From the NCBI GenBank assembly GCA_030041985.1, contig JASIAM010000312.1, forward strand, positions 1-64,000: a stretch of DNA of 64,000 bases, read 5' to 3'. Made by a program: the position numbers and the translations under genes. Below the pieces are notes generated by a model that was given only the letters and a program-made list of their open reading frames with translations, was not told the DNA's origin and ran no database searches. Shown here one piece after another: positions 1 through 64,000 of this stretch. Source of the DNA: Bryobacteraceae bacterium (GTDB taxonomy: Bacteria; Acidobacteriota; Terriglobia; Bryobacterales; Bryobacteraceae). How positions within the stretch are numbered: the first letter of the stretch is position 1; the number at the start of each line of letters is the position of its first letter.

Positions 1-68
1 TGCGTTCGACCGCGCTCGATACCAATTCCAAAAGCACGCAGAAAGTGGCGCAGGCAGTTGGTAATTAA
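1..68 (+). CDS. C-terminal tail of a gene entering from the left edge (partial)
   Basis: A reading frame is open from the left edge and ends at a TAA at 66-68. Its last residues read KSTQKVAQAVGN. Only about 22 residues are visible, so no family can be named. The frame stops just before an inverted repeat that could end its transcription. The next gene points the other way, so the two would be convergent. That this is coding is an inference from the open frame and position only. Confidence 0.3.
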   Translation, partial: RSTALDTNSKSTQKVAQAVGN

Positions 69-140
69 GCTATCAGCTTTCAGCTATCAGCTCAGGCTGA
101 CCGCGCTGCTTCAAAAGCTGAGCGCTGATTGCTGAAAGCT
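68..140. repeat. Inverted heptad-repeat element (AGCTWTC type)
   Basis: The left arm (68-95) is a run of heptads AGCTATC, AGCTTTC, AGCTATC, AGCTCAG. The right arm (116-140) is the approximate reverse complement and ends GCTGAAAGCT. The arms can fold into an imperfect stem with a loop of about 20 nt. It sits between two 3' ends, as a bidirectional terminator would. Closely similar words recur at 53476-53529 and 57411-57455. Confidence 0.75.
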
Positions 141-147
141 CCCATCC

Positions 148-1098
148 TCAAAACTTCGCCAGATTTTCGAAATCCACATTGCCCCCCGAAAGGACCACGC
201 CAACCGCCCGTATTCCCGGGGGTAATTTGTGAAACAGCACAGCCGCAGCGCCTGCAGCGCCACTCGGCTCGACCAGAATCTTCAGCCGCTCGAGCAAGAA
301 CTTCACCGTAGCCCGGATTTCGTCGTCACTCACCAAAACAATCCCTTCGGCGAGCCGCTGAAGAATCGGAAACGTCAATTCGCCCGGCTTGGGCGAGCGG
401 AGGCCATCGGCAATCGTGTGCGGTTCCACGGAAACACGCTCGCCTTGGGAAAGCGACAGAAAAGTGTCGTTTGCGCCTTCCGGCTCCGCGCCGAACACCA
501 GAATCGAAGGCTGCAATTCCCGCGCGATGGTAGCGCAACCGGAGAGCAGGCCCCCGCCACCCACCGGCGTGATCAGCGCGTCCAGAGGTCCGGTCTCCTC
601 CAGTAACTCCAGCGCCGCAGTCCCCTGCCCCGCCATGATCATGGGATGGTCGAATGGAGGCACGAGAGTAGCGTCATTCTCTTGCAGAATGGCTTCGGCG
701 ATTCGTTCGCGGCTATCGGTAAACCGGCTGTACGTGACAATGCGCGCCCCGTAAGATCGCGTTGCCTCCATTTTGGAGCGCGGCGCATCCTCGGGCATTA
801 CGATGGTCGCCGGCGAGCACACGTGGCGTGCCGCGATAGCCGTGGCCTGCGCATGATTGCCCGACGAGTACGCCACCACGCCTTTGGCCAATGCGGCCGC
901 CGGCAATGACAAAATCAGATTCGCCGCCCCGCGAATTTTAAACGCGCCGCCCTTTTGCAGATTCTCGCACTTGAAGTAAACCCGCCTTCCGGACTGGGCA
1001 TCGAATCCAGCCGAAGTCAACACCGGCGTGCGCCGAGCCAAAGGCCGGATGCGCTCCGCCGCGGCCCGCACATCCTCTGCTTGAATGGCAAGTCTCAT
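148..1098 (-). CDS. PLP-dependent threonine/serine dehydratase-like ammonia-lyase
   Basis: A 316-residue fold-type II PLP enzyme. The PLP lysine motif GGAFKIRGA is at about residues 50-58 (K54), SSGNHAQA follows, and the glycine-rich phosphate loop GGGGLLSG is further on. The family deaminates L-threonine or L-serine to 2-oxo acids, or acts on 3-hydroxyaspartate; the substrate cannot be read from sequence. It lacks the C-terminal ACT-type regulatory domain of biosynthetic IlvA, so it resembles catabolic or racemase-like members. The ATG at 1098 was chosen because the family N-terminus begins there; the frame is open further upstream but that stretch runs into repeat DNA. It is divergent from the HAD phosphatase gene, with an inverted repeat between them. 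Confidence 0.85.
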   Translation of the reverse strand: MRLAIQAEDVRAAAERIRPLARRTPVLTSAGFDAQSGRRVYFKCENLQKGGAFKIRGAANLILSLPAAALAKGVVAYSSGNHAQATAIAARHVCSPATIVMPEDAPRSKMEATRSYGARIVTYSRFTDSRERIAEAILQENDATLVPPFDHPMIMAGQGTAALELLEETGPLDALITPVGGGGLLSGCATIARELQPSILVFGAEPEGANDTFLSLSQGERVSVEPHTIADGLRSPKPGELTFPILQRLAEGIVLVSDDEIRATVKFLLERLKILVEPSGAAGAAAVLFHKLPPGIRAVGVVLSGGNVDFENLAKF

Positions 1099-1119
1099 CG
1101 GCTTTAGTTTTTCACAACT

Positions 1120-1235
1120 GAGACACCGAGGCGCAGAGAAACCCAAAAAGATTTCCCCCGCGTCCTCCGCAATCTCAGCGGCCTCAGGTTTTGACTTTAA
1201 ATTGTCCTCCTCGGTGTCTCTGTGTCTCTGTGGTG
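1120..1235. repeat. Divergent-intergenic inverted repeat with GAGACACCGAGG arms
   Basis: A perfect 12-bp inverted repeat: GAGACACCGAGG at 1120-1131 and CCTCGGTGTCTC at 1209-1220, 77 bp apart. The right arm continues as a short-period repeat (TCTCTGTG words) to about 1235. The element fills the intergenic space between the divergent dehydratase and phosphatase genes, so it may carry promoters or an operator. Its architecture matches the other inverted short-word repeats of this window, though the word differs. Confidence 0.7.
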
Positions 1236-1245
1236 CAATATCAGC

Positions 1246-1929
1246 GTGACCCATCCCGCCCTGGTTCTCTTTGATATCGACGGCACCCTGGTGCGCCGCG
1301 CAGGGCCCCATCATCGCGAAGCGCTTGTCTATGGCGTCCGGCGCGTGACGGGCCTCGAAAGCACCACCGATGGCATCCCCGTGCAGGGCATGCTCGATCC
1401 CGATATTTTGACCGTCATGCTGCGGCGCGCCGGCGCCTCGCGCGGGTTGATCCGGCAATCGATGCCGGAAATCATGCGCGCGGCCGAGCGCCATTATCTG
1501 CGCGTTTGTCCAGCTTTGCATACCAAGCACTGTCCGGGTGTCGAACCGCTACTCGACCGCCTCACGCGCCGCGGCTTGCTGCTCGGCCTGGTCACCGGGA
1601 ATCTCACGCGCATCGGCTGGCGCAAGCTCGAGCGCGCCGGCCTGCGCCGTTATTTCCGTTTCGGTGCTTTCGGCGAGATGGCCAAAACGCGGGCAGGCCT
1701 CGCGCGCCTCGCCATCCGGGAAGCGCGCCGCCGCGGTTGGATCGCCCGCGAATCACCCATCACCTTGGTCGGCGATGCTCCCGCGGATATCCTGGCCGCG
1801 CGCGCCAACCACATTCGCGTGATCGCCGTCCGCACGGGCATTACACCGCCCGAGGAATTGCGCGCGCTGGCCCCGGATTTCCTCCTGGGCAACCTGCGGC
1901 ATCTGCGGCTGCGCATGGTGGAACAATAA
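1246..1929 (+). CDS. HAD-superfamily phosphatase (phosphoglycolate phosphatase-like)
   Basis: A 227-residue haloacid dehalogenase-type hydrolase. Motif I is FDIDGTL near the N-terminus with both catalytic aspartates, motif II is the TGN segment, and motif IV is GDAPADI. The cap between motifs I and II is helical, as in phosphoglycolate and beta-phosphoglucomutase-like members. The likely reaction is dephosphorylation of a small phosphorylated metabolite; the substrate is unknown. I start at the GTG at 1246 because the in-frame GTG at 1222 lies inside repeat DNA. It is followed after 4 bp by the first KdpD-like gene, so the two are probably co-transcribed. Confidence 0.8.
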   Translation: MTHPALVLFDIDGTLVRRAGPHHREALVYGVRRVTGLESTTDGIPVQGMLDPDILTVMLRRAGASRGLIRQSMPEIMRAAERHYLRVCPALHTKHCPGVEPLLDRLTRRGLLLGLVTGNLTRIGWRKLERAGLRRYFRFGAFGEMAKTRAGLARLAIREARRRGWIARESPITLVGDAPADILAARANHIRVIAVRTGITPPEELRALAPDFLLGNLRHLRLRMVEQ

Positions 1930-1933
1930 AATC

Positions 1934-3028
1934 ATGGTTCGCGATTCCCCGCCCCGCAAAACACCCGAACAGCTCCTGCGCGAGTGCCAGGCCGAGGAGG
2001 CGGCGGCAATCAAAGGACACCTGAAGATTTTTCTGGGCTATGCTTCCGGCGTGGGCAAAACGTTTCGGATGCTGGACGAAGCCCGGCGGCGGCGCGAGCG
2101 CGGCCAGGATATCGTAGTGGGCGCTGTACAGCCGCGCGTGCGGCCTGAAGAGCAAGCACTCCTGGCCAAGTTGGAGGTAATGCCTCTCAAAACTCTGAAT
2201 GGTGGCCATACGATGGATGTGGAGGCCCTCCTGCGCCGCCATCCCACCGTGTGCTTTATTGACGGACTGGCTTACAATAATCCGCCCGGCGCCCGCAACC
2301 CCACGCGCTGGCAGGATGCCGAAGAGCTTCTGTGCGCCGGCATCAAAGTGATCGCCTCGATCAATATCCAATATGTCGCTGAGCTTGGCGAAGCTGTGGA
2401 GGCCATTACCGGAAAGCACGTCCAGGACACCGTCCCGGTGTCTTTTATTCAGAGCGCCGATGAAATTGAAATTGTGGACGCCGCGCCGGAGGAACCGATC
2501 GAACGGCCGCCGGAAGAAGCGGCCAGCGCCGCCGAACGCGCGGGGCGCCTTTCGCGGCTGCGCGAACTGGCGCTGCTGCTCACCGCCGATGTGGTGGATG
2601 AGCAGCTCAATCATTACCTCGAATCGCACGGTATCCGGCAAAACTTCGGGGCGCATGAGCGCATTCTGGTGTGTGTTACTCCCCGCGCCAATGCTCGTGA
2701 GATGATTGAGACTGCCCGGGTGATGTCGGACCGGTTTCATGGCGAGCTGCTGGTGGCCTACGTCCGCCAGCCGGAGATTTCCCCCGCCGATAAAGCTGCG
2801 CTGGAGGAGAAGCTCGAAATGGCCCGCGCCGTTTCCGCCCGGATCGTAATTCTGGAAGGCGACAACCCCGTCCAGGCCATTCTGGATTTCGCCTCCAAAG
2901 GCGGTGTTACGCAAATCTTTATCGGACATAGCCAGCGTAACGGAATCTGGTCGAATGTCTGGGGCAACCCCGTGGACAAACTGCTGCGCGGCGCGCACGG
3001 CATGGATGTCCGCGTGTTTCCCCAATAG
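1934..3028 (+). CDS. KdpD N-terminal sensor/Usp-like protein without kinase, copy 1 (degenerate)
   Basis: A 364-residue protein matching only the cytoplasmic N-terminal half of the potassium sensor kinase KdpD. A KdpD-type P-loop (GYASGVGKT, residues 35-43) opens the first domain and a universal-stress-like domain fills the C-terminal third. No membrane helices, HisKA or ATPase module follow. The family motif after the Walker B aspartate (usually like DELAHTN) reads IDGLAYNN at about residues 108-115: the acidic residue after the Asp is Gly and the His is Tyr, so nucleotide hydrolysis is doubtful. It lies in a probable operon with the HAD gene and KdpD-like copy 2. A potassium or cyclic-di-AMP sensing role is known for KdpD relatives but is inference here. 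No kdpFABC genes are in the window. Confidence 0.8.
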   Translation: MVRDSPPRKTPEQLLRECQAEEAAAIKGHLKIFLGYASGVGKTFRMLDEARRRRERGQDIVVGAVQPRVRPEEQALLAKLEVMPLKTLNGGHTMDVEALLRRHPTVCFIDGLAYNNPPGARNPTRWQDAEELLCAGIKVIASINIQYVAELGEAVEAITGKHVQDTVPVSFIQSADEIEIVDAAPEEPIERPPEEAASAAERAGRLSRLRELALLLTADVVDEQLNHYLESHGIRQNFGAHERILVCVTPRANAREMIETARVMSDRFHGELLVAYVRQPEISPADKAALEEKLEMARAVSARIVILEGDNPVQAILDFASKGGVTQIFIGHSQRNGIWSNVWGNPVDKLLRGAHGMDVRVFPQ

Positions 3029-3045
3029 GACCGTGCGAACGCACA

Positions 3046-4170
3046 ATGGCGGATGCGCGGCGGGGCAGATTGAAAATCTATATGGGCTATGCCGCGGGCG
3101 TCGGCAAAACCTATCAGATGCTGGTGGATGCCCAGGATTTGAAGGCCCGGGGCGTGGATGTCGTAGTCGGCTACTTCGAACCGCATTCGCGCCAGGACAC
3201 GATCGCGAAGCTCGACGGGCTGGAGGTTGTGCCGCGCAAAAAAATCGAGTACCGCGGCTCGGTCTTCGAAGAGATGGACACCGATGCCATCCTGGCGAGA
3301 CAGCCGGAGTGCTGTGCGGTGGATGAGTTTCCGCACACCAACGTGCCCGGCTCGCCGCACGCCAAACGGTGGGAAGATGTGCAGGTCCTGCTCGATGCCG
3401 GAATCGATGTCCTCACCACCATGAACATCCAGCACCTGGAGAGCTTGAACGACCAGGTATGGCACATCACCGGGATTCGCGTCCGCGAGACCATCCCGGA
3501 CCCGGTAGTGCAACAGGCCGATGAAGTCGTGATGATCGATTTGACCCCCCGGGCCCTGTTGCACCGCCTCGCACGCGGGGTCATCTATAGCCGCGAAAAG
3601 GCGGAGCAGGCCAGGAACAATTTCTTTCGGGAATCGACCCTGGTGGCGCTGCGCGAACTGGCGCTGCGGGAAACCGCCCATGAAGTCGTGCATCGCGGCG
3701 CTGCCGACGGTATCGCGCAGCCGGTCGAGGCCACGGGATCGATACCCGGTGCCTTGGTCCATCACAAATTGTTGGTGCTGGTAACTCCGGACCCTACCAG
3801 CGCCATGGTCATTCGCCGCGCCAAGCGCATCGGCGATTTCCTGGACGCCGAATGTTTCGCCGTTGCCGTGCAGCCTTCCGGCGACCTGGCGGGCCTGCCG
3901 CAGCCCGAGCGCGAGGCCGTCGCGCAGCACCTCAATTTCGCCCGTAATCTGCACATTGAAACGCGCATCCTGGAGGGCAGCGATGTCGCAGCCGCGCTAG
4001 TGGATTTTGCCCGCCGCAATCAGATTACCCAGATCTTCCTAGCCAGGCCCAAAGAACATCACTGGTCGCTGCCGTTGTTTTCCCGCGATCTGGTGCAAAG
4101 AATTGTGAATATCGCGAGAGACATGCAGATCGTGGTGGTGGCGGAGCGCGAGCCTTTTCAATCCCAGTGA
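3046..4170 (+). CDS. KdpD N-terminal sensor/Usp-like protein without kinase, copy 2
   Basis: A 374-residue paralogue of the preceding gene, 17 bp downstream. The P-loop GYAAGVGKT is at residues 14-22 and the conserved VDEFPHTNVPGS motif is intact, unlike copy 1. The universal-stress-like domain covers roughly residues 240-370. As in copy 1 there are no transmembrane helices and no histidine kinase module, so it cannot phosphorylate KdpE by itself. One intact and one degenerate copy in tandem suggest a hetero-oligomer or division of labour, which is inference. It ends 12 bp from the convergent TIR gene. Confidence 0.85.
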   Translation: MADARRGRLKIYMGYAAGVGKTYQMLVDAQDLKARGVDVVVGYFEPHSRQDTIAKLDGLEVVPRKKIEYRGSVFEEMDTDAILARQPECCAVDEFPHTNVPGSPHAKRWEDVQVLLDAGIDVLTTMNIQHLESLNDQVWHITGIRVRETIPDPVVQQADEVVMIDLTPRALLHRLARGVIYSREKAEQARNNFFRESTLVALRELALRETAHEVVHRGAADGIAQPVEATGSIPGALVHHKLLVLVTPDPTSAMVIRRAKRIGDFLDAECFAVAVQPSGDLAGLPQPEREAVAQHLNFARNLHIETRILEGSDVAAALVDFARRNQITQIFLARPKEHHWSLPLFSRDLVQRIVNIARDMQIVVVAEREPFQSQ

Positions 4171-4182
4171 TGTTCGTACGGC

Positions 4183-4737
4183 TCAATCGCTATGACGGCT
4201 TCGCCGGCGAAGAGCCGCCGCCAATCGGCGCACACCGCGCTCCCGGTCGGGGAACAGATCGATATATTGCAACTCGCGCTCGACCGCGCGCGGCACACGG
4301 CAGCCGTCGAGGCGCAGGGGCACTATAAAGATGTCATCCAATGGCACGCGGCGCGCGCAATCCAAAGCGTAGCGGATTTCGGCTTGAAAACCTCCTCGCT
4401 TGGTTACCGAATGAGTGGAAAAACAGGCCAGGAAAAAATCGGAATTTTCGATTGCGGCTTCAATTGCCCGCGGCCAATTTTGCCCCGGCAGCAATTTGCG
4501 AACGTCCATCCACGGACTGAACCCTTCCGCCTCGAGCGCGTTGTAAAGCCATTCCGCCATTGACCGGTCCTCCTCCACATAGGCCAGGAAGACCTGCGGC
4601 AGCCTCGGTTCGAAGCGGCAACCAAGGGCGGCATCCGGATAAAACACTCCCAATCCGTCGATTTCCACCGCGGCGCCGCGGGTCAATGCACGAATCACAA
4701 TCCCGGCCAGTTCGTGTGCCGTGGAGCAATCACTCAT
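4183..4737 (-). CDS. TIR-domain protein with an HU-like N-terminal segment
   Basis: A 184-residue protein. Residues 1-48 resemble the middle of HU/IHF proteins: a helix, then a segment with VEIDGLGVFYPD that parallels the HU 'valine-x-leucine-x-glycine-phenylalanine-glycine' turn. Residues about 49-150 form a TIR domain: VFLAYVEEDR (first strand), the WMDVRKLLPGQNW loop, and FSTHSVTKRGGFQAEI carrying a glutamate where NAD-cleaving TIR domains have their catalytic Glu. Bacterial TIR domains commonly act as NADases or signal-nucleotide synthases in antiphage defence. The ATG at 4737 overlaps the stop of the upstream HU-like gene by 8 bp (ATGAGTGA), implying translational coupling. The HU resemblance is by eye and less certain than the TIR call. 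Confidence 0.75.
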   Translation of the reverse strand: MSDCSTAHELAGIVIRALTRGAAVEIDGLGVFYPDAALGCRFEPRLPQVFLAYVEEDRSMAEWLYNALEAEGFSPWMDVRKLLPGQNWPRAIEAAIENSDFFLACFSTHSVTKRGGFQAEIRYALDCARRVPLDDIFIVPLRLDGCRVPRAVERELQYIDLFPDRERGVRRLAAALRRRSRHSD

Positions 4738-4939
4738 CGGCTTGGCGAGCCTCCTGCTCGAAGCTGATTTTGCCATCGCGCCCCACGCGAAATTTGCCGA
4801 GGCCCGGCAAGGGAGCCTCCTGGCCGTGACGCAATTTTTTCAGGATCTGGTTCACCATGCGGTCCAGCCGGTCCGCCGCCTCCGCTTCACTGACACCGGC
4901 GCGCCGAGCCATTCGTTTCGCCAGTTCCGGCTTCTTCAT
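4730..4939 (-). CDS. Truncated HU-like protein, coupled to the TIR gene
   Basis: A 69-residue protein starting MKKPELAKRMARRAGVSE, which parallels the helix-turn-helix start of HU (K-x-E-L-x-x-x-x-A-x-x-x-G-x-S). It continues through PLPGLGKFRV, the counterpart of the HU turn before the DNA-binding beta arms, and ends soon after, so the long minor-groove-inserting arms are missing. It could still dimerise through the helical part. It overlaps the downstream HU/TIR gene, whose own N-terminus also looks HU-derived, so the two could form a mixed dimer. Function is inference. Confidence 0.7.
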   Translation of the reverse strand: MKKPELAKRMARRAGVSEAEAADRLDRMVNQILKKLRHGQEAPLPGLGKFRVGRDGKISFEQEARQADE

Positions 4940-5154
4940 CCGGCCATCACTCTAGCAGCCTGGCACGCCGAAGTACTCCCCCCAAACTGACTAAGCTCAT
5001 GGAAATACAGACAATTCCGCATCGTATCAAATCGGAAATTGCTGTGACTCGCACGAAATGAATTGATTTTAATTGGCGTTTAAGACAGAGTTCATCTGTA
5101 GCTCGTTACTATAGCGAAAGACGGCGTAAACGTCGCAAATCAAAGGAGAGAAGC

Positions 5155-5310
5155 ATGAAGAAACTGTTGACGCTAATGTTGGGTGCGGGACTGGCCTTAG
5201 GCACCGTCAGTATGACATTTGGCCAGGATCAGCCCAAAGATGGCACCACCACCAAGAAAAAAGGGAAGAAAAAGAAGAGCACCGACGAGCCCAAGAAAGA
5301 CCTCCGCTAG
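5155..5310 (+). CDS. Small exported lysine-rich protein
   Basis: A 51-residue protein. The N-terminus MKKLLTLMLGAGLALG continues to ...TFGQ and is a typical signal peptide. The mature part of about 27 residues is very basic and hydrophilic, with the run KKKGKKKK. A strong ribosome binding site (AAAGGAGAG, 5142-5150) lies just before the ATG at 5155. No family is recognised. A periplasmic or surface polycation role is only a guess. Confidence 0.6.
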   Translation: MKKLLTLMLGAGLALGTVSMTFGQDQPKDGTTTKKKGKKKKSTDEPKKDLR

Positions 5311-5536
5311 AATCTTTATTAATCTTGCCGGGAAGCCGCGCGGGTGCCTTTCGAGGCTTGGCAGATCCTGCGCGGCTGCTTGGTTGTCCTCCCTTCCAGT
5401 CAACTTTTTCCCATTTCTCTATTGCGACGCATCTCTCTCGAATGAAGGCCGTCCATCGGTGCTTCCGAGCAAAGGTGTAACCTAATCGTTGAGGTGATGC
5501 GCCCACTTAGAAGTACGCCTCGACTGGAGAACCGCT

Positions 5537-6688
5537 ATGAAAATCCTGGCCACGACCGTATCGCTTGCCTTTTTTGCTTTGGCTGGTTTAGCGCCGGCAC
5601 AAACGCAGCCCGCCACTGACCGTGCTCTCGGTGCCGTCACCGCGATCGATGCTCAAAACCATAGCGTCGTTATCAAAGAAGATAAAGGCGACTCCGTAAT
5701 GATCATTGTCGCCGACAAGACATTTCTGCTCCGTCTGCCTCCCGGAGAAACTGACGTGAAGAAGGCGGCCAAGATCAATTTTGCCGATATCGGCGTGGGC
5801 GATCGCCTGGTGGCTGCGGGCACGAAAACCGGAGATAAGCTGGAAGCCCGCACTGTGATGATCATGAGTAAGTCGGACATCGCGCAGCAGCAGCAGAAAG
5901 AGCAGGAGGAATGGCAAAAGCGCGGACTGAACGGCACCGTGGCCAGTGTGGCCCCCGAGCAGAAGAATTTTGTGGTTACTGCCGGCGACAAGAAATACAC
6001 CGTGACTGCCACGGATAAGACCGACTACCGCCGTTATGCCGCCGACTCCGCCGAGTATAGCGACTCCAAGCCCAGCACGCTGGCGGATATGAAAACCGGC
6101 GACCAGGTGCGGGTGCTGTGGGCCTCTAAAGACGATACGGCTGCTACCGCCACCGCCGAGCGCGTGGTTTATGGCACGTTCACTCGTGTTGCCGGCCTCA
6201 TTACCTCGATCAATGCCGAGACCGGCGAGATCAAGCTCTCCGATCTGTTTAACAAGAAGCCGGTCACCATTGAAGTGACTGCGAAATCTACGGCGCACCG
6301 GCTTCCGGAAGATATGGCCAACCAGATTGCGCGGCGCTTCAAACCGCGCGACGATGCGGATGGAGGGGGCCGTGCGGGACGCGGCGACTTCGCCGGACGC
6401 GGCGCCGGGAACGGCGAAGGGCGCGGCGGCTTCGCGCGAAACAGAAACCTGGATCTCAGTCAGATTACCGCCCGCCTTCCTGCCATCCCGATTAGCGAAC
6501 TAAAGACCGGTAGCGCAATTATTCTCACGGGCACCCCGCAGGCCGATGCCTCGCATGTCACCGCGGTCACCATCATCGCCGGTATTGAACCGATCGTCAC
6601 GGCTGGCGCTCCGGTGGTGCGTGACCTGATTGGCGGATGGAACCTGGGTGGCGGCGGCGGTGGCGGCGAAGGCGGCGGAGATCAATAA
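5537..6688 (+). CDS. Exported DUF5666-like beta-rich repeat protein with Gly-rich tail
   Basis: A 383-residue protein with a signal peptide (MKILATTVSLAFFALAGLAPAQ). The mature part contains three similar modules of the kind found in DUF5666 proteins, around residues 30-110, 130-210 and 215-340, each with the pattern 'G-x-V-x-x-I-D... D-I-x-x-G-D-x-V'. Residues about 273-305 form an Arg/Gly-rich linker and the C-terminus is a glycine run (GGGGGGGEGGG). It is probably periplasmic or surface-associated. No enzyme motif is visible. It lies between the two TIR loci but in opposite orientation to both, so it is probably not part of either system. Confidence 0.65.
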   Translation: MKILATTVSLAFFALAGLAPAQTQPATDRALGAVTAIDAQNHSVVIKEDKGDSVMIIVADKTFLLRLPPGETDVKKAAKINFADIGVGDRLVAAGTKTGDKLEARTVMIMSKSDIAQQQQKEQEEWQKRGLNGTVASVAPEQKNFVVTAGDKKYTVTATDKTDYRRYAADSAEYSDSKPSTLADMKTGDQVRVLWASKDDTAATATAERVVYGTFTRVAGLITSINAETGEIKLSDLFNKKPVTIEVTAKSTAHRLPEDMANQIARRFKPRDDADGGGRAGRGDFAGRGAGNGEGRGGFARNRNLDLSQITARLPAIPISELKTGSAIILTGTPQADASHVTAVTIIAGIEPIVTAGAPVVRDLIGGWNLGGGGGGGEGGGDQ

Positions 6689-6692
6689 CCGC

Positions 6693-7694
6693 TCAAAACA
6701 ACATTAATTGTGTTGCGGGCTCCGGCCCGTAATAGAACCGCAGTGCGTTGGCCTCTTCGATGCGCCCCCAATGCTCGCAGATCCAGGTCAACTCGCGGGC
6801 ACAAGCTTCCGGCGCAGTCTCTGCGTCCAGCAGCCGATGCAGCAGTTCGTAAGCTTCTGCATAACGCCGCATCGCGGCTAGCTCCCGCGCATATTTGAAT
6901 GATTCCGGCGTTTGTGCAATCTGAACCGGGTCCTCGGTGATGAGTGTCGAGGTCCTGCCGCTGGGGGTCAGCGCATCCGCAAATTCCGGGTGCGGTGCAT
7001 CCAACACCAGCAGGCAGCGGCGCTCGGCCAACAGATTGCGGATTCGCATGCAGTTCTCTTCGGCGACACCGTCCAGCGCCACTCCGGCTTGCGCGCCCAG
7101 TTCACCGGAAAGCTGTGCCAGGCTGCGCCTATGCCCAGGGACCCAGAAAACGGTTTCAAACTCTTCGGCAGCTTCGCGAGCGAACCGCGCTGCCCTTTCG
7201 CCGGCAATCCGCTCTACGCCCGCACGGTCGGCGATTTCCCGGTAGAGCGGCTCCAAATCGCGCGAAAATGCGGTACTGGGCGGGAGGCCAGGCTCGCGGC
7301 GTCTCTGCCAAAACCAACGCTTCACCAAGCGCATCGCCAACCGGCGATTCTGCGACGCGTCAAAGAAATTGCGGCGCCGCCACACCTCGGGAAACGGGCA
7401 CTCCTCTAACAAAATCGCGGCAATCTCGGCATTTGCATCGCGCGCCTGGTCCACCAGCACAGGCTCCCAGTCCTGCCGCGGCCGGCGCATCGGCCAGGAA
7501 GCACTGGAAAGCAATAGAATTAGGATATCGGCGGCCAGCCCTTCTTGGGCTTTGTTGAGCAAATCGCCGCCGGCCGCCATCAGCCCATCCCCGCTGTAGC
7601 ACGTCACATCACAACCGAACTCCAAAAAATCGGCCAGCTCACAGGCAAACTCATGGTCCGGGGCCGCGTGGGCGAGAAAGAGTGTGGTCTTCAA
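6693..7694 (-). CDS. TIR-domain protein fused to a degenerate NB-ARC/STAND-like module
   Basis: A 333-residue protein. Residues 1-130 are a TIR-type domain (TLFLAHAAPDHEFACELADFL..., then LILLLSSASW). Residues about 165-265 follow the pattern of STAND NTPases: ETVFWVPGHRRSLAQLSGEL, then CLLVLDAP (Walker B-like) and STLITED (sensor-like). The expected Walker A GGVGKTTLA is replaced by AGVERIAGE just before, so the lysine is lost and NTP binding is doubtful. The C-terminal 70 residues look helical and TPR-like. The start appears to be TTG at 7694, with no clear ribosome binding site. An immune or cell-death role is inferred from the TIR plus NB architecture. Confidence 0.7.
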   Translation of the reverse strand: MKTTLFLAHAAPDHEFACELADFLEFGCDVTCYSGDGLMAAGGDLLNKAQEGLAADILILLLSSASWPMRRPRQDWEPVLVDQARDANAEIAAILLEECPFPEVWRRRNFFDASQNRRLAMRLVKRWFWQRRREPGLPPSTAFSRDLEPLYREIADRAGVERIAGERAARFAREAAEEFETVFWVPGHRRSLAQLSGELGAQAGVALDGVAEENCMRIRNLLAERRCLLVLDAPHPEFADALTPSGRTSTLITEDPVQIAQTPESFKYARELAAMRRYAEAYELLHRLLDAETAPEACARELTWICEHWGRIEEANALRFYYGPEPATQLMLF

Positions 7695-7764
7695 GACTAT
7701 GAGTGTACCCGGTTGCCGCGCCCCGCCTGAATGCTAAAATTGAAGCTCTCTCCCGGAGGAAATC

Positions 7765-9030
<1,266 letters not shown>

Positions 9031-9054
9031 GGCCCCAACCGGGCACGCTCCCGC

Positions 9055-9483
9055 TTAGCTGCTCTTTTGCACTGTCTTGTGCTTCGGTTTCTTCGCGGTC
9101 CAATTCTCCGGCGCGCGCATTTCCTCCGGCAGTCTGGTTACGGCGTCGCCGTGAGTTTGGCGAAGCTGCTCTTCGGTAAGATCCTCCGCAGTCGAAAGGT
9201 CAGCGCCGCAAATATTGGCGTGTGCCAGATCGACTCCCATCAGCCGCGCGCCTACCAGATTGGCGCCGCTCAGATCCGCATGCCTGAGATCAGCGCCACG
9301 CAAATTGGCCAATACCAAATCGGCCTCGGTCAATTGCGCCGAAGAAAGGTTGGCCAGCAGCAAATTGGCGCCGCGCATTACGGCATAGGCCAAGTCCGGC
9401 TTCACTTTGGGATTGTCCTCGCGCCACTTATTCCAGGCATCCACGTCACGCATCAGCAGTTCAAAATGTTCCTTGTCCGCCAT
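9055..9483 (-). CDS. Pentapeptide-repeat protein
   Basis: A 142-residue protein. Residues about 40-100 contain at least nine pentapeptides of the form A(D/N)Lxx: ANLLL, ANLSS, ADLVL, ANLRG, ADLRH, ADLSG, ANLVG and so on. They predict a right-handed quadrilateral beta-helix. The N-terminal 35 and C-terminal 40 residues are non-repetitive and charged, with no signal peptide. Functions in this family vary and none can be assigned. It is convergent with ispG (24 bp gap). Confidence 0.85.
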   Translation of the reverse strand: MADKEHFELLMRDVDAWNKWREDNPKVKPDLAYAVMRGANLLLANLSSAQLTEADLVLANLRGADLRHADLSGANLVGARLMGVDLAHANICGADLSTAEDLTEEQLRQTHGDAVTRLPEEMRAPENWTAKKPKHKTVQKSS

Positions 9484-9542
9484 CTTGGGTTTATTGTAAC
9501 CTTCCTCGCGATTATTGGTGGATCAGCCGCCAGTGAGCGGCG

Positions 9543-10997
9543 TCACGCCTGCAATAGAGGCCGCAGTTCGCGGACGTCGCGGGTGCTCTCCAGGTCCATT
9601 ACTTTGCTGATCAGTTTGGCGGTGGTGGACATTCCCAGGACAGGTGACATCAGGTCGCGGCACTTGGCGACTACTTCCGGGCTGGTCATGGGGTTTTCGG
9701 CAGTGCCACGTACGGCTTCTACGCGTTCCGTCAGGCGTGTGCCATCGGTGAAGGTGACTTCGACAATGGTGACGCGGGCCGGGGAGAGTCGCTCCAAATC
9801 CTCGTCAGGGATCAGTTGCACCTTGGCCCGCTCGCGCAGCAGGGCCGCGTCCTGCATACGTGGTTTATCGTGCGCGGCTTCGAAGGTGACGGTTTTATCA
9901 AGCAACATCACGGCCACCATGTGCTGCAGGGAAATGTCGGGCATCTCGCGATTGTTGACGGTTTTGGCTTCGCTGGTGGCCACGCGCACATCGACGTGGC
10001 GCACGTCGGCGGCCTCGAACGGACGGCGCTTGCGCAGATTTTCGAGCGCATCGAGGGGAGCTTGAATGGGTGAGCCAACGGTCCATTTCTTGATGTTCGT
10101 GCGAGCCACTTCGTAGCGCTCGCCAAGCTTATCGATCAGCCGGGAAGGATCGGCTTTGGGCGAAAAACTCAGCAGGAAATTGTCGGCGCCGGAGAAGATA
10201 TCATCGACGCCAGTGCCACCTGACCCGATGAACAGCGCCGCCGTGACTCCATTGCGCGCGGGGAAACCGGCGAAGACCAGAGACTTTTCGATGTGCTCCG
10301 TATCGCGCTGCCAGGCGGCGATGCCGGAAGCCTGCTGCGCGGCGTAATCGAGAAGGTAGCGCATCTGGCGGGCCTCCAGGCTGGCGGCGCAGCCCGCGGC
10401 GGCGGCGGCTCCGAAGGTGCCGGTAATGGAGTGGGTGCTATGGTGCGATTCCATTTGCCAGGGGAGGCCGCCGAGGGTCATGCTGACGCGCGGGCCGATA
10501 TCGTAGCCCAGGGCCACGGCGCGCACAAAGCGCTTGCCATCGATAGCGAACTGCTCTCCAGCGGCGAGAGCGGCCGGAACCACCGAGCAGCCGGGATGCG
10601 ATTGCGAAGGGGCATGCGAATCGTCGGTCTCATCGGAATGGGCCAGTACACCGTTTACCATGGCGGCTTCGATCGGACCGCAGAGCAGCTTGGAAGCGGC
10701 GATGGTTGCGACCTTATCCCCCGCCTGTGCCCGCGCGAACTGGAGCGCGACGCGGCCCGGAGGAAGGCTGGCGCCGGAAATCATGGCCGCCAGCGTGTCG
10801 AGAATGTGCTGCTTGGTTTTTTCGGCAGCCTCTTCGGGAAGAGCGCGCCCGCCGGCTGCGCTCATGTACTCGCTGAGCGTGGCGATGACAGGGCCCGCGG
10901 CTGCGGAGGCGGCGCGGGCCTTGGGTTTCAGGGCCACTGCCGCGAGGGCTGCCGCGCCGTTGAGAATCGTGCGCCTGGTGTAGCGTTGCCGGGTCAT
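9543..10997 (-). CDS. MmgE/PrpD-family protein with Tat-like signal
   Basis: A 484-residue protein of the MmgE/PrpD fold (2-methylcitrate dehydratase and relatives). The motif HSDETDDSH, related to the family's conserved H-x-x-D-x-D-D region, and the later GGLPWQMESHHSTHSITGTFG segment are visible. The N-terminus RQRYTRRTILNGAAALAAVAL carries a twin-arginine-like RR plus hydrophobic stretch, suggesting export, which is unusual for the cytosolic enzyme family. The ATG at 10997 has GTGAGG upstream; a GTG at 11012 overlapping the previous stop is also possible. It is co-directional and contiguous with the amidohydrolase gene, hinting at a shared periplasmic degradation pathway. Confidence 0.8.
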   Translation of the reverse strand: MTRQRYTRRTILNGAAALAAVALKPKARAASAAAGPVIATLSEYMSAAGGRALPEEAAEKTKQHILDTLAAMISGASLPPGRVALQFARAQAGDKVATIAASKLLCGPIEAAMVNGVLAHSDETDDSHAPSQSHPGCSVVPAALAAGEQFAIDGKRFVRAVALGYDIGPRVSMTLGGLPWQMESHHSTHSITGTFGAAAAAGCAASLEARQMRYLLDYAAQQASGIAAWQRDTEHIEKSLVFAGFPARNGVTAALFIGSGGTGVDDIFSGADNFLLSFSPKADPSRLIDKLGERYEVARTNIKKWTVGSPIQAPLDALENLRKRRPFEAADVRHVDVRVATSEAKTVNNREMPDISLQHMVAVMLLDKTVTFEAAHDKPRMQDAALLRERAKVQLIPDEDLERLSPARVTIVEVTFTDGTRLTERVEAVRGTAENPMTSPEVVAKCRDLMSPVLGMSTTAKLISKVMDLESTRDVRELRPLLQA

Positions 10998-11008
10998 ATT
11001 CGAATGCC

Positions 11009-12427
11009 TCACTTCCAGTCGTTGCGGAAAATCACGCCGCCCTTCATGACGAACTTCACGTGCTCAAGCTCAGAGATGTCGGTGAGCGGGTCGCCGGATA
11101 CGGCTACGACGTCGGCGAATTTCCCTTTCTCGATGGCGCCCACCTGCTTTCCGAGATCGAAATTCAAGCTGGCGGCGGCGTTGCTGGTGGCCATGCGCAG
11201 CGCCTGCGCCGGAGTCCTGCCCCACTTTACGTAATAACCGAACTGGAACGCCTGCGCGCCGTGACCCACAGTGTAAGCGCCGCTGCCGAACACCTCCGTT
11301 ACGCCCGCGGCTACCAATCGCTTGAAGCTCATTTCAGTGAGTTGGAAGCGTGTAGTGCGGCCGCCGGTGGCCTTCAGATCGCGCTTTTCCAAATCGCCGA
11401 TGAGGTCCCAGAGGGTTTGCATCACGGGGCGCATGGAGCCATCGGCCAGTGGTTTTTTAAAGAGGCGGATGGTCTCGTCATCCAGGCCGGGCGCGCCGGT
11501 AACGCCGACGATCACATGCATCGGCATATCGACTCCGGCTTCGAGACAGTTGCGCAGTCCCTCACCGCCATAGGCGTGGCAAGCGACTTTCAGGCCGTGG
11601 CGATGGGCCTCGTCAACGATGGCCTGATCTTCTTCGAGGGTTAGCGACGGAACGTTGATCATGCGGCCATCGGGAGTGAAGGCGCCAGCGCCGGGTGGAT
11701 CGGGGTAGCCGCCGCCTTCGTAATCTTCGGTGTCGTAAACTTTGATCCAATCGACCCCATAGTGAGCATGTTCGCGGACGGCGGCGCGGGCGAGCCATGG
11801 GGAATTGACGTTGCCGGTAAGCTGCCAGACGGGAGCGCCCGGTCCCTGGCCAAACGGCGTGGGTACGGAAGGCGCGGGATAATAAGCCGCCGCGCGAGGA
11901 TTGAGTTGCGGCCCGGCGACTTGCAGGCGCGGTCCGGGGACCTGGCCCCGATTGATGGCATCGCGCAGTTCCACGGAAGCGTAGGTGTACGGCGACCCCA
12001 TGTCCTGCAGCGTGGTGAAGCCTGCTTGAAGGTCCTTCAGGGCGTAATGGAGGCCCGAAAACGCGGCACGCGCATCGTTAGGCTGCTGCTCCTGGAACAG
12101 GTGCACGTGGCGGTCGATGAGGCCGGGGAGCACGGTGGCGCGGCTGAGATCGATCACGCGCGCGCCCTCCGGAATTTTGATCTGCGCGGCCGGCCCGACT
12201 TCAGCGATGCGGTCGCCGCGAATGACAATCACTTGGTTGGCGAGATTGGTTCCGGACTTCGGATCGAACAGACGCCCCGCACGAATGGCGATGCCCTCCG
12301 GCGGGGGAGCTTCCATGTGAAGCTGGGAGGCATCGAAGGTAGGCGCTTCGGGGCGCGTACCTTGAGCGCACAACAGCCATGGCGCTAACGCGAGGAAAGC
12401 CGGCCAGTGCATACACGTGCCGCGCAT
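11009..12427 (-). CDS. Exported amidohydrolase (imidazolonepropionase/prolidase-like)
   Basis: A 472-residue metal-dependent hydrolase. A signal peptide (MHWPAFLALAPWLLCAQG, after MRGTC) is followed by a beta-sandwich segment and the metal motif DRHVH in VLPGLIDRHVHLF. Later conserved features are HRHGLKVACHAYG and the C-terminal FADVVAVSGDPL. Such exported members often hydrolyse cyclic amides or X-Pro dipeptides; the substrate is unknown. An alternative start is the ATG at 12412. Its stop overlaps the GTG at 11012, so it is in one operon with the MmgE/PrpD gene. Confidence 0.85.
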   Translation of the reverse strand: MRGTCMHWPAFLALAPWLLCAQGTRPEAPTFDASQLHMEAPPPEGIAIRAGRLFDPKSGTNLANQVIVIRGDRIAEVGPAAQIKIPEGARVIDLSRATVLPGLIDRHVHLFQEQQPNDARAAFSGLHYALKDLQAGFTTLQDMGSPYTYASVELRDAINRGQVPGPRLQVAGPQLNPRAAAYYPAPSVPTPFGQGPGAPVWQLTGNVNSPWLARAAVREHAHYGVDWIKVYDTEDYEGGGYPDPPGAGAFTPDGRMINVPSLTLEEDQAIVDEAHRHGLKVACHAYGGEGLRNCLEAGVDMPMHVIVGVTGAPGLDDETIRLFKKPLADGSMRPVMQTLWDLIGDLEKRDLKATGGRTTRFQLTEMSFKRLVAAGVTEVFGSGAYTVGHGAQAFQFGYYVKWGRTPAQALRMATSNAAASLNFDLGKQVGAIEKGKFADVVAVSGDPLTDISELEHVKFVMKGGVIFRNDWK

Positions 12428-12653
12428 GAATAGCTGACAGTATATCGTAGAGGGGCGTGGAGACCAGAGCCCGCAGCCGGCCGGCTGATTCTTTGCCCGC
12501 TCTGCGATGAAATTGCAGAGATCGACAAACTACGAGAGAGTTGACGCCAGACAGCAATCGTGAGAATCTCAAGAAACCGCTTTGCGAGCAGGCACGTTAG
12601 ATACGCTCACGACAGATCGGGAACCTTGCGCCAAGAGGAGAATATACACCAAG

Positions 12654-13328
12654 ATGATTCGAACATTCAGCTTCTCTGTACTTACGGTTTTGGCAATCGC
12701 CGGGCTGGCAAGCGCAGATACCTATAATTTTTCGTTCAGCGGAGGCGGGATTACTAGTTCCGGTACTCTCACCGTTGTGCCCGTACCTGACAATACGTCG
12801 GGTGTTTCAACTCCGGGCACCTACGAAATCACCGGCATCACAGGAACCTTTGCCGATTCCAATGATGGCATTTCCGGCGCCATTACCGGCCTCTACACAC
12901 CCCTTTCTTACATCACGCCACTCACTGAAACTCTCGCGGTCCCTGTCGGATTTACCACCGCCGGCCTGTCTTACGACGATCTGTTTTTTGCGGCGGGGAA
13001 CTCTCCCGCCGACTGTCCGGGTTACCCATTCTCCGGTGGCGATTTCGACATTTTGGGTGTGGCCTTCAACGTGACAGGCGGCTATGTAGGCGAACTTTTT
13101 AACGACGGCAACTACCCAGGATTTTCAGGCACGGTTTATGCGGCCGCTGACGCCAACTCGACCACTGAGCTGGATAACCCCAACTCCAGTGGAGCCCTCC
13201 CCATACCTACAGGCGTAGTCGGGACATTTACCGCGGCAGCCGTACCCGAACCCGGCTACCTGCTACTGCTCGCCGGCGGTTTGGGAGTGTTGGCCATACG
13301 CTTCGCGGGCCGGGCGCACAAGCCCTGA
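12654..13328 (+). CDS. PEP-CTERM sorting-signal protein
   Basis: A 224-residue exported protein. The signal peptide is MIRTFSFSVLTVLAIAGLASA. The middle is low-complexity, rich in Gly, Ser, Thr and Asn. The C-terminus has the exosortase-recognised layout: VPEPG, a hydrophobic segment (LLLLAGGLGVLAI) and a basic end (RFAGRAHKP). It is expected to be cut and anchored or released at the cell surface by an exosortase encoded elsewhere. The ATG at 12654 has an AAGAGGAG ribosome binding site; an upstream in-frame start was rejected because the signal peptide begins here. Confidence 0.85.
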   Translation: MIRTFSFSVLTVLAIAGLASADTYNFSFSGGGITSSGTLTVVPVPDNTSGVSTPGTYEITGITGTFADSNDGISGAITGLYTPLSYITPLTETLAVPVGFTTAGLSYDDLFFAAGNSPADCPGYPFSGGDFDILGVAFNVTGGYVGELFNDGNYPGFSGTVYAAADANSTTELDNPNSSGALPIPTGVVGTFTAAAVPEPGYLLLLAGGLGVLAIRFAGRAHKP

Positions 13329-13465
13329 CCGGCAAACTAAATCCGGTGAACCGCAATTCTTGCCAGATCGCAAAAGCCACGAGGTGCGGCCAAGGTGAAA
13401 CGCGGTCTCAGCTAGGAGCGCTTCACAAGTGATCAGCGGTTGGGTACCCTAAGCCCTTGATGCCC

Positions 13466-15412
13466 CTACTGGTCGTGCACGTCTTCGAGGTAAGTGTACC
13501 CGTGCAGTCCCTCTTCGTAGAACTTCAGTAGCGCTCCGCTCTCTTCATAGGTGAGCCGCGATTCGCGCAACGCCGTTTCCACGTCGCGCCGCAGCCGGCT
13601 CACCAGCGAGTCGGCACTGAATTGCACGTAGTTCAGCACCTCGCGCACCGTGTCTCCCTTGATTACCGAATCGAGCAGAGTTTCTCCGGTGGGACTCAGG
13701 CGGACATGAACCGCGTTGGTGTCGCCGAAGAGATTATGGAGATCACCCAGAATTTCCTGATAGGCGCCTACCAGGAATGCGCCCAGATAGTAATCGCCTC
13801 CGCGGAAGGGATGAAGCGCGAGCGTGCGCTTCACATCGCGGCGATCGATAAACGCGTCCACTTTGCCGTCCGAATCGCAGGTGATGTCCCCCAGAATGGC
13901 ATGGCGCGTCGGCTCCTCATCCAGCCGGTGGATGGGCATGATGGGAAAAAGCTGCTTGATGGCCCAACTATCCGGCATGCTTTGGAACAGCGAAAAATTG
14001 CAGAAGTAGGTGTCCGACAGCATGGCGTCGATGCCTTCCAGCTCTTCCGGGAAGTAATCGAGATCGCTCGCCTGCTTCTGGATGCGCCGCGAAATCGCCC
14101 AGTAGAGATTCTCGGCGATGCAGCGCTGCTCGAGCGAAAGGTAGCCGAGACTGAAGAGGTTCAGCGCCTGGTCGAGCGCCTGCTGCGCGTCGTGGTAACT
14201 CTCCAGCACGTTTTTGGCAGTAAGGGAGCGATAGGTTTCCTGCAAATCGATCAGCGGCTGCTCGGCATCGGCGGGCAGTTCGTTGGGCACCTCTGCTTCG
14301 CCCATACCGGCCACGCCGAGGACGTTAAACACCAGCACGCTGTGATACGCGGCGATGGCGCGGCCGCATTCCGTCACGATAGTGGGATGGGGCACGCCGA
14401 CTTCATCGCACACATTCTGGACGTGGTAGATCACGTCGTTGGCGTACTCCTGTAACGTATAATTGACGCTCGATTCGAAATCCGTCTGCGAGCCATCGTA
14501 ATCGATACCCAGACCGCCGCCCACATCGAGGTAGCGCAAGCCGGCGCCGGCGCGCGCCAGGTCTACGTACACGCGCACCGCCTCATTCACCGCACCCTTG
14601 ATTTGCCGGATGTTGGTGATCTGGCTTCCCAGGTGGAAATGCAGCAGGTTGCAGCAGTCGGCCATGCCAAGGTCCTTCAATTCCTGCAGCGCGCGCACGG
14701 CTTCGGTGGCGGAAAGGCCGAATTTTGACCGGTACCCGCCGGAAGATTTCCAACGGCCCGATCCCCGGCTGGCTAGCTTGACCCGCAGTCCGATCAAGGG
14801 CCGCACACCGGCCTTCTGGCTGTATTTCAAAATCAGGTGCAGCTCCGTGTATTTTTCGACCACCGGAATTATCTGCCGCCCCACCTTTTGCGCGAGCATG
14901 GCCATTTCGATGTATTCATCGTCCTTGAAGCCGTTGCAGATGATGGGCGTTTCATTGTCAGCCAGCGCCATCACCGCCATCAGCTCGGGCTTGGAGCCGG
15001 CTTCCAGTCCGAAATGAAATGGTTTGCCGAACTCCAGCACTTCTTCCACAACCTGCCGCTGCTGGTTTACTTTGACCGGATACACACAGCAGTAGCCGCC
15101 CTGGTATTTGTGTTCGGCGATGGCGGTACAGAAAGCGCCTTCGAGTTCCCCCAGCCGGTGTTTGAGAATATCGGCGAAGCGGATGAGAATCGGCAGGTTG
15201 ATGCCTCGTAGTACCAGCGTATCGACGAGTTGTTTCAGATCGATGGCGCGTGACGGATCCTTTTCCGGATGTACCCGGACGTTCCCGCTGTCGTTTACAG
15301 AGAAGTATCCTTTGCTCCAGCTTGCGACATCGTAATATTCAGCGGCGAGTTGGGGCGTCCAACGTTCGGTTGGCTCCATAACCATGGAGCTTTTACGGCC
15401 ATTTCTGTCCAA
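13466..15412 (-). CDS. speA: Biosynthetic arginine decarboxylase
   Basis: A 648-residue SpeA, converting L-arginine to agmatine, the first step of an agmatine route to polyamines. PLP binds at the lysine in YPVKVNQQ (about K114). The glycine-rich HLGSQITNIRQIKG and YLDVGGGLGIDYDG segments and a C-terminal VTECGRAIAAYHSV are all typical. Length equals the usual 630-660. The start is TTG at 15412, supported by AGGAG seven bases upstream; the in-frame ATGs at 15385 and 15379 have no ribosome binding site. It is monocistronic. Confidence 0.95.
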   Translation of the reverse strand: MDRNGRKSSMVMEPTERWTPQLAAEYYDVASWSKGYFSVNDSGNVRVHPEKDPSRAIDLKQLVDTLVLRGINLPILIRFADILKHRLGELEGAFCTAIAEHKYQGGYCCVYPVKVNQQRQVVEEVLEFGKPFHFGLEAGSKPELMAVMALADNETPIICNGFKDDEYIEMAMLAQKVGRQIIPVVEKYTELHLILKYSQKAGVRPLIGLRVKLASRGSGRWKSSGGYRSKFGLSATEAVRALQELKDLGMADCCNLLHFHLGSQITNIRQIKGAVNEAVRVYVDLARAGAGLRYLDVGGGLGIDYDGSQTDFESSVNYTLQEYANDVIYHVQNVCDEVGVPHPTIVTECGRAIAAYHSVLVFNVLGVAGMGEAEVPNELPADAEQPLIDLQETYRSLTAKNVLESYHDAQQALDQALNLFSLGYLSLEQRCIAENLYWAISRRIQKQASDLDYFPEELEGIDAMLSDTYFCNFSLFQSMPDSWAIKQLFPIMPIHRLDEEPTRHAILGDITCDSDGKVDAFIDRRDVKRTLALHPFRGGDYYLGAFLVGAYQEILGDLHNLFGDTNAVHVRLSPTGETLLDSVIKGDTVREVLNYVQFSADSLVSRLRRDVETALRESRLTYEESGALLKFYEEGLHGYTYLEDVHDQ

Positions 15413-15640
15413 CGTAAATCTCCTAAAACTTCAGTGTCGTTCGAAAAGGCGGAATGTGGCAAGGAAAAATTCGGCTATAGCGATTTTGTGACAATCAGGG
15501 CAATTGGAAGGGGATTTGCGCGCCGGCCGGCCTCCTATCGTCCGTGCTTTGCCAAATCTGCGGCCATTCACAATTCGAATTGGGAGGCGTCGCGGCAAAC
15601 GGCGCAGCAGAGCAGTTCGAAAAGAAGCGGAGTAGCTTTC

Positions 15641-16626
15641 TCATCGCATCACCACCTCTCGCACTGCCGCCACGATCGCATCGGGAGCCGTGTATTGCAA
15701 AGGGAATTCGGCGTTCAGCCAAACCAGTTTTCCGCGGGATGACAGCCGCGCCAATTGTTCCTGCAATTCACGGTAGATTCGTTCGTGCTCCGGGTTCTCG
15801 TCCGAGCCTTGGGACGCCAGTACGATTAGCGGCTGGCCGCCGAGGCTGCCGGACGCCCGCGCCTCTTCGCCATCCCGCACAAACGCGGCCAGCTCTTTGA
15901 TCCGCGCGGGAAACACTTTGGACTGGCGGCGGAGAGCGGTTATCGTCGCCCACTCCCGATCGGTCAATTCTTCCGGGCGCTGAAACACTTGCCGGTCCTG
16001 TTTGGCAGCGAGCCGGGTGACGCCGATTTCACCAGTCACCTGCGCCATAAAGCTCTGTACAGGCTTCAGGAATTCGGGCACGGGTCCTTTGCTCCACGGC
16101 ATCCGGCGGCCTTGGTCCTCCTGCACCGCACCGCATCGCCAAGGACCATGCCCGCGACTTCTTCCGGATAAAGGCTCGTGTAAACACGCATGTGGAATCC
16201 CGCCATTCCCGTAGCCACAAGCACATACGGAGAGCGAATATCCGCGCCCTGAAGCAACGCGTGCAGATCGCGAGCGACGGCCACGCTATCCCGTGGTCCG
16301 GGCACCGGATCACTCCAGCCGTAACCGGCATCGTCGTACCAGCAGACGTGCGTGAATCGAGCGATTCGCCTCTGCACCAGGAGCCAACTGTATCCAGGCA
16401 AGGTCCCGCCGTCGGCCAGAATGACCATCGGAGAGCCTCTACCCGAGCAATCGATATTGAGCTTTCGCCCGCCGATATCCACGGCGCGGCCGATTCGCGG
16501 CAGGCGGTCCCGGTCGCGCACCCGGCCGGCTTGCTCATAGCCAATCCCCGCCGCAACTACGGCCAGGACGGCCACTAGCGCAATGCCCGTTAGCGCTCCC
16601 GCGGCGCTGGTTGGCTCGCGTCCCAT
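15641..16626 (-). pseudogene. Alpha/beta-hydrolase-like gene with a 5-bp tandem duplication frameshift
   Basis: The N-terminal half lies in one frame (from the ATG at 16626) and the C-terminal half in another (to 15641). The first half has a signal-anchor helix and the family order 'nucleoside-poor lid, oxyanion region, PYVLV...'. At 16125-16134 the + strand reads ACCGC twice in a row; removing one copy restores a single frame through ...GDAVQEDQGRRMP.... Independently, the expected nucleophile elbow (G-H-S-x-G-G) reads ATGMAG and the usual C-terminal His position is Glu, so the parent protein was probably not a hydrolase enzyme. It is third in a PadR-led operon. A sequencing or assembly error cannot be excluded. 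Confidence 0.75.
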
Positions 16627-16970
16627 GCCGGCCGCTCCACGTAAACGTACAGCTTGTAATGCATCGGGAATTGCCTGGATGCTTCCACAGGTGGCTCAGC
16701 CGGCTTGGGCGGGGCGCTGCCAAATACCTGCGGACCCAGGAACGCCAGGGTCATCAGGGTTGCATTCACCGCCACGCCCACGGCGTAGGTCCAGGCTCCG
16801 GAACGGATCAGCCACTGGCGCGCGAGGGATTCCACGGCATCTCGAAACATCGGGAACACGCCCACCGTGGAGCGTGCTTCGTCGAAAATCCACAGCATTT
16901 CGCCGGCGAACTCCTGGCGGAATTCGTATGGGTGCAGGCGCAACAAAAGCCGATACAGACCTCGCATCAT
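16590..16970 (-). CDS. Small membrane protein resembling the N-terminus of acidobacterial permeases
   Basis: A 126-residue protein. Residues 1-45 (starting MMRGLYRLLLRLHPYEFRQEFAGEM) resemble the short N-terminal domain in front of duplicated ABC permeases that are abundant in Acidobacteria. One transmembrane helix follows at about residues 60-82, then a proline-rich tail. There is no FtsX or MacB domain, so it is either a stand-alone version or a fragment. The ATG overlaps the stop of padR (ATGA) and its 3' end overlaps the hydrolase-like gene by 37 bp, so the three form a tight operon. Confidence 0.6.
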   Translation of the reverse strand: MMRGLYRLLLRLHPYEFRQEFAGEMLWIFDEARSTVGVFPMFRDAVESLARQWLIRSGAWTYAVGVAVNATLMTLAFLGPQVFGSAPPKPAEPPVEASRQFPMHYKLYVYVERPAWDASQPAPRER

Positions 16971-17332
16971 GTCGCCCTCCTGGGAGATGGCGCTTGTAGC
17001 CGGGCCTTCGCCTCGCGAACCACGGCCTCCAGGCGCGCGATATCGGCCCCCAGAACATCGCGTCCGAATGGCGTGAGCCGATAGTAGCGCCGCCGCGGAT
17101 CGTCGCTCCCCGACGTGCCCGTGGGGCGTGGCGCTTCCTCCACCATGCCCTGATTCACCAGCCTTTGCAAATTGTCGTATAGCGTGCCGGGGCCGAGCTT
17201 ATAGCGGCCCTCCGATTGCCTCGCGACCTCCAGCATGATGCCGTATCCGTGCCGGTCTTCGGCCGCGAGCGCCAGCAGAATATGCAGGATCGCAGGGGAC
17301 AGCGGAAGGTACGAGCTCAGGTCTTCTTTCAT
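16967..17332 (-). CDS. PadR-family transcriptional regulator
   Basis: A 121-residue winged-helix regulator. The PadR signature is clear: LSPAILHILLALAAEDRHGY, then GPGTLYDNLQRLVNQGMVEE, RRRYYRLTPFGRDVL and a C-terminal helix for dimerisation. PadR proteins of this short type usually repress the adjacent membrane-protein operon and are released by small hydrophobic ligands. It is the first gene of the operon with the small membrane protein and the hydrolase-like gene, so autoregulation is likely but not shown. Confidence 0.9.
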   Translation of the reverse strand: MKEDLSSYLPLSPAILHILLALAAEDRHGYGIMLEVARQSEGRYKLGPGTLYDNLQRLVNQGMVEEAPRPTGTSGSDDPRRRYYRLTPFGRDVLGADIARLEAVVREAKARLQAPSPRRAT

Positions 17333-17409
17333 CCGGATTCCGTTATATCGGAGCCTGAGCTAATTGTCAAGGGCATGTTGCGCCACATGCGCTGATACTG
17401 ATTGCCAGT

Positions 17410-18135
17410 CTAGCCTGGCTTTGGCGTGTACTGGACAATTAGCGAGATCCGGCGGTTAGATGGATCCTCGGGATTGTCCGGTTTGCGCAAGCGTTGATCG
17501 GCATAGCCGCGTACCTGCGTGACCTGTTGCGCGCTCAACCCGCTAGCTTGCATGATGCGGCGGGCCATGTTGGCACGGTCTGTCGAGAGTTCCCAGTTGC
17601 CGTAGCTTTCGTCGGAAACGAACGGTTTCGAATCCGTGTGGCCTTCAATCGAAACCTTGTTGGGCAACTTGCCCAGCTCTTGGGCCAGTTTGACGAGAAT
17701 GTCCGTTCCACTGCCGGTGGGAGTGGCCTTGCCGCTCTCGAAGAACGTGCCCGTCGCCGATTCCAAAAGCTCGATGCGCAGCCCTTCCGGTGTGAGGGTA
17801 ATTTCGATATTGTTCTTCAGCTTGTCGAAATTGGGCGATTTGCGCACTGCCTGTTCCAGCTCTTCCTTCAGCTTGTCCATGTTGTTTTTGGTGAGGGTAA
17901 AGCTATCGCCGGCGCCCGTTTCACCGCTGCCCACTTTTTTGGAAGTGCCCTTGGGGTCTTTGAAATAACCTCCGACGGCTTCCTGAATCTCTTTGCTCGC
18001 GTTCATCATCCAGAGCACGATGAAAAGGGCCATCATGGCGGTGACGAAATCGGCATAAGCCACTTTCCATGCTCCTCCGTGATGGCCGCCATGAGCTGCT
18101 GCCTTCTTTTTGATAACGATTGGTTGCGCCGCCAT
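17410..18135 (-). CDS. motB: Flagellar stator protein MotB
   Basis: A 241-residue protein. A single N-terminal membrane helix contains the proton-accepting aspartate (WKVAYADFVTAMMALFIVLW, D29). A periplasmic plug/linker rich in Lys and Gly follows, then a C-terminal OmpA-like peptidoglycan-binding domain with GHTDSKP, WELSTDRAN and NRRISLIV. With MotA it forms the ion-conducting stator of the flagellar motor. It lies 15 bp downstream of motA in the same operon. Confidence 0.93.
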   Translation of the reverse strand: MAAQPIVIKKKAAAHGGHHGGAWKVAYADFVTAMMALFIVLWMMNASKEIQEAVGGYFKDPKGTSKKVGSGETGAGDSFTLTKNNMDKLKEELEQAVRKSPNFDKLKNNIEITLTPEGLRIELLESATGTFFESGKATPTGSGTDILVKLAQELGKLPNKVSIEGHTDSKPFVSDESYGNWELSTDRANMARRIMQASGLSAQQVTQVRGYADQRLRKPDNPEDPSNRRISLIVQYTPKPG

Positions 18136-18150
18136 GCTTGTGGTCTCTCT

Positions 18151-19029
18151 TTACGCCGCCTCCGGCTGGGCTTCGGGAGCGCGCTGGCGGCAGGTTTTTT
18201 CGACCTCGGAAAAGGAGGGACGGACATGCATCGGAATGGAGCGGCGGCCGGCCTCTACTGCCAGCAAAGGCGGGACACCCTTGGTGAATGCCGCCAGCGC
18301 GACCCGCAACATCTGATAATAGGCTCGCTCGGCCTCCAAGATTTTCGACATACTCGCTGCCAGAGGCCCGATCAGGCCGTAACAGAGCAGGATGCCCAGA
18401 AAGGTGCCGACCAGCGCGGCGGCCACCTTGTGCCCGATTTCTTCCGGCCGGCCGCCCAAGGATTGCATCGTGATGACCACTCCCAGCACCGCAGCCACAA
18501 TGCCCAGCCCCGGCAGAGAGTCGGCTACCGTAGTCAGAGCGCTGACTTGTTCGGCGCCCTCATGATGATGCGTTTCGATATCCGATTCGAGCATCTGATC
18601 CACATCGAACGGTTCCATCCCGCCAATCATGGTGAGGCGAAAGGTGTCGCAAATGAAAGCGCACACGTGGTGATCCTTGAGAATCGACGGATGGCGGGCG
18701 AAGATCTTGCTTTTCGACGCGTCCTCCACTTCCGGCTCGAGCGATGGCAAACCCGAGCGGCGGGCCAGGTCAAACAGCTCGTATAACAGCTTCAAAGAAT
18801 CAAGGTGCCACTCGCGGTTGTAGCGGGAACCGGTAAAGGCGCCTACCACGCCCTTGAGAATAGCCGAAAGGATCCGCGGTGGATTAGCGATCAACACGGT
18901 GCCCGCGGCCGCGCCGCCGATGATTACCAGCTCGGCAGGCTGCATGAGAACCAGCAGGTTGCCTTTTTCCATCAGGTAACCAGCGGCTACGGCTCCGAAA
19001 ACGACGAAAATTCCAAGAATTGCAAACAT
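18151..19029 (-). CDS. motA: Flagellar stator protein MotA
   Basis: A 292-residue MotA with the expected four membrane helices: two near the N-terminus (residues 1-50) and two at about 165-230 including the conserved PGLGIVAAVLGVVITM segment. A charged cytoplasmic loop lies between them for contact with the rotor protein FliG. It pairs with motB downstream. A sigma-28-type promoter candidate (19066-19093) lies about 30 bp before the start, consistent with late flagellar expression. The flagellar hook-associated genes lie 28 kb away. Confidence 0.93.
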   Translation of the reverse strand: MFAILGIFVVFGAVAAGYLMEKGNLLVLMQPAELVIIGGAAAGTVLIANPPRILSAILKGVVGAFTGSRYNREWHLDSLKLLYELFDLARRSGLPSLEPEVEDASKSKIFARHPSILKDHHVCAFICDTFRLTMIGGMEPFDVDQMLESDIETHHHEGAEQVSALTTVADSLPGLGIVAAVLGVVITMQSLGGRPEEIGHKVAAALVGTFLGILLCYGLIGPLAASMSKILEAERAYYQMLRVALAAFTKGVPPLLAVEAGRRSIPMHVRPSFSEVEKTCRQRAPEAQPEAA

Positions 19030-19065
19030 GATGACGGTTACTTAGTCTGTGCGGCCCAAGTTAAG

Positions 19066-19093
19066 TCATCGGCTGGCGGGGACGAAAACTGTA
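19066..19093 (-). promoter_or_regulatory. Candidate sigma-28 (FliA) promoter of motAB
   Basis: Read on the minus strand: TACAGTTT, 12 nt, GCCGATGA. The FliA consensus is TAAAGTTT, 11 nt, GCCGATAA. Both elements match at 7 of 8 positions. The predicted start lies about 30 nt before motA. The one-base-longer spacer is shared with the flgM promoter candidate at 49835-49862. Confidence 0.65.
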
Positions 19094-19122
19094 TGGCGGC
19101 GGAAGTTCGCCTTGATCATCTC

Positions 19123-19245
19123 TTATGCTTCCACCCGTGATACCGCAATACTGGCGAGGCCGAGGCTTACCAGGCTGAAAGGGGCCGGCTCGGGAACGCT
19201 TGACGGCGCTACGATGTCATACGATTGGTTTGCGGTGCTCGCCAT
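19123..19245 (-). pseudogene. Orphan PEP-CTERM C-terminal tail
   Basis: A 40-codon stretch on the minus strand ends with SVPEPAPFSLVSLGLASIAVSR plus VEA and a TAA at 19123-19125. This is a PEP-CTERM sorting signal: the VPEP box, a hydrophobic segment and a basic residue near the end. No signal peptide or mature domain precedes it within the 350-bp gap between motA and the quinone reductase gene. It is most likely the remnant of a deleted surface protein. The rest of the gap (19246-19382) shows nothing recognisable. Confidence 0.55.
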
Positions 19246-19382
19246 GAGCCTTCGGCGACGCATTGAGTGCGCCCACTTCGCTGCGGGCGCCGTGATTCTG
19301 CTACTTAGTCCGGCGCAACAGACTGGCGAACTACGAAGCCGCTATCCCCGGATGCGCCGGCACATGCGGCGGCCTATGTGCG

Positions 19383-20303
19383 TCACGGTTCCAGAACGAT
19401 CTTGCCGCGTGTGTGACGCTGTTCGAGATCGCGATAGGCCTCGCGTACCTGGGCTAGAGGATAGACCTTGGCGATCGGGATCTCGAGCCTGCCGGCCGCG
19501 ATCAGTCCGGCAAGTTGCCCGAGCACGCCCGCGTTTGCCGCTTCATAGCTGCCTTCCGTCTTCACGCCGTGCTTCGCCGCGGCAGCGAAGTCGATGATGG
19601 TGTCGATTCGATTCGGAGCGACACCCAACCGAATTGCCAGTTCGACATACCCTCCGCCGAAGGTGTCAATGAAGGCATCCACTTTCCCGCCCAACGCCGC
19701 GCGGATCCGATCTTCCACTCCATCACCATAAGTAACCGGAGTTACCCCGTGATCAGCAAGCCACTTGCGATTCGCATCGCTGGCCAAACCAATCACCTTG
19801 GCCCCGGCATTGCGCGCCAACTGAACCGCGATCGATCCGACCCCACCCGCTGCGCCGGAAACAACCACCGTGTCACCGGCACTCAAACCAACGCTGCGCA
19901 CGGCGGCATAAGCCGTGGTCCCAGCCACGAACAGTGCGCCGGCCTGCTCCCACGATACGTGTTGCGGACGAGGAACCAGGTTCCCGGATTCGACCAGCAC
20001 GAACTCGGCTTGGCTTGCCCGGCTGTTGGTGAATCCGATCACCTCATCGCCTACCGCGACATTCGCCACGCCTGGTCCGGCCTCCTCCACGATGCCGGCC
20101 AAATCGCTGCCCTGGCCCGAAGGGAACGTGGCCGGCCAGCGCTCGGCAAACACTCCTTTCCGGATTGCGGCCTCGCCCGGATTAATTCCCGCGGCCTTTA
20201 CCCGCACCAATACCTGCCCAGGTCCCGGCTTTGGGCGCTCGACTTCCACCACTTCGAGAACTTCGAGACCACCATAGTGACTGAATCTTACAGCTCGCGG
20301 CAT
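19383..20303 (-). CDS. NAD(P)H:quinone oxidoreductase-like MDR protein
   Basis: A 306-residue medium-chain dehydrogenase/reductase without the zinc ligands of alcohol dehydrogenases, so of the quinone oxidoreductase type. The GroES-like N-domain ends with NSRASQAEFVLVE; the Rossmann domain carries the dinucleotide motif SGAAGGVGSIAVQLAR. The family transfers hydride from NADPH to quinones or enones. A ribosome binding site (AGGAGAA) precedes the ATG at 20303. It is divergent from another MDR gene 108 bp away; the two are not close copies. Confidence 0.85.
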   Translation of the reverse strand: MPRAVRFSHYGGLEVLEVVEVERPKPGPGQVLVRVKAAGINPGEAAIRKGVFAERWPATFPSGQGSDLAGIVEEAGPGVANVAVGDEVIGFTNSRASQAEFVLVESGNLVPRPQHVSWEQAGALFVAGTTAYAAVRSVGLSAGDTVVVSGAAGGVGSIAVQLARNAGAKVIGLASDANRKWLADHGVTPVTYGDGVEDRIRAALGGKVDAFIDTFGGGYVELAIRLGVAPNRIDTIIDFAAAAKHGVKTEGSYEAANAGVLGQLAGLIAAGRLEIPIAKVYPLAQVREAYRDLEQRHTRGKIVLEP

Positions 20304-20411
20304 AGCGATTCTCCTCTCCTAAGCGGCACCGCTAATAGATTCCACTCAACGGCTCATCGATTCGCCAAAACCTTCCCTTCCGATTGGTGCGCCCCAGACC
20401 CACATGCGAGA

Positions 20412-21419
20412 ATGGAGGCCATGCGCGCTTGGCTGATGCGTTCTTACGAAGGTACCGAGAAACTGGAATTGACCGAAGTTCCCGATCCGCAACCGGGACA
20501 GGGTGAGGCATTGCTGCGGACGCGCTTTGCGGCGTTGAATCCGGCTGATGCGTTTTTGGCGCGGGCCATGTACCCGGCCAATCCGCCTTTGCCGCATGTG
20601 CTGGGGCGCGATGGCGTGGGCGAGGTTGTGGCAATCGGCCCCGGTGTGGACAGTGTTCGCCCGGGAGATATCGTGGGCGTGCTGCGCTGCGATGTCGGCG
20701 TGGCTACGTGGGGCACGCTGGCCGAGAAAACCGTGGCGCCCGCCGCGAGCCTGGCGCGCGTGCCCGAAGGGTGGGCACTCGAAGAAATGGCCGGCGCACC
20801 GCTGGCTTTTCTGACAGCATGGCAGGCGCTCACGCAGTGGAGCGATCCCGCCGCGCCGCCGCCAGCAGGCACGGTGCTGCTGATCACTGGCGCATCCGGA
20901 GGTGTGGGAATCGCCGCGCTCTTTCTGGGCAAATCGATGGGTCTGACTGTGGCCGTCTTGTCGCGCAGCAAGGAAAAAGGCGCGAGGTTAAAGGAGATGG
21001 GCGCGGATCTCGTGTTCGATCCGGCTATGCCCGAACTGCGCAAAGCGGTCCTTACCGCGCTTTCTCCCAAGCGGATCGACCTGGCCGTGGATAATATCGG
21101 CGGGTCCTTATTCAATGAAGTGATCGCTATGTTGGGCTATGCCGGACGCGTGAGTGTGGTGGGACGGAGCGCCGGGCCGGTACCCGAATTCAATACCGCC
21201 AGTTTGTTCTTCCGCAGGAATCGCGTGGGCGGAGTTGCGGTAAGCGATTTTTCACCGGCAGCCGCGCAGGCTGCGTGGAAGGAAATCGTCAGCCGGCTAA
21301 AGGCTATGGGCAAGCGCCCGGTGATCGATCACGTGTTTTCGTTTGCGGAAGTGAAGCAGGCATTCGCGCGGCTGGCGCAAGGGCCGTTGGGGAAGGTGGT
21401 CGTGCAGGTTGGTTCTTAG
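20412..21419 (+). CDS. Zinc-independent alcohol dehydrogenase/quinone reductase-like MDR protein
   Basis: A 335-residue MDR protein. The GroES-like domain includes NPADAFLARAMYPANPPLPH and GRDGVGEVVAIGPGV; the Rossmann fold has LITGASGGVGIAALFLG. Catalytic-zinc cysteine and histidine ligands are absent, so it is most likely an NADPH-dependent quinone or enoyl reductase. The ATG at 20412 was chosen because the N-domain begins here; the frame is open far upstream, but that region is the antisense of the neighbouring gene. An in-frame ATG at 20421 is an alternative. Confidence 0.85.
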   Translation: MEAMRAWLMRSYEGTEKLELTEVPDPQPGQGEALLRTRFAALNPADAFLARAMYPANPPLPHVLGRDGVGEVVAIGPGVDSVRPGDIVGVLRCDVGVATWGTLAEKTVAPAASLARVPEGWALEEMAGAPLAFLTAWQALTQWSDPAAPPPAGTVLLITGASGGVGIAALFLGKSMGLTVAVLSRSKEKGARLKEMGADLVFDPAMPELRKAVLTALSPKRIDLAVDNIGGSLFNEVIAMLGYAGRVSVVGRSAGPVPEFNTASLFFRRNRVGGVAVSDFSPAAAQAAWKEIVSRLKAMGKRPVIDHVFSFAEVKQAFARLAQGPLGKVVVQVGS

Positions 21420-21465
21420 GCACGCGGCCCGGCGATCAACTGGTGTTTGATACGCTTGCATAAGA

Positions 21466-23700
21466 ATGTCGCGCCTCAGGGGGCGGGCGGCGATGGCGGT
21501 GCTGATGCTTGCCATAGTCGCCGGCTTTTACTGGAAACTCACCCTCACACACCAGTTCGAATGGATCTGGGGACCCGACCTGGCGCAGCAGGTACTGCCC
21601 TGGTTTTTGGTGCAGGCGCGTGCCTTGCACCACGGCGCCATCGCCCTTTGGGACCCATATGTGTGGGCCGGCCAGCCCTTGCCCGGCCAGGCGCAGCCCG
21701 GCACGATGTATCCGCTCAACTGGATTCTTTTCGCGCTGCCTCTGCGCCACGATGGATCCATCCGCGGGTGGGCCCTCGAATGGTATTTCGTAGTAATCCG
21801 CTTCATGGCTTTGGCGTTTTGTTACCTGCTGTGCCGCGATCTTGGCCGTTCGCGAATTGCTTCGCTGCTGGCGGGGGCGGTGTTCGCGCTGGGCGGTTAC
21901 ATCGGCAGCACGGGCTGGCCGCAAATGGTGAATGGCGCACTGTGGCTGCCTTTGGTGATGCTGTTTCTGCTGCTGGCGCGCGGCGAGCACCCTTTCCGCA
22001 ATGCCATATTCGCAGGGACGTTTATAGGGGTGGCGTGGCTGAGCGGCCATCATCAGGCGCCCATGTTTATCATGCTGGCGGCTGGGGGCGTCTGGCTATA
22101 TTTCATCTTTCGTTCGGGACGGCTGGACTGGGGCATGGCGCGGGCGGCCGCGCTCTGCCTGGTGTTCGCCTTTCTTACGGGCGCGTTGCAGATTCTTCCC
22201 GCTTACGAGTACGGCCATCTCGCTAAGCGCTGGGTGGGAGCGCCCGAAGCTATCGATTGGAATCAGCCGGTGCCCTATTCGGTTCACGCGACCTACGACC
22301 TGAAGCCGTTTGACCTTTTGGGTGTGGTGTTCCCCGGCGTGCACACGCATTCGGATCCTTTTGTGGGGGTTGCGGCTTTGGCGCTGGCTCTGGCGGGGTT
22401 GGCCGTAGGTTGGCGCGATGGCCGTATGCGCCTGCTGGGCGCGGTGGGTTTGGGAGGATTGCTTTACGCGCTCGGCCAGCATAGTGTGTTCCAGGGCTTT
22501 TTGTATGGCGCGATTCAGGAGTTGGACAAAGCGCGTGTGGTATCGGCGGCGATCGTGGTGTTTGCGTTCGGCATCGCTGTTTTAGCCGCGTTCGGGCTCG
22601 ATCAGTTGGGATTGGCGGAAGGCTTCCCCTGGATCAGGCGCGTCATGTGGGCCGCGCTTAGCCTTGGCGTGTTTTCCCTAGCTGTTTTCACGACGATTTT
22701 TTTGGCGAACAAGGGGCAGTTTCCGGTCGAAGACAACATGATGCTCACGCCGTTTCTGGCGTTCGGCCTGGCAGCGCTGCTGTGTGCTTCCATGCGCGGT
22801 GCACTCAGCCGGAACCAATGCGCGGTGCTGGTGCTGCTGCTGGTTCTGTTCGAACTGGGCAACAACATGGGCAACATTATCATGCCGCGGAGCGATGCTA
22901 ACGCGATGCAGTGGCTCAACCAGATGCGCGGCAATACCGATATTGCCGACTTTCTGAAGCAGCAAGGCCCGTTTGTGCGCGCCAACGTTGGCGATGACTC
23001 GATTCCCGAAAATTGGGGTGCTCTGCACGGCGTGGAAATGTACGGAGGCAATCTGGCGGGCGTTACCGTCAACATGTTGCGCTTCGATTTCTGGAAGCTG
23101 CCGGTGCGCCTGCTCTGGGGCGCAGCGTATACGCTCACGAACAAGCCCAGTGCGGAAGGAGAGCTGGTATTCACCGGCAGGAGCGGCATGAGGGTTTACC
23201 AGCACAAAGACGTTTTCCCGCGTGCCTGGGCCGTGCACGACCTGATCGAAGCGCCCGGCGCGGCGATCGGGAACCGGATGATGGGAGAGCAACTGGCCGA
23301 TTTTCATCACATGGCCTTTCTGCTTTCCGAGCCGCCGAAGCTCGATTCGTGCGCCGCGCCCGATGATGTTGCGCTCACCGGGCACACCACGGACGCAGTG
23401 CGCATCCGGGCGAACATGGGTTGCCGTGGAATGGTGGTGCTCTCGGACGTGTACTTTCCGGGCTGGCGCGCCGAAATCGACGGGAAGCCAGCGCGAATTT
23501 ATGAAGTCAACGAAGCGATGCGTGGCGTGGTTGTGCCGAAGGGAGCGCACACCCTGACGATGCGGTACCGCCCGGTATCGGTGATGGTGGGCGGGTTGTT
23601 ATCGTTGATCGGTATTGCGGCGGCGCTATGGTTGGCGGCGCGGCGCGAGGGAGTGCTTGTGAAGGAGCCGGAAAAGGCCTACGCCAGGAAAGCCGACTGA
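21466..23700 (+). CDS. YfhO-family multi-pass membrane protein
   Basis: A 744-residue protein with a long series of hydrophobic segments through residue 470 and a last one at about 705-725. Between them lies a soluble domain of about 230 residues. The arrangement, with GPDLAQQVLPWFLVQAR near the N-terminus and SDVYFPGWRAEIDGKPARI near the C-terminus, is characteristic of YfhO proteins. They are GT-C glycosyltransferase-like and implicated in decorating envelope polymers. The acceptor and donor are unknown. It is followed immediately by the broken methyltransferase gene. Confidence 0.8.
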   Translation: MSRLRGRAAMAVLMLAIVAGFYWKLTLTHQFEWIWGPDLAQQVLPWFLVQARALHHGAIALWDPYVWAGQPLPGQAQPGTMYPLNWILFALPLRHDGSIRGWALEWYFVVIRFMALAFCYLLCRDLGRSRIASLLAGAVFALGGYIGSTGWPQMVNGALWLPLVMLFLLLARGEHPFRNAIFAGTFIGVAWLSGHHQAPMFIMLAAGGVWLYFIFRSGRLDWGMARAAALCLVFAFLTGALQILPAYEYGHLAKRWVGAPEAIDWNQPVPYSVHATYDLKPFDLLGVVFPGVHTHSDPFVGVAALALALAGLAVGWRDGRMRLLGAVGLGGLLYALGQHSVFQGFLYGAIQELDKARVVSAAIVVFAFGIAVLAAFGLDQLGLAEGFPWIRRVMWAALSLGVFSLAVFTTIFLANKGQFPVEDNMMLTPFLAFGLAALLCASMRGALSRNQCAVLVLLLVLFELGNNMGNIIMPRSDANAMQWLNQMRGNTDIADFLKQQGPFVRANVGDDSIPENWGALHGVEMYGGNLAGVTVNMLRFDFWKLPVRLLWGAAYTLTNKPSAEGELVFTGRSGMRVYQHKDVFPRAWAVHDLIEAPGAAIGNRMMGEQLADFHHMAFLLSEPPKLDSCAAPDDVALTGHTTDAVRIRANMGCRGMVVLSDVYFPGWRAEIDGKPARIYEVNEAMRGVVVPKGAHTLTMRYRPVSVMVGGLLSLIGIAAALWLAARREGVLVKEPEKAYARKAD

Positions 23701-23702
23701 AA

Positions 23703-24369
23703 ATGAACGACGCCGCCGTTCGCCAATACTGGGAGGAGAACGCCCGCGCGTGGACCCTGCTAGTGCGGGCCGGATACGATGTTTGCCGCAACATTTGTGC
23801 AAGCGGCGCGCGATTACGAACCATCGGACGCTATCCGGTATCTGCAGGCGAGCGCTTTGAACCTGCCGTTCGCCAGCGAATCGTTCGACTTCGTCACCGC
23901 TTTCATGAGCCTGATGGATGTGGCCGGGCCAGAGACGGTTTTGCCCGAGGTGGCGCGCGTTTTGAAGCCCGGTGGATTTCTCCAGTTTTCGATTCTGCAT
24001 CCCTGCTTTTCTCCGCTGCACCGCCGCCTGGTGCGCGACGAGTCAGGCCGCCCCGTGGCCATCGAAGTGGCGCGCTATTTCGATCGCGTAAACGGTGAAA
24101 TCGAACGGTGGATTTTCAATGCTGCTCCGCCCGAGGCCAAGGCAGGGCTCGACCCTTTCCAAACCCCGCGATTCCACCGTACGCTTGCCGACTGGCTGAA
24201 TGCACTTACGGATTCCGGGCTTTCGGTCGAGCGCTGCGTTGAACCCACAGCGGATGAAGAGACGGCCGCGCGGGTCCGCGGGTTGGACGATACGCGCATC
24301 GCTCCCAACTTCATCCTGTTCCGCTGCCGCCGGCTGCCTACTTCGAAAATGCCATCCCCGCGAAGCTGA
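23703..24369 (+). pseudogene. SAM-dependent methyltransferase with deleted SAM-binding motif
   Basis: The N-terminus (MNDAAVRQYWEENARAWTLL) is in one frame. The rest, from about 23779 (TFVQAARDYEPSDAIRYLQA...), is in another and reads as a class I methyltransferase from the acidic loop after strand 2 onwards (LPFASESFDFVTAFMSLMD, EVARVLKPGGFLQFS). The expected motif I (glycine-rich DxGxGxG) region between them, about 50 residues, is absent, so the lesion is an internal deletion that also shifts frame near 23775-23785. The product would not bind SAM. Its 3' end overlaps the convergent Memo-like gene by 32 bp. Confidence 0.75.
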
Positions 24370-25564
24370 CTACGCTTTTGTCATCGATGTTCCACTGCTC
24401 GTAGCGCAGCAACTCGCCGCGCGCGCCCGGCGCGGCTTTCAGGAAGGTGTAAAAAGGCGACGAGCCGCACCATTTCAGATCGTCGCGATTCCGGCAAACC
24501 TGGTCCCAGAATCCGCCGGCATCGCTTGCGTTGATGCTGGCGATGCGCCGCTGGTCGCGCTCGCCAACCTCACTCATGACGCCTTGTCCGGCCACCGCGG
24601 AGAAACGGTCCTGGTAGCGCGCGCCCATGTGCGCCATATCCACGCCCAGCAGCCAAAACAGGCGATCGCCTTCACGCTCGCGCAGTTCGTTCAATGCGCC
24701 GAAGAAGCGGGCGACGCCATCGTCTTCTTCCGGCTTTCGGCCATTGATAATACCGTCGGCGAAGGGACCGCAAAGGATGGGCAGTATGTGTACGTCCGGT
24801 CCCAACTGGTGCTGCAGGAAGACGATCTGCAATTCCACGGTGTGCTCGAAGGAGTGGCAATAGTCTTCCATGAGAACCGCATCGCCGCCCTGCGCGGACA
24901 GCCAGTCCACCAGCGGCTTGTCCGTTACGGCCTCTCCGAGCGGTGTGCGAAAACTTTTATTCGTGAGGCCGAATTTTTCCGGTTCGCCGTAATGGGAGGT
25001 GGCGAGGATTACGAAAATGCGATCGCGATGTTCCGGGCCAAGGAGCCGGTACGCTGACTGATACGACTGCCAGCCCCCCTCCGGGCTGACATGGGGCGCG
25101 GCGAGGGCGAATAGGCGTTTCGAAGCGCTATCCGGGAGATGCCCGTCCACACTGGTGAAATACCGTACCATGGTTTGCCGCAGCTCTTCCGGAGCGGCTG
25201 GATAGGCCGAGCCGGCGTGCGCGGCTTCGCGGACGGGGCTTTCGCGAAATTCGTGCATCCGCTCGTTTCGCATGTGAAGGTAGTGGTCGTCTTCCAGAAA
25301 TCCGGCGGTGCTGAGCGTTTGAATCAGATGCTGCTGCACCTGGCTTACGTTCAAATCGCCGGTGAGCCGCACCAGGGCGGCGCGCAAATCGAGCTCGCTG
25401 TGTGCGCCGTCAAAGCACTGTAGACATTCAATAAGGACGGGGGGAATGATGAGCATCGCATCGGAGTAGCGAAACGGATCGCGAATCAGCAGCCCCGGAT
25501 GGTCCGGCGACGGCGAAGGCATGAAATCCAGATTGCCGCGCAAAGGGGCCAGCAGGTTTGACAA
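24338..25564 (-). CDS. Memo-family (AmmeMemoRadiSam system protein B-like) protein
   Basis: A 408-residue protein. The C-terminal 270 residues are a Memo domain, with APHVSPEGGW, ATSHYGEPEKFGL, EHTVELQIVFLQH and DMAHMG; these histidines and acids resemble an extradiol-dioxygenase-like metal site. The N-terminal 110 residues form an extra domain seen in some bacterial members (DPFRYSDAMLIIPPVLIECLQ). Radical-SAM and AMMECR1 partners, often adjacent in other genomes, are not nearby. The start is a TTG at 25564, three bases after the trmH-like stop, so the genes are coupled. Its biochemical function is not established. Confidence 0.8.
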   Translation of the reverse strand: MSNLLAPLRGNLDFMPSPSPDHPGLLIRDPFRYSDAMLIIPPVLIECLQCFDGAHSELDLRAALVRLTGDLNVSQVQQHLIQTLSTAGFLEDDHYLHMRNERMHEFRESPVREAAHAGSAYPAAPEELRQTMVRYFTSVDGHLPDSASKRLFALAAPHVSPEGGWQSYQSAYRLLGPEHRDRIFVILATSHYGEPEKFGLTNKSFRTPLGEAVTDKPLVDWLSAQGGDAVLMEDYCHSFEHTVELQIVFLQHQLGPDVHILPILCGPFADGIINGRKPEEDDGVARFFGALNELREREGDRLFWLLGVDMAHMGARYQDRFSAVAGQGVMSEVGERDQRRIASINASDAGGFWDQVCRNRDDLKWCGSSPFYTFLKAAPGARGELLRYEQWNIDDKSVVSFAGMAFSK

Positions 25565-25567
25565 GTC

Positions 25568-26104
25568 TCATGGTAGCGCAGTCGCGCGGCGCTTCCGCAG
25601 CAACTCGTACAGGACCACACCGCCGGCGGTGGCCACGTTCAGTGAATGCTTGGTTCCCAGCATGGGGATCCGCACCTGCGTATCCGCGAGGGCGGAAACT
25701 TCCGGGCGAATGCCATCCACTTCGTGGCCGAAGATCAGGCATAGCGGAAATCGCGGCAACCACTCGAACAGATCGACCGCATGCAGCCCGGTTTCGACGG
25801 CGGCGATTTCGTAGCCGCGATGGCGCAAACTCGCAAGGAGAGGCGCCGGTTCCCAGGCGTGCTCCCAGGCGACGCGCTCTTCGGCCCCCAGCGCGGTTTT
25901 GCTGATGGCGCGTTTGGGCGGACGGCCGGTGATGCCGCACAGGTAGAGACGTTCCAGGCGGACGGCATCCGCGGTGCGAAAGAACGCGCCGACGTTATAG
26001 AGGCTGCGAACGTTATCGAGAAGGACGGCTACCGGAAGCGGGGCAGTGGCATCGTAAGAAGCGCCTGCGCGGGTAGCTTGGAAGGGGAGGCGCTCCATGT
26101 TCAT
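25568..26104 (-). CDS. SpoU/TrmH-family RNA 2'-O-methyltransferase
   Basis: A 178-residue SPOUT-fold methyltransferase without an N-terminal RNA-binding extension. Motif 1 is LLDNVRSLYNVGAFFRTAD, motif 2 is FPLCLIFGHEVDGI, and motif 3 is IPMLGTKHSLNVATAGGVVL, which form the trefoil knot that binds SAM. The target RNA (tRNA or rRNA ribose) is not predictable. It is upstream of and coupled to the Memo-like gene and downstream of the epimerase gene, with a pair of hairpins in between. Confidence 0.9.
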   Translation of the reverse strand: MNMERLPFQATRAGASYDATAPLPVAVLLDNVRSLYNVGAFFRTADAVRLERLYLCGITGRPPKRAISKTALGAEERVAWEHAWEPAPLLASLRHRGYEIAAVETGLHAVDLFEWLPRFPLCLIFGHEVDGIRPEVSALADTQVRIPMLGTKHSLNVATAGGVVLYELLRKRRATALP

Positions 26105-26119
26105 TCAGCGATCGCCGAC

Positions 26120-26155
26120 GCCGGGCAGAAGCCCGGCGGCAGGGCCGAAGCCCTG
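26120..26155. repeat. Tandem hairpins with GGGCNGAAGCCC cores
   Basis: Two perfect stem-loops stand side by side. GCCGGGC-AGAA-GCCCGGC (26120-26137) has a 7-bp stem; CAGGGC-CGAA-GCCCTG (26140-26155) has a 6-bp stem. Both have 4-nt NGAA loops in the same core. They lie between the epimerase stop and the trmH-like start on the minus strand, so they could act as an attenuator or mRNA-end stabiliser. No U-run follows, so a classical terminator is unlikely. Confidence 0.7.
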
Positions 26156-26169
26156 ACCCCACACTAGCG

Positions 26170-27171
26170 TCACACGCTGGCGGGCGAGCCGGTTTTGGCC
26201 ATGGACAGAACTTTGTCGTCGAAATCGAAGCCGCTGGTTCTTGGCCTGTGATTGCGCGTATACCATCGATAGGTTTCTTTCAGGCCGATATCGGAGGGCG
26301 TCAGCTTCATCTTGAGAACGCGAGTGACTTTGCCGATGTTTTCGGTGATCGGCGGGATGTCGAAATATTCGCCGAAGTAATAAGGCTCATCCATGGGATT
26401 GCCGCCCGCCTGTTGGATGACATCGCGCGATACGCGCGCCAGAACCGGTTCGACCCCGGCCGCCTTGGCCAGCCGCTCGATAAATTCCACCTGGGTCACT
26501 GCCTTGGGATCGGCAATGTTGAACGCTTCGCCCACCGCGCGCGGCTCGACAAGGGAGCGCACCAGCGCGCTCACCAGATCGTGCACGTAAACGAATTGCA
26601 TCAGCCGGTGGCCATCGCCCGGGATGATGATGGGGCGGCCCGCGCGAAGGCGATCCCAGAAGAACTGTTCCCGGTAAAAGGGGTTGTGGGGGCCGTAGAC
26701 AAATGGCGGGCGGAAAGTCACTACCGGCAGGCCCTTTTGGGAGTGCATGCGGAAGAGGAGACGCTCGGTGGAGGCCTTGTGGCGAATGTAAGGATTGGCG
26801 TGATAATCGGGGGCCAGCGGGTCGCTTTCCTTGTGATTCAGCCCGTCACCATAGGCGGCCACGCTGGACATGAAAATATAACGCGTCAGGCGATTGCCGC
26901 CGCACGCTTGCACGGTGGCTTCGACCTGGGCCGCGGTAGTGCCACGCTCCCAGTCGTACACGTTGTCGTAGACCGCTTCAAAGCGCCTGCCGGACAGCGC
27001 CTCTTCGAGCGAATCCTGGTCGTTACGATCGGCCACGATATTTTCCACGCGCCGTCCGAATTCGTGCTTCGGTTTGCGATGCAGTACGGCTACTTCGTGC
27101 CCCGCCTTGACCAGATCGTCTACCAGGAGACGGCCGATGAATAACGTGCCTCCGATGACCAGTACTTTCAT
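26170..27171 (-). CDS. NAD-dependent sugar epimerase/dehydratase (extended SDR)
   Basis: A 333-residue short-chain dehydrogenase-like protein. The N-terminal cofactor motif is GGTLFIGRLLVDDL. The active-site region has FMSSVAAYG, and the family's YxxxK region appears as NPYIRHKAS, with Tyr and Lys in the expected spacing. FRPPFVYGP, GDGHRLMQFVYVHD and a C-terminal substrate domain follow. It probably acts on a nucleotide sugar, though RNA-binding relatives exist. The ATG at 27171 has AGGAGAG upstream; an in-frame extension to 27207 is disfavoured. Confidence 0.82.
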   Translation of the reverse strand: MKVLVIGGTLFIGRLLVDDLVKAGHEVAVLHRKPKHEFGRRVENIVADRNDQDSLEEALSGRRFEAVYDNVYDWERGTTAAQVEATVQACGGNRLTRYIFMSSVAAYGDGLNHKESDPLAPDYHANPYIRHKASTERLLFRMHSQKGLPVVTFRPPFVYGPHNPFYREQFFWDRLRAGRPIIIPGDGHRLMQFVYVHDLVSALVRSLVEPRAVGEAFNIADPKAVTQVEFIERLAKAAGVEPVLARVSRDVIQQAGGNPMDEPYYFGEYFDIPPITENIGKVTRVLKMKLTPSDIGLKETYRWYTRNHRPRTSGFDFDDKVLSMAKTGSPASV

Positions 27172-27226
27172 AGCTCTCCTAGAGTGTGAGACGCAGCGCC
27201 GCGGCAAAACATTTCGCGCTCAAACA

Positions 27227-27316
27227 AGTTATCAGTCGTCAGTTTTCAGTTTTCAGCTCGCTACAATACGGCCCCGGCTGTCGCTGACAACTGACGACTG
27301 AGAACTGATAACTGAT
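27227..27316. repeat. Inverted heptad-repeat element (AGTTWTC type)
   Basis: The left arm (27227-27257) is AGTTATC, AGTCGTC, AGTTTTC, AGTTTTC, AGC. The right arm (27285-27316) is the inverted series GACAACT, GACGACT, GAGAACT, GATAACT. The space between holds about 27 nt. It lies upstream of the epimerase gene and directly at the 3' end of the inositol-phosphate synthase gene. The strict 7-bp period and inverted layout match the element at 68-140, with GTT in place of GCT. Confidence 0.8.
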
Positions 27317-27317
27317 T

Positions 27318-28637
27318 TCAGTCGTAGTATTCCTGCCCCAAATGCGTGATGAGATCCTCTCCCTGCATCCAGCGCAGGGTATTTTTAAGCTTCATAAGCT
27401 GGATAAAAATATCATGCTCCGGATAAACCTCGGGCGCATGCATGGGCGCTTTGAAGTAAAAAGACAGCCATTCCTGAATTCCCCGCAACCCCGCGCGCTG
27501 CGCCAGGTCCATGAATAACACGATGTCTAGAACCAGCGGCGCGGCCAAAATGGAATCGCGGCACAGGAAGTTGATCTTGATTTGCATGGGGTAGCCGAGC
27601 CACCCGAAGATGTCGATATTGTCCCAACCCTCCTTGGCGTCACCGCGCGGCGGATAGTATTCAATCCGCACCTTGTGATAGAACTCGCGGTATAAGTCGG
27701 GATACAGGTGACCTTGCAAAATATATTCGAGCGCCGACGACTTGCTTACTTCCTTCGACCGGAACGAACCGGGATCGTCGAGCACTTCGCCATCGCGATT
27801 GCCCAGAATATTAGTGGAAAACCAGCCGCTCAAGCCCAGCAGACGCGATTTCAGTCCGGGAGCGATCAGGGTTTTCATGAAGGTCTGGCCGCTTTTGAAA
27901 TCCTTGCCGGCTAGCGGCACATTGCGGTTGCGGGCCAGTTCGAGCAAAGCCGGCGTATCTGTCGTCATGTGGGGCGCGCCATTGGCGTAGGGCAGGCCGG
28001 ACTTCACGGCTGCGTAGGCGTAGATCTGGCTGGGGGAAATCTCCGGATCGTTCTTCTGCAGGCCGCACTCGAAATCTTTCAGCGTGGCATGTACCGCGGC
28101 AGGCTGGCGAAACACCTCGGTGGAGGCACACCAGATCATAGCCAGGCGCGATGCCCCAGTGGAAGCCTGGAACCGCCGGATGTCGTCCATCACCATCTCG
28201 GCGTGATCCATCTTGGAGCCTTTCGGCTTCACGTTGGGGCCATCCAGGCGCTTGACGAATTCGCGATCGAAAACCGCCTGCATGGGCTTCACCGCAGAAA
28301 GCGGCTCCTTGAGTTGTTCCAGGAGGGCAGGCTCCAAGACACCTGCCTTTGTGGCCGCTTCGTAAGCGTTGTCTTCGAAAATGTCCCAACCGCCGATTAC
28401 GATGTTTTCGATGGGAGCGAGCGGCACAAAATCCCGGATAGCCGGGCTGCGGCCCTCAGTTCTCTTCCCGAGGCGGACAGTGCCTAACTGGGTCAATGAC
28501 CCTATGGGTCTTCCCAAGCCTCGCTTGATGGCTTCAAGGCCAGCGATGAAAGTAGTGGTAACGGCGCCCATTCCAGGTATGAGAATTCCCAGTTTTCCTT
28601 CAGCGGGCGCAATTTGAACAGCCGGTTTACCGGGCAA
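27318..28637 (-). CDS. Inositol-3-phosphate synthase
   Basis: A 439-residue myo-inositol-1-phosphate synthase of the prokaryotic type. It makes inositol phosphate from glucose 6-phosphate with NAD. A Rossmann start (KLGILIPGMGAVTTTFIAG), GGWDIFEDNAYEAA, and the conserved block NVPLAGKDFKSGQT with ...TNILGNRDG are diagnostic. I start at the TTG at 28637 because GGAGGAG lies seven bases upstream; a TTG at 28655 is in frame but overlaps that site. Inositol in such bacteria may feed phosphatidylinositol or solute synthesis; no partner genes are near. Confidence 0.9.
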   Translation of the reverse strand: MPGKPAVQIAPAEGKLGILIPGMGAVTTTFIAGLEAIKRGLGRPIGSLTQLGTVRLGKRTEGRSPAIRDFVPLAPIENIVIGGWDIFEDNAYEAATKAGVLEPALLEQLKEPLSAVKPMQAVFDREFVKRLDGPNVKPKGSKMDHAEMVMDDIRRFQASTGASRLAMIWCASTEVFRQPAAVHATLKDFECGLQKNDPEISPSQIYAYAAVKSGLPYANGAPHMTTDTPALLELARNRNVPLAGKDFKSGQTFMKTLIAPGLKSRLLGLSGWFSTNILGNRDGEVLDDPGSFRSKEVSKSSALEYILQGHLYPDLYREFYHKVRIEYYPPRGDAKEGWDNIDIFGWLGYPMQIKINFLCRDSILAAPLVLDIVLFMDLAQRAGLRGIQEWLSFYFKAPMHAPEVYPEHDIFIQLMKLKNTLRWMQGEDLITHLGQEYYD

Positions 28638-28665
28638 AGAGCGGGTCTCCTCCAAGGTGAAATGC

Positions 28666-28671
28666 TATAAT
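28666..28671 (+). promoter_or_regulatory. Perfect -10 box of the LytTR regulator gene
   Basis: TATAAT lies 10 nt before the ATG at 28681, so transcription would begin about 2-3 nt upstream of the start codon, giving a leaderless or near-leaderless mRNA. No good -35 hexamer is visible at 17 nt. The reverse complement reads ATTATA, so a divergent -10 for the inositol-phosphate synthase gene could overlap. Confidence 0.5.
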
Positions 28672-28680
28672 ACCAACTCC

Positions 28681-29478
28681 ATGCGCGAACGCGCGAGTGC
28701 AACTCTCACGACGATTGTAGTGGATGACGAGCAACTGGCCCGGGATGAACTCGCCTACCAATTGAAAGATTTTCCGGAAGTGGAACTGATTGCCACTGCG
28801 GACAATGGTTTGGAAGCGGAGGAGTTGATTCAGAAGCTCGAGCCGGAATTGGTGTTCCTGGACATACATATGCCGGGAATAGATGGCGTGGGCTTGGTGC
28901 AACGGCTGCGGGCGCGGGATCTCGATCTGCCGCAATTCGTTTTCGTCACCGCTTACGAACAGCATGCAATTGAAGCCTTCCGCCTGGAAGCGTTGGATTA
29001 TCTGCTGAAGCCCGTGGAGCGCGGCAGGCTGGCGGAAAGCATCGAGCGCGCGCGCAGGGTGGTGCAGGAGAAGAAGAAGACGCTGGTGTCCTCCGGGGCC
29101 ACGGCAGGCGCTGGCGCTGCGCCGAAACTCTCCCCTGCCCCGCGCAGCAAGTTGCTCGTGAAAGCCAACAACCGGAATTTCATCGTGGATGCCAGCGAAG
29201 TGATCTATGCCACCATCGACGACGGCCTGATCACGCTGGTGACCACCAACATGGAAGGCCACTCGAACTACCGCACGATTGAGGACCTGCAGGCCAATCT
29301 GGACCGCGAAATGTTCTGGAGAGTGCACCGTTCATATCTGGTGAACATCAACCGGATCAAGGAAGTGGTGCCGTGGTTCAAATCGAGCTATCAGCTTCGC
29401 ATGGACGACCGCAAGCATACGGAAGTGCCGGTGAGCCGGGTGCAGACGAGGCGGCTGCGGGAGCTGTTCAAGCTGTAG
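28681..29478 (+). CDS. LytTR-family response regulator
   Basis: A 265-residue two-domain protein. The receiver domain has the acidic pocket DDEQ, the phospho-acceptor in LVFLDIHMPG, and the conserved threonine and lysine (FVTAY, LLKPV). A linker rich in Ala, Gly and Pro follows, then a LytTR DNA-binding domain (KLLVKANNRNFIVDASEVIYA, ...FWRVHRSYLVNINRIKEV). It would bind direct repeats upstream of target genes after phosphorylation. The partner kinase is not adjacent. The in-frame ATG at 28657 was rejected because it lies before the TATAAT box. Confidence 0.93.
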   Translation: MRERASATLTTIVVDDEQLARDELAYQLKDFPEVELIATADNGLEAEELIQKLEPELVFLDIHMPGIDGVGLVQRLRARDLDLPQFVFVTAYEQHAIEAFRLEALDYLLKPVERGRLAESIERARRVVQEKKKTLVSSGATAGAGAAPKLSPAPRSKLLVKANNRNFIVDASEVIYATIDDGLITLVTTNMEGHSNYRTIEDLQANLDREMFWRVHRSYLVNINRIKEVVPWFKSSYQLRMDDRKHTEVPVSRVQTRRLRELFKL

Positions 29479-29531
29479 GCGAGCCGTGCCGCGCGGCATA
29501 TCAGCTACACTAAATCAGGAGTTGCTACTCC

Positions 29532-29840
29532 ATGAATCCTAACGTCCTTACGACGGCGATCACCGCCGGCGCCGCTGTCCTGACCGCAATAGTTGCTCTC
29601 TTGCTCAACCATCGCGGCTTTGCCATGCTCGACAACCGGATCAGCGACACGAACCGCCGTATCGACGACACGAACCGCCGCATCGACGACCTTCGAGCTG
29701 ACACCAATCATCGTTTCGACGAAACGAATCGCCGCATCGACACCCTCCAAGGCGACCTGAAGGAGTTCTTCAGGGCCGAAGTCGAGTACGATAAGCGGCT
29801 TGGACGCATCGAAGACAAGCTAGGCATTCCGCCGCGCTAG
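29532..29840 (+). CDS. Small membrane-anchored coiled-coil protein
   Basis: A 102-residue protein. A hydrophobic segment at residues 7-27 (VLTTAITAGAAVLTAIVALLL) is a membrane anchor. Residues 34-75 are heptads of the type DTNRRID, repeated with small changes and encoded by an almost perfect 21-bp DNA repeat (around 29645-29690). The C-terminus is charged. No family function is known to me. It is upstream of dut by 9 bp and could be co-transcribed. Confidence 0.65.
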   Translation: MNPNVLTTAITAGAAVLTAIVALLLNHRGFAMLDNRISDTNRRIDDTNRRIDDLRADTNHRFDETNRRIDTLQGDLKEFFRAEVEYDKRLGRIEDKLGIPPR

Positions 29841-29849
29841 ACTCTACCA

Positions 29850-30281
29850 ATGCGAATTGTGATCCAGCGGCTGCATGCGTTGGCGCAGCTTCCGGTGTAT
29901 GCGCACGGGCCCCGCGAAGATGCCGGTATGGATTTGCATGCAGTGGAGCGCGTGACGCTCGAACCAGGTGTGCCGGGGCTGGTGCCGACAGGTCTGGCTG
30001 TGGAGTTGCCGCCCGGGTTCGAGGCGCAGGTGCGCCTGCGCAGCGGGCTCGCGTTGCGTCATGCCATCACCATGCCCAACGCGCCGGCGACTATCGATCC
30101 GGGCTATCGCGGCGAAATTCGCGTCATCCTGCTGAACCTGGGCCGTGAGCCATACACGATCGAACCGGGCGACCGCATCGCCCAGATGATCGTGGCGCGC
30201 TACGAGGCTGTGGAATGGGCGGAAGGAGAGCTGGCCGATTCGTACAGAGGGCAAAGGGGCTTCGGGTCGTCTGGGCGATAG
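29850..30281 (+). CDS. dut: Deoxyuridine triphosphatase
   Basis: A 143-residue trimeric dUTPase, splitting dUTP to dUMP and pyrophosphate to keep uracil out of DNA and supply dTMP synthesis. All five motifs are visible: EDAGMDLHA (1), RSGLAL (2), ATIDPGYRGEIRV (3), DRIAQMIV (4) and RGQRGFGSSG (5). Length is normal. It is convergent with acnA (15 bp gap). Confidence 0.95.
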   Translation: MRIVIQRLHALAQLPVYAHGPREDAGMDLHAVERVTLEPGVPGLVPTGLAVELPPGFEAQVRLRSGLALRHAITMPNAPATIDPGYRGEIRVILLNLGREPYTIEPGDRIAQMIVARYEAVEWAEGELADSYRGQRGFGSSGR

Positions 30282-30296
30282 GGCGGGCGTTAGTTC

Positions 30297-32963
<2,667 letters not shown>

Positions 32964-33044
32964 CACCCTGATTATATGTGGACACCGCGCCGGGAGGTTA
33001 TTCGTGGACGCCGCAGTGCCCCATGGGTGAACAATTGGGACGGG

Positions 33045-33338
33045 CTAGCGATTCAAGACGATTACTGTCCAGATCTCGCCGAGGCTGGTCTTCCATTCCT
33101 GCCAGCCTCCGGCACTACGGGCCTCCAAAGCGGTGGCTATGGCGTCGGTAAAGGTAAGGCCGCCGTGGAGATCGCCCACTACGGAACCGCGCGGCAGCGT
33201 GCGCGCCTCTTTGACACTCACTACCTTCTGGATGATGCTGGCGGGGTCGAGTGTCAGCGCGCAGGCCGAACCGCCGGGGGAAATGTTCGTGGTGTGACCT
33301 TGGATCTGCATATCCCATTGTTGCTCCGAGTGCGACAA
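33045..33338 (-). CDS. Small hypothetical protein with a PilZ-like motif
   Basis: A 97-residue frame, apparently from a TTG start at 33338. Residues about 13-22 (QGHTTNISPG) resemble the 'N-I-S-x-G-G' motif of PilZ domains, but the preceding arginine motif and most of the barrel are missing. It could be a remnant. It lies between acnA and the divergent ald gene. No function can be assigned. Confidence 0.3.
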   Translation of the reverse strand: MSHSEQQWDMQIQGHTTNISPGGSACALTLDPASIIQKVVSVKEARTLPRGSVVGDLHGGLTFTDAIATALEARSAGGWQEWKTSLGEIWTVIVLNR

Positions 33339-33432
33339 AGATGTAAAGTCCTTAATGTTCTCTCACTGTACGTTAAAATCCCATAATCCACCCCACATTT
33401 CCGTGGTGCTAACCTGAGGGCGAGGGCAGTAT

Positions 33433-34542
33433 ATGGTCATCGGTGTACCCAAGGAAATCAAAGATCATGAGACGCGGGTCGGACTGGTGCCGAGCGGGGT
33501 AACGGCGTTGCGCCAGGCAGGTCATGAAGTACTGGTAGAAACCCACGCCGGCGAAGGAAGCTCGGTTACCGACCGCGAATTCATGCAGGCCGGGGCGGCC
33601 ATAATCGAGACGGCTGCGGAGGTTTGGCGCCGCGCGGATCTGATCGCCAAAGTCAAGGAGCCGCAGCCGGCTGAATACCCGTATTTCCGGCCCGGTCTGA
33701 TTGTATTTACCTATCTGCACCTGGCGCCGCAGCGGGAACTTACCAACCATTTGCTCGATTCGAGAGTGATCGGCGTCGCCTACGAGACCATCGTGGAAGC
33801 CGACGGTTCCTTGCCACTGCTCACGCCGATGAGCGAAGTGGCGGGAAGGATGGCGGTGCAGGTGGGCGCGCAATACCTGGAGCGGCCCAATGGCGGCCGC
33901 GGGATTCTGCTAGGCGGCGTTCCCGGCGTGGCGCCGGCGAACGTGGTGATCCTGGGAGGCGGCGTAGTCGGGGTGAATGCAGCCAAAATCGCTGTGGGGA
34001 TGGGCGCGCACGTCACGATTATTGATCGCAACCTGAACCGGCTGCGCCATCTGGATGACGTATTCAACAGCCAGGTAGTGACGCTGGCTTCGAACACCTG
34101 GACGATCGGCGAAGCGGTTCGCACGGCGGATTTGGTGGTGGGCTCGGTATTGATTCCAGGAGCTTCGGCGCCCAAACTGGTACTGCGCGAGATGATCGCT
34201 ACCATGAGGCGCGGGGCGGTAGTGGTAGATGTCGCTATCGACCAGGGCGGCTGCTTTGAGACCTCCCATGCCACCACCCATACTGAGCCGGTCTATGTTG
34301 TAGACGGCGTGCTGCACTATTGCGTCTCCAATATGCCTGCGGCGGTGCCTCACACGTCTACCTTTGCCCTGACCAATGCAACCTTTCCGTACCTGCTGGA
34401 TCTCGCCGATGAAGGTTTGGAGGCGGCCTGTGCGCACCATCCCGCTCTCAGTGCGGGCGTTAACACTTATCACGGATATGTGACACACAGCGGAGTAGCG
34501 GAGTCACAGGGGCGGCAGTGGCGGGGGCTAGAAACCGAGTAG
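33433..34542 (+). CDS. ald: Alanine dehydrogenase
   Basis: A 369-residue NAD-dependent alanine dehydrogenase, interconverting L-alanine and pyruvate plus ammonia. The N-terminus [18 protein letters not shown] is diagnostic, FTYLHLAP follows, and the nucleotide motif [17 protein letters not shown] opens the Rossmann domain. [14 protein letters not shown] includes the conserved histidine near the active site. Length matches the family. It is preceded by an A+T-rich leader with a TTAAAAT box, and a GAGGG-type ribosome binding site. Confidence 0.95.
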
Positions 34543-34563
34543 GCGCCGGGCCTTATTTTCCAC

Positions 34564-35133
34564 CTATTTCATTGCAAGTGCCTGGACCGCCTTCCGGCGG
34601 AAGCAGGTTGCCGTGTGATCGTTGATGATGCCCACTGCCTGCATCCAGGCATAGACGATCACCGGACCGGTAAATCGGAAACCACGCTCCTTAAGCGCCT
34701 GGGAGATTTTTTCGGACAGAGAACTCTTAGCAACGGGTGCGCCAGCGCCTTGAATCGGCGCTCCGCCTGCGATACCCCACACGAAGCCGGAGAAATTTTG
34801 TCCTGCTTCCTGCATGGCGAGATACGCGCGAGCGCCAGCGATGGCCGCCTCGATTTTGGCGCGCGAACGCACGATGCCGGGGTCTTGGAGTAATCGCGTG
34901 ACATCGGCTTCGCTGAAGCGGGCGACTTTTTCCGGATGGAAGTTCCGGAATGCCTTGCGGAAGGCGTCGCGCTTGCGAAGGATGATAGACCAGGAAAGTC
35001 CGGCCTGGAAACCGTCAAGTATCAATTTTTCCCAGAGCGCCCGGCTGTCATATTCGGGCACACCCCATTCCTCGTCGTGATAGGCCAGCAAAAGGGGGTC
35101 GCTTTCCGCCCAGCCGCAGCGTGACAGGGTCAC
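34564..35133 (-). CDS. tag: DNA-3-methyladenine glycosylase I
   Basis: A 189-residue Tag protein, excising 3-methyladenine from alkylated DNA. The N-terminal zinc cysteine in [13 protein letters not shown] with the active-site glutamate, and [15 protein letters not shown] are present. [12 protein letters not shown] near the C-terminus carries the other zinc ligands (His and Cys). The start is the GTG at 35133, six bases after a perfect GGAGGT; the frame is open upstream, but that stretch has no family similarity. Confidence 0.93.
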
Positions 35134-35175
35134 TCCTTCACCTCCGTCTACAGAATACCGATTCCGGCCCCGTGT

Positions 35176-35181
35176 TATACT
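35176..35181 (+). promoter_or_regulatory. Candidate -10 box of the rpmI-rplT operon
   Basis: TATACT lies 34 bp before the rpmI ATG. A convincing -35 element is not visible. The leader is short and no infC gene precedes it, so the long L20-binding leader known from enterobacteria has no room here. Confidence 0.45.
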
Positions 35182-35214
35182 GAGTGCTTTCCTGTTTCGA
35201 TCCAGGGAACTACT

Positions 35215-35409
35215 ATGCCTAAGTTGAAGACTCATAAAGGTGCGTCCAAGCGGTTCAAGAAGACTGGCACGGGCAAGGTCGTTCGCAATCACGCCTTTGG
35301 ACGGCATATTCTGACCTCGAAGCCGCACAAGCGCAAGAAGAAACTGCACAAGAGCGTAGTGGCTGATGCTGCCAATCAGCCGGAATTACACCTGATGCTC
35401 CCTTATTAG
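35215..35409 (+). CDS. rpmI: 50S ribosomal protein L35
   Basis: A 64-residue L35 with the usual [20 protein letters not shown] start and very basic body. It is part of the large ribosomal subunit. It precedes rplT by 81 bp, the standard order, but infC, which usually starts this operon, is absent. Confidence 0.97.
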
Positions 35410-35490
35410 CCTTTAGCGCTAATGGAAGCAAACGATGCGGACGGCGCGCGCACGTGCCCGGTCCGCTCCCATTTGAGAAGGAGATGAAAC

Positions 35491-35883
35491 GTGCCTAGAG
35501 TAAAACGCGGCACCCACCGCCGAGCCTCCCGGAAGAAGACTCTCGCGCAGGCTTCCGGGTATTTCCTAACGAAGAGCAAATTGTATCGAGCCGCGCAGGA
35601 GGCTGTCGAGCGCGGCCTGAAGTTTGCTTACACCGGCCGCAAGAACAAGAAACGCGACTTCCGCGCTCTGTGGATTGTGCGCATCAACGCCGCCTGCCGC
35701 GAGGGCGGTATTTCCTACAGCAAATTTGTCCACGGCTTGAAAAGCGCAGGGCTGGACCTCAATCGCAAAGTGCTCGCCGAGCTGGCTTATAAGGACGATG
35801 CCGCTTTCCGGCAGTTGGTGGAAGCAGCCAAGGCCGGCTTGGCCAACGCCCCTGGGACCGCCGGAACGGAACTGAAAGCATGA
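35491..35883 (+). CDS. rplT: 50S ribosomal protein L20
   Basis: A 130-residue L20 ([16 protein letters not shown]), an early-assembly 23S-rRNA-binding protein. The typical core reaches to [20 protein letters not shown]. There is a short extra C-terminal tail. Its stop overlaps the start of the coiled-coil gene (ATGA), indicating an operon with the cell-division genes that follow. Confidence 0.97.
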
Positions 35884-36122
35884 CGCCCGTCGAACAAGAA
35901 ACGGATTCCCTCAGCAGTCTGGAACAGCGCATCCAGCAGGCGGTGCAGTTGGTCGCCCGTTTGCGCGCGGAAAAGGAAGCGGCCCTCGAACAGGCTGCCG
36001 CCGCTCGAGGCGAGGTGGCGCGCCTCTCCGAAGAGGTGCGGATTCTGCAGTCGGAGCGGAAGCAGGTACGGCAGCGTATTGAAAAACTGCTGGGCCAGAT
36101 CGATCAGTTGAGTGAGTCGTGA
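35880..36122 (+). CDS. ZapB-like coiled-coil protein
   Basis: An 80-residue protein predicted as one long coiled coil, with heptads from [20 protein letters not shown] onwards and almost no other content. Its size and place directly before zapA point to a ZapB-like cell division factor, which in other bacteria bridges ZapA to the chromosome. Sequence similarity to ZapB is not decisive because all coiled coils look alike. It is translationally coupled to rplT. Confidence 0.6.
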
Positions 36123-36132
36123 GGACCCCCGG

Positions 36133-36447
36133 ATGGATAGCGGCAATTCTCGAAAGCAGCAAGTTCGCGTAACCATCCTGAGCCGTCCCTACACGCTCCT
36201 GGCTGCGGGCGATCCGCGGGAAGTCGAAGAAGTGGCGGCCAGCGTGAACGACCTGATGCTTTCCATTGCCGCCAAGGCCCCCAATGCCGATACCACGCGT
36301 ATCGCCGTGCTGGCCTGCCTCCATCTTGCCGATAAGCTGCGCACTTTGGAACGCGATCGTAACCTTCTCCAGGAGAGAGTGGATCGTAAGTCGGAAGAGT
36401 TCGCCGGGATGCTCGAGCAGTTGCTCGCCTCCCCTGCCGATATGTGA
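36133..36447 (+). CDS. zapA: Cell division protein ZapA
   Basis: A 104-residue protein. The N-terminal part is VRVTILSRPYTLLAAGDPREVEEVAASVNDLM, the ZapA globular domain, followed by a coiled-coil tail (ADKLRTLERDRNLLQERVDRK). ZapA bundles FtsZ filaments at midcell. The ATG at 36133 follows 10 bp after the upstream stop, with TGAGGA as a possible ribosome binding site. Confidence 0.85.
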   Translation: MDSGNSRKQQVRVTILSRPYTLLAAGDPREVEEVAASVNDLMLSIAAKAPNADTTRIAVLACLHLADKLRTLERDRNLLQERVDRKSEEFAGMLEQLLASPADM

Positions 36448-36455
36448 GGTTGCCC

Positions 36456-37280
36456 ATGCGGTTTGCCAGATTTGCGGTTTGCCTGATCGCTTTGCCGCTG
36501 GTTGCGGCAGTGACATATCAGTCGCAAATCGCGGAGTGGCGTCAGAAACGCGAGGCTCGCTTGCGCGCCGATGGCGGCTGGCTGACGGTTACCGGTCTCT
36601 TCTGGCTGCACGAAGGGCAAAACAGTTTCGGCGCGGATCAGAAGAACGATATTGTGTTGCCTGCCGGGCCGGCGCAGGCGGGTGTGTTCGAATTGCGCAG
36701 CGGCAAGGTTCGCGTGACCATGGACGGCAATACTCGTCCCCTGCGGCCGGATAATGATGACGATGTGGCCAATGCCGGGCGTCTCAAACTCTACGTGATC
36801 GAGCGCAGCGGCCGCTATGGTATCCGCATGAAAGATCCCGAGAGCCAGTTCCGCCGGGGCTTCCACGGTCTCGATTACTTTCCGGTGCGCGCAGATTACC
36901 GCGTGGTAGCGCAGTTTGTGGCTGACCCCCGGAAGGTTCCGATACAAAACATCCTGGGACAGACTGAGCCGGAAGACAGCCCCGGCTATGTGGTGTTCAC
37001 TCTAGAAGGGCGGCAGTTCCGCTTGCGGCCCATTCTCGATGACCCGGACACGAAAGATCTGTTCTTTGTGTTTCGCGATCTGACCAGCCGAAAAGAAACC
37101 TACGAAGCCGGCAGATTTCTGGATGCGGCGCCGCCTCAGAACGGCAAGGTCGTGCTGGATTTCAACAAAGCCTACAATCCTCCCTGTGTCTTCACGCCTT
37201 ATGCTACTTGTCCCCTGCCCCCCCAAGAAAATCGTTTAGCCGTGCGCATCGAAGCAGGCGAAAAGAAGTACGGGCACTAA
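36456..37280 (+). CDS. DUF1684 family protein, probably exported
   Basis: A 274-residue protein. A short signal-like N-terminus (MRFARFAVCLIALPLVAAV) precedes a DUF1684 domain with WRQKREARLRADGGWLTVTG and LFWLHEGQNSFG, DYFPVRADYRV, and the C-terminal VLDFNKAYNPPCVFTPYATC plus PLPPQENRL. The family is widespread in bacteria with no established role. It starts 8 bp after zapA, so it may be the last gene of the rpmI operon. Confidence 0.8.
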   Translation: MRFARFAVCLIALPLVAAVTYQSQIAEWRQKREARLRADGGWLTVTGLFWLHEGQNSFGADQKNDIVLPAGPAQAGVFELRSGKVRVTMDGNTRPLRPDNDDDVANAGRLKLYVIERSGRYGIRMKDPESQFRRGFHGLDYFPVRADYRVVAQFVADPRKVPIQNILGQTEPEDSPGYVVFTLEGRQFRLRPILDDPDTKDLFFVFRDLTSRKETYEAGRFLDAAPPQNGKVVLDFNKAYNPPCVFTPYATCPLPPQENRLAVRIEAGEKKYGH

Positions 37281-37354
37281 TAACTAAAGTACTAATAGAT
37301 CTAACCGCTCTGTAACAGGAACTGTTCGGGCCTTCACAGGAGTGAGCCGCGTCT

Positions 37355-38101
37355 TCAGAGGCGGTTAATCAGGCTCGCCACATAGCCTGCTCCAAAACCA
37401 TTGTCGATATTGACGACAGTGACATTGCTGGCGCAACTGTTGAGCATACCTAGCAATGCGGCTAAACCGTGAAAGCTGGCGCCATAGCCTACACTTGTGG
37501 GAACGGCGATCACTGGACAGGAAACCATGCCGCCCACCGCGCTGGGCAGTGCTCCTTCCATGCCCGCACAAACGATCACCACGCGGGCATCGAGTAACTT
37601 CTCGCGGTTCTGGAGAAGGCGGTGGAACCCCGCAACTCCTATGTCGTAAATTGCAACAACCGAATTGCCCATCACTTCGGCTGTGATCTGCGCTTCCTCT
37701 GCTACGGGAATATCGCTTGTGCCGGCGGAGACCACGGCAATGGTTCCCTTGCCCTGTAGCCTGCGTTCGCGCCAGAAACGGATCGCCCCGCAGTGCGGAA
37801 AATATTCGCCGTCTGCCAGTTCCTGAAGAACAATTTGAGCGCATTGCTTGTCGGTGCGTGTGATGAGCACGTTGCGGCAAGTTTCGAGAAGAGTACGAGC
37901 AATCGCCACCACCTGCTCGGGTGTCTTACCCTGAGCAAAGACTACTTCCGGCATACCGTGACGCAGCGCACGATGATGATCGACTTTAGCGAAACCTAGA
38001 TCTTCGTAAGGTAAGTGCCGGACACGCTCCATCGCAGTATCTACTGCTATTTCTCCGGAACGAACTCTCTCCAAAAGCTGGCGTAAATCGGCCGGTTCCA
38101 T
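37355..38101 (-). CDS. larB: Nickel-pincer cofactor biosynthesis protein LarB
   Basis: A 248-residue LarB, related to PurE in its C-terminal half. In lactate racemase maturation LarB carboxylates and hydrolyses nicotinic acid adenine dinucleotide to give the pyridinium dicarboxylate precursor. The C-terminal block has [37 protein letters not shown] and a final [14 protein letters not shown]. LarC, LarE and LarA are not within the window, so the pathway is split or the protein acts elsewhere. It is preceded by 170 bp of A+T-rich DNA. Confidence 0.9.
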
Positions 38102-38271
38102 CGCCCTCAGAATAACAAACCTTCATGATCGGGAATACGGTTTCGGGAGAATGTAGCGATTTAGGTTAATAAACGGATAAATTAGGGGAAACCTAACAAA
38201 AGTACCACGTTCACCTATGGTGCAATTAGAGCTTTCAGGCTATTGTTGGGAAGTGTCCATTTGCGGATGAT

Positions 38272-38661
38272 ATGAGCAGGACGATGAACCTAGAACAACA
38301 ATCAAGGTCCGGAGGACGAAATTTCGGAGGCCCGCTGGAACGCCGGGAGACAAGCCGTTTCCCGGTAAGAGAAGAAGTTCGGTACAGAGTTCTTCAATCC
38401 AAAACAGCGCAGGTAAGCGGAGCGGGAAAAACTGTAGACATTTCCAGCGGCGGTATTCTATTCACCACTAGCGAGCGGTTGCAGCCTGGGCGGCTCATTG
38501 AAATCTCGGTAAACTGGCCCGCCCGGCTGGATGGCACCTGTGCGCTGCAACTGGTTGCCACGGGCCGTGTAGTCCGGTCCGACGACGAGACCGCAGCAGT
38601 GCGTATCGAGAGGTATGAATTCAAGACTCGGGCGTCCAACACATTGGCCGCCGGAGCCTGA
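38272..38661 (+). CDS. PilZ-domain protein
   Basis: A 129-residue protein with one PilZ domain, a cyclic-di-GMP receptor fold. The first ligand motif is present as ERRETSRFPVREEVRY (the R-x-x-x-R-type region) and the second as VDISSGGILF (D/N-x-S-x-x-G). Both halves of the binding site are therefore present. Downstream effectors are unknown. An in-frame ATG at 38284 is a possible alternative start. Confidence 0.85.
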   Translation: MSRTMNLEQQSRSGGRNFGGPLERRETSRFPVREEVRYRVLQSKTAQVSGAGKTVDISSGGILFTTSERLQPGRLIEISVNWPARLDGTCALQLVATGRVVRSDDETAAVRIERYEFKTRASNTLAAGA

Positions 38662-38700
38662 CAAGCAGTAAGCAAGGCGTCTCTGAGTTACACGCGATTG

Positions 38701-39063
38701 TTAGGTGTCCCGGTGCACCGTGTCTTGTGCAAAAGCCGGCAGACAAACGGCAACGTATTCGGCTCCTTCGGGGTGTGGTGTGCTGTAGCGCACCCACTCT
38801 CCGCGGTGAGCAATCACTGCTTGGCCAGCCGCCACGTCTAGCGACCCTCCCGTATACTCTACGTGTAGCTTCCCGTGCAGCACGAGAGTGAACTCGTCGA
38901 ACTCGGGCGTTTGTCCCGGCTCCTGCCATCCGCCGGGGCTATGCATGTGAGCGATACTTACGGCATCGGTGGCCGAATTCACCCGGCCGATGTACTCCTC
39001 AATCACTTTAGGCTTGTTGCCGGCGGGCGCAATTCTGGCCGGTGATTGGATCAATGTGGGCAA
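38701..39063 (-). CDS. Small cupin-domain protein
   Basis: A 120-residue single cupin. The beta barrel includes FDEFTLVLHGKLHVEYTGG and the second motif GQAVIAHRGEWVRYSTPHPEG. The N-terminal metal motif is incomplete: a HMHSPGGWQEPGQTPEFDE region has His and Glu but not the usual spacing. Enzyme or sensor role cannot be told. The start is TTG at 39063 with AAGGAGA upstream. Confidence 0.75.
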   Translation of the reverse strand: MPTLIQSPARIAPAGNKPKVIEEYIGRVNSATDAVSIAHMHSPGGWQEPGQTPEFDEFTLVLHGKLHVEYTGGSLDVAAGQAVIAHRGEWVRYSTPHPEGAEYVAVCLPAFAQDTVHRDT

Positions 39064-39169
39064 GCGTTCTCCTTTTCTTTCGCCGTCTCCAGTAGCCGGC
39101 AGAGCAACAAAAAACGGGCTTGCCGTGCGGTTCCGACCACCGCTATACTAGCATTTCGCTGAGTTGTTT

Positions 39170-39436
39170 ATGACGGCGAGAGAAGAATACGATCCCTTAG
39201 CGCCTCAGCGGGAGGCTGCCTTCTTTTACGGACTTTTTCTGCGCGGACACAATGTGGAAGCTTTGCGCCAGGACATCGACGTGCCCCGCTCCATGCTCGA
39301 CAAATGGATGAAAGCGGCGGATTTCGAAGCCTCGTTTCGCGATAATCTGCGGCGCGTCTATGCCTACCGCAAGCAGGTGCTCGCCATTTTCGATGGCCTG
39401 GTGATGAACGAGCAAAATCGCCCGCCCGTCCAGTAA
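39170..39436 (+). CDS. Small conserved-looking protein of unknown function
   Basis: An 88-residue protein (MTAREEYDPLAPQREAAFFY...). The predicted structure is all-helical, with a segment RQDIDVPRSMLDKWMKAADF that resembles a helix-turn-helix of the transposase-N or CENP-B type. No family is recognised with certainty. A TATACT box lies about 25 bp upstream. It is convergent with bshC. Confidence 0.55.
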   Translation: MTAREEYDPLAPQREAAFFYGLFLRGHNVEALRQDIDVPRSMLDKWMKAADFEASFRDNLRRVYAYRKQVLAIFDGLVMNEQNRPPVQ

Positions 39437-39460
39437 TTCTATCCCCAACGAGAAACGGGT

Positions 39461-41035
39461 TTAGACCACTACCAGCCGATGGTCGGGGCAGTGCGGATCG
39501 ACTGCTTCATAAAGTTGGCTTACCAGATCAGTGCCGTGCTTAGCCAGAAACGGAAGAATGGAATACAGCCGCTCCTGCACGTGGCGTTCGGGGTAAATCA
39601 GGTGGGAGAGGTACGTGGCGTCGCGTGTGGCTCGCGAATCGCGGCGGATTGCCTCGCGCGCCGTCTTCCGCTCGATCTTACCGATTTGGTACCGGATCTT
39701 TCGGCTACTGCGGTCGAGAGCCAGCGCCAGCGTGGGGTCGAAACCCGAGATCTCGCGGTGCAGGCCCTCGATTGCCTTGTCCACTCTCGCCGCGGTCTCC
39801 TGTAAAGCGCCGTTCAGACCTGCAGGCACAAGCGTGGCGGCTATTCTCTCGCGCAGCACCTCTGCTCCATGAAAGAAATCAGGCAGGGTGAGATTGTAGC
39901 GCTGGAAAAGCTTACTGCTGTGCTCATCGAGGAGCGTGAACCCGCTGCGCGGCATGACGGCGGGCATACGGCCCAGCAGAATGCCGTAGATCGCTTCCGA
40001 TTGGGCGAGATAAGCCAATTCCGCGGGACCGGCGATGTAAGCGGCAGTGGGCAGAATACTGTCCTGGATCACCGGGCGCAGCAGCGCGTTGGGAGAAAGC
40101 GATGCGGCGCGGTCCATGAGCTCGCCAGCGGTGAACCGGCGGCTGTTCAGTATGTAATCGTTCTCGTGCCGCCGCAACGCCAGCCGCTTGCCATCCTCCA
40201 GAAGGAACACCAAAGACGTGCTCTGCTCAACGTGAACCTGGGCATGATAGCCGGCGGCGGTCAACTCGCTATTCCGCTTGAGAATCGCTTCGATGAGATC
40301 GGGCGCGGCGGCCACTGCGGCGCGCAACGATGGCGCGGCCAGCTCGCGGAACGCCGGATGCATGGGATTGACCTGAAGGATGTCGAACCCGGCAAGCACC
40401 TGCCGCAGCAGTTCCCCGAAGGCTTGGCCCATGGTGCTTCCCGGACGGTAGGCCTGCTCCACCAGGCCGGTCACCTGTTCGCCGTGGGGCAGGCCGTGCA
40501 GATGCGCGCGCAACTCCCCGATGGGCGGCGCCACCAGATTGATTTCGCCGGCCGGCTGTGCGCTTGCGGAACGGCGCATCTCGAGCTTCCAGGGATTGTG
40601 TTCGCTATCGAAAACCCAGGTGTGGTTCACCTCGGCGAAATCGTGATCCTCTGTGGCCAGCCAGAAGATGGGCACTGCGGGAACGCCTGCAGCGGTCAGC
40701 GATGCCGCTACTTTCGCTGCGGTCAACGCCTTGTGCACCGTGTAGGCGGGGCCGGAAAACAGACCTACCTGCTGCCCGGTAACGACCGCGACCGTCCCCG
40801 GTTCGGCGAGCTTTTGCAGCGACGGACTATCGGGATTTTGCTCCCGCAAAAACGCAAGCAAACGGAAGCGATGTTCGGGTGGAAATTCGACCTCGCGTGC
40901 CGCCGCCAGCACAGAAGAAAAATCGTGGTGCCGGTTACGGTAAAAACGCGCTGTCCGCTCCGGGCAATAAACCGCGTCGAGGAAAAGGCGGGTGGCGTGC
41001 GGCAGGTCGGTTTGGCGGACGCAGCTACAGAGCAT
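39461..41035 (-). CDS. bshC: Bacillithiol biosynthesis cysteine-adding enzyme BshC
   Basis: A 524-residue BshC, which joins cysteine to glucosaminyl-malate in the last step of bacillithiol synthesis. VVTGQQVGLFSGPAYTVHKA, PIFWLATEDHDFAEVNH and LRPVIQDSILPTAAYIAGPAELAYLAQ are characteristic blocks. A long coiled coil lies near the C-terminus (about residues 410-480). BshA and BshB are not in the window. It implies that this bacterium uses bacillithiol rather than glutathione as a main thiol. Confidence 0.93.
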   Translation of the reverse strand: MLCSCVRQTDLPHATRLFLDAVYCPERTARFYRNRHHDFSSVLAAAREVEFPPEHRFRLLAFLREQNPDSPSLQKLAEPGTVAVVTGQQVGLFSGPAYTVHKALTAAKVAASLTAAGVPAVPIFWLATEDHDFAEVNHTWVFDSEHNPWKLEMRRSASAQPAGEINLVAPPIGELRAHLHGLPHGEQVTGLVEQAYRPGSTMGQAFGELLRQVLAGFDILQVNPMHPAFRELAAPSLRAAVAAAPDLIEAILKRNSELTAAGYHAQVHVEQSTSLVFLLEDGKRLALRRHENDYILNSRRFTAGELMDRAASLSPNALLRPVIQDSILPTAAYIAGPAELAYLAQSEAIYGILLGRMPAVMPRSGFTLLDEHSSKLFQRYNLTLPDFFHGAEVLRERIAATLVPAGLNGALQETAARVDKAIEGLHREISGFDPTLALALDRSSRKIRYQIGKIERKTAREAIRRDSRATRDATYLSHLIYPERHVQERLYSILPFLAKHGTDLVSQLYEAVDPHCPDHRLVVV

Positions 41036-41087
41036 GCGAAAGGATCAGCTTAGCAGATGATCCCGCTTCCTAGAGAGATGCATAAAT

Positions 41088-41180
41088 GGGGGCTGGGGAT
41101 TAGGGGCTGGAAACCAGGGCATGGTCACCCTATCCGAACCTAAGCGTTTCCAGTCCCTAGCCCCCAATCCCCAGTCCCTA
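41088..41180. repeat. Inverted heptad-repeat element (CCCCARTC type)
   Basis: The left arm (41088-41114) reads GGGGCTG, GGGATTA, GGGGCTG, GAAAC. The right arm (41146-41180) is its inverted counterpart, with heptads CAGTCCC, TAGCCCC, CAATCCC, CAGTCCC. The inner 8 bp (CTGGAAAC, 41107-41114 with GTTTCCAG, 41146-41153) pair perfectly around a 31-nt loop. It lies between bshC and rseP. The words closely resemble the CCCCAAT/CCCCAGT heptads of cyanobacterial short tandem repeats. Confidence 0.8.
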
Positions 41181-41186
41181 AATTTC

Positions 41187-42524
41187 TTAACCGGGCGGTA
41201 AGAGCTTGGAAATGTCGTTGTAAATGACGAACGCGAGCAGCATCATGATGAACACAAATCCGACACGGAATAGGGCTTCCCTCACATTCAGGCTGAGGTC
41301 GCGCTGCATCACCATCTCTACCAGCAGCGTCAGGATGCTGAAGCCGTCGAAGATGGGAATGGGCAGAAGGTTCAGGATAGCCAACTGCAAGCTGACCATC
41401 GCCATAAGCACGATAAAGGCGGATGGCCCCTCGCGGGCGGCATCGCCGGAAAGCTGCGCGATCCCGATAGGACCTGTAATGATGCGCGCCGATACACTAC
41501 GGCGGATAATTCCCTCAATCACATGTGCGAACAGCAGGGCGCCCTTGCTGTTTTCGCTGATCGATTCGCGCAAAGCGTCGGGAAGCGAGAGGCGCGTATT
41601 AATCAGGTGCAGCTTTTGCTGCTGGGTGACACCGATCATCCACCGCGCCGGCGGCCCATCCAGCTTGGCGTACACGGGCTGTACGCTCACGGTGTGGTTC
41701 TGCCCATCCCTTTGGAACTCGATTTCAATCGGTTTGCCGGCGCTCGACTTTGTCATCTCCTGAAACTTGGTTGAGGAATGGATCGGCTGACCATTGACGG
41801 CTACCAGCAGATCGCCTTTTTTCAGGCCGGCCTTTTCCGCTGGATAACCGGGCTCCACCGAGGCGATCTGTACCTCGCCGCGTTCATCCCAACCTACATA
41901 ACCGGAGCCGGTAGCCTCGCTAAGCGTCGGGATCACGGTTGTATCAAAGCGCTTGCCATTTCGCTCGATGGTGAGGAACATGGGCTGCTTCGCGCCGGCG
42001 ATCTGCTTCAGATCCACGTCTTCCCAGGTGGGATTTTGCTGGCCATCCAGCTTGACAATGCGATCGCCATCTTCTAAGCCGGCTTTCGCCGCGGGCGAAT
42101 CAGGTGTCACGTGGCCGATCACTGCGCGCATGTCCTCGTCGGCAACCTTCGGGTACTTGACCATGAACAGCCCTGTAAGCAGGCCCACGGCGAGCACCAG
42201 GTTCATGAAGGGGCCGGCAAATGCGATGATTGCCCGCTGCCATCGGGGTTTGGCAAGCAGGCCACGGGGGTCGTTGACATCCACTCCGGCCGCGTCCACC
42301 ATTTGCTCGCCGGCCATGCGCACATAGCCGCCGAAAAGCAGCAAGGAGAAACGGTAATCGGTATCGCCGCGGCGGAAACCGAACAGGCGCGGTCCGAAGC
42401 CAAAGCTGAACGTCTCGACCTTGACATCGAAAAAGCGGGCGGCCCAAAAATGGCCCAATTCATGGATCATGATCATGACCCCAATGAGGACCAGCCACCA
42501 GATTATATTTTCCAGAACTTGCAT
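41187..42524 (-). CDS. rseP: Site-2 protease RseP family, with two PDZ domains
   Basis: A 445-residue inner-membrane zinc protease. The HELGH motif sits at residues 21-25 in the first membrane helix, and the third ligand region is NLLPIPIFDGF near the C-terminus. Two PDZ domains lie between, at about residues 120-200 and 205-285. RseP-type enzymes cut anti-sigma factors and signal-peptide remnants inside the membrane. The start overlaps nothing but follows dxr by 7 bp, the usual dxr-rseP order. The ATG at 42524 was chosen because HELGH then has its normal distance. Confidence 0.93.
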   Translation of the reverse strand: MQVLENIIWWLVLIGVMIMIHELGHFWAARFFDVKVETFSFGFGPRLFGFRRGDTDYRFSLLLFGGYVRMAGEQMVDAAGVDVNDPRGLLAKPRWQRAIIAFAGPFMNLVLAVGLLTGLFMVKYPKVADEDMRAVIGHVTPDSPAAKAGLEDGDRIVKLDGQQNPTWEDVDLKQIAGAKQPMFLTIERNGKRFDTTVIPTLSEATGSGYVGWDERGEVQIASVEPGYPAEKAGLKKGDLLVAVNGQPIHSSTKFQEMTKSSAGKPIEIEFQRDGQNHTVSVQPVYAKLDGPPARWMIGVTQQQKLHLINTRLSLPDALRESISENSKGALLFAHVIEGIIRRSVSARIITGPIGIAQLSGDAAREGPSAFIVLMAMVSLQLAILNLLPIPIFDGFSILTLLVEMVMQRDLSLNVREALFRVGFVFIMMLLAFVIYNDISKLLPPG

Positions 42525-42531
42525 AAAAGAT

Positions 42532-43737
42532 CTAAGCCGTAACGGCATCTCCTCGCGCGCGGGCAGCCACCAGTTCCAGGGCCACCGCGCGCGATTCCCT
42601 GTCCATCTCGATCACGTCGCCGACCGTACGGGGCGAGCGGACGGGCAAACGCGATAGTGTTTCATCCACGATCTCGGAGATCGCCAGAAATCCGATTCGG
42701 CCCTGAAGAAATGCCCCTACGGCAACCTCGTCAGCGGCATTGAGCGTGCATCCGGCCGATCCGCCCGCCATCTGGCTCTGATAGGCCAGCTTGAGTAACG
42801 GAAAGCGGCCCGGATCTGGCGGAAGGAACTCCCACATTCGGGCGTCTGCCCAATTCAGCCTGGGCACCGGAGTTTCCAACCGATCCGGATACGTCAGCGC
42901 ATACTGGATGGGCATGCGCATATCAGCAGTGGAAATCTGCGCAAGCACGCTGCCATCGCGATACTCGATAAAAGCGTGGATGGTGGATTGTGGATGAATG
43001 ACCACTTCTACCTCTTCGGGGGAGAGGCCAAACAACCAACACGCTTCGATTACTTCGAAGCCTTTATTCATGAGGGTTGCCGAATCGATGGTGATGCGGT
43101 CACCCATGCGCCAAGTGGGGTGGTTGAGCGCTTGCTGCGGGGTTACCGATTCCAACTGCTCGCGAGGTGTATTCCGAAACGGGCCGCCAGAAGCCGTGAG
43201 GATGAGTTTCGAAACCTGCTCGCGCTTGCCCGCGCGCAAGCACTGATGAGCCCCGTTATGCTCGCTATCGATGGGAAGCAATTCCGCCCCGCCACGGGCT
43301 ACGGCTTGCATGAACAGTTCCCCACCGGCGACCAGAACTTCTTTATTGGCGAGGCCCACTCGTTTTCCCTGCCCCGCTGCGGCGAACGTGGCCTCCAGTC
43401 CGGAAATGCCAACCATGGCCGAAATCACGATATCGGCTTCCGGCGCCACGGCGCAGTGGATAAACCCTTCGCTTCCCCAGGCCACTTCGGGCCACTGGCT
43501 CCGCGGATGACCGAGCGCGGCAAGACGCTCCGACAGACGCGCACAGTTCTCCTCGGTTGCCACCACTGCCAGCTTGGGTTCAAATTCGATGATTTGCGCG
43601 GCGAGCCGCTCGACGTTTCGCCCGGCCGCCAAGGCGAACACCTCGTAGGAGCGGCGGTTCCTCCGGACGACGTCCAGCGTCTGAGTGCCGATCGATCCGG
43701 TCGAGCCGAGAAGAGTCAGCGTTTTCGATGTTTTCAT
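42532..43737 (-). CDS. dxr: 1-deoxy-D-xylulose 5-phosphate reductoisomerase
   Basis: A 401-residue Dxr (IspC), the NADPH-dependent committed step of the MEP pathway. GSTGSIGTQTLDVV is the nucleotide-binding start, NKEVLVAGGELF and LPIDSEHNGAHQCL hold the metal ligands, and TLMNKGFEVIEACWLFG is the flexible-lid region. Length is normal. It forms an operon with rseP. A candidate -10 (TAAAAT) lies about 37 bp upstream on the minus strand. Confidence 0.96.
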   Translation of the reverse strand: MKTSKTLTLLGSTGSIGTQTLDVVRRNRRSYEVFALAAGRNVERLAAQIIEFEPKLAVVATEENCARLSERLAALGHPRSQWPEVAWGSEGFIHCAVAPEADIVISAMVGISGLEATFAAAGQGKRVGLANKEVLVAGGELFMQAVARGGAELLPIDSEHNGAHQCLRAGKREQVSKLILTASGGPFRNTPREQLESVTPQQALNHPTWRMGDRITIDSATLMNKGFEVIEACWLFGLSPEEVEVVIHPQSTIHAFIEYRDGSVLAQISTADMRMPIQYALTYPDRLETPVPRLNWADARMWEFLPPDPGRFPLLKLAYQSQMAGGSAGCTLNAADEVAVGAFLQGRIGFLAISEIVDETLSRLPVRSPRTVGDVIEMDRESRAVALELVAARARGDAVTA

Positions 43738-44021
43738 CGGCGAAATGTAAGTGGCCGCGCCTCAGCCCGCAATGTCATTTTAACACGCACACTTTGCTGA
43801 AAACCGCAGCACGAAGCCGTACGCGCAATACAGAGTTACTCTCTGTTTCACTATTTTGTAATCTTTGTTGAGCAACCTCAAACCCTTTCGGGCGCCGGGG
43901 AGGATTGCTTCAGGGGTCTTTTTTTAGAGGTTAGTCTCGCTTTGGTGGGAGTTGCCTCCCCGGCTTAATTCCAATAATAGTAGATTCCGTTTTTGGAAGC
44001 AACCAAAATCTGTATTTTTTA
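43738..44021. other. 284-bp intergenic region with a long-range inverted repeat
   Basis: A perfect 10-bp inverted repeat, GCCGGGGAGG (43894-43903) and CCTCCCCGGC (43955-43964), is separated by 51 nt that include a T-rich run. A shorter hairpin (ACAGAG-TTACT-CTCTGT, about 43838-43854) lies nearer dxr. No open frame here looks like a protein. On the minus strand the region lies between the dehydrogenase stop and the dxr start, so it may hold a terminator, a small RNA or the dxr promoter. Confidence 0.5.
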
Positions 44022-44912
44022 TCAAGCCCGCACCTGGACTCCCGCCATATCCTCTAAAACCTTGATAGTAGAGCAGATATCTTCTTCGGCATAACCGCCG
44101 GAGATGGCCGCCTGGAAAATTTGCCTGGTTATGGCAGTTAGAAGTAGCGGTACTTCCAGTTCTTTGCCCGAGTCGAGCATCAGTCCAATGTCCTTGTGCA
44201 TCCACCTCACAGAGAAGGCTGCCTGAAAGTCACCGCGGAACACGAAAGGCGCTTTGAAGCTGATCAAGCCCGATTTGGCCGCGCTGTTGTCGAGGATCTC
44301 GAGCATGAGTTTGGGATCGACCCCTCCCTTAGCCGCTAAGACCATGCCTTCATTGAACGCAATTAATAGGTTGGAGAGAATCAGGTTCTGGCTCAGCTTG
44401 GCCTGCAGACCCAGTCCCGGCCCGCCGCAATAGTAGAGGCGCTTTCCCATTGGTTCGAAAAATGGCTTCGTTTTTTCAAAAACCTCCCTGCGCCCTCCGA
44501 TCATGAAAGTCAGAGTACCCCCTTCCGCACCGGGAGTTGAGCCGGTGCATGGGGCATCGAGAAACTCCACTCCTTTCGCCTGCAGAGCCTCGCCGATTGA
44601 CCGGCTCTCGCTGGGACTGACGGTGCTGGCATCGGCCACAACTGTGCCCGGTTTGGCGCTTTCAATCACCCCGTTCTTCCCCAGGATTACTTCGCGCGAC
44701 ATGCCCGTATCTCCCACGCAAAGGAAGACGCATTCGGCACGCTCTGCCACTTCTCGCGGAGTTGCGCAGAATCGGCCCCCTTCGGCGGACGCGAGCGCGC
44801 GGGCCTTTTCGCTTGTGTGGGACCAGAGCGCCACTTCATGACCAGCCTTCAATAGGTTGCGAGCCATCGGGTAGCCCATCAAACCGAGGCCTAGAAATCC
44901 GAGTTTTGCCAT
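44022..44912 (-). CDS. Beta-hydroxyacid dehydrogenase (3-hydroxyisobutyrate dehydrogenase-like)
   Basis: A 296-residue NAD(P)-dependent enzyme. The N-terminal Rossmann motif is FLGLGLMGYPMARNLLKAGH. DAPCTGSTPGAEGGTLTFMI holds the family's substrate loop, and the catalytic lysine region is GLGLQAKLSQNLILSNLL. It may reduce succinic semialdehyde, glyoxylate or a related compound. The ATG at 44912 fits the start of the fold; the frame is open upstream but not conserved. Its stop is followed by the inverted-repeat region. Confidence 0.9.
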   Translation of the reverse strand: MAKLGFLGLGLMGYPMARNLLKAGHEVALWSHTSEKARALASAEGGRFCATPREVAERAECVFLCVGDTGMSREVILGKNGVIESAKPGTVVADASTVSPSESRSIGEALQAKGVEFLDAPCTGSTPGAEGGTLTFMIGGRREVFEKTKPFFEPMGKRLYYCGGPGLGLQAKLSQNLILSNLLIAFNEGMVLAAKGGVDPKLMLEILDNSAAKSGLISFKAPFVFRGDFQAAFSVRWMHKDIGLMLDSGKELEVPLLLTAITRQIFQAAISGGYAEEDICSTIKVLEDMAGVQVRA

Positions 44913-44961
44913 GAGTCGGATTGTATCAGTGAAGGTTGGCCTACCGACGGAAAAAGCAGCA

Positions 44962-45939
44962 TCAGGTGAAGAAGCCGCGCCAAGTGGCGACAACCAGCGC
45001 GTGGGTGACAACTCCGGCGCGGATGGTGCCCGCCTGGTTGCGCGCGTGGCCACAGAACAACCCGAGAAGGCCCGCCAGCAGCGCCCACCGCCAGTTGGGA
45101 AAACCGCGAAACCAGAGATGCACGCTTCCGAAAATGACGGAACTCAGCAGAAGCGCCGCCGAAACTCTGCCTGTCCACTCCTCCAGCCACTGCTGGAGCA
45201 CACCGCGAAAAATGAATTCTTCGAACAAGGCAACGACCCAAAGAAAAGCCAGGAAGATGCCCATGGTTTTCCAGAGCGGGGCCGGTGAAGCGAGGCGGAC
45301 GATTTTCAGGGGAAGCGCCACACAGGCCGCCACGGGGAGGAAACAGAGATAATGCAAGGCTCCGATACGCCATTCACGCCGGCTGGGGAGGAATCCGTAA
45401 CCGGTTCGTCCCATCCCACGCTGGACCACCAGCACCAGGACGGCGGTTACGAACAGCGCGATGCGGCCCAGTATGGCGACCGGCACTCCGGGATATACGA
45501 GCGGGTAGACGCTGTCGAAATAGCGGCTTAGCAGGACCGTCCCTAGAAAGACTAGAAACGCCAGATCGGCCCATGCGGCTGCGGGGAGTACCAGATACCA
45601 TAAACCGGCTGCCATCGGGAGCGCGGCCAGTTGGATAAGTTTTACGAGCCGGAGATCGCCAGCGATCGCGTAACACAGGCAATACGGCGCCAGCATGGAT
45701 GCCACCAGAAAGGCCGGCAAAGCCGCGCCTGCCAGGCGCTTGCGCAATTCGGGGAAGGCGGGGAGCAGATAGAATGGGTATTCCGCAAGGAAGGCGGCCA
45801 GCACGGGAATCGCCGCCCACACCGGAATGTGTTGGAACCTGGCGTAGAGGATACCCGCGCCGCTGAGTATGGGCCAACCGAACAACAGAGCCGCTCGAAA
45901 ATCAGCCGGGAGAGTGCCACCCCCGAGCGGTTTGGTCAT
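44962..45939 (-). CDS. CPBP-family intramembrane metalloprotease
   Basis: A 325-residue protein with eight or more hydrophobic segments. The CPBP (Abi/Rce1-like) motifs are intact: FEEFIFRG (EExxxR), FGSVHLWFRGF (FxxxH) and VTHALVV. In bacteria such proteases act on membrane proteins or peptides such as bacteriocins; the substrate is unknown. The start is ATG at 45939 or 45948. The 5' end overlaps the start region of the divergent exported-protein gene, so their promoters must lie inside one another's coding sequence. Confidence 0.85.
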   Translation of the reverse strand: MTKPLGGGTLPADFRAALLFGWPILSGAGILYARFQHIPVWAAIPVLAAFLAEYPFYLLPAFPELRKRLAGAALPAFLVASMLAPYCLCYAIAGDLRLVKLIQLAALPMAAGLWYLVLPAAAWADLAFLVFLGTVLLSRYFDSVYPLVYPGVPVAILGRIALFVTAVLVLVVQRGMGRTGYGFLPSRREWRIGALHYLCFLPVAACVALPLKIVRLASPAPLWKTMGIFLAFLWVVALFEEFIFRGVLQQWLEEWTGRVSAALLLSSVIFGSVHLWFRGFPNWRWALLAGLLGLFCGHARNQAGTIRAGVVTHALVVATWRGFFT

Positions 45940-46684
45940 CGGCCTCATTTTAGCATTCACACTTTGTACGCCCCTCCTGATTGTCCGGGTGATGGGAGCG
46001 CTTGTGGTTAGCGCACAAGACGCACCCGCAAATCTGGCAAAGCTGGCAGCACACCGGGAGAGTGAAACCGGAGCCGAGCGCAACCAATACACTTACCGGC
46101 AGACGGTTACCCTAGAGGAGTTGGACAATCGCGGGCTGGCGCGCGGCCGGTACAAAGAAATCCGCGATGTGATCTTCTCGCCTGAGCGCGAACGCAGCGA
46201 GCAGACGATCGGAACGCCGGAAAACTCGCTGCAGAACCTGAAACTGACGCCGGAGGACTTCGCGGACATCCGGGACATTCAACCGCTGGTGCTGACGGAA
46301 GACCGGTTATGGAACTACGAGACCCGCTTCCGTGGAGAAGAAAACATGGATGACGTGGATTGTTGGGTGCTCGAGGTGCGCCCGCGCCAGATTCTGGAGG
46401 GCCAGCGGCTGTTCGACGGGATGATCTGGATCGAGAAGGAGGGTTACAACATCGTCCGCATGACGGGGCAAGCCGTCCCGCAGATTGTCACCACAAAATC
46501 GGAGAATCTGTTTCCGCGATTTACTACTGTCCGTAAGCCCGTAGATGGCAATTACTGGTTTCCGGCATTCACCTACGCGGATGATAGCCTGCCGTTTCGC
46601 TCGGGCCCGCAGAGGATCCGGCTGCGAATCGCGTACTCGAATTACAAACGGTTCGAGGCCGAATCGGTGTTCCGGCCTCAATAA
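45932..46684 (+). CDS. Exported protein resembling outer-membrane lipoprotein-sorting proteins
   Basis: A protein of about 250 residues. A hydrophobic N-terminus (VIGLILAFTLCTPLLIVRVMG) serves as a signal peptide or anchor. The mature part is beta-rich, with NQYTYRQTVTLEELDN, WVLEVRPRQILEGQRLFDGM and IWIEKEGYNIVRMTGQ, reminiscent of LolA/LolB-like beta sheets. The start is unclear: a TTG at 45932 retains the hydrophobic segment, while the first ATG (45992) would remove most of it. It is divergent from the CPBP gene and convergent with flgL. Confidence 0.6.
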   Translation: MVIGLILAFTLCTPLLIVRVMGALVVSAQDAPANLAKLAAHRESETGAERNQYTYRQTVTLEELDNRGLARGRYKEIRDVIFSPERERSEQTIGTPENSLQNLKLTPEDFADIRDIQPLVLTEDRLWNYETRFRGEENMDDVDCWVLEVRPRQILEGQRLFDGMIWIEKEGYNIVRMTGQAVPQIVTTKSENLFPRFTTVRKPVDGNYWFPAFTYADDSLPFRSGPQRIRLRIAYSNYKRFEAESVFRPQ

Positions 46685-46699
46685 AGCGTATTCGCCTCG

Positions 46700-47629
46700 C
46701 TAACTGGCCGGAGCAAGATAATCGAACAGACTGCTCTGCGGAATTTTGGCTTCCACCTCGTAGGCGGCCTGCAACTGCGTGGTCCCTTCCGTCAATTCGA
46801 GTGACGCCGCCGTAATGTCCGCATCTTGCAGGCTACCGATCTGCGTTTGCAACTGCGTATTGTAGTTGCTCGCATAGGTAGAGGCATCCTGGAGCTGGTC
46901 CTGGACGGTGCCGTAGAAAGCCAGACAGTCGTTAATTTGGTCGGCGGCCGCCTGGAGCTGAGTGGTGCTGTTGGTGATGGCAGTCTGGTTATTGCTCATC
47001 AGTCCGTTGTAGAGGTTGGTGAGCGCGGCGAAAACGTTGTCGTTGGCGTAGGAGCCATCCGAGTTGCGGGCATCGAAGATTTGCTGCGCCGTCTCGGATA
47101 CCGAGAACGAACCGCCAGCCGGGTTCTGCACCTGGGCGGTGGATGACGCGGTGTTGAGCTGGTCTACTCCATTGCCACTAGAGGAATCGACCTGGTAGGG
47201 TTGGGTCGTGGGGTCATCGCCTCCAAAGACGTAGGTTTCGCCTGATTGTGTATTGGCGTAAGAAACCATCTGCTCGAGGATAACTTGGACCTGTCCGGCC
47301 AACTCTTGGTTACTGGAGGCAGTGGAGGTAGCGGTTGCGCCTTGCGCAGCCAAGCTAATTGCCGTAGTCATGAGCTGGTTGGCTTGGCTAAGGGACGTTT
47401 CCGCCACGTTGACATTGCTTGTGGCCGCGCTGATGTTACTAGTCACTTGCGTGTTCATCGCTAAGTTGCTGCGTAACTGGAGCAGCTCGCTGACCACGTC
47501 CGGATCGTCTGATGCAACCGTAACTTTGTATCCGGAACTGACCTGATTGGTAGCCGTGTTGATTGTCTGCTGAATGTCATTGATATCGTCAAGGAACTGC
47601 TGTGACTGGGCATTGAGGTTCAGGATCAT
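46700..47629 (-). CDS. flgL: Flagellar hook-filament junction protein FlgL
   Basis: A 309-residue FlgL (HAP3). The N-terminal flagellin-like coiled coil is LDDINDIQQTINTATNQVSSG; the C-terminal counterpart ends the protein with LQAAYEVEAKIPQSSLFDYL. It forms the outer junction ring between hook and filament. It follows flgK by 4 bp in the flgM-led operon. Confidence 0.9.
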   Translation of the reverse strand: MILNLNAQSQQFLDDINDIQQTINTATNQVSSGYKVTVASDDPDVVSELLQLRSNLAMNTQVTSNISAATSNVNVAETSLSQANQLMTTAISLAAQGATATSTASSNQELAGQVQVILEQMVSYANTQSGETYVFGGDDPTTQPYQVDSSSGNGVDQLNTASSTAQVQNPAGGSFSVSETAQQIFDARNSDGSYANDNVFAALTNLYNGLMSNNQTAITNSTTQLQAAADQINDCLAFYGTVQDQLQDASTYASNYNTQLQTQIGSLQDADITAASLELTEGTTQLQAAYEVEAKIPQSSLFDYLAPAS

Positions 47630-47633
47630 ATTA

Positions 47634-49094
47634 TTAGGCCGTTGAGCTTATCATGTTGATGGTGTCTTGAGTGATCTGATCGAGGACCGTGAACAGTTGA
47701 GCATTGGCCTGATAAGCGTTTTGAAATTCGACCGCGAGCATGGCCTGCCCATTAACACTCACACCGGAAATCTGTTGGATCTGGTTTTGCGCCTGCGAGA
47801 CGAGCGACTGCTGCACTTGGACGCCGTCCTGGGCCTGCTGCACCTGATCGCCCACGGTGGTCGCGATATTTCCGTAGTATTGGCTGAAGCTGTCGCCATC
47901 GATTTCGTAGGCGGAATTGGTGGGATCCTCCAGGCTGGCGAGCGCCAGGGGCACTCCGTTAGAAACTTCCGGCGGCCCCGGAGTGGTGGTTGCCAGTTGG
48001 CCCGCGGTGGCGTCCGGGTTCACGGCCAGAGTGCTGGCAACCTGAGTGGGATTGGTGGTGCCATCGGAATTGCTGTCGCTGTAGGTGAACAGGGCGATTC
48101 CGGGCTGGCCATCGGAATTAGTGCCGGAGGTGAATATACTGTTTACCGTATCCGCGAAACTCTGGGCCAACGTGTTCAGACTGCCCACCTGGTTGGCGCC
48201 GCCTTGAATGGACGGCAAGACCGAATTGCTGATCTGCAATAGAGCGCCTAGTTGCCCTCCGGTGGTCTGAGAGGTAACATCGGTGCCGTCCGACGCCAGG
48301 ATTTGTGATTGCGGCGGTGCGTTCTCATAGGACGCAGGGGGCGCTGACGGAGAAACCAGATTATAGCTCAGAGGATATTGTTGGCTGCCCACCAGCAGGG
48401 GAGTGCTTCCGTTCAGCAGAATCGTGGTAGTGCCGTCGGGTTGTTGGGTCGCGGTGATGTTGACAAGGCTGGATAAGCTTTCGAGCGCAGCGTTAACGTT
48501 GGCTTGCATCCCGGCGTTGTTTGCCCCGGCGCCGTCGCTTTCGATTTCCTGGTTGTACGTCTGAATCTGCCCGACAAGCTGGTTTACCTGCTGTACCGTA
48601 TCCTGGGTTTGCGATTGAGTTTGCTGCGCAATTTGTTGAAGCTGGGTGGAGGCTTGCTGGAACGCCTGGGCCACGTTGCCAGCTTGATCGATCACCTGCT
48701 GCTGGTCCACGTCGTCAGTTGGATCTTCCGTCCAGTTCGAGACGGCTGTATAAAAGTTATTCAGTGCGTAATCGATCCCTGAATTGCCGGAGACATCGAA
48801 AACGGACGAAATCGAAGCCAGGCTGGTGGACAACTGCTGCTGCAGTCCCAAGCCGCTGTTCTGGTTGCGGAGACTCTGTTCGGCGTAATTGTCCTGAGTG
48901 CTTTGGAGGGCGCCCACCGACACACCACCAGAAAGATCGGGCGGATCGAATGGGTCGGCTACCAGGGAGAGGTTTTGCTGCGCATATCCCGGAGTGTTGG
49001 CATTGGCGACGTTGTTCTGGATTACTTGAAATTCCTGGTCGTACGCCTGCATCGCGTTGGCGGACTGGCCAATGAGCGCCAATAAATTCGACAT
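47634..49094 (-). CDS. flgK: Flagellar hook-associated protein FlgK
   Basis: A 486-residue FlgK (HAP1). The N-terminal rod-type motif is QVIQNNVANANTPGYAQQ and the C-terminal helix holds AMLAVEFQNAYQANAQLF. The middle domain is low in charge and rich in Thr, Ser and Gln. It caps the hook and connects to FlgL. It lies 6 bp after the flgN-like gene. Confidence 0.93.
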   Translation of the reverse strand: MSNLLALIGQSANAMQAYDQEFQVIQNNVANANTPGYAQQNLSLVADPFDPPDLSGGVSVGALQSTQDNYAEQSLRNQNSGLGLQQQLSTSLASISSVFDVSGNSGIDYALNNFYTAVSNWTEDPTDDVDQQQVIDQAGNVAQAFQQASTQLQQIAQQTQSQTQDTVQQVNQLVGQIQTYNQEIESDGAGANNAGMQANVNAALESLSSLVNITATQQPDGTTTILLNGSTPLLVGSQQYPLSYNLVSPSAPPASYENAPPQSQILASDGTDVTSQTTGGQLGALLQISNSVLPSIQGGANQVGSLNTLAQSFADTVNSIFTSGTNSDGQPGIALFTYSDSNSDGTTNPTQVASTLAVNPDATAGQLATTTPGPPEVSNGVPLALASLEDPTNSAYEIDGDSFSQYYGNIATTVGDQVQQAQDGVQVQQSLVSQAQNQIQQISGVSVNGQAMLAVEFQNAYQANAQLFTVLDQITQDTINMISSTA

Positions 49095-49100
49095 ATCAGT

Positions 49101-49475
49101 CTACCCCCGTAGCACCATCCGGAAGCCCGGATTCACAGCCGCTGGCTCGCCCTCAGGAGTGTAGCCGCCGCTCAAGGCGCCCAGGCGTCTGTTCCATTGA
49201 CGATGAAATTCGAACGCGGCGTCCAACAGCATTCTGGCCCTGCGGACTGCCCTTTGGAGCTGGCGGGCTTCCTCTAGTGCTCCTTCGGTTTCGCCGGAGA
49301 CGCAAGCGGAGGCGGCTACATTTTTTATGGCCGTTTGAAGAAGCAGTGCGCACCGGTCCAAAGCTTGTGGAGTAGGAGAAAGCAGCACCTCTATGGCCTG
49401 CGCCACTTCCGCCCGCGCCCGGGAGAGTTGCTCTTTGGAGATACGCGGCCCGGAATTGGTGACGGGCAGGGTCAT
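49101..49475 (-). CDS. FlgN-like flagellar chaperone
   Basis: A 124-residue, mostly helical acidic/basic protein in the flgN position between flgM and flgK. FlgN proteins keep FlgK and FlgL unfolded before export. Direct sequence similarity is weak, so the call depends on context and predicted helices. The ATG at 49475 has AAGG eight bases before it; a GTG at 49502 directly after the flgM stop is the alternative. Confidence 0.6.
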   Translation of the reverse strand: MTLPVTNSGPRISKEQLSRARAEVAQAIEVLLSPTPQALDRCALLLQTAIKNVAASACVSGETEGALEEARQLQRAVRRARMLLDAAFEFHRQWNRRLGALSGGYTPEGEPAAVNPGFRMVLRG

Positions 49476-49503
49476 GGGGCACGCCTTTGCGTTCTGGGTC
49501 ACG

Positions 49504-49806
49504 CTAGAATTGCCCCGCGCTCATGGCATCGGCGACCATGGCGCTGCTGATTGCTGCGGGATTAGGCCGATAGGTTCCATTTTGGTAGGCAGCCGCCATT
49601 GCCTGGACACGGCTGCTGCGCTGCGTATCCTGGGCAGAAATAGCTTGGGAAAGCTGGCCAAGGGTCGAAGAGAATTCTACCCGGTCCCCACTGGAATCGC
49701 CGTTGCCCGAACGGGACGTGCTGGCGCCTTCCGGCTTCTGGACATCCTGGGTGCGGCCGAGTTCGGTTGCCGCCGACCCCGCCGTGTTCGCATCATTTAT
49801 TCTCAT
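49504..49806 (-). CDS. flgM: Anti-sigma-28 factor FlgM
   Basis: A 100-residue FlgM-like protein. Its N-terminus is disordered and polar, while DRVEFSSTLGQLSQAI and RVQAMAAAYQNGTYRP form the C-terminal FliA-binding helices with the conserved 'V-x-x-I/M-x-x-x-Y-x-x-G-x-Y' pattern. It holds FliA inactive until the hook is complete and FlgM is exported. It is the first gene of the operon, behind a sigma-28 type promoter, giving feedback on its own target. Confidence 0.85.
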   Translation of the reverse strand: MRINDANTAGSAATELGRTQDVQKPEGASTSRSGNGDSSGDRVEFSSTLGQLSQAISAQDTQRSSRVQAMAAAYQNGTYRPNPAAISSAMVADAMSAGQF

Positions 49807-49834
49807 GGATCGCTTCCAATACTTGCTGTATCCC

Positions 49835-49862
49835 TTATCGGCGGAGGCGCGAATCGGCTTTA
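49835..49862 (-). promoter_or_regulatory. Sigma-28 (FliA) promoter of the flgMNKL operon
   Basis: Read on the minus strand: TAAA, 16 nt, then a perfect GCCGATAA. The predicted transcription start is about 22 nt before the flgM ATG at 49806. The -10 element matches the FliA consensus in all eight bases. The overall spacing is one base longer than in Escherichia coli, as at motA. Confidence 0.8.
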
Positions 49863-49898
49863 GGTTTCTTGCCGCGAAAACCCGCGAAAATAAAAATC

Positions 49899-49925
49899 TA
49901 AAGTTTTTGGCTTAACGTCCGATTG
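49899..49925 (+). promoter_or_regulatory. Possible sigma-28-like promoter of the sigma-54 activator gene
   Basis: TAAAGTTT (perfect -35), 11 nt, TCCGATTG (5 of 8 with GCCGATAA). It is divergent from the flgM promoter. The implied start would be only about 8 nt before the ATG at 49940, so the mRNA would be almost leaderless, which lowers confidence. Confidence 0.4.
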
Positions 49926-49939
49926 CTGGTTTGGAACCG

Positions 49940-51328
49940 ATGCTGACCAAACGCGTGTTATGGATGAATGCGGGCTTTGCGGCCGGAAATCAGGAGTTAC
50001 CGTCCGATTTCCGCGCGACTTACAGGGACATTTCCGAAGCCCTGAAAGAACTTACGATCGAGGCCTTCGACGCCGTGGTTGTGGAATTTCCAGCCGCGGG
50101 GTGGACCCCCGAAGGCCTGCTGGGCCAGGTACAGAGCCTGGCGCCGGATACGCCAGTGCTGATTCGTGATCCGCAAATGCCGGGAGCGGATGCGCTACGC
50201 CTGGCGCGCCTGGGCGCCTACCCTTTCTCCGGGACTGGAGAGGAGGTGGGGGGGGTGCTCTGGCAGGCGATCCAGGAGAAAACCGAACCGGGTTCCGGTA
50301 GCCGCATTCCGTCGTCTCGCAAACCGCCGGCGGAGGAGTGGGAGAAGCTGCTGGTGGGGAACAGCCGGGCCATGCGCAACGTACGGGAGCTGATTCGCCT
50401 GGTCAGCAGCCGGCGGAGCACGGTTCTGATCACCGGAGAAACGGGCTCCGGTAAAGAAGTGGCCGCTCGCGCATTGCACCTGGCCAGCCCGCGCCGCCGG
50501 GGCCCGCTAGTGGCACTCAACTGCAGTGCCGTGCCGGACGCCCTGCTGGAAGCCGAGTTTTTCGGCCACGTACGGGGGGCATTCACCGGGGCGGTACAGG
50601 CTCGCGTAGGGCGTTTTGAGCAGGCCCACGGAGGAACGCTATTTCTGGATGAGATTGGCGACCTCCCCCTCGATTTGCAAGCGAAACTGCTACGCGTTCT
50701 ACAGGAGCGGGAGTTTCAACGGCTCGGTAGCTCCGAAACCGTCCGCGTGGATATCCGGGTGGTGGCAGCAACCAATTGCGACCTGCTAGACAGAGTCGAA
50801 CAAGGCAAATTTCGAGAAGACCTTTACTATCGGCTGCATGTGGTACCGCTCCAACTGCCGCCCTTGCGCGACCGGTCCGAGGATATCTCGCTGCTTGCAG
50901 AGTATTTTGTGGAGAAGATTTGCCGCTCGGAAGGGCTGCCGGTCAAGATGCTGACGGCAGAGGCAATCGAACGGTTGAGCGCGTTTTCCTGGCCCGGAAA
51001 TGTGCGGCAACTCGAAAACGCCATAGAAATGGCGGTTGCCCTAAGTGGAGACCGGCAGACGCTCTCGGATGCCGATTTTCCCATGGCCGGCGCGGCCGGG
51101 AAACTGGCAGTCATACGAAGCCATGCCCGGCCGGCGGACTTGACTGTAGTTTCCGTTCCGGATAGCGGCCTCGATTACGAGCAAACGATGGCCGATATCG
51201 AGCGCAACATCATTGCGCAGGCCTTGGAAAAGACCGGCGGGAACAAAAAGGCGGCGGCCGAGATGCTCCGGCTAAAACGCACCACGCTCTCCGCCAAGGT
51301 GCGCAGCTTTGAGAAAATCACTGCCTGA
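49940..51328 (+). CDS. Sigma-54-dependent activator with a degenerate receiver (flagellar regulator-like)
   Basis: A 462-residue bacterial enhancer-binding protein. The AAA+ core has GETGSGKE (Walker A), the sigma-54 contact loop GAFTGA, GTLFLDEIGD (Walker B) and the arginine-finger region. A Fis-type helix-turn-helix ends the protein (NKKAAAEMLRLKRTTLSAKV). The N-terminal 115 residues fold like a receiver but lack the phospho-acceptor: where D is expected the segment reads AVVVEFPAAGW. So activity is probably controlled without phosphorylation, as in FleQ. It is divergent from the flgM operon and may drive flagellar genes; this is inferred from position. Confidence 0.85.
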   Translation: MLTKRVLWMNAGFAAGNQELPSDFRATYRDISEALKELTIEAFDAVVVEFPAAGWTPEGLLGQVQSLAPDTPVLIRDPQMPGADALRLARLGAYPFSGTGEEVGGVLWQAIQEKTEPGSGSRIPSSRKPPAEEWEKLLVGNSRAMRNVRELIRLVSSRRSTVLITGETGSGKEVAARALHLASPRRRGPLVALNCSAVPDALLEAEFFGHVRGAFTGAVQARVGRFEQAHGGTLFLDEIGDLPLDLQAKLLRVLQEREFQRLGSSETVRVDIRVVAATNCDLLDRVEQGKFREDLYYRLHVVPLQLPPLRDRSEDISLLAEYFVEKICRSEGLPVKMLTAEAIERLSAFSWPGNVRQLENAIEMAVALSGDRQTLSDADFPMAGAAGKLAVIRSHARPADLTVVSVPDSGLDYEQTMADIERNIIAQALEKTGGNKKAAAEMLRLKRTTLSAKVRSFEKITA

Positions 51329-51371
51329 AGCGGAAAGTCTGGGGAAAGGCTCGGGCCGGGAGATGGCCTGG

Positions 51372-53465
51372 TCACATCATAGCGGAGGGCGGGGCCGCTT
51401 CCTCGGGCTTGCCGGCGTTGGCCAGGGGGATGCGCACCAATACCCAGGCGATAATGGCCATCACCACCAATCCCGCCCAGTAGGACGGGTTCTTGAAGAT
51501 CACGGGCAAGGGCAAATCCTGGAAATTGAACGTGGCGGTAATCAAGCCTGCGAGAGCCTCTCCGGCGATCAGCCCGGAAGCCACCAGAACTCCAACATTT
51601 TCCACGCGCGTCCGTTGTGCTTGGTTCAGGCGCTTGCGGTCGGCGCGAACGTCGGTCCACCAGCGGATGATCCCGCCGACGAAAATCGCCGAGGTGGTGG
51701 CAAACGGCAAATACATGCCGATGGCAACCAGCATAGGACTTTTTACCTTGAACATGATCATGGCAAATCCCATCAGGATGCCAGCAATCACCAGCGGCCA
51801 GGCCATATCTCCTCCGACGATTCCTTGCGCCAGGGCAGCCATCAGGCCAGCCTGAGGGGCGGACAATGCCTGGTCTCCAAAGCCGGCCCCGCCTTTGTAG
51901 ATATTCGCGTAGTAAAGGATGAGCAGCGGGAAATAAGTTACCAGGCAGGCACAGACCACGGCGATCAGCTCCACCACCTGAATCGAGCGGGGTGTGCCGC
52001 CCAGAATATAGCCCACTTTAAAATCCTGCAGCAGCTCTCCCGCCACAGCCGAGGAGACGCATACCACCGCAGCCACGCCCAGCACTGCCAGCACGCCGCT
52101 CATCCCCGAGACCCCGAGGGAAACCATGAGCAGCGCGGCAATCACCAATGTGGAAAGGGTCAAGCCAGAGATGGGGTTGTTGGACGATCCGATCACGCCG
52201 ACCAGGTAACCCGAGACTGTGGCAAAGAAAAAACCGACAATCAACATTACCAGTGCGGCTGCGATTCCGCCGGCGATCAATCCCGAGAGGTAAATGTAGA
52301 GCACGATCATCAACAGAAACGTGAGGCCAATCAGCGAGAATACGAACTTCGAGCTCATGTACCTTTCGGTGCGCCCCACTGTTTCCGGAGCGGGCCCGCC
52401 GCCACGGAGCTCCACAACGGCCTTGCCCAAACCTGTCAGCAAACTCTTCCGCATACGAAACAGGGTGTACGCCGCGCCGGTCATCATGCCACCCACGGCT
52501 ATGGGCCTTACGATATAGCGCCACACCGCGTTGGCCAGGCCCAGCCAGCTTTCTTGTTGATTGGCGCCTGCCGGGAGATAGTTTTGCAACTGTGGCCCCA
52601 GAAAGAAGATGAGCAGCGGGATGAGCAGACCCCACGCAATGATGCTGCCCGAGAAGTTCAAGGCTGCCAGTTCCGGACCAATGATATAGCCTACCCCTAT
52701 ATACGCAGGGCTGACTGTGGGAGCGGCGCAAGTGGATATCCCGCCGGCACCCAGCACCTGGTTCGAACCGGGTCCGCCCAAATTGAGGCGGCTTTTGCCC
52801 AGTTGTCCTACCGAGAAAAAGAAATCGTGATCCGGCGCAAAGAGATTGAACGCCCCCAACACGTACACCGCGGCGCCGAAGCCGATGTTATAAAAGAGAT
52901 ACTTGGCGGCTTTGGAGCCCATTTGTCCCGCTTTGTGGATTTGCGAAGCGGCCACCGATTCCGGGAAGGGCAGGGTGGTATCCTCCACCAGAACGCGGCG
53001 CACCAGGGAGATAAAGAGCACACCAAGAACCGAGCCGATCAACAGCAGCGAGGTGGATTTCAGATAAGTTGGGTCTTTGGCCATGGCCCATAGTTTTCCG
53101 GCCAGGCTCAGGTTCTTGTCGATCGGAGGAACAGTCCAGACGTGGGCTAGAAAGAAGGCGGGCAAGGTGAAAACCGCGCCCGCGGCAACCGATTCACCAA
53201 TGGTGCCGGCCGTGCGGGCGATGTTCTCCTCGAGAATCGAACCCTTTCCGAGCCGTAATATGGCCATGCCGATGACGGCCGCTGGATAGGTGGCGGCTAC
53301 CGTCTGGCCCGCCCGCAGACCAAGATACGCATTGGCTGCGCCCAGCACGACGGTCATTAGCAGCCCGAGCAAAACAGCGCGCAGCGTCAGCTCGCGCATT
53401 TTGACGTTTTCGGGTACAAACGGCCGGTGCACCCACGCCTTTTCCTTCTCCTGGGGAGGTGTCAT
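51372..53465 (-). CDS. OPT-family oligopeptide/metal-chelate transporter
   Basis: A 697-residue protein with about 15 hydrophobic segments. The N-terminal ELTLRAVLLGLLMTVVLGA and NAYLGLRAGQT block is diagnostic of the prokaryotic OPT group; SWLGLANAVWRYI and the GSSNNPISGLTLSTLVI loop follow. The family imports peptides or metal-siderophore complexes with protons. The bicupin gene lies upstream on the same strand, with a heptad-repeat element in between. Confidence 0.88.
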   Translation of the reverse strand: MTPPQEKEKAWVHRPFVPENVKMRELTLRAVLLGLLMTVVLGAANAYLGLRAGQTVAATYPAAVIGMAILRLGKGSILEENIARTAGTIGESVAAGAVFTLPAFFLAHVWTVPPIDKNLSLAGKLWAMAKDPTYLKSTSLLLIGSVLGVLFISLVRRVLVEDTTLPFPESVAASQIHKAGQMGSKAAKYLFYNIGFGAAVYVLGAFNLFAPDHDFFFSVGQLGKSRLNLGGPGSNQVLGAGGISTCAAPTVSPAYIGVGYIIGPELAALNFSGSIIAWGLLIPLLIFFLGPQLQNYLPAGANQQESWLGLANAVWRYIVRPIAVGGMMTGAAYTLFRMRKSLLTGLGKAVVELRGGGPAPETVGRTERYMSSKFVFSLIGLTFLLMIVLYIYLSGLIAGGIAAALVMLIVGFFFATVSGYLVGVIGSSNNPISGLTLSTLVIAALLMVSLGVSGMSGVLAVLGVAAVVCVSSAVAGELLQDFKVGYILGGTPRSIQVVELIAVVCACLVTYFPLLILYYANIYKGGAGFGDQALSAPQAGLMAALAQGIVGGDMAWPLVIAGILMGFAMIMFKVKSPMLVAIGMYLPFATTSAIFVGGIIRWWTDVRADRKRLNQAQRTRVENVGVLVASGLIAGEALAGLITATFNFQDLPLPVIFKNPSYWAGLVVMAIIAWVLVRIPLANAGKPEEAAPPSAMM

Positions 53466-53475
53466 GAAACGAAAC

Positions 53476-53529
53476 AGCTTTCAGCTCTCAGCTTGCAACC
53501 AAGAAATGCCTGACTGATGGCTGAAGGCT
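53476..53529. repeat. Inverted heptad-repeat element (AGCTTTC type), second copy
   Basis: The left arm (53476-53494) is AGCTTTC, AGCTCTC, AGCTT. The right arm (53511-53529) is an inverted imperfect copy: TGACTGATGGCTGAAGGCT. The loop is about 16 nt. It fills the gap between the bicupin stop and the OPT start, and uses the same word as the elements at 68-140 and 57411-57455. Confidence 0.7.
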
Positions 53530-53532
53530 ACT

Positions 53533-54717
53533 TTACGCGCGGCGCAGAATACCACTTTCCTTCAACGGCAATTTGGCGATATCGTCCTTGGAAATGCCGA
53601 AATTGGTCTCCAATATCGATACCGGGTTGGCGCCCAGCCAGCTAGCCAGCGAAATCTCCTGATATTCCCCGCTATTGAATAGGACCAGGATTTCAGTAGG
53701 CACATCGCCGACCTGCTCAATGAAGTGCCCATAACCTTGCTTGACAAAGCCGACGTTACCGGGGGCGAACTCCTCGGTTTTCACACGGCCATGCGAGCCG
53801 AAAATGGTGATCTTGGCCCGGCCTTTGACGAAATACTGCCACTCGTCCGCATGCGGGTGCCAGTGCGGCTCGCGCAACGCGCCGGGCTGCAAGTCCATAC
53901 GGACCGCCGTCAGCGTAGTTTGCATGGGAAATTCCTTCGAGGTCACGATGTGCTCGGTGCCTCCCGGGTAAACTCTGGGGGGCTGCTTATCCAGGCGATA
54001 CTTGTGGGTGCCCATCAGAAGCTGGGTTTCCTGGTTGCGGAACGGCTCGCCTGCCTGCGGCGGCACTTTGCCCGGACCGATGTAAAGCTCCTTTTGGGGG
54101 AATTTGGCGAGCGCCGCTTCGGGCAGATTCATGACGCGGCTCAGGATCTTGGGATCGGTATGAGACAGCCAGTCGGAAGCATCGAACGTGCCGAATTCGG
54201 AAAAATGGCCGTTATCGAACACCAGAAGGAAGTGGCACGGGCCGGGACCCAGGCCCTGCAGACAATGTCCGTGCCCGCGCGGGAAATACCAGGTATCGCC
54301 CTCCTCGAAATCCGAGACGTCCGCCTGGCCATTAGGAGAAATCACCGTGGCGCGGCAGCGGCCCTCGAGCATGTAGGCCCACTCGGCCGCTAGAGTATGC
54401 CAGTGCAATTCGCGAATGGCGCCCGGTTCGAGGCGCATCGAGACGCCCGCAATGCTCTCCGAAATCGGGAACTCTTCCACCGTAGCTTCCTTGGCGGAAC
54501 CGCCAGGACCAACCCAGTGGGTTTGGCCTTCCAGGTCGTACTTGAAGGTCGCCAGTTCCTCCACGGCTTTTTTCGGCTCCGGCGCCGCGTTGGCTTTCCG
54601 CGTCCACATAGAAGTGGCTGCAACCCCGAGAGAAGCAAGGGAGGCAGCGCCGAAAACATTGCGCCGGCTGATGCCTGCCTGCGGCTTTACGTCGTTATCG
54701 TTCCAGTCTTGGGCCAT
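53533..54717 (-). CDS. Tat-exported bicupin of the oxalate decarboxylase family
   Basis: A 394-residue bicupin. The twin-arginine signal is SRRNVFGAASLASLGVAATS. Each cupin has a complete manganese site: HWHTLAAEW with the later RGHGH, and HWHPHADEW with QGYGH. The family decarboxylates oxalate to formate and CO2. The flexible lid of the N-terminal domain, SENST in the Bacillus enzyme, reads SEFGT here: the catalytic-type Glu remains but Asn and Ser differ. So oxalate decarboxylase, a related oxalate oxidase, or another substrate are all possible. Confidence 0.85.
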   Translation of the reverse strand: MAQDWNDNDVKPQAGISRRNVFGAASLASLGVAATSMWTRKANAAPEPKKAVEELATFKYDLEGQTHWVGPGGSAKEATVEEFPISESIAGVSMRLEPGAIRELHWHTLAAEWAYMLEGRCRATVISPNGQADVSDFEEGDTWYFPRGHGHCLQGLGPGPCHFLLVFDNGHFSEFGTFDASDWLSHTDPKILSRVMNLPEAALAKFPQKELYIGPGKVPPQAGEPFRNQETQLLMGTHKYRLDKQPPRVYPGGTEHIVTSKEFPMQTTLTAVRMDLQPGALREPHWHPHADEWQYFVKGRAKITIFGSHGRVKTEEFAPGNVGFVKQGYGHFIEQVGDVPTEILVLFNSGEYQEISLASWLGANPVSILETNFGISKDDIAKLPLKESGILRRA

Positions 54718-54786
54718 GTCGCGCTCCTGGGTTAGTGAACTACACCAGTATATATCCGCCGGGAACCAGATTTTGGGATCTATTCA

Positions 54787-54816
54787 TTGTCATCGGTTGT
54801 GCCGATCTTTTATACT
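54787..54816 (+). promoter_or_regulatory. Sigma-70-type promoter of the membrane pyrophosphatase gene
   Basis: TTGTCA (54787-54792), 18 nt, TATACT (54811-54816). Both hexamers match consensus at five of six positions. The start would be near 54823, giving a leader of about 100 nt before the ATG at 54921. Confidence 0.6.
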
Positions 54817-54920
54817 GTGTCCTTTGGGTGGAGTCACGTCTCGTTCAGGCACACGTCAGCGCCTGCCCAAGTTGAGGTGTTCCTTTTGACACCGAACCAA
54901 TGTTTCTGATCGGAGGATTT

Positions 54921-57368
<2,448 letters not shown>

Positions 57369-57410
57369 AGCGATTGGCGCTCAACTGATCCATAGCGAGG
57401 GAGAGCCGTC

Positions 57411-57455
57411 AGCTTTCAGCGATCAGCTCAGCATCCGGGCTGATCGCTGAAAGCT
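57411..57455. repeat. Perfect 17-bp hairpin of the AGCTTTC type
   Basis: The left arm AGCTTTCAGCGATCAGC (57411-57427) and right arm GCTGATCGCTGAAAGCT (57439-57455) are exact reverse complements around an 11-nt loop. It lies between the convergent pyrophosphatase and RND genes, so it can serve both as a terminator. It is the cleanest member of the repeat family. Confidence 0.85.
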
Positions 57456-57466
57456 TGCCCGCCAAT

Positions 57467-60400
57467 TTAAAGCGTGCGGCGATTTTCCCGATACGCGACC
57501 ACGTAGGCTGCCGGGACAATAAAGACCGTCAGAACGACGGAGGTAGCAAGTCCCCCGATAATGGCTCGGGCAAGAGGAGCATACTGTTCGCTGCCTGTGC
57601 CAAGTTTCAACGCCATGGGAGCGAGGCCGATCATGGTTGCCAGCGACGTCATGAGAATCGGCCGCAGCCTCACCCGGCACGCGCCAATGACAGCATTTTC
57701 CACAGTGCTGCCCTGCCGCTCCAACCTATGGGCGAAATCGACGATCAGGATGCTGTTCGATGCCGCAATGCCCACCAGCATCAGAACCCCCATTAGGGAC
57801 ATCACATTGAGTGTGGTTCCTGTCAGAGGCAGAATCACCAGCACGCCAATGAAACCCATGGGCACCGCCAGCAGAATCAGCAGCGGGTCCTTAAAAGAGC
57901 TGAACTGCGCCACCAGGATCAGGTATAGCAATACCGCCGCTAGCGATAGGCCCATAGCGAAGCTCTGAAAAGATTGCTGCATCGCCAACACCATTCCCCG
58001 GATATCGATTCGCACCCCGCCTGGCGGTTTGGCATTGGCTATTAGTTTCTGAATTCCACTCGATAGCTTGCCCAGGTCCTCTCCAACCGGACTGACATAG
58101 ATATCGATCATGCGCTGAATTTGATAATGATCGACCTCGGTCGGTGTGACCAGTTTCGTGAGATGTGCAACCGTATCGAGTGTCGTCGGTTCTTTAAGCT
58201 TAGGGGATCGCAGCGGAATATTTCTTAAGTCGAGGAAACTGTGTATTGATGGCGGACCGTTCTCATAGTACTGTACCGTGAGGAAGTAGTCGTTGCCGGT
58301 CTTGCGATCAACCCAGTAATTGGGCGCGATCATCAGGTCGGAATTCAGCGCTGTAATCACGTTGTGGACGATATCCTCGGTGTCCAGACCGAGCTCCGAC
58401 GCATGGACGCGGTCCACATCCAGACGCACAGCCGGATAATTCATGTCCTGCGGGATATAAACCTCGCCGGCGCCAGGCAGAAGCCGTATGCGATTGGCGA
58501 GGTCCCGGGCAATCTGATTGGCCTGATTCAGATCGCTGCTACTCACCTGGAGATCAATAGGCGCAGGCATTCCCATATTGAGAATGCTGTCCACCATGGA
58601 GCCGCTGCTGAAGAAGGTACGCAGATCGGGATATTCCCGCGCGATCTGCCGCTGAACGCGATCCATATATGCAAAACTGCTGACAGCATGCGACGGAGTA
58701 AGTGCGACCTGGATAGTTGCCGAGTACATCCCGGAGTTGGTGGTATAGAGCGACGAAAAATCCGGGACGATACCGATGTTGGAAACTACCATATGCATAT
58801 CGTGCGGCGTCACAATTTTCCGGATCAGGTCCTCTACTTTCGCGACATATTGCTCGGTGAGTTCGATTCGCGTCCCGGTCGGAACCTTCAAATTGATAGT
58901 GAACTGGCCGGCATCGGTCCGCGGGAAGAACGCTAGACCGAGGAACGGATAAACGGCCAGGCTGAGCACAAACGCTCCGAAAAGAACTGCAGTGGTGAGA
59001 AGAGGCCGGCGCAAAGTGCGGCGCACCGTACCTTCGTAGACATTGAGTACGCGCGTAAACCCGCGATTGAAAGTATCACTGAAGCGCGCTCCCAGAGAAA
59101 AATGCCGGGGCGCGGCAGAGTGTGCGCCCTCCGCTGGATGAGGTGGCCGCAGATAGCGGGCACAGAACAGCGGAATCACAGTCATCGCCACAAAATAGGA
59201 TGCGAATAATGAGATCACCACGGCCATTGCCAGGGCTGTAAAGAGAAACTTGCTCACGCCATAGAGGAAAGTCACAGGAAAGAAGACCACCACGGTAGTG
59301 AGCGTTGCGGCCAGTACAGCCAGATTCACTTCGCTTCCACCTTCCTCCGCCGCTTTTTCCGGTGATGCACCCTCCTCCAGGTGACGATAGATGTTTTCGA
59401 GCGAAATTACCGAGTTATCGATGATGCGGGAGAACGCCAAGGCAAGCCCGCCCAAAACCATCGTGTTCACCGTGCTCCCCAGGAGGTTGAGGACCACAAA
59501 AGTGGCCAATCCGGAAAGCGGAATGGAAAGAAAGACCGCGAAGGTAGCGCGCAGACTGGCGAGAAACACCAGGATCATCAGACTGGTCAGTGCGAGTCCG
59601 ATTAAGCCCTCGTGCAAAAGCGTCCGGATCGCTTCCTTGACATACGCCGACTGGTCAAAGACTACCGAAGCGATCAGGTTCTTCGGTATTCCAAACAGGC
59701 GTCCTACCAGGTTGCGAACGCCATTTACCACCTGAATGGTGTTGGTGTTGCCGCCTTGCTTCATGATCGGAACATATGCGGACCGCTGGCCATCGACGCG
59801 CACCAGGTTGTACTGAATCTGGTTGGCATCTTTTGCCTCTCCGACATCGCCGATGGAAACCCAGCGCTGATCGACCGTTTTGATCGGCACACTATTCAGG
59901 TCTTTTACTTGATTTACCAGGGCGTTCGAATAGACATAGTAGTCATAGGGTCCGATCTTTACATCCCCGGCGGGTAGAATCAGGTTGCTTTTATTCACCG
60001 CCGCGACTACATCCATAAGGCTCAATTGCCGCGAGGCCAGTTTGTACGGATCGACGTAGACCATCGCCTGCCGGTACTTTCCGCCAAAAGGCGGCGGGAT
60101 CTCTGCGCCCTTGACTACAGCGATCTGATCGCGAATTTGAAACTCTGCGTAATCGTGCAGTTGCGTCTGGCTCAGTCCCTGTCCCTTGACGGTGACCAAA
60201 CATACCGGCAAGCTGGCAGCGTCGAACCGGAGCACTACCGGAGGTAGCGTTCCCGGCGGTAGACGCTTGAGATCCGAGAGGGAAAGATTGGAAAGCTGAG
60301 TGACATCCGAGTCAGCATTGGTGCCGGGCTGGAAATAGACCTTAATGATGCTCACTCCCGGCAGTGACCGCGATTCCATGTGATCCACGCCGCTGGCGAG

Positions 60401-60610
60401 CGTGAAGAAGCGCTCGAGAGGATCGGTGATATCGGTCTCGATGTCTTCCGGCGGCATGCCATTGTAAAACGTGGCCACCACCGCCTCGGGCAGATTGATT
60501 GGTGGAAACAAATCCACCGGCATCCGCACCACACTGGTAACTCCGATCAGAAAGAGCACCAGGCATATCACAACAATGAAGTAAGGATGACGAATCGAAA
60601 AGCCGGACAT
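57467..60610 (-). CDS. RND efflux transporter, inner-membrane pump
   Basis: A 1047-residue RND permease with 12 membrane segments and two large periplasmic loops. The N-terminus FSIRHPYFIVVICLVLFLIG and the later IQVVNGVRNL and YVKEAIRTLLHEGLIGLAL are typical of the hydrophobe/amphiphile subfamily. In membrane helix 4 the usual adjacent aspartates of the proton relay read IIDNSV: one Asp kept, the second is Asn. It forms an operon with the upstream adaptor gene (37 bp gap). The outer-membrane channel is not encoded nearby. Substrates are unknown. Confidence 0.92.
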   Translation of the reverse strand: MSGFSIRHPYFIVVICLVLFLIGVTSVVRMPVDLFPPINLPEAVVATFYNGMPPEDIETDITDPLERFFTLASGVDHMESRSLPGVSIIKVYFQPGTNADSDVTQLSNLSLSDLKRLPPGTLPPVVLRFDAASLPVCLVTVKGQGLSQTQLHDYAEFQIRDQIAVVKGAEIPPPFGGKYRQAMVYVDPYKLASRQLSLMDVVAAVNKSNLILPAGDVKIGPYDYYVYSNALVNQVKDLNSVPIKTVDQRWVSIGDVGEAKDANQIQYNLVRVDGQRSAYVPIMKQGGNTNTIQVVNGVRNLVGRLFGIPKNLIASVVFDQSAYVKEAIRTLLHEGLIGLALTSLMILVFLASLRATFAVFLSIPLSGLATFVVLNLLGSTVNTMVLGGLALAFSRIIDNSVISLENIYRHLEEGASPEKAAEEGGSEVNLAVLAATLTTVVVFFPVTFLYGVSKFLFTALAMAVVISLFASYFVAMTVIPLFCARYLRPPHPAEGAHSAAPRHFSLGARFSDTFNRGFTRVLNVYEGTVRRTLRRPLLTTAVLFGAFVLSLAVYPFLGLAFFPRTDAGQFTINLKVPTGTRIELTEQYVAKVEDLIRKIVTPHDMHMVVSNIGIVPDFSSLYTTNSGMYSATIQVALTPSHAVSSFAYMDRVQRQIAREYPDLRTFFSSGSMVDSILNMGMPAPIDLQVSSSDLNQANQIARDLANRIRLLPGAGEVYIPQDMNYPAVRLDVDRVHASELGLDTEDIVHNVITALNSDLMIAPNYWVDRKTGNDYFLTVQYYENGPPSIHSFLDLRNIPLRSPKLKEPTTLDTVAHLTKLVTPTEVDHYQIQRMIDIYVSPVGEDLGKLSSGIQKLIANAKPPGGVRIDIRGMVLAMQQSFQSFAMGLSLAAVLLYLILVAQFSSFKDPLLILLAVPMGFIGVLVILPLTGTTLNVMSLMGVLMLVGIAASNSILIVDFAHRLERQGSTVENAVIGACRVRLRPILMTSLATMIGLAPMALKLGTGSEQYAPLARAIIGGLATSVVLTVFIVPAAYVVAYRENRRTL

Positions 60611-60647
60611 GTCCCTTCACCTGCGGCTGCATACGAGCCGCTGTTGA

Positions 60648-61886
60648 CTAACTACCGTGATACTGAAGTAGTTGGATCAGCTTAGGATGGACTGTCTCGC
60701 CCGCGCTCAACCGGCTCCGATCGCCCGCGGCGACCAGTTCCCCGCCCTTTAGTCCAGCGACGATCTCTACTTCGTTAGGCGTCTCTACGCCCAGAACGAC
60801 CTTACGGTTCTCGACCTTTCCTGACGGATCAATCACCCAGACGGATCGGTTGTCATCCTCAATGTTGATTGTTTCCGGAGGGACAGCAACTACGTTTTTC
60901 GCTCGATTGAACGTTAGTGTGGCTTCCGCATACATACCAGGCAGGAGCACTCCTTGCGGGTTGGGCACGTCCACTTCGGTGTGCATCGTGCGCGTATCCT
61001 CTCTTACATCCACCGAAAAGCGAGCTACCTTTCCGGGAAAGGTTCTGTTTAGAGAAGGAATCCGAACCTCCACAGGATCCCCGATTCGTATGGAGGGAGC
61101 ATAGGACTCCGGAACCGGTATCACCAGCCGGAAAAGATCGTCTTCCGAAAGTTGGACAAGCGGCAGGGCCTGAGTGCTGGTATTCATACCGGACTGCACA
61201 AGCGTTCCCAGGTTGGCGTACCGGTTCGTTATCACGCCAGTGAAAGGAGCTGTGATCTTCGAGTAATCGAAGAGTGCCTGGTCACGGCGTTGCGCCGCTT
61301 GCGCCCGGTCGAGTTTGCTTCGCGATGCTTCGAGGCTCGAGAGCGCGCCGGCAACCTGCGCATTCAGCGCCAGGTCTTTCCCTTGCCAGTCATCGATTTC
61401 CTGTTGCGCTACTAGACCCGGCCTGCTCTTCGCCACCTGATCTAACCGGGTGTACTCGAGATGTGTGACCTTCTGCTCGGCTTGAATGCGGTACACCTCT
61501 TCCTGGTAACGGGCGGCTTCATTGCGGGCATCCTGGATCGCAGCTTGGTCTTCCTGTAATTGCAATTGCAGCTCGGGAATCTCCAACACCGCCATCACCT
61601 GGCCCGCCTTCACATGCGTGCCAAAGTCAACGTTGAGCTGGCGGACAAATCCCGACTCCTTCGCGTAAACATCGATCTGCTGAAAGGGCACCAACTCCGA
61701 AGACACTACCAGAGTCTGCTGCAGCGTGGTTCTCTCGGCTCTCACCACGCTGACCTCCGGAATATTTTGAGGATTGCTTTTGGGATTTACTTTGGCTGAA
61801 GCTCTCTGGTCACTACAGGAGGTAAGTACTCCCGTAAGAAGAGATAACAGAAGAAAACATCGCCCGCTCTGACTCGCGGAGAACAT
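60648..61886 (-). CDS. RND efflux adaptor (membrane fusion protein), lipoprotein
   Basis: A 412-residue periplasmic adaptor. The lipobox LTSC at residues 22-25 makes it a lipoprotein. The order is: barrel-sandwich half (VYAKESGFVRQLNVDFGTHV), an alpha-helical hairpin of about 100 residues, the second half (SKITAPFTGVITNRYANLG), and beta-barrel with membrane-proximal domain. It links the RND pump to an outer-membrane channel. It is directly upstream of the pump gene. Confidence 0.92.
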   Translation of the reverse strand: MFSASQSGRCFLLLSLLTGVLTSCSDQRASAKVNPKSNPQNIPEVSVVRAERTTLQQTLVVSSELVPFQQIDVYAKESGFVRQLNVDFGTHVKAGQVMAVLEIPELQLQLQEDQAAIQDARNEAARYQEEVYRIQAEQKVTHLEYTRLDQVAKSRPGLVAQQEIDDWQGKDLALNAQVAGALSSLEASRSKLDRAQAAQRRDQALFDYSKITAPFTGVITNRYANLGTLVQSGMNTSTQALPLVQLSEDDLFRLVIPVPESYAPSIRIGDPVEVRIPSLNRTFPGKVARFSVDVREDTRTMHTEVDVPNPQGVLLPGMYAEATLTFNRAKNVVAVPPETINIEDDNRSVWVIDPSGKVENRKVVLGVETPNEVEIVAGLKGGELVAAGDRSRLSAGETVHPKLIQLLQYHGS

Positions 61887-61939
61887 ATGCCCGCCAACAC
61901 CTCCAAGAAACGGGACCAGATTGTAGCGAAGAGACCTGG

Positions 61940-62680
61940 CTACGTTCGCCCTCCGTTCAAAGGCATTTCAAACCCGCCGCCGGGAGGATATTGCAACTTC
62001 TCTTCCAACCCTTGCAAGGAGAACTGCGGCGAACGGCAGAACCTCCTGAGTTCCGCCTCTTCTTTGCGCATCTGGGACACTGTTTCCAATATGTTAGTGG
62101 CTATCGCCAGCGGAATCGAATGCACGCCATGACGATCGCCATGCAGCAGGTCTCCTGGCGAAACCGTAAGTCCGTCAAGCTTCACAGGCCGCCCATACTC
62201 CGAAATATGTGCATACTTGTGAGATACGGCTACGCTTCCCGCGAACAACTGAAAGCCCATGGCTTCGATAGCTGGCAAATCGCGGACCGCCCCATTCGTG
62301 ATATAAGCAACACAGCCCAAGGCTTGGCCAATCATCGCGTGTAACTCCCCCAGCAGAGCGCCGCCTCCTGGCTCCTCATCGGTGTCGGCTACAACCAGGA
62401 TTCGTGGCTCCGGAATGGATGCGACATAGCGCCACCAACCGATGTTCTAGTGATAAGTAAGTCCCGCTATGGGTTCCATCGCTGCCCGCATGCGGCCCGT
62501 TACCGCGTAGCCAAGCACAGGCGCATGATTCGGGAAAATACAGTGCGCGACGGACCCCGAGATCTGGCCTTCGTTGCGCAGCCGGCCGTTGAGCCTCTCA
62601 ATGGCATTGGAGACCGTGCAAGTGTCGATGCTCTGCAGCTTTTCGAAAACGGCTTTCGGCAGCACAGAACTCGTAGTCAT
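61940..62680 (-). pseudogene. RraA-family gene interrupted by one amber codon
   Basis: A 246-codon frame of the RraA fold family, related to regulators of RNase E and to 4-hydroxy-4-methyl-2-oxoglutarate aldolases. The only defect is an in-frame TAG at 62447-62449, after GLTYH; the sequence resumes as NIGWWRYVASI with ALLGELHAMIGQALGC and ITNGAVRD, the family's conserved GAVRD motif. The frame is uninterrupted on both sides, so a CAG-to-TAG (Gln) change is the simplest origin. Either the gene was inactivated recently, two fragments are made, or the base is a sequencing error. Confidence 0.75.
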
Positions 62681-62856
62681 TCTTCCCCGTATTGGTAGAT
62701 GCCGCCAGGAAGCCACGCGGATACACACGGCCAGTCTCTAACATGTTCTGGCTCGTGAATAATGCTACGCATCTTGGGAAGCTCGTTTTCGGACACGAGC
62801 GGATCAGCACAATGCCGGAGATGGCAAGAGCGGTCCAGCAGACCGGCGATCTGCTC
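62677..62856 (-). pseudogene. Unidentified 59-codon remnant upstream of the RraA gene
   Basis: An open stretch of 59 codons in the same frame as, and directly after, the stop of the sigma-54 regulator. Its sequence is protein-like (KMRSIIHEPEHVRDW and WLPGGIYQYGEE) and its TGA overlaps the RraA start (ATGA), the mark of translational coupling. There is no good start codon except an internal ATG at 62772. It looks like the C-terminal end of a lost gene that once preceded RraA. No family is recognised. Confidence 0.35.
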
Positions 62857-64000
62857 CTACGCAATCTTCGAGGAAAACCGGATAGTTCCCATATGGGCCG
62901 CCTCGCTCCGCTCCTTGGCCTCAGGCGACTGCTCATCCACGTTCAGTTTCTTCATCTTGTATAGGAGCGCTTTGTACTCGATCTTCAGTAATCCGGCGGC
63001 CTGCTTGCGATTCCAGTGGGTGGAGTGCAGTGCCGCCAGGATCGCTTCGGTCTCGGCATGTTGTTTGGCCTTGGTAACCTGCTCCAGTATCGGGGAGGCA
63101 GCTTCGCAAAGAACAGGATCGTCCGGCGTAACCAGCGCCGGTCCGCCAGCCGCTGCAGCCAGCGAAGTCCGCAGGGCGCCACGCGAGGCTTTGCGATGCA
63201 ACTCCCGGGCAATCAACTCGGGATCGCGCAGCACTATATAGCGCCGCATCACGTTCTCCAATTCGCGCACATTGCCGGGCCATTGGTAGGCCATCAGGGC
63301 GTGTTGCAAATCGAGTGAAAGGGGCGTGCCTGGCGGGAAGAGGGGCGCCGCTCCCGCCGGGGTGTGCTTACGCAGTAGATGCTCCGCCAGCAGGGGAATA
63401 TCCTCTTTGCGCTCGCGCAACGGAGGCAACTGAAAATTCATCACATTCAGCCGGTAGTAGAGATCCTCGCGAAATTGGCCGTGGGCGATGGCCCGCTCCA
63501 GGTCCCGATGGGTTGCGGCCATCAGGCGCACATTAACCTTCACCAGCACCTTGCCGCCGATCCGGTGAAATTCGCGGTCCTGCAGAACCTGTAACAACTT
63601 GGCTTGCAGGCGCACATCCATATCGCCGATCTCGTCCAGCAGAATGGTGCCGCCATCTGCCATTTCGAACATGCCCGCTTTCTTTTGAAAAGCGCCCGTG
63701 AATGCGCCCCGCTCATAACCGAATAACTCGCTCTCCACCAGCTCCGAGGGAAGCGCGGCGCAGTTGAGTTTGAGAAAGGGCTGGCTGGCGCGCGGGGAAT
63801 GAGCATGCAATTGGCGCGCGAGCACCTCTTTGCCGGTGCCGGTTTCTCCCTGAATCAGCACAGGGACTTCGGACCAGCCCACCTGGTGCACGAGCGATTC
63901 GATCTCCTTGATCCGCGGGTGTTCGCCCACAAACGTCTGTATGTCGTGATGCGGGGAGATCACCAGAGGCGAGTCCGGCGCCGGACCCTCCGGGCGCGCC
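62857..64000 (-). CDS. Sigma-54-dependent response regulator or activator (partial, runs off right edge)
   Basis: At least 380 residues of an NtrC-family protein: an AAA+ domain with GETGTGKE (Walker A), GAFTGA, TILLDEIGD (Walker B) and the Fis-type helix-turn-helix HWNRKQAAGLLKIEYKALLYKM. The reading frame is still open at the right edge and the residues before LVISPHHDIQTF look like a linker, so an N-terminal sensor or receiver domain probably lies outside the window. A GTG at 63963 could start a short form but is unlikely. It has a C-terminal extension of about 20 residues after the DNA-binding domain. Confidence 0.88.
   Translation of the reverse strand, partial: ARPEGPAPDSPLVISPHHDIQTFVGEHPRIKEIESLVHQVGWSEVPVLIQGETGTGKEVLARQLHAHSPRASQPFLKLNCAALPSELVESELFGYERGAFTGAFQKKAGMFEMADGGTILLDEIGDMDVRLQAKLLQVLQDREFHRIGGKVLVKVNVRLMAATHRDLERAIAHGQFREDLYYRLNVMNFQLPPLRERKEDIPLLAEHLLRKHTPAGAAPLFPPGTPLSLDLQHALMAYQWPGNVRELENVMRRYIVLRDPELIARELHRKASRGALRTSLAAAAGGPALVTPDDPVLCEAASPILEQVTKAKQHAETEAILAALHSTHWNRKQAAGLLKIEYKALLYKMKKLNVDEQSPEAKERSEAAHMGTIRFSSKIA

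Follow-up and report, generated by a model that had tools for sequence, protein, structure and literature searches.

Work on bacterial TIR proteins has dealt almost exclusively with phage-defence effectors of patchy distribution. SPARTA, which combines a TIR-APAZ protein with a short Argonaute, resembles the gene pair reported here in having the nearest solved TIR domain and in placing a TIR effector with a partner protein; however, our pair has neither APAZ nor Argonaute, its partner is an HU remnant, and its distribution is not patchy. With Thoeris and other immune systems built on a TIR NADase, the pair shares the NADase-type TIR and the two-gene layout, but no SIR2, macro-domain, ThsA-type or other effector gene is conserved beside the pair, of which the HU-like gene is the only constant same-strand partner of the TIR gene. 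The ThsB models yielded only weak matches, all to the TIR part. Type II toxin-antitoxin modules are likewise headed by a small partner gene that overlaps a second, potentially toxic one, whereas the present pair is family-wide, single copy and mostly vertically inherited.

HU and IHF (PF00216) share helix 1, helix 2, the first strands and the GxGxF motif with the HU-like protein of the pair, but the latter has no arms or C-terminal helix and is always paired with a TIR gene. The CCDC81-like bacterial HU model (PF18175) is the top Pfam model for both HU-like parts of the pair; the CCDC81-like domains occur in tandem in one chain, whereas here they are distributed over two proteins, one of which is TIR-fused. 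Burroughs and colleagues reportedly proposed in 2017 that these domains serve protein-protein contacts. A literature search found no paper that combines HU and TIR in one system, in line with the first-pass annotation, which knew of no described defence system with this layout; a prior mention is possible.

The window, meaning the whole stretch of DNA analysed, comprises 64,000 nt from a Bryobacteraceae bacterium (GCA_030041985.1, contig JASIAM010000312.1, positions 1-64,000 of the forward strand). The pair and its promoter element comprise the following features.

4730..4939, minus strand: arm-less HU-like protein, 69 aa (PF18175 and PF00216; HU chains in the PDB; 78/78 relatives)
4183..4737, minus strand: HU-TIR fusion protein, 184 aa (PF13676; family genomes; AlphaFold)
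4594..4737, minus strand: HU-like N-terminus of the TIR protein, residues 1-48 (hhalign, Pfam HU models, predicted structure)
4222..4593, minus strand: TIR domain, residues 49-172 (PF13676; SPARTA TIR domains are the nearest solved structures)
4378..4380, minus strand: codon of E120, the NADase-type Glu (orthologue alignment; SPARTA TIR alignment)
4730..4737, minus strand: 8-bp gene overlap, ATGAGTGA (coordinates of both reading frames)
4949..4954, minus strand: extended -10 element TGCTAGAGT, hexamer TAGAGT (TANNNT kept across relatives)

The first-pass annotation had reported a 69-residue match to HU without the DNA-binding arms, and the coordinates and length proved exact, with the HU profile match ending at residue 53. 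The protein scored 40 bits against PF18175 (cut-off 35) and 34.7 bits against PF00216 (cut-off 22.4; positions 1-53 of 90). Its layout consists of helix 1, helix 2, short strands and a tail, and the PF00216 core of helix 1, helix 2 and strand was present in 25/25 relatives; the HU-like proteins mostly measure 60-77 aa. A PDB search placed HU chains closest, aligned over residues 1-57 only. The beta arms and C-terminal helix with which HU binds and bends DNA are absent: the match stops at 53-58, and the relatives end before the arms or continue without them. The tail is basic in 59/78 relatives, and that of the window's own protein is acidic. Judged from its sequence, with the arms missing, the HU-like protein is probably not a DNA binder, and a role as a DNA sensor is not supported. 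Because its own genome also encodes four ordinary full-length HUs elsewhere, the arm-less protein is best regarded as a specialised fifth copy.

The TIR domain of the second gene matched PF13676 over residues 49-172 (E-value 2.5e-29; 102.7 bits, cut-off 28). The nearest solved TIR domains were those of SPARTA, both by sequence and by fold (Foldseek), and E120 aligns with the catalytic Glu of the SPARTA TIRs. E120 is kept in 78/79 TIR orthologues, the remaining one (L135) carrying Asp, and W76, D78 and GQNWP are nearly invariant. These results bear out the earlier assignment of a TIR domain with an NADase-type Glu, and we infer that the protein cleaves NAD+ as TIR enzymes of the SPARTA/SARM1 type do.

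The first 48 residues of the TIR protein had also been described as HU-derived. A Pfam scan of the single window sequence returned no match for these residues. When 24 TIR-protein N-termini were examined as a family, HU models were matched in 21/24 (PF18175, best E-value 1.1e-6) and 18/24 of them; hhalign joined the N-termini to the partner profile at an E-value of 9e-12, and a search of the window's own genome with that profile recovered the TIR protein N-terminus (E-value 0.0185). The HU origin of this part is therefore confirmed. AlphaFold modelled the window's TIR protein with a pLDDT of 87.6 and a pTM of 0.79, and its N-terminus was predicted to form a helix (residues 3-19) and short strands (24-26, 30-35 and 39-44), an HU pattern preceding the TIR domain, with the strand motif VEIDGLGxF. 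In the model, this N-terminus corresponds to HU helix 2 followed by a short sheet that has no arms, helix 1 being absent.

To follow the pair across named public genomes, we assembled 80 loci, mostly of Bryobacterales, Bryobacteraceae, Candidatus Solibacter and Paludibaculum. In each of the 78 loci with upstream DNA, the HU-like gene lay directly upstream of the TIR gene and on its strand, and the two genes are thus conserved together in every testable locus. The 8-bp overlap noted in the first-pass annotation is exact, and most relatives overlap by 1 to about 40 bp, which suggests translational coupling. Among the 78 loci, no natural single-chain fusion of the two proteins was found, only in-frame neighbours with a stop between them. 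A search with the HU-like profile matched 126 family genomes, each with exactly one copy; among the best 40 of these matches, 39 adjoined a TIR match when compared by eye, and the remaining one lay at a contig end. Three other readings of the two frames were considered. Chance reading frames were ruled out by the conservation of the two frames, and of their order, in 78/78 loci, and so was a broken HU gene, since the same conservation holds and the HU-like stop is followed by the TIR gene. A longer TIR start (ATG at 4776, 197 aa) is less likely, because the relatives align from MSDC and start near the stop of the partner.

The extended -10 element lies 9 bases before the ATG of the window's HU-like gene and, in most relatives, about 15 bases ahead of the start codon; TANNNT was found at this position in 62/78 relatives vs 6.6 expected from shuffles. 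One conserved promoter serves the pair, and its position implies a nearly leaderless transcript. Gene order and overlap together point to a partner that is synthesised first and in a proportionate amount. In most of loci L061-L140 the element likewise implies that Bryobacteraceae mRNAs carry little or no leader.

We infer that the two proteins form a physical complex, which is supported by modelling and co-divergence. A mixed alignment of the single chains of both genes for AlphaFold was abandoned, MAFFT having misplaced the HU rows. In one locus, L114, the HU-like and TIR genes share a frame with a single TAG between them, and this codon was read as Gln for AlphaFold. The resulting chain, in which the linker forces proximity, was modelled as one confident fold that took in both HU parts, with a pLDDT of 89.9, a pTM of 0.84 and a value of about 92 for the HU part, which lends the complex support short of proof. 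The matches listed in a fold search of this model were TIR chains only, and its comparison with the SPARTA TIR gave a Z of 17.4 over 129 residues at 2.0 A. The distances of the TIR protein and its partner remained correlated with each other once RpoB was controlled for (partial rho 0.60, p 0.0005). Inter-chain covariation placed the TIR N-terminus in 26/50 top pairs vs 14.8 expected, a weak signal in a count left uncorrected for the greater variability of the N-terminus. With the HU homology, the 78/78 pairing, the L114 model and the co-divergence, the heterodimer first proposed, with one subunit free and the other fused to the TIR domain, is still the most natural reading.

Genus g48 provides a natural truncation of this arrangement. 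The HU-like profile search returned no match in this genus; in 5/5 inspected genomes (L251-L255), an upstream partner of similar length comprises helices 1-2 only and a proline- and lysine-rich tail, its beta-sheet being gone, and the TIR protein N-terminus retains the EIDGxGxF strand motif. We read this truncation as complementation between the two HU parts, the free subunit supplying the helix pair and the TIR protein the sheet. The persistence of the pair without the partner's sheet further suggests that DNA binding is dispensable. The first-pass annotation had linked the TIR domain to DNA or nucleoid state, and that proposal was not sustained: the arms are absent from both parts, and the g48 partner has lost its whole beta-sheet.

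The TIR protein was found in 190/237 family genomes and 64/76 genera at an E-value of 1e-20, and in 187 family genomes at 1e-30 or below, a few of these matches being low-scoring and possibly TIR-only. Among good-quality Bryobacteraceae genomes, 122/148 carried it (E-value 1e-30 or below), usually in one copy; as about 18% lack the pair at this threshold, the pair is not essential. In the other genomes of the order (20 of the 257 in the order search), no TIR protein match was found at 1e-30. A phylum search over an even draw of 347 genomes gave full-length matches confined to Bryobacteraceae, with only the TIR domain matched elsewhere, and the partner profile recovered only longer, ordinary HUs outside the family in the same phylum, as judged by open-frame length and match range. 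No relative was found in the viral contigs searched, and the plasmids searched held partial TIR matches only and no homologue of the pair.

The conserved neighbours of the pair are cysK, Rrf2, a TPR gene and uvrC, and the ancestral neighbourhood seems to have been cysK, Rrf2, the pair, the TPR gene and uvrC. RpoB was used as the species marker, RecA having been discarded owing to duplicate recA genes; many Bryobacteraceae genomes (L162-L191) carry two full recA genes. Pair distances tracked those of RpoB (rho 0.52, p 0.0005). Over the same loci, identity was 55% for TIR vs 71% for UvrC, the pair changing faster than its neighbours. The pair looks like a broadly vertically inherited core unit of Bryobacteraceae rather than a mobile defence gene. 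A second, unrelated TIR protein of 333 aa is encoded at 6693-7694 (minus strand), 2 kb from the pair, with TIR_2 at residues 6-116 and a weak C-terminal match to a TPR-system model; its gene is patchy, occurring in 10/61 relatives and 2/5 of its own genus.

We propose that the pair is an HU-derived, translationally coupled split docking module that clamps a TIR NADase off until a cue arrives, an explanation that we consider to have an even chance of being correct as a whole. The 69-aa HU subunit, its arms lost, would dock on the TIR protein at the HU-like N-terminus, where helix 1 is missing; jointly, the two parts would rebuild an arm-less HU-type heterodimer acting as a protein-protein clamp and not as a DNA binder. 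Through translational coupling and its own conserved promoter, the partner would be made first and in step, and would hold the TIR protein off as a monomer. If the partner were altered, through loss, proteolysis or a ligand, the TIR domains would be freed and might then assemble and cleave NAD+ in the manner of SPARTA or SARM1, leading to growth arrest or death, or to the production of a nucleotide signal. In this scheme, NAD+ cleavage, the off-state and the trigger are presumed, and that the partner is an inhibitor rather than an activator is a guess from the gene order.

An antiphage or abortive-infection role, with the TIR domain switched on by an HU-type dimer that acts as the sensor of DNA, of nucleoid damage or of a phage DNA-binding protein, would accord with the closeness of the TIR domain to those of SPARTA and other immune systems, the HU fold, the basic tails of most HU-like relatives, and uvrC downstream of the pair in many genomes. 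Nevertheless, neither HU part has DNA arms, the window's own tail is acidic, and the g48 partner lacks even its sheet. Defence genes are usually patchy in distribution: cas1, our yardstick, was present in 78/148 good-quality family genomes, and the second TIR gene of the window in 10/61 relatives, whereas the pair has a family-core spread, without relatives in viral contigs and with only partial TIR matches on plasmids. We regard this role as unlikely. The suggestion that the locus is a typical antiphage system was not borne out either, the pair being near-universal, single copy, set among housekeeping neighbours, in step with RpoB, and off the viral contigs and plasmids searched. The same spread, with the conserved promoter, the ancestral cysK-Rrf2 and uvrC neighbours and the RpoB correlation, would suit a housekeeping or stress-signalling unit, in which the TIR domain produces a nucleotide signal or adjusts NAD+ during normal physiology and the HU-like protein is a permanent subunit; yet the pair changes faster than neighbouring genes and is missing from about a fifth of genomes, and we consider this reading rather doubtful.

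Toxicity is a known property of TIR NADases, and the pairing is fixed in an overlapping, antidote-first order, as expected if the HU-like protein were an unstable antidote and the TIR protein a toxin maintained by addiction. Signs of mobility, multiple copies and a plasmid homologue of the pair are all absent, however, making such a toxin-antitoxin module quite improbable. Many TIRs are scaffolds, and the Asp at position 120 of one orthologue would be compatible with a non-enzymatic TIR domain in which E120 is kept for structure; the retention of E120 in all other orthologues at a mean identity near 50%, with W76 and D78 nearly invariant, argues against this, and we give it very little credence.

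Returning to the clamp, the findings suggest that the HU fold has been reused for control of a potential cell-killing enzyme and not for DNA binding. More specifically, we hold tentatively, at somewhat less than even confidence, that an HU protein lost its arms and was split over two genes to become a core-genome TIR clamp, which would be vertical and cell-intrinsic, and neither a mobile defence nor a DNA sensor. A core TIR pair kept throughout a soil-dwelling bacterial family would offer a place to ask what TIR enzymes do beyond mobile immunity, much as animal SARM1 does. The HU fold would here have turned from DNA architecture to a protein clamp, and the natural stepwise truncations simplify the design of binding tests.

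Several other genes of the window deserve mention. Two adjacent plus-strand genes (1934-3028 and 3046-4170), reading towards the 3' end of the pair, encode KdpD-like sensor-domain proteins without the kinase part, for both of which the best NCBIfam model was KdpD_non_kinase, below its cut-off. A pentapeptide-repeat protein is encoded at 9055-9483 (minus strand), under the NCBIfam cut-offs for HetL and Alr5209. Divergent from the pair, at 5155-5310 (plus strand), lies a gene for a 51-aa lysine-rich, exported-looking protein with a signal-like start and a KKKGKKKKS tail.
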